Under the pieces are notes generated by a model, which saw only the letters and a list, made by a program, of their open reading frames with translations, was not told where the DNA came from and ran no database searches. Positions 1 to 36,475 of a stretch of DNA of 36,475 nt are shown here, piece after piece; positions within the stretch are counted from its first letter, which is position 1, and every line of letters begins with the position of its first letter. Source of the DNA: Clostridia bacterium (GTDB lineage Bacteria > Bacillota > Clostridia > Oscillospirales > Acutalibacteraceae); assembly GCA_017441385.1 (NCBI GenBank), contig JAFRXY010000045.1, positions 1 through 36,475 on the forward strand. The letters are read 5' to 3'. The translations under genes were made by a program, and so were the position numbers.

Positions 1-23
1 ATTCACTATTCTCTATTCACTAA

Positions 24-1991
24 TTATTTCTTGAGTTCCTCCGCCATAGTCGAAGCGGATTTGAAGGGTCTGCCTTCGCCGGTGAAGAAACGGCTGAACA
101 TCTCGTAGAATTCCAGACGAAGCGCCTGGATGCCGACCAGAAGACCTTCCAGCGCCATGATGATGACATTGCCGAGGATCACCGTGACCCAGTAGCCGAA
201 GCCGCTCATCATGCCCGCCAGTGTGAAGACCACCGTCATCATGCCGGCATGCACCAGAATGAAGGCGCCGACGCGCAGGAAGCTGACGGTATTGGAAACG
301 TAGGACAGCACGACCTCCAGCATTTCAAAGATATTCTGCATGAGGAAATCGCCGATGTTTTCGGGGAACCAGTCCTCTTTGCCCTCGATGAGTTCACTCA
401 GCGGCTCATTGAGGAAGATCAGGATTGCCGGAATGACGATCAGGCAGATCACGTAAGCCGGCGTAAGCAGCGGAATGCCGAGGAACATCTGTCCCAGCAC
501 GCCGAATACCGTTCCGCCGTAGAAGAGGAAGCCCGCGACGCCGTTCTGACTGAACAGCGCGTTGCCGTATTTGTGCTGCTTGCATTTGGTGTAGATATTG
601 AGCAGAATCGCGATCAGCACCAGCACCACGCCGATTCCGATGGCCGCGTAGATCAGTTCCGTGCTGAGTTCGTTGACGTCGAGCAGCTTGCCGTGCATCA
701 ACTGAATGCCTGTTTTTTCATGCACCCAGCCCCAGAAGGGATTGAGCAGCTCCTCAAAGCCGAAGACCGAGCCGAACAGCACGCCGAAGATCGCCGACGA
801 TATGCCGCACATGGCAATGCACTTGCCCAGCTCCATCTTCTTCATCTTCCACATGGCAATCCATGTGATGAGCGACAGGCAAAGTCCCTGACCCACGTCG
901 GCAAACATGATGCCGAAAAGGATAAAGTAGGTAATCGCGACAAACGGCGTCGGGTCCATTTCGTCGTAATTGGGAAGTCCGTACATCTTGACGAAGAATT
1001 CAAAGGGCTTGAAGATGCCGGCGTTTTTCAGCTTGACCGGCGGCGTCTGGGCCGGTTCGTCGCTGGCGTTCTCGAATTTGTACTCGATGCCCCCCAGCTT
1101 TTCCAGCCGCTTGGTGAATTCCTTCTCGTTCTCGGCGGGAACCCAGCCGGCGAGGAAGAAAATCCGGCTGTGCTGGTATTTCGCGGTGTACCGCCGCAGG
1201 TCGAAATTTTTCTTGTGGCGTTCGAGGTAGCTCAGCACCTTGCAGCAGCGCACCTCTTCATCGCCCCAGAAGCCGTCCATCTTTTTCCTGACCTCGTCCA
1301 GCCGCTCATTCAGCCCTTTGAGCTGCTCGGCGAGGGTGTTGTAGGCTTCTTCCGGGGTGCCGACGGCGGCAGGAATTTTCAGGCGTTCCCAGTAGAGGCT
1401 CTGGAAGATTCTGTCCACCTCATGAATATTGTCGATCGGCGCCATGTAAACGCCCCAGACATATTTGTCGTCGCTGGTACAGGGGAAGGTGACGATATAG
1501 GGATTGTCGCTGTACATGCTGAGCTTTTCAAAGCTCTCCTTGGGCAGTCGGCCGAACCGCACCTTGATGAATTCGCACTGGAATATCTCGTCCAGCTTCA
1601 TATCGAAGCCCTGAAAGTGCTTGAACTGCTCCATCGAGTGAGTGACATTCTCAATCTCCTGCGTCAGGCTGAATTTTTCCTCCTGATACTGCGCCAGCTT
1701 TGTCGAAGTACTTTCCACGTAGTCCTTTATCTCGTCCCAGTTCATCAACAGATCGGAATCCTCCACGGGGGCGGCTTCCAGCCTCGCCAGCTTGACCGCG
1801 TCGCTCAGCTTGTTGAGATAGAAGGTGTAGGGATTTTCATCATTGAGCGAAACAAACTCGGATTTGTCCTTGAAGAAGCTCATTGCCTGATCTAAGTGAA
1901 AATTTTCCGAGGAACAGCAGGCGTCAAGCACGGCGTCCAGCTGATCTATGCTCCCGATTATGCTCAGGAGCTTCATTTTCATTACAGCCAT
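24..1991 (-). CDS. ntpI: V/A-type ATP synthase subunit I (a subunit)
   Basis: This 655-residue protein is the membrane stator subunit of the rotary V/A-type ATPase, which couples H+ or Na+ movement to ATP synthesis or hydrolysis. The N-terminal half (about 1-330) is soluble and helical and should contact the peripheral stalk. The C-terminal half (about 345-640) has roughly seven hydrophobic segments. The conserved ion-channel arginine is visible at R573 in the segment SFLRVGAFILVHAG, with a second conserved arginine at R625. Length is normal for the family. The ATG at 1991 has AAGGAG eight bases upstream. It lies 58 bases after ntpC, so the two are cotranscribed. The remaining ATPase genes (rotor ring, catalytic subunits) should lie beyond the left edge. 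Confidence 0.96.
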   Translation of the reverse strand: MAVMKMKLLSIIGSIDQLDAVLDACCSSENFHLDQAMSFFKDKSEFVSLNDENPYTFYLNKLSDAVKLARLEAAPVEDSDLLMNWDEIKDYVESTSTKLAQYQEEKFSLTQEIENVTHSMEQFKHFQGFDMKLDEIFQCEFIKVRFGRLPKESFEKLSMYSDNPYIVTFPCTSDDKYVWGVYMAPIDNIHEVDRIFQSLYWERLKIPAAVGTPEEAYNTLAEQLKGLNERLDEVRKKMDGFWGDEEVRCCKVLSYLERHKKNFDLRRYTAKYQHSRIFFLAGWVPAENEKEFTKRLEKLGGIEYKFENASDEPAQTPPVKLKNAGIFKPFEFFVKMYGLPNYDEMDPTPFVAITYFILFGIMFADVGQGLCLSLITWIAMWKMKKMELGKCIAMCGISSAIFGVLFGSVFGFEELLNPFWGWVHEKTGIQLMHGKLLDVNELSTELIYAAIGIGVVLVLIAILLNIYTKCKQHKYGNALFSQNGVAGFLFYGGTVFGVLGQMFLGIPLLTPAYVICLIVIPAILIFLNEPLSELIEGKEDWFPENIGDFLMQNIFEMLEVVLSYVSNTVSFLRVGAFILVHAGMMTVVFTLAGMMSGFGYWVTVILGNVIIMALEGLLVGIQALRLEFYEMFSRFFTGEGRPFKSASTMAEELKK

Positions 1992-2049
1992 GTCTATACT
2001 CCTTAAATCTTTCGATCCTTTTTGGATTTTTATAGTAACGTGACTATTA

Positions 2050-3093
2050 TCACGAAATCGTAATCATAGAAGCAATCACGTCGGGCGACACCCTGTACCG
2101 CACGCCCTCAATGATGGTCACAATATCCCTGCGCTCGATGCCCGAAAGCAGCAGATAGGAGAAGACCGCCACCGTCGGGTCGGTGGAGAATCGCATGAGG
2201 TGACGCACCCGCTTGTAACTCAGCCGGTTGACCACCTGATCGATGTATTCCTCGTCGATCTCGCCCAGCTCCCGGCCGTAGAAGGTTTCGGAACGGAAGA
2301 TTTCCAGCACTTCCTCCGCGCTGTCGGCGCTCAGCATTTTGTCAAACGTGCGCTTGGAAATTTTATAGCTGCAATCGAACACCAGCGAACGCGCCAGATC
2401 GTCGCCGCAGGCCCGGTAGTATTTCTTGAAGCGGTAGATATTGAGAAAGCTGCTCAGTTCACTGCGCGTTCCCAGCAATCCCAGCAGGTCGTCCCTCGCG
2501 CTGCCGTGGAAATTCTTTTTGATCACCGATTCCGCGTTGGCAAACAGATGGGAATAGAGCGTGTGCTCGATCATGGTGTAGTCGATGGTGCCGTCCTCCC
2601 CCACCGAAATGCCGCGCAGTATCTTGTAGAATACCGTGCCGCTCACGGCTCTGAGGAATTCCCCGTAAGTCTTGGCCTGCGCCATCCGGATGGGATCAAG
2701 ACCGTCCCGCTTGACGAAGTACTTCGGCATGGCGAAGACATATTCGCCGCCGCGTCCCGCCGACAGCAGACGCAGGAATTTGAGTATCTCCCTGATCTGG
2801 GTGCTGTAAACCATGAAGGATCGCATGTATTCCCCCGCGTCGACGCGGTATTGGGAAAGGGCGGTCAGCTCCTTCTGCATGAGATCGTCCAGCGCCGCTT
2901 CCAGCTGGCCGCGGTGGACGTTGGAATCGTCGATATTCCGCAGGGCGTAGGCGTAATGGGTGTTGTTCTTGAGATAAGCCGCCACTTCGGTGACCGTCTG
3001 GCAATTCAGCAGTTCGCTGATGTTCTGCCCGGTCAGCCGCTTGCCGAACATCGCGCGGCTCTTGGTGAGCAGCACATTGGAAGCTTGTGACAT
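2050..3093 (-). CDS. ntpC: V/A-type ATP synthase subunit C
   Basis: This 347-residue protein is the all-helical C (d-like) subunit that caps the membrane rotor ring and connects it to the central stalk of the V/A-ATPase. Features typical of the family are visible: the N-terminal helical repeat with paired arginines and leucines, and the C-terminal end in which a short Tyr-Arg-Val-Ser segment precedes the last helix. Its ATG overlaps the stop codon of the upstream stalk gene by one base (TAATG), indicating translational coupling, and GGGAG lies ten bases upstream. Assignment rests on overall resemblance plus its place between the stalk subunit and subunit I. Confidence 0.93.
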   Translation of the reverse strand: MSQASNVLLTKSRAMFGKRLTGQNISELLNCQTVTEVAAYLKNNTHYAYALRNIDDSNVHRGQLEAALDDLMQKELTALSQYRVDAGEYMRSFMVYSTQIREILKFLRLLSAGRGGEYVFAMPKYFVKRDGLDPIRMAQAKTYGEFLRAVSGTVFYKILRGISVGEDGTIDYTMIEHTLYSHLFANAESVIKKNFHGSARDDLLGLLGTRSELSSFLNIYRFKKYYRACGDDLARSLVFDCSYKISKRTFDKMLSADSAEEVLEIFRSETFYGRELGEIDEEYIDQVVNRLSYKRVRHLMRFSTDPTVAVFSYLLLSGIERRDIVTIIEGVRYRVSPDVIASMITIS

Positions 3094-3410
3094 TATTTAT
3101 CATCTCCCGTGGCTCTGGCGACGATGGCGGCCACCCATCCGTCGCCCTTCTCGGCATAGATCGCGTCAAGCTGGCGCTGGGTTTCCTTCTGCCGTTCCAG
3201 AATCGCCTTCAATTCGACTTCGGCATTTCTCGCCTCCGCCTTTTTGATCAGCTCTACCCGTTCCTCCGCTCTGTCACGGTAGCCCCGGCGAAGCTCTTCC
3301 TTTTTGGCTCTGATCCTGTCCTCCGAGCCGACACGCAGCTTTTTCGCCTCGTCGGTCAGTTCCCGGGCGCGTTTGTCCATTTCAACTATGCGTTCAACCA
3401 TGTCCTGCAT
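3093..3410 (-). CDS. V/A-type ATPase peripheral-stalk coiled-coil subunit (G/H-like)
   Basis: A 105-residue, highly charged protein that is almost entirely heptad-patterned helix rich in Glu, Lys and Arg. This matches the short stalk subunits (called G, H or F) that pair with subunit E to hold the catalytic head of V/A-ATPases. It is the first gene of the operon in this window and overlaps ntpC by one base. The open frame extends upstream to a TTG at 3455, but the ATG at 3410 has AAGGTG six bases upstream and gives a protein starting directly with the coiled coil, so I chose it. Sequence alone does not fix the subunit letter. Confidence 0.85.
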   Translation of the reverse strand: MQDMVERIVEMDKRARELTDEAKKLRVGSEDRIRAKKEELRRGYRDRAEERVELIKKAEARNAEVELKAILERQKETQRQLDAIYAEKGDGWVAAIVARATGDDK

Positions 3411-3483
3411 GATATGCACCTTGCTTTCACCGGCAGATTTTTTATTATGCCGCAATTCTCAAAAAATAGGCGTTTATTCATTA

Positions 3484-3512
3484 ATTATACCGCAAAACGC
3501 CCTATTATTCAA
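3484..3512 (-). promoter_or_regulatory. Promoter of the V/A-ATPase operon
   Basis: A strong sigma-A-type promoter on the minus strand: -35 TTGAAT at 3512-3507, a 17-base spacer, and -10 TATAAT at 3489-3484. It sits about 75 bases before the ATG of the stalk subunit. An inverted repeat, ATAGGCGTTT (3466-3475) and AAACGCCcTAT (3495-3505), brackets the -10 box and could be an operator. Confidence 0.75.
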
Positions 3513-3565
3513 GTCTACAATGCACTAAAAGAAATTCGATTTTTTATATAAATCTGTGAATTCAA

Positions 3566-3604
3566 CAAAAATTGCCCCGCACGGCCTGCAACCGTACGGG
3601 GCAA
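3566..3604 (-). terminator. Rho-independent terminator after the small membrane protein gene
   Basis: A 13-bp stem with one mismatch (arms 3572-3584 and 3592-3604, seven-base loop) is followed on the minus strand by a run of T. It separates the small membrane protein gene from the ATPase operon promoter. Confidence 0.85.
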
Positions 3605-3652
3605 GAAAAGAAAAAAGCAAAGCGCAGCGCAGAATGACACCTCAACCGCGCG

Positions 3653-3955
3653 TCAATGCAGAAATATCCACGCAAGCACCATAATGCCTATCAGCACAAG
3701 AAAAATCGGGAAAAAGACAATAAAGGCCGAAATAATCAGGGCGGGAATGTCCCCCTTTTCAAATCCCGGCTCCTCATTCATCTCACGATATTCCTTCTCG
3801 TGTCGGGCGGTGATCTCCGCTTCATCCTCCGGTACAGCGGATTTTTCCGGAGCGCTGTTTTCGTCTGTGCCGTCAGAATTCATCTCATCGAGGTACCTTC
3901 TGTTGCGCTCCTTCATGACCTCCATGCTTCTCTTAACCTTTTTATCAAAAAACAT
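3653..3955 (-). CDS. Small membrane protein, unknown function
   Basis: A 100-residue protein with a charged N-terminal region (about 1-68, rich in Glu, Lys, Arg and Asp) and one hydrophobic segment at the C-terminus (about 73-98). It looks like a tail-anchored or single-pass protein with most of its mass in the cytoplasm. I recognise no family. The frame opens at a TTG at 3970, but the ATG at 3955 has GGGAG seven bases upstream, so I start there. It has its own terminator. A TATAAT at 3977-3972 just before the ribosome site would make it a short separate transcript, although the -35 is poor. Confidence 0.7.
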   Translation of the reverse strand: MFFDKKVKRSMEVMKERNRRYLDEMNSDGTDENSAPEKSAVPEDEAEITARHEKEYREMNEEPGFEKGDIPALIISAFIVFFPIFLVLIGIMVLAWIFLH

Positions 3956-3986
3956 ATCCGTTTCTCCCAAGATTATAATATTTTAA

Positions 3987-4020
3987 AGAGAGACCCGGCA
4001 ATCGATTGCTGAGCCTCTCT
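3987..4020 (-). terminator. Terminator at the end of the opp operon
   Basis: An imperfect hairpin lies just after the oppF stop codon. Outer arms AGAGAG/CTCTCT and inner arms GCAAT/ATTGC are separated by mismatches. The U-tract is short (TTT then A-rich), so termination may be leaky into the next small gene. Confidence 0.6.
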
Positions 4021-4047
4021 CGTTTAATCCATAATCAGCATGAAGAA

Positions 4048-5610
4048 TTACTTGGACGACTCTTCGCCTTCCATGCCAAGAACATGATGGCACGCCACAA
4101 AATGATTGGGTCTGAGCTCGCGTAATTCCGGTGTGATATTCTTGCAGATTTCGGTGCAATACTTGCATCTCGTGTGGAACTTGCAGCCCTTGGGGGGGTT
4201 GACCGGGCTGGGAATATCTCCCTCCAGCACGACCAGTTCACGGTTGTCGTCCACATTGGTGGTGGGAATGGCGGAAAGCAGCGCCTCGGTGTAGGGGTGC
4301 ATGGGGTGATCGAACAGCTCCTGCGATTCGCTCAGCTCGACCATGTTGCCGAGGTACATAACGCCGATACGGTCGGAAATATACTTGACGACGGACAGAT
4401 CGTGGGTGATGAAGAGGTAGGTCAGGTTGTTCTTTTCCTTCAGATCCTGAAGCAGATTGATGATCTGCGACTGAATGGAAACGTCCAGCGCCGAAACCGC
4501 CTCGTCACAGATAACAAACTTCGGACTGGTGGAAAGTGCGCGGGCAATGCCGATTCTCTGGCGCTGACCGCCGGAGAACTGGTGCGGGAAGCGGTGAATG
4601 AAGTAGGGCGCGAGTCCGCACATCTCCATGATCTCCAGAACGCGCTCCTGCATTCTCGGGCTGTTTTTGGTGAAATATTTGTGGGCGAGCATGCCTTCGC
4701 CGATGATCTGACCGACGGTCATTCTCGGATTCAGGGAGGAATAGGGATCCTGGAAGATCAGCTGTAATTCGCTGCGGAAGCTGCGCATTTCCTCCTTGTT
4801 GAGTCGGGCGAGGTCGATGCCGTCGTCACGGTACGGCTCGTACTTCTGGAATTCCGGGTCATCCTTGTACTGTGCGCGGATCTTGTCTATTTCAGACTGT
4901 GCCTCGGCCAGAGAAGCTCTCTGCGCGGTAATCTTTTCGTCTATTTCACCGATCTTTTCATTGATGGAATCGACCTTCTTCTGACCCTTGCCCTTTTTCT
5001 CCACGTCATACTGCACGTCAGCCAGCTTGTTTTCATATTCCCTGTGGGAATCGAGCAGCTTGCGGAGCTGGGCGGAATGGTCCCGGGCGCTCTTGAAGGC
5101 ATCCTGTATCTGCGTGGTGTCTTCCACGGTGATAAAGCCGCCGAAGATGTTGGCTATATCATAGAAGGCGGCGTCAGCGTCCCGCTTGGCCTGACGGAGC
5201 GCCTCATTTTTCGCGTTCTGTTCGCTGGCGGACGCCCTGTCGAATTCCGCCTGCGCCTCTTTTTCCTTTTCGCGGAGACGGATCCACTTTTTGCGCAGAG
5301 CCGGAAGATTTTCGATGGTTTCGCTCATGTATTCCGGAGCAAATTCATCGAGCGAACGTCCGTAGTACATGGTTCTGCCGTCCGTCTGGGGATACAGCTC
5401 CAGCACGGTGCGTCCGAAGGTGGATTTGCCGCAGCCGGATTCGCCCACAAGTCCCAGTGTTTCACCCTCGTAGATATTCACGTCGATACCGTCGTTTGCC
5501 TTGACGTACATACCCTTCTGCTTGAGGGGGAAATACTGCTTGAGGTTGGTTATTTTAAGGAGAACCTTCTTTTCAGTTGTGTCCTTCATGTCTCTTTTTT
5601 CATCGGCCAT
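4048..5610 (-). CDS. oppF: Oligopeptide-type ABC importer ATPase (OppF) with coiled-coil insertion
   Basis: One of the two ATPase subunits of the Opp/Dpp-type importer. Canonical parts are Walker A GESGCGKS (56-63), Q-loop Q287, signature FSGGQRQR (345-352), Walker B with catalytic E370, H-loop H403, and the C-terminal OppD/F domain with cysteines 476, 482, 485 and 489. At 520 residues it is about 190 longer than usual OppF. The excess lies between Walker A and the Q-loop (about 84-275). It is mostly charged helix with heptad character, interrupted near 152-162 by a hydrophobic, glycine-containing stretch. ATG at 5610 has AAGGAGG nine bases upstream and overlaps oppD by 11 bases. The substrate cannot be read from sequence. 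Confidence 0.93.
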   Translation of the reverse strand: MADEKRDMKDTTEKKVLLKITNLKQYFPLKQKGMYVKANDGIDVNIYEGETLGLVGESGCGKSTFGRTVLELYPQTDGRTMYYGRSLDEFAPEYMSETIENLPALRKKWIRLREKEKEAQAEFDRASASEQNAKNEALRQAKRDADAAFYDIANIFGGFITVEDTTQIQDAFKSARDHSAQLRKLLDSHREYENKLADVQYDVEKKGKGQKKVDSINEKIGEIDEKITAQRASLAEAQSEIDKIRAQYKDDPEFQKYEPYRDDGIDLARLNKEEMRSFRSELQLIFQDPYSSLNPRMTVGQIIGEGMLAHKYFTKNSPRMQERVLEIMEMCGLAPYFIHRFPHQFSGGQRQRIGIARALSTSPKFVICDEAVSALDVSIQSQIINLLQDLKEKNNLTYLFITHDLSVVKYISDRIGVMYLGNMVELSESQELFDHPMHPYTEALLSAIPTTNVDDNRELVVLEGDIPSPVNPPKGCKFHTRCKYCTEICKNITPELRELRPNHFVACHHVLGMEGEESSK

Positions 5611-6607
5611 TCTGACGTTCCTCCTTATTGGGGTAGAAGCACCTGATTTTCTGTGTATCGCTTATCTTGACAAACTCAGGCTCGCATTCCTTGCACTTAT
5701 CTGTAGCGTATTTGCACCGGGGGGCAAATTTGCATCCCTTGGGAAGATCGAGCGGATGGGGCACCGAGCCGGGAATCGCCTGCAGGCGCTCGTTGGCGGG
5801 AGTGTCCAGACGGGGTATCGAAACCATCAGACCCTCGGTGTAGGGGTGAGAAAATTTGGTCTTGGGGTCAAAGAGCACCTTCGCCGGCACGCTCTCCACC
5901 ACCTGACCGCAGTACATGACAGCCACATAATCCGCCATCTGATTGATGACGCCGAGGTCGTGGGTGATAAACAGAATGCTGGTGCCGCGCTCCTTTTTCA
6001 GCTCGTTCATGAGCCGGAGGATCTGTGCCTGAATGGTCACGTCGAGTGCCGTGGTCGGTTCGTCGGCAATCAGCAGCTTGGGCTTGCAGGCCAGCGCCAT
6101 GGCGATCATCACGCGCTGACGCATGCCGCCCGAAAGCTGGTGGGGATACTGCTTGGCCACGATCTCGGGGTTGGGAATCTTGACCGCTTTGAGAATTTCC
6201 ACCGATTCCTTGGCCGCCTGCTTCTTATCCATATTCTGATGGATCATGAAGACCTCGGAAATCTGCTTTTCGATCGTGAAGACGGGATTCAGGCTGGTCA
6301 TCGGCTCCTGGAATATGACCGAAATATCGTTGCCTCTGACCTCGTACATCTCATCGAGAGAAATCTTTGTCAGATCTCTGCCGTCAAAAATGATCTCGCC
6401 GCTGTCAATATATCCGTTTTCGTCCAGCAGGCGGAGAATGCTCATGGCCGAAACGCTCTTGCCGGAGCCGGATTCGCCCACGATTCCCAGCGTCTCGCCT
6501 TCATGAACCAGATAGGAAGTATCGTTGACCGCCTTGATTACGCCTCTTCTTGAAGTGAAGAACGTATGCAGGTTCTTTACTTCCAGCAATACTTTTTTAT
6601 TTTCCAT
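5600..6607 (-). CDS. oppD: Oligopeptide-type ABC importer ATPase (OppD)
   Basis: The second ATPase of the Opp/Dpp-type importer, 335 residues and of normal length. Walker A GESGSGKS is at 44-51, the Q-loop glutamine at 100, signature LSGGMRQR at 158-165, Walker B LLIADEP at 178-184 and the H-loop histidine at 216. The C-terminal oligopeptide-transporter domain has the cysteine set (292, 298, 305) that binds an iron-sulfur cluster in characterised homologues. It pairs with OppF below the membrane. Its stop overlaps the oppF start. The ribosome site upstream of the ATG at 6607 is weak (AAAGGT about 14 bases away). Confidence 0.95.
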   Translation of the reverse strand: MENKKVLLEVKNLHTFFTSRRGVIKAVNDTSYLVHEGETLGIVGESGSGKSVSAMSILRLLDENGYIDSGEIIFDGRDLTKISLDEMYEVRGNDISVIFQEPMTSLNPVFTIEKQISEVFMIHQNMDKKQAAKESVEILKAVKIPNPEIVAKQYPHQLSGGMRQRVMIAMALACKPKLLIADEPTTALDVTIQAQILRLMNELKKERGTSILFITHDLGVINQMADYVAVMYCGQVVESVPAKVLFDPKTKFSHPYTEGLMVSIPRLDTPANERLQAIPGSVPHPLDLPKGCKFAPRCKYATDKCKECEPEFVKISDTQKIRCFYPNKEERQNGR

Positions 6608-6679
6608 ATTCTATTACCATACCTTTCGCCCTATGCGAAAATCATCCTTTCATCAATTTTTAAGGCAACCCGAAAGCCC

Positions 6680-8554
6680 TTATCTGCCGTTTGCTTTCGG
6701 ATCGAGGGCGTCGCGGAGACCGTCGCCGATCAGATTGATGCAGATACATGCCACACCGAAGATCGTACCGACAAACAGCCAGTTCCACCAGTACTGCTGG
6801 ATGATGATGCTGTCGTTGGCGTTGGTGAGCATATTGCCCCATGTGGGGGTCGGCAGCGGAACGCCGAAGCCGAGGTAGGAAAGGGTGGATTCAGTCAGCA
6901 TGGAGGTACCGAACGCCAGCGTGATGGACACCAGACAGACCGACATGACGTTGGGAATGATATGCGAGAAGATGATCTTGCTCTCACGCACGCCGAGCGC
7001 CTTTGCCGCCACGACGTATTCCATCTCTCTCTGCGAGAACATCTGGGCGCGCACCAGCCGGCAGAGTCCCGGCCATGAAAGGATGCCCAGAATCACCATG
7101 ATGATATACATTCGCTGCTCCACCGAAACCTTGGTGCCCATAACCGCCGAAAGGATCATGGCGAAGGGAATGAACGGCATACTGGAGACGACTTCCGCGA
7201 TACGCATGATGACCATATCCACCACGCCGCCGAAGTAACCGGCCAGACCGCCGAGGATGATGCCGATAATCATTTCAATGATAACCGACAGAGCGCCGAT
7301 GGTCATGGTCATCTTGCCGCCGTTGACCAGACGGGCGAAGACGTCTCTGCCCAGCTTGTCGGTGCCGAGCAGGAAGCCCTTCAGACCCCATGTGTGAATT
7401 TTGCCTTCACCGTCGACCGCGTAATTCTGGAAGGAGCCGACATAAACATTCTGAATATTGTCATCCTTGAGCGAATCCGGCACATCCGACTGGTTGTAAC
7501 GGTTGCTGCCCCAGCTCACGACGCTGCCGTCGGCGAGAAGCGCGGTGTAATGATAACGTCCGCCGTCTATGCTCACGACTTCAGACGAAAAGGCCGGTAC
7601 CTTGTTTTCGCCCTTCGTGGCGGCGCCCCATACCACCACATTGCCGTCTTTGCGAAGGGCGGCGACAGTGGTGCTGCTGGAGGAAATGCTCTTGATGTTG
7701 AAGGAAGCGGCCACAGGTATTTTTGTGACTGTCTGTGAAGCGTTGTAGTTGCCGCACACCACTCTGCCCTCGTCCGTCAGGATAACATAGGCGGTATTGG
7801 TGAGCGCCGCGTCAACGACATGACCGTCCAGTTCGGAAGCTTTGTAGGAAAGGTCGGCAAAATTTTCATTGCCCCAGAGAATCGCCCTGTTGTCCTCGGT
7901 GATGACAAGAGAGAACTGGTCGGAGGCATAGATCTTTCTGATGCCGAATTCATGCGTGCGGTTGTTGGCAATCAGATCCGCCGGAAGGGTGGTCTGTCTG
8001 AGGCGGTTGTTGCCCCACGCGTAGACCGTTCCCTTGTCGTCAAGGGCGACAATGTGGTCGCTGCCCGCCGCCACCTGCACGATCTTGGCATTCTGCACAT
8101 TTTCGGGAATCTCGGAAAGATCGATGACCTGCGTCACCTTGTATTTGCCCCATACATAGACCTTGCCGGTTTTGTCGCAGGCAACGGAATAGTTGTATCC
8201 GATGGACAGATCCTGCACGCCGTTGTCTTCCAGCTCGCCCGGGTAGTCCAGCATCTGGAATCCGGGGGAAATGTTGACCAGCGTGCTGTCCTGTTCGCCC
8301 AGGTCAAGCTCCACAAATTCGGGAGCGATAAAGACGAAGAGCGCTATGATGATAAACACGACCAGCGCGATGACCGACATCGGCTTTGAGAAAAAGTTGC
8401 GCACAACCATTCTCATCGGGCTTTGCAGCTGCTCCTCGGCATAAATGTCCAGTTCCTTGCCCGGGAAGAGAAGCCTTTTGATCCATCTGAAAAGGAAGAA
8501 TTCCTTTTTGGAGGAGCCAGTTGTTTTCTTCTGATTTGTCTGATTGCTGCTCAT
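6680..8554 (-). CDS. oppC: Oligopeptide-type ABC permease (OppC) with an inserted RCC1 beta-propeller
   Basis: A 624-residue permease, about twice the usual OppC length. Residues 1-58 are cytoplasmic and 59-78 form membrane segment 1. Residues 113-391 hold seven RCC1-type repeats, each ending in a strand such as KVYVWG, TVYAWG or SVVSWG. The normal OppC sequence resumes at GTDKLGRD (397-404), followed by five membrane segments and the EAA coupling loop (about 512-535). In known OppC topology the loop after segment 1 faces outside, so the propeller should lie extracytoplasmically near the binding protein. Seven repeats is the number that closes an RCC1 propeller. The frame is open throughout, so this is no assembly join visible to me. 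AAAGGAG precedes the ATG by nine bases. Confidence 0.93.
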   Translation of the reverse strand: MSSNQTNQKKTTGSSKKEFFLFRWIKRLLFPGKELDIYAEEQLQSPMRMVVRNFFSKPMSVIALVVFIIIALFVFIAPEFVELDLGEQDSTLVNISPGFQMLDYPGELEDNGVQDLSIGYNYSVACDKTGKVYVWGKYKVTQVIDLSEIPENVQNAKIVQVAAGSDHIVALDDKGTVYAWGNNRLRQTTLPADLIANNRTHEFGIRKIYASDQFSLVITEDNRAILWGNENFADLSYKASELDGHVVDAALTNTAYVILTDEGRVVCGNYNASQTVTKIPVAASFNIKSISSSSTTVAALRKDGNVVVWGAATKGENKVPAFSSEVVSIDGGRYHYTALLADGSVVSWGSNRYNQSDVPDSLKDDNIQNVYVGSFQNYAVDGEGKIHTWGLKGFLLGTDKLGRDVFARLVNGGKMTMTIGALSVIIEMIIGIILGGLAGYFGGVVDMVIMRIAEVVSSMPFIPFAMILSAVMGTKVSVEQRMYIIMVILGILSWPGLCRLVRAQMFSQREMEYVVAAKALGVRESKIIFSHIIPNVMSVCLVSITLAFGTSMLTESTLSYLGFGVPLPTPTWGNMLTNANDSIIIQQYWWNWLFVGTIFGVACICINLIGDGLRDALDPKANGR

Positions 8555-8571
8555 AAAACTTGACTCCTTTC

Positions 8572-9591
8572 TTATTTATCAATGCGCACTCTGGGGTCAA
8601 CCAGTGTGTAGCTGATATCGGTCAGCAGAACGCCCACCAAACTGACCAGCGTGTAGAACATCTGCATGGCCAGAACCAGCTCGTAGTCGGTGGCGTTGAG
8701 CGCCTGCCAGTACAGACGTCCCGTGCCCTTGAGGGCGAAGGTGGTTTCGATAACCAGCGAACCGCCGGTGAAGACGGCGATCATCCAGCCCATGATGGAG
8801 GTGGAGACAGGCAGCAGGGCATTTCTCCACGCGTGGCTGTAAATAACCACTTTTTCCTTCAGACCCTTGGCTCTGGCGGTGCGGATATAGTCCTGCGATA
8901 AAGTATCCATCATCGCGGCGCGGACGGTTCGGGTCATTCCCGCCAGTCCCGTGAACACCAGCACCAGTATCGGCAGCGCCATGTAATACATACGGTCGCC
9001 GAATTCCATCAGTCCGGTATAGTCGGAACCCGGCGTCTTGGCGCCTCCGGTGGGGAAGATGCGGAACAGCACGGCAAATAAAAAGATAAAGAGAATACCT
9101 ACCAGATAAGTCGGCAGGCTGTAGCCGATCACCGTCGTCGCCTGAATCGCGCTGTCGGCAGGCTTGCGGGCGTGAACGGCGCAGAAGATGCCGAGCGGAA
9201 TGGTGATGGCCAGCGTGATAACGGTGGAGCAGAAATTCAGCAGCACCGTGTTGAGCATAGGAGTGGGAATAATTTCAATCACATCCCGCTTGTAACCGGT
9301 GGAGTAACCGAAATTGCCCTGCAGCAGACCGTCAAAACTGCCGTTGACGTCCGGCCAGAGACCCATCCAGCGGGCATATCTCTGAATCAGGGGAGCGTCC
9401 AGACCCATCTGCGTGCGAAGCGCCTGATACTGACGGGCGAATTCGTCCGGCTTGAGCGACTTGCGCAGAGGCTCCATCGCGACCAGCGCGGGATCGCTGG
9501 GAATCAGATTGTAAATGGCGTACATCATGAGGGATACAACAAAGAAAACTATGATAAGGTATATGAGACGCTTGAAAATGTACTTTTTCAT
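8572..9591 (-). CDS. oppB: Oligopeptide-type ABC permease (OppB)
   Basis: A 339-residue permease of the OppB/DppB family with the usual six membrane segments and an N-terminal cytoplasmic start MKKYIFKRL. The EAA loop that contacts the ATPases is at about 234-262 (DYIRTARAKGL then the RNALLP end). Length and spacing are ordinary: unlike its partner OppC it has no inserted domain. It lies 17 bases upstream of oppC and follows the binding-protein gene after a terminator hairpin. The start at 9591 is preceded by GGAGG about 13 bases away and a closer TAGGAT. Confidence 0.95.
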   Translation of the reverse strand: MKKYIFKRLIYLIIVFFVVSLMMYAIYNLIPSDPALVAMEPLRKSLKPDEFARQYQALRTQMGLDAPLIQRYARWMGLWPDVNGSFDGLLQGNFGYSTGYKRDVIEIIPTPMLNTVLLNFCSTVITLAITIPLGIFCAVHARKPADSAIQATTVIGYSLPTYLVGILFIFLFAVLFRIFPTGGAKTPGSDYTGLMEFGDRMYYMALPILVLVFTGLAGMTRTVRAAMMDTLSQDYIRTARAKGLKEKVVIYSHAWRNALLPVSTSIMGWMIAVFTGGSLVIETTFALKGTGRLYWQALNATDYELVLAMQMFYTLVSLVGVLLTDISYTLVDPRVRIDK

Positions 9592-9752
9592 ATATCCTAC
9601 CGACCTCCGTCCTTGATATTTTTAATGATATTCAACATCGGACAGACCGACGATTATTTTCGGAATAATAAGCATAACAGCACATAATAAAGTGTAAGAT
9701 AGATTTGAAACTCATTTATTTTGCTTTAAACCAGTAAAGCGCCATCATATGC

Positions 9753-9791
9753 AAAAAGGTCTCCCTCCTTAGTAAGTCAAGGAAGGAGACC
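9753..9791 (-). terminator. Intercistronic terminator between the binding protein and permease genes
   Basis: Arms 9758-9770 and 9779-9791 form a 13-bp stem with one mismatch, followed on the minus strand by TTTTT. Placed between the solute-binding lipoprotein and oppB, it would let most transcripts stop after the binding protein, giving it in excess over the membrane parts, as is common in such operons. Confidence 0.85.
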
Positions 9792-9861
9792 CTTCGCTCA
9801 ATGATCCGGCTGACTTATGCAGCAGCCGAAAATGTGTGCATTAAGAATTCAACACGCCGGA

Positions 9862-11844
9862 TTAGCCAACATACTTCGCGTAGAGGATGGCTCTGGAGAA
9901 GCCCCAGAAGGAATACTCCTCGTAATCAGTGATGGTGTTGGGATAGACGGTGACGTAGATGTTGGAGTACAGCGGCACTCTGGGGAGAAGCTCATTGTAA
10001 CGGATAACGAAATCCTGCCACTTCTTGAGGAATGTGTCATAGTCGCTCTGATCCACGCCGTAAACCATTTCCATCGAGAGCTTGTCGAGCTGCTCATCAT
10101 AGCAATGGGTGGTATTGTAACCTTCCTCAATGTAGGCGGGATCAGTGGTGAACTCAAAGGACATATCGTAAGCGTCAGCACTCCAACCGGTAGCGAGGTT
10201 GAACATATTGTAGGTAGGAACGGAATAATCGCCGCCCAGACCGTATGCATCCTGACGGTACATGTAGTTGATAAGCTCAGGGAATGTCATGAGATTCTGC
10301 TTGATCTCAACACCGGACTCCTTGGTTGCCTTGCCGTTGGCCAGCATGGTGACAAGGAGGTCGGAAACGGCGTTGCCTTCGGAAGAAGCCCAGTTCAGGG
10401 TTGCGGGCATGAGGATCTTGTCGCCGACTTTGACGCAGAACGCGTCGTAGTTGGTGGCCTGCTCTGCGGTAACTTCCTTGTAACGGACTTCGCCGCTGCC
10501 GTCGACATAGTCGCTGCCATCCTTGTTGTAGACGAAGCCTGCCTGCTTGAGCATCTCGACTGCCTTGGCGGGATCGTAGCTGTAGGTGTTCAGCTTGGAA
10601 GCGAAGAGATCCTTGGAATCGTTGTACATTCTGAAAGCGGTGCAGTAAGGACCGTGGACAACGCCGCCCCAGCCCTGGCAGAATGTCTTGGCAAACTCTG
10701 TGCGGTCGAGGAGGTAGGCAACAGCCTGACGGAACTCAGGGAACTGAGCAGGACCGAGGTCGCAGGCAAACTGGAAGTAGCCGAAGCCTGCGCGGTCATA
10801 CTGGCAGTAAGAGCTGTCGATCGCCTTGCTGTCGATAAGGTCGATCGCCGCGTTGACCTGATCGCCGTCAGCGATACCGGAGTAGATCTCGATGCCGCCG
10901 GTGCGGATGGTGTCGATAACGGTATCATCCTCAGTCTTGACGATGACAACCTTCTTGATGTGGGGCTTCTGACCCTGGAAGTCGCCGGCGTAGTTCTCGT
11001 TGACTTCGAGAGTGATCTGGTTGGCGCTCTTGTCGAAGTTCACCAGGTTGTAAGGACCAGCGGTAACTCTGTCAGAGGTAGCGTACTGCGCAGCCTTGAA
11101 CTGCTCGCCGATGTCAGCGACAGAGAGGGTCTTGCCGTTTGCGTTGGTGAGGTATGCGCCCTGACCGTCATCCTTGACAGACCAGCCCTCTCCGAACCAG
11201 TAGTCGAGATTGACGGCACGGTATGCGGCGTAGCCCAGGTCATAGAAGTAAGGCACATAAGTGTTGCCGTCTGTACCCACCTTAAGGGTAGTTGCGGAGA
11301 ATTTGTACTCGTCAAGCAGACGGAGACCGGAGAGAACCTCGGCTTCGCCTTTACGATATTCAGCACCGCCGGGAATCATGTTGTGAGAAGCGGTGACGGT
11401 GCCCATTTCTTTACCAGCGGGGCTGAGAGCAAAGAGTGTCCATGCGAGAAAGTTCTCGGCTTTGATGTCTGTGCCGTTGTTGAACTTCAGACCCTTTTTG
11501 ATCTCAATCGTAAAAGTCAGATTGCCGTCAGCATCAGTTGATCGCTCGCAGCTCTCAACAACGGAATTATTGACAACATAAATGCCAATTTTATCTGTTG
11601 TGACTGTAACGCAGTCGTCTGTCAGGTCGATAACGTCCTTATCGGTAGCGTTGGGGTTGCTGGTGAATGCGCTGTAAGCCCAGTCGCCGTTGGCCTCTGT
11701 GCTGGTGCCGATGATGACCTGACCCTTGGGGGTGTCGTCCTCAGCTGCATCATCTGTCTTCTTGTCGCCGCAGGCGGTGATCGTCATGGCGCCAAGAGCA
11801 AGAGCGAGAAGCAGACTAAGGATTCTTGTGTGCATCTTCTTCAT
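9862..11844 (-). CDS. Peptide/solute-binding lipoprotein of the opp transporter (SBP family 5)
   Basis: A 660-residue extracellular binding protein of the OppA/DppA class (SBP_bac_5). A type II signal peptide runs from MKKMHTR to the lipobox ITAC with lipidated Cys25. An acidic linker (about 30-40) leads to the binding domain, which has family sequences such as LTFTIEIKKGLKFNNG and a C-terminal part with VPLYSN. At 660 residues it is longer than typical OppA (about 540). The frame opens upstream to 11997, but the ATG at 11844 with GGAGG upstream starts a perfect signal peptide, so the extension is noncoding leader. It is the first gene of the opp operon. Confidence 0.94.
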   Translation of the reverse strand: MKKMHTRILSLLLALALGAMTITACGDKKTDDAAEDDTPKGQVIIGTSTEANGDWAYSAFTSNPNATDKDVIDLTDDCVTVTTDKIGIYVVNNSVVESCERSTDADGNLTFTIEIKKGLKFNNGTDIKAENFLAWTLFALSPAGKEMGTVTASHNMIPGGAEYRKGEAEVLSGLRLLDEYKFSATTLKVGTDGNTYVPYFYDLGYAAYRAVNLDYWFGEGWSVKDDGQGAYLTNANGKTLSVADIGEQFKAAQYATSDRVTAGPYNLVNFDKSANQITLEVNENYAGDFQGQKPHIKKVVIVKTEDDTVIDTIRTGGIEIYSGIADGDQVNAAIDLIDSKAIDSSYCQYDRAGFGYFQFACDLGPAQFPEFRQAVAYLLDRTEFAKTFCQGWGGVVHGPYCTAFRMYNDSKDLFASKLNTYSYDPAKAVEMLKQAGFVYNKDGSDYVDGSGEVRYKEVTAEQATNYDAFCVKVGDKILMPATLNWASSEGNAVSDLLVTMLANGKATKESGVEIKQNLMTFPELINYMYRQDAYGLGGDYSVPTYNMFNLATGWSADAYDMSFEFTTDPAYIEEGYNTTHCYDEQLDKLSMEMVYGVDQSDYDTFLKKWQDFVIRYNELLPRVPLYSNIYVTVYPNTITDYEEYSFWGFSRAILYAKYVG

Positions 11845-12104
11845 TTTGCTATTTCCTCCAATATGTTTAAATATTTTAACTGTATGCGATCCGCGACAGC
11901 TAATGCACAATCTGCCGTTTCTCCGCAACCAGTCAAATGACTCCCTGCTCTGCTGTATGAGCGCAGAGAAATTTATTTCCAAAAGCGGACTATGCACTTA
12001 ATCCGCTCTTAAAAATACAACATCACAAGACCACAGTGAACGCTTAATACATTCGCCAAAATTACCAGAAATTTTTAATAAATTCGCTGTGCTCTTTTCA
12101 AGTC
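11845..12104 (-). promoter_or_regulatory. Long 5' leader of the opp operon with hairpins
   Basis: From the predicted start of transcription to the ATG is about 260 bases. It contains a hairpin with arms 12007-12002 and 11989-11984 (extendable to nine pairs with one G-U), followed by TTTT, and a second hairpin CTCTGC/GCAGAG. These could be an attenuator or an RNA-stability element. I recognise no known riboswitch or T-box signature. Confidence 0.4.
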
Positions 12105-12110
12105 TGAAAT

Positions 12111-12139
12111 AGTATAACATACAAAATTCATATTTGCAA
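12111..12139 (-). promoter_or_regulatory. Promoter of the opp operon
   Basis: -35 TTGCAA at 12139-12134, a 17-base spacer, and -10 TATACT at 12116-12111 on the minus strand. This is the best promoter match in the spacer upstream of the binding-protein gene. Confidence 0.7.
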
Positions 12140-12480
12140 GAGAAAAAAACAAAAAGTTGATATTTTTATATTACAGTTAAGATAATTTATTGGTTTTGCA
12201 TAAATTGAATTTTATTATTCCAATTATCCTGACTTTTTTGATGTTTGTTTGATGAAGATATATATTTCATTTGTCCTTATAATGTATAATTAATTAATAA
12301 TTTATTTAATATAGCAATATAACGCTACAATGTTGAAAAACTTAAAAATGTGCAAATTGACTAAATAAAGAAAAAATGATATAAAAATTCAGGCGAAGAA
12401 ATGGATATTTCTGTCAATTTATCACTGTAAAGCGACAAAATCACGCTTTTCAAATTGTAAATATTTTGTTAACAGAAACA
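12140..12480. other. AT-rich spacer with no gene
   Basis: About 340 very AT-rich bases between the opp promoter and the next terminator. I see no convincing gene. A 27-codon open frame on the minus strand (12187-12270) has a Shine-Dalgarno-like AAGGA too close to its ATG. Upstream A/T tracts could help the opp promoter. Confidence 0.5.
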
Positions 12481-12485
12481 CGCCA

Positions 12486-12528
12486 AAAACCGCGCATTTT
12501 CCCGACAGAAAGGCGGGGCTATGCGCGG
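12486..12528 (-). terminator. Terminator after the unknown lipoprotein gene
   Basis: Outer arms CCGCGCAT (12490-12497) and ATGCGCGG (12521-12528) with an inner CCCG/CGGG pair, followed on the minus strand by TTTTT. Confidence 0.8.
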
Positions 12529-12536
12529 TGGAATCA

Positions 12537-13166
12537 TCAATGATCGGTTACGTCGTCAAATTCCATCCACGACTGTCCGCCGTCGAAGGAATGGTTGTAG
12601 ACGGTGAAGGCTTGAAGCGAGTCCGCTTTGTAGGCCGACCGGTCGGTTTTGAGATACTCCTTGCAGGGGAAGCCGTCCGGCATGACATAGGCGGCGTAGA
12701 TATAGATAATTCTATTTCCGCCCCGGTCAATCAAAGCGTATTCGTAGGTGGAGCCGAAGCCGTCGTTGGTGATGTAGGCGGGATAGGGATAGGATTTTTC
12801 ATCATCCATCACATGATTGGTGAAGGTCTTTCCGTCGTGATTCTTGATGGTGAAGGCAATTCCGCCCAGCCGTTCTTCTTCGGCGGCAATCTGCTCCGCG
12901 TCGCAACGGTATTCCAGAATCATATACCCGTCCGTGTCAAAAAGCCCTTCCCCGAAGGAGGATTCAAAAAGCGCCACCCGGCCTTCTTCCACCGAATCGG
13001 GGAAAACGGAAAGGTTGCTGTCGAGATCGCCGCCGTATTTCGTGATGTAATACGATTTGTCGTATTGCGCCGCGCCGCTTCGTTTTTCAGGATTGCAGGC
13101 GGTAAGGGAGAACAGCACGGCAACTGCCGCCGCGATGGATGCGATTTTTAAAAATATTCTATTCAT
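12537..13166 (-). CDS. Putative lipoprotein, unknown function
   Basis: A 209-residue protein with a type II signal peptide ending in lipobox LTAC (Cys24), so it should be anchored outside the cell membrane. The mature part is mixed alpha/beta and acidic, with many Tyr and Asp, and has only one later cysteine. I recognise no family. In-frame ATGs also exist at 13184 and further up, but the one at 13166 has AAAGAGG nine bases upstream and begins the signal peptide directly. It follows the two-helix membrane protein by 26 bases and ends at its own terminator, so the two form a small transcription unit. Confidence 0.75.
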   Translation of the reverse strand: MNRIFLKIASIAAAVAVLFSLTACNPEKRSGAAQYDKSYYITKYGGDLDSNLSVFPDSVEEGRVALFESSFGEGLFDTDGYMILEYRCDAEQIAAEEERLGGIAFTIKNHDGKTFTNHVMDDEKSYPYPAYITNDGFGSTYEYALIDRGGNRIIYIYAAYVMPDGFPCKEYLKTDRSAYKADSLQAFTVYNHSFDGGQSWMEFDDVTDH

Positions 13167-13192
13167 TGCAAAAGCCTCTTTCATGAAAAATT

Positions 13193-13354
13193 CTACATAG
13201 GAAATAAAATCCAAAGTGTAGCCAATATCGCTGCCGCGACTGCCATGACGGCAATCAGGGCAATAGCGATTCCGTTTTTCTTTTTGGCGAAGAAATAGCA
13301 GGTCAGCGCGGTCAGTGAAACATAAAGCAACGCCAGTTTTGCCATGAATCCCAT
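13193..13354 (-). CDS. Small two-helix membrane protein
   Basis: A 53-residue protein with two hydrophobic segments (about 4-21 and 27-50) separated by a basic turn AKKKNG, suggesting a membrane hairpin with its loop in the cytoplasm. The ATG at 13354 has AAAGGGG eight bases upstream, which decides it over the longer open frame. It precedes the lipoprotein gene by 26 bases. Function is unknown. The clear ribosome site and the clustering of hydrophobic residues support it being real. Confidence 0.6.
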   Translation of the reverse strand: MGFMAKLALLYVSLTALTCYFFAKKKNGIAIALIAVMAVAAAILATLWILFPM

Positions 13355-13449
13355 ATCATCAGCCCCTTTCATCGCTGGCAGTATAGCACCGTATTCACCA
13401 AATGTCAATATAAATTTATCGAAATTCGGTTAATTTTCTTTGAATATCA

Positions 13450-13488
13450 TAAAGCCCCGTGAACACAAAATGCATTCACGGGGCTTTA
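13450..13488 (-). terminator. Terminator of the acyltransferase/DHHW module
   Basis: A perfect 14-bp stem (13450-13463 with 13475-13488, 11-base loop) lies just after the DHHW gene. Each arm ends in CTTTA on its strand, so the U-tract is short. Confidence 0.75.
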
Positions 13489-13519
13489 CCGGAAAAGAAT
13501 GAAGAATGATTTACGTCAA

Positions 13520-14698
13520 TCACTCACCAAAGGAAAACATTCTGTAATTGGCCGAATCGGGTCTGTTATGGGCGCCAATCATAAACTGAGCATAGCAAAT
13601 CAAAACCGTGTCATATTGATTATCCAGAATATATTGCCGGATACGAAACCATGAGCTTTGGTCTCTCAGCACAATATTGTCGATCTCATTGACACCAAGT
13701 GAAAGAAACGGCTCCGTTACTTTGGAATACGAATCGGCTAGCATCAGCACCTTTCCGTTTTTCACATCGTGATTGACACATTTTTTTGTCAAATAGGAAT
13801 AATGCCAGCTATCACTCTGGTAGACATCCGTTTCAGGCGAATAACTGGACTCATCGATAAATGCATCAAAGGAACCATCGGTTTTTCTGCCTTCTGAATC
13901 AGTAAACGTATAATTCGTTTTAAAAGCGGGCTTGATTTCTGTGTAATCATCAAGACCAATATAGGTTTTGGATATTTTTTTCCCCTGCTCGCCAAGCCAG
14001 CAATTTTTCCATTCCTTTACCTCATATCTGGAAATATCATACAGCTCCAAATCTATATCATATCCCAATTGATCGTTCATGGATCGGGCAATCTGACGGG
14101 TAGCCCAAAAACCCGCTTTGGTTGTCCAGTGATGATCTGTTCTGTAAAACAAATCGCGGATATCAATATTGTCTTCCTTAATCTTTTCTCTTAAATCCAG
14201 ATACGGGATGCCCGCCTCCTCAATTCTCTTTAAAAGCAGATCCGCATTCTGATTGCTATAGCTTTTAACGCCGAATTCATCCAGCATGATGCTGTCGTCC
14301 ATGTATTTAACAGGCTGATTGACATAAAGCAATTGAATGCCGTTTTCTTTTAGAAATTCATAAAATGACGTTATTTGTTCAAATTCATAATCCGTATCGG
14401 CTTGAGGATCGGATGAAATAATATAATTGCCCTCGGACACAAAAATATCACTATTACTGTAAAAGCCTTTCATATCAAGCGCTTTGACTACCAGACCGTG
14501 TAAATTGAAAAATTTGGTTTTGTAAAGCATTTGATTGGTAAATTGCGTCTCAATATTCTCTTGACCGATAGATTTTTGAGCCAGATAGGCAGATAGCGTG
14601 TTAAGCTGTGAAAAACAGTCTATTGAAATAAACATGACAAACAGCATTATAACAAATAAGACTGCAACCATTTTCTTGATTTTACATGAATTATCCAT
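13520..14698 (-). CDS. DHHW family (AlgX/AlgJ-like) protein, partner of the MBOAT acyltransferase
   Basis: A 392-residue protein with one N-terminal membrane segment (about 9-27) and an extracytoplasmic SGNH-like domain. The family motif DHHW is at 188-191, preceded by RT and followed by TTKAG. A later block LMLADSYSK resembles the nucleophile region of AlgX/AlgJ-type enzymes. Such proteins are encoded next to MBOAT acyltransferases and complete transfer of acetyl groups onto extracellular polysaccharide or wall polymers. A TTG at 14710 is possible, but the ATG at 14698 with GGAG six bases upstream is better. The gene is clearly AT-richer than its neighbours. The polymer acted on is unknown. 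Confidence 0.88.
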   Translation of the reverse strand: MDNSCKIKKMVAVLFVIMLFVMFISIDCFSQLNTLSAYLAQKSIGQENIETQFTNQMLYKTKFFNLHGLVVKALDMKGFYSNSDIFVSEGNYIISSDPQADTDYEFEQITSFYEFLKENGIQLLYVNQPVKYMDDSIMLDEFGVKSYSNQNADLLLKRIEEAGIPYLDLREKIKEDNIDIRDLFYRTDHHWTTKAGFWATRQIARSMNDQLGYDIDLELYDISRYEVKEWKNCWLGEQGKKISKTYIGLDDYTEIKPAFKTNYTFTDSEGRKTDGSFDAFIDESSYSPETDVYQSDSWHYSYLTKKCVNHDVKNGKVLMLADSYSKVTEPFLSLGVNEIDNIVLRDQSSWFRIRQYILDNQYDTVLICYAQFMIGAHNRPDSANYRMFSFGE

Positions 14699-14723
14699 GA
14701 TTTTCTCCAACCAGCATCAAAGA

Positions 14724-16154
14724 TTAAAAGTTTGCATAAGCGAAGGGGTTGTTATTGCCGGCCACTATGAACGATATGGCACAAACAAACAATCCCAATG
14801 TAACAACGGCTGCAAGCGCCTCATAAACCACAGACAGCTTTTTCCTCGGCCTGAGCCTGCCCTCGATCCATTTCGCGACAGGGAAACAAAAGAGCACGGC
14901 CGCCAGAAGAAACACGCTATACTCTTTCAGCAGGACACCCGTCCGCAAATCAGCCGTTGTGTCATTCTGACGGTTAAAAAACATCACTTTAAGGAATTGA
15001 AATCCGCTTTCCAGCGTCTTTGAGCGGAAAATAACCCATTGGCAATTGATAAAGATCAACGTAAATACCCTGTACAAAATCCGGCTGTATCGGTGTTTGA
15101 ATCTCTGAGGGAACTTCGTCATCCGCTCAAAGCTGATCAGCACGAAATAGCCCAAGCCCCAGAAAACGAAATTCCACGAGGCTCCATGCCAGATTCCCGT
15201 AAGGAGCCATACGACAAACAGATTTCTGTAAACCAACAGCTTATTTTTGCAGCGCGAACCGCCCAACGGTATGTAAATATAATCTCTGAACCACTCGCTC
15301 AAAGAGATGTGCCAGCGTCTCCAGAAACCGGAAACCGATTCCGTCAAATAGGGATAATGAAAATTCTCCATGCATTGATAACCGAACATTTCGGAAAGAC
15401 CGATGGCCATGTCGGAATATCCCGCAAAATCAAAAAACAACTGAAGAGAATAACACACCGAACCAAGCCACGCGTATGACGCCGTACAGCTTTCAACCGG
15501 GGAAGAAAAGATTTCGGTTGTAATTTTGGACAGGACATCCGCAAGCAGAACCTTTTTATTGAATCCGATCAGAAAGCGGAACACACCGTCCGAAAACAGG
15601 GTAAAGGAGGCGGATTTCTGACCCTTCAGCTCCGCCGGAAACACCATGTCATTATACCGGGTCAAAGGACCTGACTGAATCTGCGGAAAAAACGAGAGGT
15701 ACAGCGCGTCATGCACGGGATTGTCGTTCAATACCGCCTTTTGGGTATAAATATCCGTAAGATACGAGATGGATTTAAACGTAAAGAATGATATTCCCAA
15801 GGGCAGCGCCAATTGAAATAAAGGAAGGTGAGTCCCGGAAACGGTATTGATATTCTCTACGACAAAGTCAGAATACTTGTAATATATCAGAACACCTGCA
15901 TTAAACAAAACACCCAAGACAAAGAGCAGTCGCTTTGTCATCTTATTGACAGCCGCATGAATGCTCCTTCCGATAAAAACATTGACTGCCAGACAAAACA
16001 GAAATTTGACAATATATTCCAACGAACCTATTGCATAGAAGAAAAGACTGATAAACAACAGTACATATTCCTTTATCCTGTCATCCGCCAGATAGTAGAC
16101 AGCCAATGCTATGGGCAAAAAAAAGAATAAAAACAAAACGCTATAGATGGACAT
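14724..16154 (-). CDS. MBOAT family O-acyltransferase (AlgI/DltB-like)
   Basis: A 476-residue polytopic membrane enzyme of the MBOAT family. Family motifs are FPQIQSGPLTRY (about 156-167), FDFAGYSDMAIG (241-252), the FWRRWHISLSEW block with His282, and the catalytic histidine His323 in TGIWHGASWNF. Members move an acyl group, usually acetyl, from the cytoplasm through the membrane to an extracellular acceptor. It is of normal length. It is followed 25 bases later by the DHHW gene, the usual two-gene arrangement. AT content is higher than in flanking genes. A rather distant GGAG (12 bases) precedes the ATG. Confidence 0.93.
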   Translation of the reverse strand: MSIYSVLFLFFFLPIALAVYYLADDRIKEYVLLFISLFFYAIGSLEYIVKFLFCLAVNVFIGRSIHAAVNKMTKRLLFVLGVLFNAGVLIYYKYSDFVVENINTVSGTHLPLFQLALPLGISFFTFKSISYLTDIYTQKAVLNDNPVHDALYLSFFPQIQSGPLTRYNDMVFPAELKGQKSASFTLFSDGVFRFLIGFNKKVLLADVLSKITTEIFSSPVESCTASYAWLGSVCYSLQLFFDFAGYSDMAIGLSEMFGYQCMENFHYPYLTESVSGFWRRWHISLSEWFRDYIYIPLGGSRCKNKLLVYRNLFVVWLLTGIWHGASWNFVFWGLGYFVLISFERMTKFPQRFKHRYSRILYRVFTLIFINCQWVIFRSKTLESGFQFLKVMFFNRQNDTTADLRTGVLLKEYSVFLLAAVLFCFPVAKWIEGRLRPRKKLSVVYEALAAVVTLGLFVCAISFIVAGNNNPFAYANF

Positions 16155-16256
16155 ACCAAAAAAACGCTCCTATCAACCAGCAAACTGGCCATTCTCTCAG
16201 ATCAAACAATTGAATTGCACGCTATCGGAATAGCATATAGAAATAATCCGCGAGCG

Positions 16257-17615
16257 CTAATTCTTCAGGCTCTGCAAGGGGGCGGGGATTCTGCCGCCGC
16301 GGGAGATGAATTTCAGGGGGGAATACATATTCACGTCCATGATGGGGGCGCTGCCGAAAAGTCCGCCGAATTCCATATCCTCGCCCGGCTGCTTGCCGAT
16401 GGCGGGAATGAGGCGGATGGCGGTGGTCTTGCTGTTGACCATGCCGATGGCGGCTTCATCCGCGAGAATGGCGGAGATGATTTCCGCGGGGGTGTCGCCC
16501 GGAATGGCGATCATGTCCAGACCCACCGAGCAGACGGCGGTCATGGCCTCCAGCTTGGTGAGGGAAAGCGCGCCGCAGCGTGCCGCGTCAATCATGCCCG
16601 CGTCCTCCGACACCGGAATGAACGCGCCGGACAGTCCGCCGACGTGGGAGCTTGCCATCACGCCGCCCTTCTTGACCGCGTCATTCAGCAGGGCAAGGCA
16701 GGCGGTGGTACCGTGAGCGCCGCAGCATTCCAGACCCATTTCCTCAAGGATATGCGCCACCGAATCCCCCACCGCCGGCGTGGGAGCCAGCGACAGGTCC
16801 ACAATGCCGAAGGGCACGCACAGACGGCGGGAAGCCTCCTGCGCTACCAGTTGTCCCATGCGGGTGACCTTGAAGGCCGTGCGCTTGACGATGTCGGCCA
16901 CTTCCGTGATATTCGCGTCGGGCGCTTTGGCCAATGCCGCGCGGACGACGCCCGGGCCGCTCACGCCGACATTCACCACGCAGTCGGGTTCGCCCACCCC
17001 GTGGAAGGCGCCCGCCATGAAGGGATTATCCTCCGGCGCGTTGCAGAAGATCACCAGTTTGGCCGCGCCGAAGCAGTTGTTGTCGGCGGTCAGCTCGGCG
17101 CACTGACGGACGATATGCCCCATTTTGGCCACCGCGTCCATATTGATGCCCGCCTTGGTGGAACCGATATTCACGGAGGAACAGACCCGTTCGGTCTCGG
17201 CCAGCGCCTGCGGAATGCTTTCAATGAGCGCGTAATCGCCGGGGCCGAAGCCCTTGTGCACCAGCGCGGAATAGCCGCCGAGGAAATTCACGCCCACCTG
17301 CTTGGCCGCCCGGTCAAGGGCATACGCGATCTTGACGGGATTCTTGTCGGGGCAGGCCGCCGCGACCATCGCCGCCGGCGTGACCGAAACGCGCTTATTG
17401 ATGATGGGAATGCCGTACTCGGCCTCGATGTCCTCGCCGGTCTTGACCAGATTGCCGGCATAGCGGCAGATTTTGTCATAGATTTTGACGCACATCCTGT
17501 CGATATCGCTGTCGGCGCAGTCCAGCAGGCTGATGCCCATGGTGATGGTGCGGATATCCAGATTTTCGTCCTGGATCATGTGTATCGTTTCAAGAATATC
17601 GTTGGTATTCAGCAT
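16257..17615 (-). CDS. PFL family protein (DUF711, UPF0210)
   Basis: A 452-residue cytoplasmic protein of the UPF0210/DUF711 family, recognisable from the N-terminal IRTITMGI segment, the glycine-rich [14 protein letters not shown] region, [17 protein letters not shown], and the C-terminal RGGRIPAPL. The family has a glycyl-radical-enzyme-like fold in structural surveys but no firmly assigned reaction. It is regularly encoded after a small ACT-domain protein, as here, 24 bases downstream, so the ACT protein may be its regulator. GGGAG lies eight bases before the ATG. Confidence 0.93.
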
Positions 17616-17639
17616 ATGTTTCGCTCCCGATTTTTTCTC

Positions 17640-17909
17640 TTACACTCTGTGCATGGAATTGAAAATATCCTCGTGCATGATGTGCACGGACAGCGCGTTC
17701 TGCTTGCCGTACTCGGTCAGCTCTTCCTTGAGCCGTGCAAAGGGCGCGTTGGAATCCGAAATGTCCGCCAGCATGATCATGGCGAATAAGTCCTGCATGA
17801 TGGACTGGCTGACTTCCATGATATTCACGTTGTACTTCACGCAGATATTGGAAACGCCCGCAAGTATGCCCACCATGTCCTTGCCGATTACTGTGATGAC
17901 TGCTCTCAT
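17640..17909 (-). CDS. ACT domain protein (UPF0237)
   Basis: An 89-residue protein made of a single ACT domain. It starts MRAVITVIGKDMVGILAG, the usual first strand and ligand-binding turn, and continues through the NVNIMEVSQSIM strand. ACT domains bind amino acids and act as allosteric sensors. The pairing with the adjacent PFL-family gene is conserved among Firmicutes and other bacteria, which suggests the two proteins work together. AAGGAG lies ten bases before the ATG. Confidence 0.93.
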   Translation of the reverse strand: MRAVITVIGKDMVGILAGVSNICVKYNVNIMEVSQSIMQDLFAMIMLADISDSNAPFARLKEELTEYGKQNALSVHIMHEDIFNSMHRV

Positions 17910-17939
17910 AATTGTTCTTCTCCTTATGATTTATCTTTG

Positions 17940-18923
17940 TCAGTCGATGAATACGCCTTCCTCTTCCTCCTGCTCGATCATTCCCTCCGGAATGATGTCG
18001 TCCGTGATCACTTCCGGATGAAGGATCTTCGCCATGCGCCACGCGCCTTTGATGACCCCCTGATACTGGTCGTCAAATACACTCATGTCCATGGAATAAA
18101 CGCGGAAGTTATCCAGCGCCGGAATGCCCACCAGACTGCTCTTGGCACGCAGGCGCATTTCCACCCCCGGCGGCGCGATAATCACGTCCGGGTCGCTTCG
18201 CATGAGGTCGGAAAGGACGTACTCGCCCTTCATGGAATCCTTCGCTACGTTGAAGCCCCCCACCAGTTCCAGTATCGCCGAAACCAGCGTGTCGCCCGTC
18301 GCAAAGGTGCTCAGGTCGCTGGATAGAATGACGCAGGTGTTCCACGTTTCCTCGTCTTCCACCAGCCGCGAAATGTCGTCCAGCTGTGAGAAAATATCAT
18401 TGGCAATCTGACAGCCCTTGTTGTACCCCTTGTTGCCGCCTTTGAAGACCGCTCCCAGCGCACCGTACATTTCCACCATGGAGGATCTGCCGGTGGCTCT
18501 GGGAATCACGACCACAGGGATTTCCTTTTCCTGTATGCTGTCCACCGATTTTTGCGACATGGTATCGTCGGTGATCACAAGGTCTACCTTATTGCCCACC
18601 AGCAGATCAACCGAAGGATTGTCCGGCGTGCCGCAGGCCTTGAGTTCTTCCGCTTCCTTATAGTCGCAGTTGGCCGTCCGGCCGAACATCTGATCCTGAT
18701 ACCCCATGGCGTAGATGATGCCGATCAGTGTGCTGGAATAGCAGACCACCTTCGACGGCGGCCCTACAAATCTCACTCCCCCCACCTCAACGGGATAATC
18801 AGGGGTATTGTCGACCTCGTCATCCTCGCCGCACCCGCTGAGCGGAAGCAGCAGCGAAAACAACAGCATCAGCGCGGCAAATGCCGCGGCAGCTTTTCTT
18901 TTCAATGAAATATCGCCCCCCAT
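17940..18923 (-). CDS. Metal-chelate/B12-type ABC binding lipoprotein, orphan
   Basis: A 327-residue extracellular binding protein of the periplasmic-binding class III fold (BtuF/FepB type, PF01497). It has a type II signal peptide with lipobox LSGC and Cys31, then the family pattern PSKVVCYSSTLIGIIYAMG, VDLVITDD and EIPVVVIP. No permease or ATPase gene of this transporter type is near, so it is an orphan here. It ends with an acidic tail. The start is uncertain: ATG at 18923 lacks a good ribosome site, while the TTG at 18905 has a G-run ten bases upstream and gives a clean MKRK signal peptide. It lies 30 bases from each neighbour, so it is cotranscribed with the S41 and ACT genes. Confidence 0.85.
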   Translation of the reverse strand: MGGDISLKRKAAAAFAALMLLFSLLLPLSGCGEDDEVDNTPDYPVEVGGVRFVGPPSKVVCYSSTLIGIIYAMGYQDQMFGRTANCDYKEAEELKACGTPDNPSVDLLVGNKVDLVITDDTMSQKSVDSIQEKEIPVVVIPRATGRSSMVEMYGALGAVFKGGNKGYNKGCQIANDIFSQLDDISRLVEDEETWNTCVILSSDLSTFATGDTLVSAILELVGGFNVAKDSMKGEYVLSDLMRSDPDVIIAPPGVEMRLRAKSSLVGIPALDNFRVYSMDMSVFDDQYQGVIKGAWRMAKILHPEVITDDIIPEGMIEQEEEEGVFID

Positions 18924-18953
18924 GTGCCATCGTAAATGTAATCCTAATGTCTA

Positions 18954-20423
18954 TCAACGTCTTCTGGTTGTTCTTCTGGTTGTTCTTCTGGTCGTTCTTC
19001 TGGTCGTTTTCTTGGTGGTCTTTTTCGTTTTTTTCTTGGTGGTTTTCTTGGTTGTTTTTTTCGTGGTCTTTTTCGTTGTTTTCTTCGTGGTTTCCCCGGT
19101 AGTGGTCACCGCGGTTTCCTTGGCGGTATCATCTGTCGATCGGACGGTCGACGCCATGGCGTCCGACGTGGTGGAAGTGGAATCCGTCGGGGAAACGTCA
19201 TCTTCCTCCTCGGCAAGCGCTTCCTTTATCGCCGCAATCGTGGAATAGATTCTGTCGAGCGCTGTCTGGAGCTGGGGATCGCTTTCGTCGGAAAGCAGGT
19301 AGCGGTTGGCCTTCTGATAGGTCGTCAGACCCACCTCGAACTGCGGCGCAACCTTGCCTTCCGCCATGGCGTCGCTCAGATCATCCGACCATCGGCCGGT
19401 GGTGATTCTCACGGCGCAGCCGTTACTCAGCTGGAACAGCTCCTGCACGGTGTCGTGTCCCGCCGTCTTGGTGCCGAAGCTCTCCGCGTGGCCGGAATGC
19501 ATCATCACGGCGGCGAAAAGCTCCGCCGCGCCGTCGGTGCCTTCATTGATCAGCACTTCCATCGGAAGGTCGATGAATTTGGTGTCGGAGGTGTATTTAA
19601 TGGAGGAATTGCCCTCCCTGTCGGTGACGCTCATCAGCTTGCCGGCGGGAAGCAGCGTGTCGAGTATCTCGCAGGCATATTCGTAATTGTCGCCGCTGTT
19701 GTCCCGCAGGTCGACGATCAGCCCCGTAATATTCCTGTTGCGCAGCTTGTTCAGGGCACTGTTGAACTGCTCCGGCGTCTTGGCGTTGAATTCGTAAATT
19801 TTGATCACGCCGATGCTTTCGCCGGTTTCGCGGAAGGAAACGGAATGGGTTTCGAATTTGGAGCGGGTCAGCTCGTAGGCGGATTTCTTGCCGCTGCGGC
19901 TGAGCACCACCGACACCTTCGGCGAAGCCTCCGCGATGAGCGAAATCGCCTTGTCGTAGCCGACGGTGAGCACGTCCTTCCCTTCCACCGTGACAATGAG
20001 ATCGCCCGCCTGAATGCCCGCCTTGTCGGCCGGGGAGCCTTTATAGACCACATTCACCAGAATGCAGCCTTCCGTCGAGCGGTCAACGTCCATGCCAAGG
20101 CCGAACGTGTAGCCCAGACTCTCATTGAGGGCCAGCTGGTATTCGTCAGCCGTAAGATAGCCGCAATAGGAATCGTCAAGACCCAGCACATAGCCCTGTG
20201 AAATATTCTTTTGCAGATAGTTCTCGGAGATATCGCCGAAGTAATTCTGCCTGACCTTCATGTCGATTTCGGACAGAATCCGATACATATTCTGCCGTTC
20301 GGTGACAGAGCTCATCCGGCTGTCAAACACCCTGATGGCGGCGGTGTAGGTAATCACAACGGCAAACGCGGCGACGATGGCGGCAATGGAAACCGCCATG
20401 CCGAGGGAGATTTTTTTGTTCAT
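18954..20423 (-). CDS. S41-family (C-terminal processing protease-like) protein, catalytic residues lost
   Basis: A 489-residue membrane-anchored protein with an N-terminal membrane segment (8-27), a PDZ domain (about 104-180) and an S41 peptidase fold (about 190-370). Aligning NEGTDGAAELFAAVMMHSG with the Tsp/CtpB active site puts Gly298 at the catalytic serine, His309 at the conserved aspartate and His323 at the catalytic lysine. It should therefore be inactive as a classical Ser/Lys protease. The C-terminus (about 444-489) is a run of Thr-Thr-Lys-Lys and then Thr-Thr-Arg-Arg repeats. S41 genes are common beside ftsEX and M23 genes. GAGGTG lies ten bases before the ATG. Confidence 0.88.
   Translation of the reverse strand: MNKKISLGMAVSIAAIVAAFAVVITYTAAIRVFDSRMSSVTERQNMYRILSEIDMKVRQNYFGDISENYLQKNISQGYVLGLDDSYCGYLTADEYQLALNESLGYTFGLGMDVDRSTEGCILVNVVYKGSPADKAGIQAGDLIVTVEGKDVLTVGYDKAISLIAEASPKVSVVLSRSGKKSAYELTRSKFETHSVSFRETGESIGVIKIYEFNAKTPEQFNSALNKLRNRNITGLIVDLRDNSGDNYEYACEILDTLLPAGKLMSVTDREGNSSIKYTSDTKFIDLPMEVLINEGTDGAAELFAAVMMHSGHAESFGTKTAGHDTVQELFQLSNGCAVRITTGRWSDDLSDAMAEGKVAPQFEVGLTTYQKANRYLLSDESDPQLQTALDRIYSTIAAIKEALAEEEDDVSPTDSTSTTSDAMASTVRSTDDTAKETAVTTTGETTKKTTKKTTKKTTKKTTKKKTKKTTKKTTRRTTRRTTRRTTRRR
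18957..19094 (-). repeat. In-frame tandem repeat encoding a Thr/Lys/Arg tail
   Basis: The 3' end of the S41-like gene is a 12-base tandem repeat (codons for Thr, Thr, Lys/Arg, Lys/Arg), about eleven imperfect copies. It keeps the reading frame if copies are gained or lost, so length variation between strains is likely. Confidence 0.9.
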
Positions 20424-20499
20424 CTGAAAAACGCACCTCTTTCACGGTTGATCACGAAAAATGCCGTGGCATTCTGTCGAAAGACAGACTTCTCATATA

Positions 20500-20528
20500 A
20501 TCATACCACATTCAATGACAATAATAAA
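20500..20528 (-). promoter_or_regulatory. Promoter of the S41-SBP-ACT-PFL operon
   Basis: An extended -10, TGgTATGAT (-10 hexamer 20505-20500), has a weak -35 TTTATT at 20528-20523 and a 17-base spacer. About 70 bases of leader follow before the ribosome site, with a small hairpin TCTGTC/GACAGA. Confidence 0.5.
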
Positions 20529-20592
20529 CACCTTTTTTTAAAAATTTTATTTTTTTTCTTTCTGAAATCCTTTCTTACAAGGTTAGAAAGAT

Positions 20593-20629
20593 CCCCCGCG
20601 GATTCCGGAAGTAATGAAATCCGCGGGGG
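20593..20629 (-). terminator. Terminator of the ftsE-ftsX-M23 operon
   Basis: A perfect 12-bp GC-rich stem (20593-20604 with 20618-20629, 13-base loop) lies just after the M23 stop. The tail is TCTTTCT, not pure T. The motif GGTTAGAAAG occurs directly on both sides of the hairpin. Confidence 0.75.
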
Positions 20630-20651
20630 TTAGAAAGGATAAGGATAGAAA

Positions 20652-21878
20652 TCAGAGATAGTTGATGGGATTGACGGCGGTGCCGTTGATGCGTATCTCG
20701 AAGTGGAGATGCGGGCCGGTGGAACGTCCGGTGGAGCCGACCTTGCCGATCTGCTGTCCCTTGGTGACCGACTGTCCGACGCTCACGCCGCGCTTGCTCA
20801 TGTGGCCGTAGACGGTCATCTTTCCGCCGCCGTGGTCGATAATGACGTAATTGCCGTAGCCGCCGGCGTTGTAGGCGCTGGTCACGACGGTGCCGCCGTT
20901 GGAGGCGACAATTTTGGCCCCCGAAGGCGCGCCGATATCAATGCCCTTGTGATTGCTGCTGACCTTCTTGCCGTTGAGGGTATAGGTTCTGGGGCCGTAG
21001 GGCGACGTAATGCGCTTGTAACCCGGCGTCGGCCAGCCGAAGGAACCGCCGTAGTACTCGGTATTCTGCGAGTTGGAATTATTCTTGCTGATCAGCGCGT
21101 CGAGCTGCGCTCTTGCCTTGGCCATCTGAAGATCGATCTCCGCCTGCTTTTTCTTGTAGGCTTCCTCGTCTGCCTTGATCTGCTTCATCAGCTCTTCGGC
21201 TTCCTTCTGCTGGGCGTCAAGCTCGGTCTTCTTTTTGGCAAGTTCCGCCTTCTTTTCGTCGATCTGCTTCTTATGCTCCTCGACCTGCCGCTTCTTTTCC
21301 TGATAGCCCTCCTTGTCGTTGACAAGCTCGTCGATCAGACCCTGATCGTACTTCGCCATGGCTTCCAGATAAACGGTGTTGGAGATGAATTCCTCCATGC
21401 CGTTGGAGCAGAGAATCACTTCCAGACCGCCGGTCATATCGCCTGATATGTAGATGGCCTTCATGCGCTCTTTGAATTTCTGCTTGCTGTTCTCGATCTC
21501 GCGGTCTTTGGCGGCGATTTCTTCCTCAATCTCCTTGATCTCCGCGTTGGCAGCGTTGATCTGATTATTGACGGTGGTGATCTGCGTCTGGAGATTTTCC
21601 ACCAGTTCGTTGACAAGATCGAGCTGATCCTGCGCCGCCGCCTTGCTCTTTTTCAGGCTTTTGAGCTTGGCGGAAATATTCTTCTGCTGGCTTTCCAGCT
21701 GCGCCTGCTTGCTCTTGAGCTGCGACTGTGTGGCGGCGGAGGCGGTAACGCCCACCTGCACGTCAGCCGGCGCAAGCTCTATGGCGACAGCCAAGGCCGT
21801 AAGCAGCAGAATTACGCATATGATTACCTTTGCAAATGACAGCTTTGATTCTCTTTCGAATGTCATTGAATCAGTCAT
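20652..21878 (-). CDS. Coiled-coil M23 peptidoglycan endopeptidase (FtsEX-associated)
   Basis: A 408-residue exported cell-wall hydrolase. An N-terminal signal or anchor segment (about 17-37) is followed by a long coiled coil (about 50-265) interrupted by a helical region around 140-185, then a complete M23/LytM domain with zinc ligands His310, Asp314 and His392, plus His390 and His359. This is the architecture of EnvC and related FtsX-controlled hydrolases. Its ATG overlaps the ftsX stop (ATGACTGA), and GGAGG inside ftsX sits eight bases upstream, fixing this start over the ATG at 21896. FtsEX is expected to bind the coiled coil and switch on cleavage at the division septum. Confidence 0.92.
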   Translation of the reverse strand: MTDSMTFERESKLSFAKVIICVILLLTALAVAIELAPADVQVGVTASAATQSQLKSKQAQLESQQKNISAKLKSLKKSKAAAQDQLDLVNELVENLQTQITTVNNQINAANAEIKEIEEEIAAKDREIENSKQKFKERMKAIYISGDMTGGLEVILCSNGMEEFISNTVYLEAMAKYDQGLIDELVNDKEGYQEKKRQVEEHKKQIDEKKAELAKKKTELDAQQKEAEELMKQIKADEEAYKKKQAEIDLQMAKARAQLDALISKNNSNSQNTEYYGGSFGWPTPGYKRITSPYGPRTYTLNGKKVSSNHKGIDIGAPSGAKIVASNGGTVVTSAYNAGGYGNYVIIDHGGGKMTVYGHMSKRGVSVGQSVTKGQQIGKVGSTGRSTGPHLHFEIRINGTAVNPINYL

Positions 21879-22794
21879 CGTAAAGACCTCCGTCATTCCT
21901 TAAATATTTCCGTATGGATACAAGACTGCCGATGGTGCCGGAAAGGATGCCGCTGCCGAGAAAGGCCATCAGCAGGTTGAAAAACAGCGAACCGTAGGGC
22001 AGCACGCCCGTCGCCATTACATCGGTAATGGAGGACGCCGCCGCGGAATAAATATAGGACACCAGTCCGAAGGAAATCAGTCCCGCGATCAGTCCGATCA
22101 CAATGCCTTCCACAAGGAAGGGCATGCGTATGAACCAGTCGGTCGCGCCCACCGATTTCATAATGGAAATTTCCAGCTTGCGCACATACATCGTCAGCTT
22201 GATGGTGTTGGTGATGATGAAGAGCGAAACCACCAGCAGCAGACCCACGATCCATGTGCCCACCACCGTGACGGTCTGGTTGATACCCATGAGCTTCTCG
22301 GCGTATTCGCGGTTGTCACGCACAGTAAGGACAACCGGGAGATTCTTGAGCTGCTGCACCGTCGTTTCGTATCGCGTCGGGTCCTTGAATCCCACCTTGA
22401 AGGCGTCGGGAAGGATATTGGCGGTATCGCCCAGCGTTTCCATGATCTTGAGCTTCTCGTCGAAGCGATTCATCAGCGAGGAAAAGCCCTTCTCCTTGGG
22501 AACGAATTCCACCTTGTCGGGATCAACGTTTTCCACGGTGAGTATCTGCTTCTGCACGTCGGCCACCGTCATGGCGGTATCGCTGCCGCTGACAGTGTCA
22601 TTCAGGAAGACCATGACGACATTCTTATCCTCAAAAAGCTCCATAACGTGCGTTATATTCACCGACACAAGCACCGCGCTTCCCATCAGCACAAGGCAGC
22701 AGACCAGCACGCCGATGGAGGCGAAGGTCATCAGGCGGTTCGCCCACGCGTTGCGCAGGCCTTCGCGGACAAGGTACTTGAAGTTATTAAACAT
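21871..22794 (-). CDS. ftsX: Cell division ABC transporter permease FtsX
   Basis: A 307-residue FtsX with the standard layout: cytoplasmic N-terminus, membrane segment 1 (about 23-45), a large extracellular domain (about 46-172), then three membrane segments (about 175-197, 228-248, 268-290). The sequence RKLEISIMKSVGATDWFIRMPF is the conserved cytoplasmic loop that couples to FtsE. The open frame extends upstream to 22953 inside ftsE, but the ATG at 22794 begins the real protein and overlaps the ftsE stop by eight bases (ATGTTTAA). Acts with FtsE to control a peptidoglycan hydrolase, here most likely the adjacent M23 protein. Confidence 0.96.
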   Translation of the reverse strand: MFNNFKYLVREGLRNAWANRLMTFASIGVLVCCLVLMGSAVLVSVNITHVMELFEDKNVVMVFLNDTVSGSDTAMTVADVQKQILTVENVDPDKVEFVPKEKGFSSLMNRFDEKLKIMETLGDTANILPDAFKVGFKDPTRYETTVQQLKNLPVVLTVRDNREYAEKLMGINQTVTVVGTWIVGLLLVVSLFIITNTIKLTMYVRKLEISIMKSVGATDWFIRMPFLVEGIVIGLIAGLISFGLVSYIYSAAASSITDVMATGVLPYGSLFFNLLMAFLGSGILSGTIGSLVSIRKYLRNDGGLYDD

Positions 22795-23473
22795 AGTAAT
22801 CGACCTCCGGTCCGCTGTCAGCCACCAGCTCGCCGTTCTGAATCTCCACGATGCGGCGGCGGAACTTTCTGACAAGGGCGTGCTCATGGGTAACCATGAG
22901 AATGGTCGTGCCGTTGTTGCGGTTGATCTGGTTGAGCATATCCACGATTTCAAAGCTCATCCGGGGGTCGACGTTGCCGGTAGGCTCGTCCGCTATAATG
23001 AGAGCGGGATTGTTGATGAGCGCACGGGCAAGGCCGACGCGCTGCTGCTCGCCGCCCGAAAGCTCATTGGGATAGCACTTCGCCTTGTCGCTGAGTCCCA
23101 CATGGCTCAGCACATAGGGCACCTTCTTGCGTATGGCCTTGGTGCTGGCGCCGGTAACGCGCATGGCAAAGGCCACGTTGTCAAAGACCGACATCTTGGG
23201 GATCAGGCGGAAATCCTGAAACACCATGCCCAGCGTGCGCCGGTAGTAGGGAATATCCCTGTGCCGCAGGGTGGAAAGGCGGGTGTTGTTGACAATGACC
23301 TCGCCGCTGTTGGGGGTTTCCTCCCGCATCAGAATTTTCAGCAGGGTGGATTTGCCCGCGCCCGAAGATCCCACTATAAAGACGAATTCGCCCTCGTTGA
23401 CTCTCAGATTGAGGTCGCGCAGAGCCTTGGTACCGTTGTCATAGGTTTTATAAACATTGCGGAATTCAATCAA
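22787..23473 (-). CDS. ftsE: Cell division ATP-binding protein FtsE
   Basis: A 228-residue ABC ATPase of the FtsE family. Walker A GSSGAGKS is at 35-42, Q-loop Q86, signature LSGGEQQR at 138-145, and Walker B runs into ADEPTGNVDP (161-170), which is typical of FtsE. The start is a TTG at 23473 with AAGGAG about 13 bases upstream; no in-frame ATG lies near. First gene of the ftsE-ftsX-M23 operon, with overlapping stop and start codons. It has a leader of about 130 bases containing CA-rich simple repeats and a GCGCTT/AAGCGC hairpin. Confidence 0.95.
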   Translation of the reverse strand: MIEFRNVYKTYDNGTKALRDLNLRVNEGEFVFIVGSSGAGKSTLLKILMREETPNSGEVIVNNTRLSTLRHRDIPYYRRTLGMVFQDFRLIPKMSVFDNVAFAMRVTGASTKAIRKKVPYVLSHVGLSDKAKCYPNELSGGEQQRVGLARALINNPALIIADEPTGNVDPRMSFEIVDMLNQINRNNGTTILMVTHEHALVRKFRRRIVEIQNGELVADSGPEVDYYV

Positions 23474-23493
23474 TCTGACTTGTTCACTCCTTA

Positions 23494-23532
23494 CATCACA
23501 TACACAACATGCACAACATACACATACACATA
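23494..23532. repeat. CA-rich simple repeats in the ftsE leader
   Basis: Imperfect short repeats of ACACAACAT and ACACAT type lie immediately upstream of the ftsE ribosome site. They do not code for protein. Confidence 0.6.
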
Positions 23533-23609
23533 TATCTCATATCACACGCGCTTCATAAGCGCACAGAAACAAGCCGGCCATAGCCCGACCTTACTCATTT
23601 ACCGTATAA

Positions 23610-23653
23610 ATTATAAAACACACTTTTAAGATAAGTGTTACATAATTGTTACG
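23610..23653 (-). promoter_or_regulatory. ftsE promoter with WalR-like box
   Basis: A -10 TATAAT at 23615-23610 lacks a good -35. Instead, CGTAAC-AATTA-TGTAAC at 23653-23637 matches the WalR consensus TGTWAH-N5-TGTWAH with one mismatch, ending 21 bases upstream of the -10. That is a position suited to an activator. An inverted repeat ACACTT/AAGTGT lies between them. Confidence 0.45.
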
Positions 23654-23812
23654 ATTCAAATTATTACAAACTTTTTATAAAATTGCAATATTTTTAAAAC
23701 TTTTAATTAACAATCAAATCACACACCTTTATTTTTCATACTCTTTATGATAGAATATCTTTCGATAACATACTATTTGAAAAAATTTGAAAAAATGCAG
23801 GGAGTGACCGAC

Positions 23813-24694
23813 TTGACAGACATCAAATTACCCGGCAGGAACGACGAATGCTGGTGCGGCAGCGGAAAGAAATACAAGAAGTGCCACATGGACTTTGACC
23901 GCCGGATGCACGAATATGAGCTGGCGGGGGCGGAGGTGCCGCCTCATTCGCTGCTCAAAACGCCGGAACAGCTCGCCGGCATACGGGAAAGCGCCAAGAT
24001 CAACATCGCCGTGCTGGATTATGTGGCGGAACATATCCGCGCCGGTATTACCACCGAAGAGATCGACCGATGGGTCTATGAGCAGACCGTGCTGCGCGGC
24101 GGCATTCCCGCCCCGCTGCATTACGAGGGATATCCCAAAAGCGTCTGCACTTCCATCGACGAGGTGGTGTGCCACGGCATTCCCTCCCCCGACAGGGTGC
24201 TCAGGGAGGGGGACATTATCAATATCGACTGCTCCACCGTGCTGGGCGGCTACTTCTCCGATTCCTCCAGAATGTTCTGCATCGGCGAAGTTTCCCCCGA
24301 AAAAAAGCGGCTGGTCGAGGTGGCCAGGCAGAGCCTTCAGGTCGGTCTGGAGCAGGTGAAGCCATGGGGATTCCTCGGCGACATGGGCGACGCGATCAAC
24401 CGGTTCATCATGAAGAACGGCTACAGCGTCGTGCGGGATATCGGCGGTCACGGCATCGGTCTTGCCTTCCACGAGGATCCGTGGGTGAGCTATGTTTCCG
24501 CCCCCGGCACCGAAATGCTGATGGTGCCGGGGCTGGTCTTCACCATCGAGCCGATGATCAACATGGGTTCCTGTGAATTCTACACCGACGGGGAGGACGG
24601 CTGGACGGTCTACACCGAGGACGGTCTTCCCTCCGCCCAGTGGGAAATTCAGGTCGCCGTCACCGACGACGGCTACGAAATTTTATCCTATTAA
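23813..24694 (+). CDS. map: Methionine aminopeptidase, type I, with N-terminal SEC-C motif
   Basis: A 293-residue cytoplasmic enzyme that removes the initiator methionine from new proteins. A SEC-C zinc motif (Cys13, Cys15, Cys24, His25) precedes the pita-bread catalytic domain. Metal ligands are visible at Asp139, Asp150, His213, Glu246 and Glu278, with substrate His121. The final ligand motif reads AQWEIQ, where the family usually has AQFEHT. The TTG at 23813 has GGGAG eight bases upstream, better than the ATG at 23795 or the frame opening at 23747, neither of which has a ribosome site. Single gene with its own terminator, divergent from ftsE. Confidence 0.92.
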   Translation: MTDIKLPGRNDECWCGSGKKYKKCHMDFDRRMHEYELAGAEVPPHSLLKTPEQLAGIRESAKINIAVLDYVAEHIRAGITTEEIDRWVYEQTVLRGGIPAPLHYEGYPKSVCTSIDEVVCHGIPSPDRVLREGDIINIDCSTVLGGYFSDSSRMFCIGEVSPEKKRLVEVARQSLQVGLEQVKPWGFLGDMGDAINRFIMKNGYSVVRDIGGHGIGLAFHEDPWVSYVSAPGTEMLMVPGLVFTIEPMINMGSCEFYTDGEDGWTVYTEDGLPSAQWEIQVAVTDDGYEILSY

Positions 24695-24699
24695 AAGAC

Positions 24700-24737
24700 G
24701 CTCCGGGGATTTTTCGGAAATCTCCGGAGCGCTTTTT
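24700..24737 (+). terminator. Terminator of map
   Basis: A 13-bp stem with one mismatch (24700-24712 with 24718-24730, loop of five) is followed by TTTTT on the plus strand, six bases after the map stop codon. Confidence 0.9.
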
Positions 24738-24761
24738 GATGTTCATTGAAAATGAAAGCTT

Positions 24762-24796
24762 TATGCCTTAGAGCCTTATGCCTTATGCCTTATGCT
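24762..24796. repeat. Heptamer tandem repeat
   Basis: About four copies of a seven-base unit (CCTTATG, one copy imperfect) lie between the map terminator and the end of pdaA. It is noncoding and resembles slippage-generated spacer repeats. Confidence 0.7.
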
Positions 24797-24822
24797 TTCC
24801 ACCTCTCACCCTTCGTTCTGCA

Positions 24823-25710
24823 CTACGGTGTTACGAATGCGTACCCCTGTGCGCGGGCGGCGTCGATGAAATCGCCCAGGATGGCGGCGTTGGTGGGAGA
24901 TACCGCGTGGAGCAGGTAAATCGCGCCGGGGTGGAGCCTTTCGGTGAGATTCCGAAGCGACTGCGCCCTGTCGCCGGGGGCGTTCGTATCCCAATCCTTA
25001 TAGGCAAAGCTCCACAGGCAGGTTCGGTACCCCATGTTTTTCGCCAGCGCAAGCGTCTGCTCGGAGAATTCTCCCTTCGGCGGCCGGAGAACATTCATGT
25101 CATAGCCGAAATTCTCTTTTACATAATCGTGCAGCAGGCCTATTTCCTCCCGGCAGGTGGCAAGCGGCTTCTCCGGCATGGAATAGTGCCGCCATGTGTG
25201 ATTGCCCACCACCTGCCCTTCTTCAATCATGCGCTGCACAAGGTCGCCTTCCCGCTTGGCGTAATCGCCCGTGATGAAGAACACCGCCTTCACGTTTTTC
25301 TCTTTCAGCGTGTCAAGAATCTCCGCCGTATGGCCGTTTTCATAGCCCTCATCAAAGGTGAGGAAGATCTTTTTGCTTTTTTCCGAAGCGTCCGAGCAGG
25401 CGAGGTCAACGAAAAATCCGCCAAGCTCTCCGTATTTCTCCTGTGAAGTCACCGCGTCATGGGGCCGGTTCAGGCTGTCGTAATTCCTGCCCTGTCCCCA
25501 GCAGATTTTCTTCGGGCTGAGAGCGGAAATTTCGATGGAAGGCTGTCCTTCCACCTCCTCCGAAGAAACGGCGGAAGGCGGCGTTTTTTCCGCTTCGCGC
25601 GCTGATTTCGGCGACGCCGACGCGTAGAACAGCGTGTTGACCGCAAACGCCAGCGACAGCACGAAGGCGCTGGCCGCCGAAATGAGCGTGAAATTTCTTT
25701 TTCTCCGCAA
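24823..25710 (-). CDS. pdaA: PdaA-like delta-lactam-forming polysaccharide deacetylase
   Basis: A 295-residue NodB-fold deacetylase. The N-terminus is basic with one membrane segment (about 7-29). The catalytic region has TFDEGYEN at 118-125, HTWRH with metal ligands His171 and His175, RPPKGEFS at 209-216, and the C-terminal HPGAIYLLHAVSPTNA. TF-D-x-GYENG, RPPxGxFSE and the HPGAIYLLH ending are typical of PdaA, which deacetylates muramic acid during spore-cortex synthesis, so the organism or its ancestors probably sporulate. The start is uncertain: the TTG at 25710 has AAAGGA nine bases upstream, while ATGs at 25719 and 25728 do not. The upstream sequence is a MITE-like element. Confidence 0.85.
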   Translation of the reverse strand: MRRKRNFTLISAASAFVLSLAFAVNTLFYASASPKSAREAEKTPPSAVSSEEVEGQPSIEISALSPKKICWGQGRNYDSLNRPHDAVTSQEKYGELGGFFVDLACSDASEKSKKIFLTFDEGYENGHTAEILDTLKEKNVKAVFFITGDYAKREGDLVQRMIEEGQVVGNHTWRHYSMPEKPLATCREEIGLLHDYVKENFGYDMNVLRPPKGEFSEQTLALAKNMGYRTCLWSFAYKDWDTNAPGDRAQSLRNLTERLHPGAIYLLHAVSPTNAAILGDFIDAARAQGYAFVTP

Positions 25711-25742
25711 TGCTGTCATTCCTTTCATTGATGATTTTATAA

Positions 25743-25923
25743 GAGCCTGTTCAGAATCTCCGCGTGTGCGGATGGCGCCGTCAGATTTTTCGCCAGATGA
25801 CGCCAAAACCGCAGGCAATACTTTGTGTATTAACTAGCGAAACATTCGTTTCGCTTGGATTTTGGCAAAATATGGCGGAAAAGATGCCAGCCAGACGTGC
25901 GTGGAGAGATTCTGAACAGGCTC
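25743..25923. mobile_element. MITE-like element with terminal inverted repeats
   Basis: About 181 bp bounded by 18-bp perfect inverted repeats: GAGCCTGTTCAGAATCTC on the left (25743-25760) and its complement on the right (25906-25923). TAA occurs immediately outside both ends, a possible 3-bp target duplication. A perfect 8-bp hairpin AGCGAAAC/GTTTCGCT sits near the middle (25836-25855). There is no transposase. End sequence and TNA-type duplication suggest mobilisation by an IS5-related transposase, which is inference only. Confidence 0.8.
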
Positions 25924-25926
25924 TAA

Positions 25927-25954
25927 GGCTGAACTGTCAGCCTTTTTTATTTTT
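25927..25954 (+). terminator. Orphan plus-strand terminator hairpin
   Basis: GGCTGA/TCAGCC with a four-base loop is followed by TTTTTTATTTTT on the plus strand. No plus-strand gene ends nearby. It abuts the right end of the MITE-like element, so the element may have inserted beside an existing terminator. Confidence 0.55.
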
Positions 25955-25965
25955 CCCCGCCGAAC

Positions 25966-26012
25966 AAAAAAAAGACCTGCATGATTCTTGCAAGCATGGA
26001 ATCATGCGGGTC
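25966..26012 (-). terminator. Terminator of the hflX operon
   Basis: A 14-bp stem with one wobble (25974-25987 with 25999-26012, 11-base loop) is followed on the minus strand by TTTTTTTT. It separates hflX from pdaA. Confidence 0.88.
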
Positions 26013-26101
26013 GTAGGATTTTGGTGAATTTTTTTAATATAAGTGCGGAATAAATATTCCATAATGTTGAATTTTAATGAAATATACTATTTGTTTATTG
26101 T

Positions 26102-27349
26102 TTACTGTAAATAATCTTTCAGCCGCTGTGCCGTCACGGTGTCGATCAGGCAATCCATCAGCAGTCCCCTGTCGTTGTATTCCTCCGAGAAGACCGTGCC
26201 GTTCTCCCGGACCATAGCCGACTGCCCGATCTCGCTGAAAGGAAAGAGCAGCTTCACTCTGGCTTTCTGGACGGGAAGCGCCTGCTCCACCGCTTCGAGA
26301 AGGGCGGGGAATCCCTCTCCCCTCCTGGCGCTGATTCTCACGCCTTCCACGCCGCCGATTTCGTCCAGATCCGCCTTGTCCGTTTTATTCAGCACCGTGA
26401 TGACAGGCTTATCGCCCGCCCCCAGTTCGCTGAGAAGATTCCGCGTGATGCTGAGATGATCCCGGAAGACGGGGGACGAGCAGTCGCAGACATTGAGAAT
26501 AATATCCGCCTGCACCGCTTCTTCCAGCGTGGATTTGAAGGCCTCTATCAGATGGTGCGGAAGCCGCCGGATGAATCCCACCGTGTCCACCAGCATAACG
26601 CTGCTGCCGGAAGGCAGTTCCAGCGCCCTTGCCGTGGGGTCGAGCGTGGCGAAGAGCATATCCTCCGAAAGCACCCCCGCGTCGGTCAGGGCGTTGAGCA
26701 GGGTGGACTTTCCGGCGTTGGTGTAGCCCACAATGGCAACGCAGACCACTCCGTCCCGCCGGCGGCGTTCCCGCTGACGGTCGCGCTGTCTTGCCACTTC
26801 CGAGAGCTTTTCCCTGAGCGAATCAATCCGCCTGTGAATGTGTCTGCGGTCGGTTTCCAGCTTGGTTTCGCCCGGGCCTCTGGTGCCGATACCGCCTCCC
26901 AGACGGCTCATGGCAACGCCCTTGCCGGTCAGCCGGGGCAGCATGTATCTCAGCTGGGCCAGTTCCACCTGGAGCTTGCCCTCGTTGGAGCGCGCCCGCG
27001 AGGCGAAAATGTCCAGAATCAGCATGGTGCGGTCGATGGTGCGAACGTCGGTCGCCTCCTCGATGTTGCGCATCTGAATGGGGGACAGCTCCCGGTCGAA
27101 GATAATCAGATCCACACCGTTGTCGCGGCAGAAATCCGCCATTTCCCTGAGAAAGCCCGAACCGACGCAGGTCGCCGGGTCGGGCGCCGGCCGCTTCTGG
27201 CAGATCACTCCGACCACTTCGGCGCCGGCTGTGCGGGCCAGCTCCCGCAGTTCGTCCAGCGATTCCTCCGTGTCGGGTTCGCCCAGATCCACGCCCGCCA
27301 GCAGGGCCGCGGTCGGTTTGGTATCGGTTTCATGCAGTTCCATAGGCAA
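26102..27349 (-). CDS. hflX: Ribosome-associated GTPase HflX
   Basis: A 415-residue GTPase that binds ribosomes and helps split stalled 70S particles in characterised bacteria. The N-terminal HflX domain ends in the glycine-rich RLGGGIGTRGPGETKLE segment (149-165), followed by a basic helical linker. The G domain has Walker A GYTNAGKS (208-215), DTVG (255-258) and NKTD (321-324). Length is typical. The start may be the TTG at 27349 (GGGA seven bases upstream) or the ATG at 27343. It lies three to nine bases after the upstream membrane-protein gene, so the two are cotranscribed. Confidence 0.95.
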   Translation of the reverse strand: MPMELHETDTKPTAALLAGVDLGEPDTEESLDELRELARTAGAEVVGVICQKRPAPDPATCVGSGFLREMADFCRDNGVDLIIFDRELSPIQMRNIEEATDVRTIDRTMLILDIFASRARSNEGKLQVELAQLRYMLPRLTGKGVAMSRLGGGIGTRGPGETKLETDRRHIHRRIDSLREKLSEVARQRDRQRERRRRDGVVCVAIVGYTNAGKSTLLNALTDAGVLSEDMLFATLDPTARALELPSGSSVMLVDTVGFIRRLPHHLIEAFKSTLEEAVQADIILNVCDCSSPVFRDHLSITRNLLSELGAGDKPVITVLNKTDKADLDEIGGVEGVRISARRGEGFPALLEAVEQALPVQKARVKLLFPFSEIGQSAMVRENGTVFSEEYNDRGLLMDCLIDTVTAQRLKDYLQ

Positions 27350-27352
27350 AAA

Positions 27353-28519
27353 TTAGTCCCTGCTGCTGCCGCTGTCAACGTACTTGTTCATCACGCTGAT
27401 CATGAAGAAAGCGCCGAATATCGCGCCCAGTACCGAGAATACGACATTGATGAGGAAGAATGTGAGCTGCTTGTCAAAGAGATAGCTCAGCGCCGCGGAG
27501 AAATTGGTGGTGTCGCTCACGTATGACAGCACCATGCCGAGGAACATGAATATCACCGAAATCACCGCGCTCACCGACATGCATATGCCCATGCCCGTGC
27601 CCTTGGAACGCACGCCGTGAAGCATGGTGTAGAACACGACGGCAAGCATTCCCGCCGGGAAGCAGAGCGCCGCCATGTGGAAATCGGCGATCATGGAAAC
27701 AATCAGGTAGGGAATGACGCCTATGCAGGCGCCCAGAGCCGCGCCAAGAATGCCCTTGCCGGCGGTGCCTTCCACCTCGGTAACGGGGGCATCGTCCCTG
27801 CCGCGGCGGGTTTCTCCCATGATCTCGCGGTATTCATCGCCGCTGTCGTCAAAGGAAATCCGATCATTGCCCCGGTCGGAATCGTTGTAGGTGCCGCCGA
27901 ATTTGTCGGAATAACGGTCGTCGTCGTACTGGGACTTCATGCCGGCATATTCGTCATAGGCCTCATCGTACTTGCTGCTGTCCGCCTTCAACGGAGCGTA
28001 CCGGCTCTCGTAATCGTCCTCCTCGTTCCTGCTTTCGGGCTTGGGAGCCGGTGCCGCCTGTGCCGGACGGCGGTTCTGCTTCTGCTTCGCGCTGCATTCC
28101 GCGCAGAGCGGCTGCACCATATTGTCCACAAAGGAGCGCTTGGTGGCTTTCGCGCCGCACTTCACGCAGGTATTCGGCACCCGGAATCCGCAGCGGCGGG
28201 CTTCCGCGGCCACAAATTCCAGCAGGCTGTCCATCGTGCGAAGGGAAATGCTTCCGCTGTCTTCGTCAAAAAACACCGCCAGATAATTTTCCACATCGCC
28301 TATCTGACCCCTGCTTATTTCTCCCTCCTCTGAGGCAAGAGCGTTTTCAAAGGTGTCAAACGCTCTGTTGTCCGAAGCGGACAGCATGAAGATGAACAGC
28401 TTGCCGCCGTCCTCCTCGCTCACCGAGAAGCCGCATCCCTGATAAACGCCGTATACAACGTCGCCCTCCTTGCGGTAATTGTTTGCAGACTGCCACGAAG
28501 ATAAAGACGAACTCATCAT
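27353..28519 (-). CDS. Zinc-ribbon membrane protein, unknown function
   Basis: A 388-residue protein I cannot assign to a named family. Residues 1-110 form a soluble domain of mixed alpha/beta character. A zinc-ribbon pattern follows (Cys118-x2-Cys121, Cys139-x2-Cys142), then a long charged, Asp/Tyr/Arg-rich disordered linker (about 145-250). Four hydrophobic segments make up the C-terminus (about 255-280, 283-302, 311-333, 352-376). The soluble parts probably face the cytoplasm. AGGAGG lies 11 bases before the ATG. First gene of the hflX operon, from a good promoter with repeated ATTGATAA elements in its leader. Confidence 0.8.
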   Translation of the reverse strand: MMSSSLSSWQSANNYRKEGDVVYGVYQGCGFSVSEEDGGKLFIFMLSASDNRAFDTFENALASEEGEISRGQIGDVENYLAVFFDEDSGSISLRTMDSLLEFVAAEARRCGFRVPNTCVKCGAKATKRSFVDNMVQPLCAECSAKQKQNRRPAQAAPAPKPESRNEEDDYESRYAPLKADSSKYDEAYDEYAGMKSQYDDDRYSDKFGGTYNDSDRGNDRISFDDSGDEYREIMGETRRGRDDAPVTEVEGTAGKGILGAALGACIGVIPYLIVSMIADFHMAALCFPAGMLAVVFYTMLHGVRSKGTGMGICMSVSAVISVIFMFLGMVLSYVSDTTNFSAALSYLFDKQLTFFLINVVFSVLGAIFGAFFMISVMNKYVDSGSSRD

Positions 28520-28598
28520 GTTATCAACATCCTCCTAAATCGTTGTCAATTCATCATTCTATTTATCAATAAGAATATCCGCTTATCAATCAAAGATT

Positions 28599-28627
28599 AT
28601 TCTACATCATTTCGTCTGAATCGTCAA
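28599..28627 (-). promoter_or_regulatory. Promoter of the zinc-ribbon protein-hflX operon
   Basis: -35 TTGACG at 28627-28622, a 17-base spacer, and -10 TAGAAT at 28604-28599. Downstream, two copies of ATTGATAA (minus strand), 12 bases apart, lie between the promoter and the ribosome site and could bind a regulator. Confidence 0.7.
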
Positions 28628-28756
28628 CATAAATATCTTCATTTTTTCGGCAGGTGAAGAATTTTTTAAAAATTCTTCATCTTTTCGGATGCATCATGAT
28701 TTTAATGTGTTATAAATAACTGCTGAAAAATCGTTGAAAATGCCATAAAAAAAGGA

Positions 28757-28785
28757 TTGAAATATGATAGAAAATATGATATATT
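28757..28785 (+). promoter_or_regulatory. Promoter of the PAP2 phosphatase gene
   Basis: -35 TTGAAA at 28757-28762, a 17-base spacer, and -10 TATATT at 28780-28785. About 70 bases upstream of the ATG; divergent from the hflX operon promoter. Confidence 0.65.
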
Positions 28786-28853
28786 ATACATGATACATTC
28801 TTATATCCAGGCGGCGGCACTTCATCGGCCGGCTGAAAACGGAGGATTTTATT

Positions 28854-29468
28854 ATGAACGACATACTGGATTTTCTTGGAACGCACATATCGTCGTTTGA
28901 CCGCAGTATGCTTTACGCGGTCAATCATTCCGTCAGGAATCCGTTTCTGGACTCGGTCATGCCGTACATCACCAAACTCGGAGACAAGGGCATTTTCTGG
29001 ATAGCGCTGGCCGTTATTCTGCTGATTCCCAAAAAAACCCGCAAAACCGGCGCGGCCATGGGGATCGCCATGCTGCTCGGCGTGATTATCGGCAACGGCA
29101 TTCTGAAAAATCTCGTTGCCCGCACCCGCCCCTTTGATCTGGCGAATCCGGTGGTTTCAAGAAGCCGGCTTCTCATCGACCCTCCGACCGATTACTCCTT
29201 CCCGTCGGGGCATACCCTTGCCAGCTTCGAGGCGGCTACCGCCATCTACAAGGATCACACCCTCTACGGATTCGCGGTGTTTCTGCTGGCTCTGCTGATC
29301 GCCTTCTCGCGTATCTATCTCCAGGTGCATTACCCCAGCGACGTGCTCGGCGGAGCGATACTGGGATTCCTGCTCGGTCTGCTGGGCAGCACCATCGTGC
29401 GCTGGATGAGCGACGTGTGGTCTTCACACAAGGAAAAAAAGGCTCAGAAAGAAGCGGAAAAGGCATAA
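28854..29468 (+). CDS. PAP2 family membrane phosphatase
   Basis: A 204-residue integral membrane phosphatase of the PAP2 superfamily. All three catalytic motifs are present: K85-x6-R92-P93, P117-S118-G119-H120, and S152-R153-x5-H159-x3-D163, within five or six membrane segments. Bacterial members remove phosphate from lipid pyrophosphates such as undecaprenyl pyrophosphate, or from phosphatidic acid or phosphatidylglycerol phosphate; the substrate here is not determined. The C-terminus is a short basic cytoplasmic tail. GGAGG precedes the ATG. The HD-domain gene follows after 93 bases with no clear terminator, so readthrough is possible. Confidence 0.93.
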   Translation: MNDILDFLGTHISSFDRSMLYAVNHSVRNPFLDSVMPYITKLGDKGIFWIALAVILLIPKKTRKTGAAMGIAMLLGVIIGNGILKNLVARTRPFDLANPVVSRSRLLIDPPTDYSFPSGHTLASFEAATAIYKDHTLYGFAVFLLALLIAFSRIYLQVHYPSDVLGGAILGFLLGLLGSTIVRWMSDVWSSHKEKKAQKEAEKA

Positions 29469-29561
29469 TTCACTCCGGAACGCGCTTCCGTTCAGCTGTC
29501 ATCACAGGCTGACCGCAATATTTTTCACGCCCGTTTTCAGGCGAGAAAGGGGATCTGATAA

Positions 29562-30845
29562 ATGGCCGGTTTTGATTTGTCCTCATTGTTAAAAAACTTT
29601 GACAGCAAAAATGTTGCGCTTGACGAGCGTTCCGTCAAAGTCAACAAGCGGCTTCATACCGTCGGTATTATTATCAGCATTATGATGTTCATCGCTACAA
29701 TCGTGCTGCTGATAATCGCCATTACAAAGGTTTATTCCATCAATCAGGATTTAACGTCAGGTAAAGTGACATATTCCACCGCAAACAACGTCAATCAGAT
29801 CGTGGCGTCGCTGCTGCTGCTGCTTGTCACTTCTATGACGGGTCTGATTTTCTTCAGGCTCTATCAGGCAAAACCGCCCTTTTCCAAAGGCAATATCCGC
29901 ATTATCCGCGTGGTCGCCATCATGCTGATTCTGCTCTCGGTGCTGCCGATCCTCTTTCAGATGGGCGTCGCGGGATTTTTCAATATCCCGATCAAGAAGA
30001 TCTCCATCAACTACATGTATATTTTCATAGGACTGATCTTCCACTGTATTTCCTATGTGTTTGAACACGGCGATATCGTACAGAGCAAAACCGGAGAAAC
30101 GATCTCCCTTCAGGAGAATATGATCCTGACCATGGCGGAGGCGGCCGAAGCCAAGTCGGGTAACGTCGGACAGCATATCAAGCGGGTTTCGGAATACACC
30201 CGTGTGCTGGCCAGAAATATGGGCATGTCCGATGAGGAAATCGAAAATCTCCGTCTGGCTTCCATGCTGCACGATATCGGCAATATTATGATCCCGGAGG
30301 AAATCATCGGCAAGGATAGTTCGCTCAACGATGAGGAGTTTGCCGTCATGAAAACCCACGTCGTCGCCGGAGCGCAATTGCTTGAGAACGCCGAGGGCCA
30401 GATGATGGTAGTTGCGCGGCAGGTGGCCATCGACCATCATGAGCACTGGGACGGCAACGGATATCTCGGCAAGGTCGGCAAGGAGATCAGCCTTCCCGGC
30501 AGGATCGTCGCGGTCGCCGACAGCTTTGACATGCTGATCAGCGCGAGGGGCTACAAGAGCGGCTGGGACACCAACAAGGTCTACCACGGCATATGCGACG
30601 ACAGCGGCAAGAAATTTGACCCCGAAATCATAAAGGTCTTCATTCAGTGCTACAAAGAGCTTCTGGAAGTCTACAAGAAATTCAACAAAACCGTCAGCAG
30701 GGATGTTGAAGTCTCAGAGGAAATCGCCGCCGAATACGACAAGATTCTCGGCGCATACAATCCCAAAAAGAAGCCCGAAGAAGAAACAAACGTTGCATCC
30801 AAATCCTATCAGGATGTTGAACTCGATCTCAGAAGGCTTATCTGA
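29562..30845 (+). CDS. Membrane-anchored HD-GYP-like phosphohydrolase
   Basis: A 427-residue protein with four N-terminal membrane segments (about 33-55, 80-99, 112-134, 149-167) and a cytoplasmic HD domain (about 182-375). Metal-binding residues are visible: His205, His237-Asp238, His266, His292-His293 and Asp320. The signature that reads GYP in cyclic-di-GMP phosphodiesterases is GYL here (300-302), within DHHEHWDGNGYLGKVG. The enzyme is probably a metal-dependent phosphodiesterase responding to a membrane signal, but cyclic-di-GMP as substrate is uncertain. A C-terminal charged tail follows. AAAGGGG lies upstream of the ATG. Confidence 0.88.
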   Translation: MAGFDLSSLLKNFDSKNVALDERSVKVNKRLHTVGIIISIMMFIATIVLLIIAITKVYSINQDLTSGKVTYSTANNVNQIVASLLLLLVTSMTGLIFFRLYQAKPPFSKGNIRIIRVVAIMLILLSVLPILFQMGVAGFFNIPIKKISINYMYIFIGLIFHCISYVFEHGDIVQSKTGETISLQENMILTMAEAAEAKSGNVGQHIKRVSEYTRVLARNMGMSDEEIENLRLASMLHDIGNIMIPEEIIGKDSSLNDEEFAVMKTHVVAGAQLLENAEGQMMVVARQVAIDHHEHWDGNGYLGKVGKEISLPGRIVAVADSFDMLISARGYKSGWDTNKVYHGICDDSGKKFDPEIIKVFIQCYKELLEVYKKFNKTVSRDVEVSEEIAAEYDKILGAYNPKKKPEEETNVASKSYQDVELDLRRLI

Positions 30846-30875
30846 TCGGCTGTCAGTCAAAAAATGCAATCATCA

Positions 30876-30917
30876 AAAAGCGCAGGCTGCTTTCTCTTTC
30901 AAGCAGCCTGCGCTTTT
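30876..30917. terminator. Bidirectional terminator
   Basis: A perfect 17-bp stem (30876-30892 with 30901-30917, eight-base loop) carries AAAA at one foot and TTTT at the other. It serves both the plus-strand HD gene and the convergent minus-strand M23 gene. Confidence 0.95.
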
Positions 30918-30936
30918 AGTTTGTGCTGAATATGTA

Positions 30937-32568
30937 TCAGAAATACCTCATGGGATTGGTTGCGGTGTTGTTCTTGCGGATTTCAAAATGGAGGTGAGGC
31001 CCTGTGGAACGTCCGGAATTGCCCACGCGGCCTATCGCCTGCCCCTTTGACACAGTGGCGCCGGAAGAAATGCTCACCGCGCTGAGGTGCGCGTAGCAGG
31101 TGGAATATCCGTTGCCGTGGGAAATGATGATGTGCAGACCGTAGCCGCCGGCGGAGCGCTTGACCGTGGCTTTGCCGGAATCGGCGGCAACGACCGTGCG
31201 TCCGTAAATGCCTCCGGTGGAAATATCAATGCCGCTGTGGAAACGTCCCCATCTGGGACCGAAGGGGGAAGAAATCGTCCGCACACCCGGCACCGGCCAT
31301 GTGAATTTGCCCGAGCCGACGCTGCTTGCCTTCTTGGTGCCGACCTCGTAGACCGCTTCCACAGGCTCCTTGGTGACGGTGGAAGAAATGACTTCGCTCG
31401 AAACCTGCACGCCGTTGATTTCGGTCACCAGCTTCACGACCTCGCGTTCGCCGTTGACGCCCTTTGTGACGCATTTTTTGTAGGAAGTCGGCTTGCTGTT
31501 GTTCTTGACGGTTTTCTTGGTGAATTTTATCGTTTCTTTTGTGGTGACGCTGCGCACCGTCTGTACCTTCAGCACGGGAAGCTCCTTCTCCAGCAGCACC
31601 GAGGTGCCGGGTTCGGGAATGTCCTCGAGATTCTCATTGAGCTTCATCAGCCGGCTGTAGGACATGTTGGCGACATTGGCGATGGACTGGGCGGTGTCCC
31701 CTTCCATGACGGTGTAGAACTGCGTTTCGGTGCGCTTCTTGGAGATGGTCTTGGCGAATTTGTCGGAGGACACAATCCTGTCGGTGGCATACAGACCGCT
31801 GATGATATCGGTGGTGCCGAGGAAAGTGACCTTCTCCCCGGGCGTTCCGGTCTTGTACTGGTCGAGGAAGCTTTCCATGATGAACTGAATATCGCCGTAG
31901 CTCTTGGCGGCGGCGCAAAGCTCGCCGTTTATGTAAAGCCCGTAGGCGCTTTCCACGTCGCTGCTGTCGGCGAGCAGCGCTTCGCAGAGCGTTTCCGGAC
32001 TCATATTCATGGAGGAACTCACCGACGCCATGGAGTATTTCGGCGTGAGAGATTCGATGTAGTCGTTGTTGGTATTGACGGTACGCTGGCTGAGAAGCTC
32101 CACGGCGGTGTTGTAGACGCTCTCGTCCTCGATGTAGCCCAGCGCCTTGCCGTTGCAGGTGACTTCCAGCTCGTGAGGCATGCCCGCCACCGCGGCAATG
32201 ACAGCCGCCAGCGCTCCGATACAGACCATCGGAAGCACCGTATTCAACACGCCGGCAAAGAAGCCCTTATGCCGGCTGAATGTCGCGCCCGCGCCGGCTT
32301 TCCCTCTGATTTCGCCCCATATGGCGCAGAATTCATTCCACGCTCCCACGGCGGGCTGAACCGCGTGACGGCTCACGAAACCGGCTATTCTGCCGCCGGC
32401 AGGGCGGAAGAACTTCCTCACCCCGCGCCGCTTGTTGTAGGTAAGGAACTGAATCTTAAGGCCTATGTAGCAGAGCAGACGGTAAAAACGGCTGAATAGG
32501 TTTCGCTTTTTGTTTTTGCCGTTTGCTTTTATCTTTTTGATGATTTCGCTTTTTGACATATTGCTCAC
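30937..32568 (-). CDS. LysM-G5-M23 peptidoglycan endopeptidase
   Basis: A 543-residue membrane-anchored wall hydrolase. A long basic cytoplasmic region (1-105) leads to a membrane segment (about 109-129), a globular region (about 132-280), a LysM domain (about 283-326), a G5 domain (about 334-410) and an M23 domain with zinc ligands His444, Asp448 and His527, plus His525. LysM and G5 are carbohydrate-binding modules, so the enzyme should be held on glycan while cutting peptide bridges. The start is GTG at 32568, with GGAGAG nine bases upstream; the ATG at 32559 is too far from it. Monocistronic between a promoter and a strong terminator. Confidence 0.93.
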   Translation of the reverse strand: MSNMSKSEIIKKIKANGKNKKRNLFSRFYRLLCYIGLKIQFLTYNKRRGVRKFFRPAGGRIAGFVSRHAVQPAVGAWNEFCAIWGEIRGKAGAGATFSRHKGFFAGVLNTVLPMVCIGALAAVIAAVAGMPHELEVTCNGKALGYIEDESVYNTAVELLSQRTVNTNNDYIESLTPKYSMASVSSSMNMSPETLCEALLADSSDVESAYGLYINGELCAAAKSYGDIQFIMESFLDQYKTGTPGEKVTFLGTTDIISGLYATDRIVSSDKFAKTISKKRTETQFYTVMEGDTAQSIANVANMSYSRLMKLNENLEDIPEPGTSVLLEKELPVLKVQTVRSVTTKETIKFTKKTVKNNSKPTSYKKCVTKGVNGEREVVKLVTEINGVQVSSEVISSTVTKEPVEAVYEVGTKKASSVGSGKFTWPVPGVRTISSPFGPRWGRFHSGIDISTGGIYGRTVVAADSGKATVKRSAGGYGLHIIISHGNGYSTCYAHLSAVSISSGATVSKGQAIGRVGNSGRSTGPHLHFEIRKNNTATNPMRYF

Positions 32569-32627
32569 TCGATGTCACTCTCCTTCCGAGTTACATGCCG
32601 TGTTGCAACTACTGTGGACGGTTGGCA

Positions 32628-32671
32628 GTTACAATACTGTTATATTATACTACAAATTTGTAATATTACAA
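32628..32671 (-). promoter_or_regulatory. Promoter of the LysM-G5-M23 gene with overlapping palindrome and WalR-like box
   Basis: -35 TTGTAA at 32671-32666, a 16-base spacer, and -10 TATAAT at 32649-32644. A perfect 14-bp palindrome TTGTAATATTACAA (32658-32671) covers the -35. TATAAC-AGTAT-TGTAAC at 32644-32628 matches the WalR consensus with one mismatch and starts at the last base of the -10, a position suited to a repressor. Confidence 0.6.
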
Positions 32672-32778
32672 CCCCGAAACGACATTTTCTTGCAAACTCA
32701 GCATAAATCATTCCGCCAGAAGGGGTAAAGAATCCATTTTGCACAAAATTGCGCTCATCCATTCAACACATACGTGAA

Positions 32779-33732
32779 TTATTCCACCTTCCACCCGCTG
32801 AAATTGATTTTTTCTGTAAACATGTCGAAATCCGCGCTGCCCTTGCGGGACACCTCGCCGGCGAAGAGTTCCATCAGCCGCAGCGATTCCGCCTGCGCCA
32901 TGTCGGTCAGCTCAAAGAAATTCCTGCTGGAGCGCACGCTTCTGTCCTGCGGATAATACCAGACGCTGCCCGTCATATTGCCGTAATCAAAGTCGGTTTC
33001 CTCCGTCTTGGGATGAAATCTGCTGGACAGCACCCCGCCGGCTGTTCCGGGCCGGATGTAAGGAATGAGCTTCTCGGCCGCCTCGGCGATCGGCTTTTTG
33101 ATAAAACGGCTGTCGTTGCGCAGGGATATCATGTAGCGGAAATCTCCCGCCAGCGTCACGGCCGACTTCCGCGGCGTGTGCTGCCCGTACAGGTCGCAGA
33201 TCAGCAGGGAATACAGCAGGGCGGCGGCGGAATCTATTCCGTCGCAATCCGGCAGACAGTCGCCCAGATTCATATCGCATGTCCTGCGTCCCGTGTCGTG
33301 CAGCAGCAGCATGACGTCGAGATTATTCTCGATGACATTGTGATATTTGAAATTTTTGCCGCGCTCGTCGGTTTTTTCCAGCAGCTCTATATTGTAATAG
33401 ACAAGGGGGTGAACCGTCCTGTCATAGCAGTAATGGCTGCAAAAGCCCAGCGCGTAGGAATAAATGAGACGGTAATCCTCCCTGCCGGCGCAATAACGGC
33501 AGACCTTCGCCAGAGAGCGGAGCAGCGTGGAAGGATTTCCCTTGTGCATGGCGGTGCCGTATTGGTGAAGGCTTCCCGACTGCCACGGCAGATTTCTGTG
33601 GTAAAACAGTATGTCGGGGCCTTGGCAGCCCCACAGAAACGCGGCGTTGTCAATATCGGGATAGAGTTCCGCAAGGAAACTGTCTCTGCAAATCCGTCTG
33701 CCCAGCAGCCAGTGACTCATAATATCAGGCAT
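32779..33732 (-). CDS. Zinc-dependent phospholipase C family protein
   Basis: A 317-residue protein resembling the zinc-dependent phospholipase C family (PF00882). The N-terminus has MPDIMSHWLLGRR, followed by a GPDILFYH block and FCSHYCYDRTVHPLVYY, giving several His and Asp residues that could bind zinc. The family pattern of an early histidine, a GPD motif and a HYxxDxxxHP motif is clear. No signal peptide is visible, so it is probably cytoplasmic. The open frame extends upstream into a simple repeat (to 33783), but the ATG at 33732 has GGAGG eight bases upstream. It has no promoter of its own between the upstream hairpin and the gene. Real substrates of this clostridial group are unknown. 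Confidence 0.85.
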   Translation of the reverse strand: MPDIMSHWLLGRRICRDSFLAELYPDIDNAAFLWGCQGPDILFYHRNLPWQSGSLHQYGTAMHKGNPSTLLRSLAKVCRYCAGREDYRLIYSYALGFCSHYCYDRTVHPLVYYNIELLEKTDERGKNFKYHNVIENNLDVMLLLHDTGRRTCDMNLGDCLPDCDGIDSAAALLYSLLICDLYGQHTPRKSAVTLAGDFRYMISLRNDSRFIKKPIAEAAEKLIPYIRPGTAGGVLSSRFHPKTEETDFDYGNMTGSVWYYPQDRSVRSSRNFFELTDMAQAESLRLMELFAGEVSRKGSADFDMFTEKINFSGWKVE

Positions 33733-33750
33733 TTTCAAAACCTCCGTTTT

Positions 33751-33785
33751 CACACAAACACACAAACACACAAACAAACACACAA
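33751..33785. repeat. 8-bp simple repeat upstream of the phospholipase gene
   Basis: Three exact tandem copies of CACACAAA (33751-33774), then a partial and a variant copy. It lies between an attenuator-like hairpin and the ribosome site, outside any gene. Confidence 0.85.
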
Positions 33786-33794
33786 TGAACAGGT

Positions 33795-33841
33795 AAAAAA
33801 CGACACAAAGCGGACGACATAATCGCCGCCCGCCTTGTGTC
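33795..33841 (-). terminator. Terminator or attenuator hairpin before the phospholipase gene
   Basis: A 15-bp stem with two G-T wobble positions (33802-33816 with 33827-33841, 10-base loop) is followed on the minus strand by C and six Ts. It could end the carboxypeptidase/lipoprotein transcript or act as an attenuator in the phospholipase leader. Confidence 0.8.
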
Positions 33842-34111
33842 AGAAAAGAGTATCAAAAAAGGGATAGGAGTAGGTGTAGTCACAGTAAGATCATAACGGA
33901 AAATACAAAGCCGACAGACGAGAACATATGCACCGGATAACCGCACAGAGGTTCGTTTGACTCCCGTTACTAATTCTTAGTATAAAGATATTTTATGAAT
34001 ACACCGTTAACTGGCGAATAACACTTTGTGAACAAAGCAGCGACATTGAGAGCATATTTTACTTTTAAAAACAACTTTTATTGCAATTTTACAAAACCCC
34101 GCCGCGGTCAA
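33842..34111. other. Noncoding stretch, possible leader RNA
   Basis: Between the lipoprotein stop and the hairpin lie about 270 bases without a credible gene. On the minus strand a -10-like TATACT or TAAAAT occurs near 33980-34000, with poor -35 boxes. Segments GGGAGT and ACTCC can pair across the middle. No known RNA family is recognised. Confidence 0.4.
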
Positions 34112-34714
34112 TTACATGCCTATCACGGTATAGGCATACGCCACCGGCGTGCGGATATCAGACAGAACACGGTTTGCCCCGATCGACTGGACGATATACC
34201 ACCTGTTGCCGACCTTGGTCATCGAAATTTCCACCGAAAGCTGTGTGCTTTCCGCCTTGGCGGCACGCTTCCGGATGGCGGAGGCAAGCAGCTCAGCCGG
34301 ATTGCCTTCCGAACCGGCGTCGATGGATTTCATCAGATCGCCCAGCGCCAGATCGCATATCTCCCCGAAATCGGCGGGAAGGGTCAGCTCCACCTGCGCA
34401 ATGGCGGAATTGCCGTGAATGCTGATATTTTCAGTCCGCCACTCTATGCGGCCGGCAAGCGATTGACAGGCCCTGACGGCTTCTTCGCAGTCAGTGTAGG
34501 AGTCAATGTTGGCCATGCAGCATTGATTCATGCCGGCGAAATTGTAATCGCGCAGGCTCTCCATGTACGAATCAATCAGTTGCCCGGTCAGGGCGCTGTC
34601 GTCGGATTTGCTTTCGCCGCAGGCAGAAAGGGCTGCCGTCTGCACGGTCAGCAGGGCCAGCAGGACGGTCAAAGCCGCCATCCGCCGCAGGAAAAGTATC
34701 ATTTTTCCGGACAT
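34112..34714 (-). CDS. Putative lipoprotein, unknown function
   Basis: A 200-residue exported protein with a type II signal peptide and lipobox LSAC (Cys32). After a short Ser/Asp linker comes a domain of two helices and a curved sheet (about 44-190). Its helix-plus-sheet pattern and the final VGNRWYIVQ strand recall small NTF2-like domains, but I cannot name a family with confidence. It lies 36 bases downstream of the carboxypeptidase gene and is probably cotranscribed with it. GGGAG lies 12 bases before the ATG. Confidence 0.75.
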   Translation of the reverse strand: MSGKMILFLRRMAALTVLLALLTVQTAALSACGESKSDDSALTGQLIDSYMESLRDYNFAGMNQCCMANIDSYTDCEEAVRACQSLAGRIEWRTENISIHGNSAIAQVELTLPADFGEICDLALGDLMKSIDAGSEGNPAELLASAIRKRAAKAESTQLSVEISMTKVGNRWYIVQSIGANRVLSDIRTPVAYAYTVIGM

Positions 34715-34750
34715 AGAATCGAATCACTCCCGTCGTTACGACATTTCAAT

Positions 34751-36190
34751 TCAGCGGTAGGTTCTTCTGGTTGCCTTGCGGCGGGAAACATTCCGCTTGA
34801 GGCTGTTCATCTTCTGCTTGTTGGAGTAGGAAATGAAGATATACGCCACAATTCCCAGTATCGCCAGCACAAGGAACACCCTGAAGACCGTGGAGGCGAA
34901 AAGATTGTTGACCCAGTCGAGAATCGCCAGCAGCGTGCTGCGTTCCACCGATTCGCTGGCCACAAGATTGATCCTGCCGATCTCCTCGCCGTCGTAGCTC
35001 AGCACGGCGGTGCCCAGCTTCTGCCCCTTGCGGACGGGGGCGACCGCCTCCTCGTCCACAAAGGTGATCTCCTTGGTGACGCTCGTCGCCTTGACCCCCT
35101 TGGGAAGAATCGTGCTGAAATCGTCCTGCGGCACCAGCGTGATGCTGTCCTTGTTCCACGCCAGCTTGAGGGGAATTTTCGTAATGGGGACGTTGGTGTT
35201 ATAGATGTCGGTGATATACAGGTTGTTGAAGGCCCATTCAAAGAGGTTCTTCGCGTCGATAAAGGCGTAATTCTTGTCTTTTGCCGTCGGCGCGTGGTCA
35301 TTGAGCAGCACGGCAATATAATGGTAGTCCCGGCCGCCTATATTCTTCTTGGCGTAGGAGGCGTAGCAGTGACCCGACTTGATGAGGTATCCCGTCTTGA
35401 CCCCTTCGCAGTACTGATAGAAGTAATCGGTGCCGTCCGCGCCGGTTTCGCCTTCGCGGATCAGCAGGTTGGTAGAAACCACCCAGTGGACGTTGGGATT
35501 CTTGTTGGTGGCCTTGATGCCGTAGGAATGGGGCGTGTAGGCCATTTCCGCCAGCTCGGGAATATTCATCAGGTGGTTGGCGATCAGCGCCATGTCGTGC
35601 GCGGTGGAATAGTGATTTTCAAAATCCGTGGTCAGACCCGACGCGCATTTGAAATGGGTATTGGTGCAGCCGATCTCCACGGCGCGGTCATTCATGAACT
35701 TGATGAATTCCTCGTTGGTGTCGCTGCCGTAATACTGCTTGCTGATGTAATAGCCGATGGCTTCGGCGGCGCCGTTTTCCGAGGCGACAAGCGCGTCGTA
35801 AAGCAGGTCGCGCAGGGTGAAGCGTTCGTTGACCTTGATGTGGGTCCACACGCCGGTGGCGCCTTCCTTGTTGTAATTGACAAATCGCACGGCGCGGGAA
35901 TCCACCACCACCATTTCGTCCAGCGAATCGGCTCTCTCATAGGCGATGATGCAGGTCATCATCTTGGTCAGCGACGCGGGCAGCATCTTTTTGTCCGGAT
36001 CCTTCTCAAAGACAACCTTGCCGGTGTCCATATTCAGCATGTAGGCCGTTTCGCAGACCGGCTCATATTCCGAGCGGAAGGCCGCGCTGACTTTTGCCGG
36101 CTCCGACTTCGGCAGCACAAACTGCGAAAACGACATCAAAACGGCGCAAACCGCGCAGACCAGCCGCCTGAATCCTTTTGATGATAACAT
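34751..36190 (-). CDS. D-alanyl-D-alanine carboxypeptidase (PBP5/DacF-like)
   Basis: A 479-residue penicillin-binding protein that trims the terminal D-alanine from peptidoglycan stem peptides. A signal peptide (about 8-36) precedes the S11 peptidase domain with Ser73-x-x-Lys76, Ser137-Glu-Asn139 and Lys265-Thr-Gly267. A beta-rich C-terminal domain follows (about 310-420), then a membrane segment (about 436-460) and a very basic tail, so the protein is anchored at its C-terminus. The open frame extends upstream past the promoter; the ATG at 36190 with AAGGAG upstream is the real start, because the ATG at 36247 lies right at the -10 box. First gene of a two-gene unit with the lipoprotein. Confidence 0.94.
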   Translation of the reverse strand: MLSSKGFRRLVCAVCAVLMSFSQFVLPKSEPAKVSAAFRSEYEPVCETAYMLNMDTGKVVFEKDPDKKMLPASLTKMMTCIIAYERADSLDEMVVVDSRAVRFVNYNKEGATGVWTHIKVNERFTLRDLLYDALVASENGAAEAIGYYISKQYYGSDTNEEFIKFMNDRAVEIGCTNTHFKCASGLTTDFENHYSTAHDMALIANHLMNIPELAEMAYTPHSYGIKATNKNPNVHWVVSTNLLIREGETGADGTDYFYQYCEGVKTGYLIKSGHCYASYAKKNIGGRDYHYIAVLLNDHAPTAKDKNYAFIDAKNLFEWAFNNLYITDIYNTNVPITKIPLKLAWNKDSITLVPQDDFSTILPKGVKATSVTKEITFVDEEAVAPVRKGQKLGTAVLSYDGEEIGRINLVASESVERSTLLAILDWVNNLFASTVFRVFLVLAILGIVAYIFISYSNKQKMNSLKRNVSRRKATRRTYR

Positions 36191-36250
36191 TTTTTTCTTT
36201 TTTCTCCTTCCTGAGGGTTTGTATTCCCTGTATTTCCTGTTTTTCATGTT

Positions 36251-36300
36251 ATTATAGCATATGTTTTTCCTATTATAAATGATGTAAAAGTAAATTAACA
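36251..36300 (-). promoter_or_regulatory. Promoter region of the carboxypeptidase gene
   Basis: Two TATAAT boxes on the minus strand (36277-36272 and 36256-36251) lack good -35 boxes. TGTTAA-TTTAC-TTTTAC (36300-36284), six bases upstream of the first -10, matches the WalR consensus TGTWAH-N5-TGTWAH with one mismatch. Confidence 0.5.
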
Positions 36301-36405
36301 GTAAAATATCATTTTGCCATGGAAATTTCCCGCCATTATAGCAATCCAAAAAAAGTATAAGGCAGTTGACAAGGGTGGTAAAATAGAAGCATAGAGGTGA
36401 GTGGT

Positions 36406-36475
36406 ATGCTCAATAAGGAAGAACGGGAATTACTGATAAAGACATACGAAAAAACACAAGATGCAAGATTAACAG
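36406..36475 (+). CDS. Transposase-like gene, 5' end only
   Basis: The first 23 codons of a gene cut by the right edge. The ATG has GAGGTG six bases upstream, and a TTGACA lies at 36366-36371 without a clear -10. The start MLNKEERELLIKTYE resembles the beginning of IS630-type transposases of clostridia, which open with a short helix before a helix-turn-helix domain. This is recognition from a very short stretch and could be wrong. Confidence 0.4.
   Translation, partial: MLNKEERELLIKTYEKTQDARLT

Follow-up and report, generated by a model that had tools for sequence, protein, structure and literature searches.

What could a folded propeller of the RCC1 type do in the outer loop of a peptide permease? 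The question is raised by a gene on the 36,475-nucleotide contig JAFRXY010000045.1 of a Clostridia bacterium (hereafter the window, meaning the whole stretch that was analysed), which encodes an OppC-like permease with a large insert. Peptide importers of the OppBCDF/DppABCDF family are well studied. The window operon holds a family-5 substrate-binding protein (SBP), OppB, OppC, OppD and OppF (Table 1), and on the basis of these domains and of the operon layout it is predicted to encode a type I oligopeptide ABC importer. All 68 loci that hold the five genes, among the 80 best loci analysed here, have them on one strand and in the order SBP-OppB-OppC-OppD-OppF. The start of the SBP was picked by eye, the listed open reading frame beginning at a GTG (11997).

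Table 1. Coordinates of the importer genes in the window and of the segments of OppC and OppF
Feature	Position	Strand	Basis
oppF-like ATPase, 520 aa, insert before Q-loop	4048..5610	-	
OppF insert, ~170 aa, probably helical, possibly coiled-coil, about residues 91-262	4825..5340	-	relatives' spacing; periodicity
oppD-like ATPase, 335 aa, without insert	5600..6607	-	
oppC-like permease with RCC1 insert, 624 aa	6680..8554	-	single open frame, Pfam, AF2
OppC core, residues 394-624, GTD motif through C-terminus	6683..7375	-	
Seven-bladed RCC1-type propeller, about residues 98-393	7376..8263	-	
TM1-to-propeller linker, residues 81-97	8264..8314	-	
OppC TM1, residues 58-80	8315..8383	-	AF2 helix 58-80; Pfam OppC_N
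oppB-like permease, 339 aa, without large insert	8572..9591	-	
Family-5 substrate-binding lipoprotein, 660 aa from ATG before lipoprotein signal	9862..11844	-	Pfam SBP_bac_5 1.8e-31

The original prediction had placed seven RCC1-type repeats between TM1 and the GTDxLGRD motif of an otherwise normal OppC, and Pfam, the AF2 model and the fold match all agree with it. The interval then proposed, 7382..8218 (residues 113-391), lies within the domain, which is slightly longer (Table 1). It enters OppC loop 1 between its N..P and xLGTDxLGRD parts, and OppC resumes exactly on both flanks, as had been claimed. Indeed, Pfam recognises OppC_N at residues 45-92 (33.2 bits, cut-off 23.9) and BPD_transp_1 at residues 431-621 (115.9 bits, cut-off 26.4), together with RCC1_2 (PF13540) in five stretches (125.3 bits, gathering threshold 22; 4.6e-37) and RCC1 (PF00415; 24.1 bits, gathering threshold 21.7). 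The WD40_RLD / RCC1-like domain model (PF25390) reaches 134.5 bits, below its threshold of 150; in distant RCC1-OppC members it scores 168.9 bits (L158) and 119.4 bits (L162). The latter protein, of 707 aa (L162:4943-7063 (-), genome G434), has an additional acidic low-complexity stretch within the propeller. Six of the seven repeat units in the window protein end in WG and the fourth in CG, with a mean identity of 26%. A recent amplification of the repeats is ruled out by this low identity and by a fixed blade register, the best match of a blade being the blade at the same position in 307 of 385 comparisons with 55 distant homologues.

When the 624-residue protein is modelled alone with AF2, the repeats form a closed seven-bladed propeller, which is also recovered by structural matching, and the permease part aligns to solved OppC/DppC on both sides of the insert. 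Among PDB entries, BLIP-II matches the insert best, in sequence as well as in fold. The domain had been proposed to face outward, and homology supports this placement: the model aligns to OppC/DppC, and the regions joining TM1 and TM2 of DppC are described as periplasmic in passages of the DppABCDF study (PMC12136057). The charge pattern is consistent with it, OppC residues 1-57 holding 11 K/R and 5 D/E and residues 83-105 none and four, respectively, so that the N-terminus is the positive side. Since both stretches joining propeller and permease have pLDDT of 60-78, the orientation of the propeller is unsure.

Among known systems, the closest are the type I peptide importers OppBCDF and DppABCDF (8z21, 8z1v-8z1z; Mtb OppABCD 8j5q-t), whose OppC/DppC chains matched in the PDB measure about 280-300 residues; compared with them, the present system adds a propeller of ~295 aa in OppC loop 1 and an insert of ~170 aa in OppF. 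The nearest NCBIfam models are Opp4A, Opp4B and Opp4C, and the present system scores below their curated cut-offs (295.1 bits against 350 for the Opp4C equivalog NF045476, which is the nearest model but, by that cut-off, not a family to which this OppC belongs). BLIP-II likewise consists of seven short repeats forming an RCC1-type propeller, but it is a free, secreted inhibitor of beta-lactamase with no permease attached, and the likeness, being one of fold only, does not imply that the OppC propeller binds beta-lactamase. RCC1 exchange factors act in guanine-nucleotide exchange on a small GTPase, an activity that we do not claim for a propeller predicted to lie outside the cell. AmiC, the long OppB of streptococci, is also a subunit of a peptide permease and has a larger first outer loop; the enlargement is on the OppB side and its domain is not of the RCC1 type. 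The long OppD and OppF of mycoplasmas (NCBIfam MMSYN1_0167/0168; profile lengths 561 and 649) are also enlarged peptide-importer ATPases, likened here by length alone. The P2 domain of the maltose importer corresponds to MalF residues 91-271, and its fold and loop differ from those of the OppC propeller. It is likewise a folded extracytoplasmic domain in a permease loop and is reported to touch the binding protein (PMC3150292, in part), a likeness of use and not of kinship. Cell-wall anchored proteins are among the bacterial proteins in which RCC1 repeats have been described (passages of PMC10928387 and PMC4449606). The open-licence PMC literature that we searched yielded no protein combining RCC1 with an ABC permease, OppC or peptide transport, and the combination of OppC with an RCC1-type propeller, coupled to a second unusual insert, was found nowhere described.

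Is this architecture confined to the window? When 84,980 species were scanned, each represented by a single genome, 263 pattern matches were obtained, of which 231 are relatives of the TM1-to-GTD query. We analysed the best 80 of these 231 relatives (loci L043-L122), each covering at least residues 1-370 of the 372-residue query. Because other species carry the same architecture, an assembly error at the junctions is ruled out. According to the record titles, the carriers among the best 80 include Clostridia, Oscillospiraceae, Lachnospiraceae, Erysipelotrichaceae, a Christensenella and Hungatella effluvii DSM 24995, and rumen or gut samples are named in many of these titles. Three bins labelled Anaerolineaceae or Chloroflexi (L099, L101, L107) also hold the operon; L099 falls within the Bacillota part of the OppC tree, which may reflect transfer or mis-binned contigs.

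At closer range, the insert lies in the OppC frame of 6 of the 18 genomes of the window's genus, one of them cut by the contig, after five genomes with weak matches only, to separate RCC1 proteins, were dropped. In the same genus, L003 and L039-L042 hold separate proteins of ~485 aa that, judged by eye, have a hydrophobic N-terminal stretch, a region of helical appearance and repeats resembling RCC1. In the family sample the insert was matched in 6 of 200 genomes, while 76 of the 200 match the query at E 1e-20 or better, mostly via the permease core. In the class sample, RCC1-OppC is present in 17 of 391 genomes; of the 19 that matched, G392 and G393 were excluded because their partial matches, in frames of 1952 and 681 aa, belong to different RCC1 proteins. 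When the same 391 genomes were searched with the OppC core, the top 17 matches were the 17 RCC1 carriers (weakest E 6e-76), followed by a 319-aa OppC (2.6e-72). Finally, in a tree of the core columns, insert excluded, a single branch separates all RCC1 carriers from the other OppC (SH-aLRT 99, quick method). This tree was built from 107 RCC1 and 40 other rows thinned to 48 and 30 (78 rows), leaving out L199 and L201 (no usable frame) and two L046 and one L082 listings (too short). The carriers occur in many species and form one clade in this sample, and most simply the propeller was gained by one insertion and kept since.

Judged from the coding sequences, purifying selection is acting on the propeller, whose dN/dS lies at 0.10-0.32 compared with 0-0.09 for the core (the window gene compared in 7 pairs; for the propeller, dS reaches 1 or more in some of them). 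A tolerated loop insertion without function is accordingly hard to credit and in our view most improbable: OppC loop 1 has unrelated inserts without Pfam match in other lineages within the family, so the site does tolerate insertions, but these dN/dS values, the persistence of one clade across many families, the fixed blade register and the invariant polar residues all stand against mere decoration.

The conservation is moreover unevenly distributed. In the loops toward the presumed termini (strand A-B and C-D), 15 of 63 positions other than G, P and W are at least 90% conserved, compared with 3 of 59 in the loops of the opposite side (Fisher p 0.004; Mann-Whitney p 0.04 when all conservation values are compared), the sides being set by strand order and not by coordinates. 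The most conserved polar residues (D166, H167, R184, Q187, Q213, N229, N231, D234, H335, Q376 and N377) sit on loops of one propeller end or at the edge of these loops, and by strand order both connections to the permease leave from that end. Polar residues conserved on one face could suit a funnel or filter that captures or sorts peptides before passing them to the SBP or the gate. We consider such a role improbable, since peptide capture is already provided by the SBP directly upstream in all 68 five-gene loci, and our literature searches found no RCC1 fold taking up peptides.

The second unusual feature of the operon, which the original prediction did not include, is the insert in OppF between Walker A and the Q-loop. 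The distance between these motifs is 220-244 residues in OppF (5-residue bins) compared with 50-59 in OppD; a neighbouring operon of the ordinary type has an OppF in which it is 50 residues. Charged residues abound in the insert, and its hydrophobicity repeats with a period near 104 degrees, not far from the coiled-coil value, though with p only 0.03 over residues 100-260 (p 0.005 for 158-240 and 0.06 for 100-140); it is probably helical and may be a coiled coil. It was found in all 73 measurable operons of the best 80 RCC1-OppC loci (in two OppF is cut by contig ends and in five there is no OppF), and in every one of the 17 class-sample genomes with RCC1-OppC (a search found it in 14 and inspection in the other three, the shortest of the three measuring 196 residues). 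In the six RCC1 genomes of the family sample, three inserts were detected by search and one on inspection (G028, 207 residues). Weak partial OppF matches were dropped (G357 and G432 in the class sample; G071, G083, G084 and G185 in the family sample, E 1e-4 to 1e-3), and in G316 the OppF insert lies on a 3.7-kb contig that ends in OppD and shows no OppC. Such an insert is absent from the 15 non-RCC1 OppF compared: seven have a measured spacing of 50 residues, and the other eight, with the motif unread, were judged on a frame length of 330-413 aa.

Two genomes, G078 (L166) and G189 (L167), keep RCC1-OppC with a normal OppF, so the pair is not obligatory, and an OppF insert that is a compulsory partner of RCC1-OppC is ruled out. 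Their OppF either lost the insert or never gained it: in the OppF tree (thinned from 90 rows to 32, with 13 listings left out as having no readable motif or being cut short) both group with insert-bearing OppF (support 100), yet fall outside them (weak, 78).

According to passages of the E. coli study (PMC12136057), DppF pairs with DppC and DppD with DppB, and by homology one half of the transporter would carry both the propeller and the OppF insert. The importer might then be regulated from two sides, the propeller sensing a ligand or the SBP outside and the OppF insert relaying to or from a cytosolic partner through the OppC-OppF half. We hold this to be distinctly unlikely. The co-occurrence of the two inserts in the operons and class-sample genomes given above, the non-RCC1 OppF lacking the insert and the DppC-DppF pairing speak for it; G078 and G189 speak against it, and linkage within one operon may be mere co-inheritance. 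A mirror-tree test on 47 loci gave its highest residual correlation for the propeller and the OppF insert (partial r 0.33, p 0.0005), compared with 0.23 (p 0.005) for the propeller and the SBP and 0.24 (p 0.006) for the SBP and the OppF insert. The three values are similar and single out no partner; they do not separate the ideas. At least as doubtful is the broader proposal of a receptor-transporter family, in which the outer propeller and an inner coiled-coil arm would together make up a single unbroken half of the importer and report the status of peptide or SBP to a cytosolic partner, uniting uptake and signalling.

We tentatively favour another role, namely that the propeller serves as an accessory docking or gating platform for the substrate-binding lipoprotein of its own operon, a reading that we regard as possible and short of probable. 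In the E. coli DppABCDF importer, the binding protein caps DppB and DppC, docking on the outer face, and a scoop motif in the loop after DppB TM1 enters it (passages of PMC12136057); MalF-P2 contacts MalE directly (PMC3150292, in part). It is this outer-face docking, the P2 contact and the conserved loops on the termini side that lead us to favour docking or gating. The first outer loop of OppC would have acquired, most simply once, the seven-bladed RCC1-type propeller; placed next to the substrate gate on the outer face, the domain would work for the SBP of the operon as MalF P2 does for the maltose-binding protein, its conserved face probably meeting the permease and the docked binding protein. 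The OppF helical insert, linked to it in the operon, would probably be the cytoplasmic counterpart in the same half of the machine. Against docking stand the unsure orientation of the propeller and the rate correlation, which does not prefer the binding protein (0.23, compared with 0.33 for the OppF insert).

As BLIP-II, the closest solved relative, binds another protein, any partner is possible. The propeller could act in adhesion or recruitment, a separate surface partner (a cell-wall polymer, a secreted protease or peptidase, a host or food protein) placing the importer where peptides arise. We rate this role as unlikely. It would fit with RCC1 domains being protein-interaction folds whose nearest solved relative is a secreted inhibitor, with the RCC1 repeats in cell-wall anchored proteins of honeybee-gut bifidobacteria (passages of PMC4449606) and with the rumen and gut origin of many records. 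However, the conserved face appears to be turned to the permease and not outward, and the search for a further conserved partner gene next to the operon gave none present in more than 17 of the 80 loci, whose flanks differ in length and are short in some. The neighbour clusters that reach up to 17 of the 80 loci are mixed ABC ATPases and a lineage-specific frame.

A large group of bacteria, mostly gut or rumen Clostridia, Erysipelotrichaceae and relatives, carries a folded propeller resembling a receptor at the outer gate, together with a helical extension of the corresponding ATPase. If the propeller controls SBP docking, as we favour, the system could serve as nature's own experiment on the way in which extra domains adjust the passing of substrate in type I importers; should the propeller bind an outside partner, gut bacteria would turn out to have a so far undescribed contact with their surroundings. 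The system is open to testing because some carriers are named strains and not bins (Hungatella effluvii DSM 24995, L073; Erysipelotrichaceae NK3D112, L071).

In the source genome (98.75% complete) we found no second OppB and no second OppC. It holds three family-5 SBPs in total and one OppB; two of the SBPs (L216:6351-8123 (-) and L217:4287-5993 (+)) are orphan binding lipoproteins without permease neighbours. A platform shared by several receptors is not supported by these orphans, because family-5 SBPs are present in all 18 genomes of the genus, including eight in which no OppB was detected (several of the eight being incomplete).

Large inserts of a different kind precede the GTD motif in other OppC from this family (L009, L010, L011, L014, L016, L017, L019, L020, L021, L025 and L026), some of them recognised by offset alone; the OppC of L009, L017 and L020 have Pfam matches to OppC_N and BPD_transp_1 only, and OppF frames measure 341-381 aa in eight inspected operons of this kind. 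Finally, the operon of the window is flanked upstream by an MBOAT and an AlgX-like gene (13520-16154 (-)) and downstream by V-type ATPase-like genes, recognised by eye only (24-3455 (-)).
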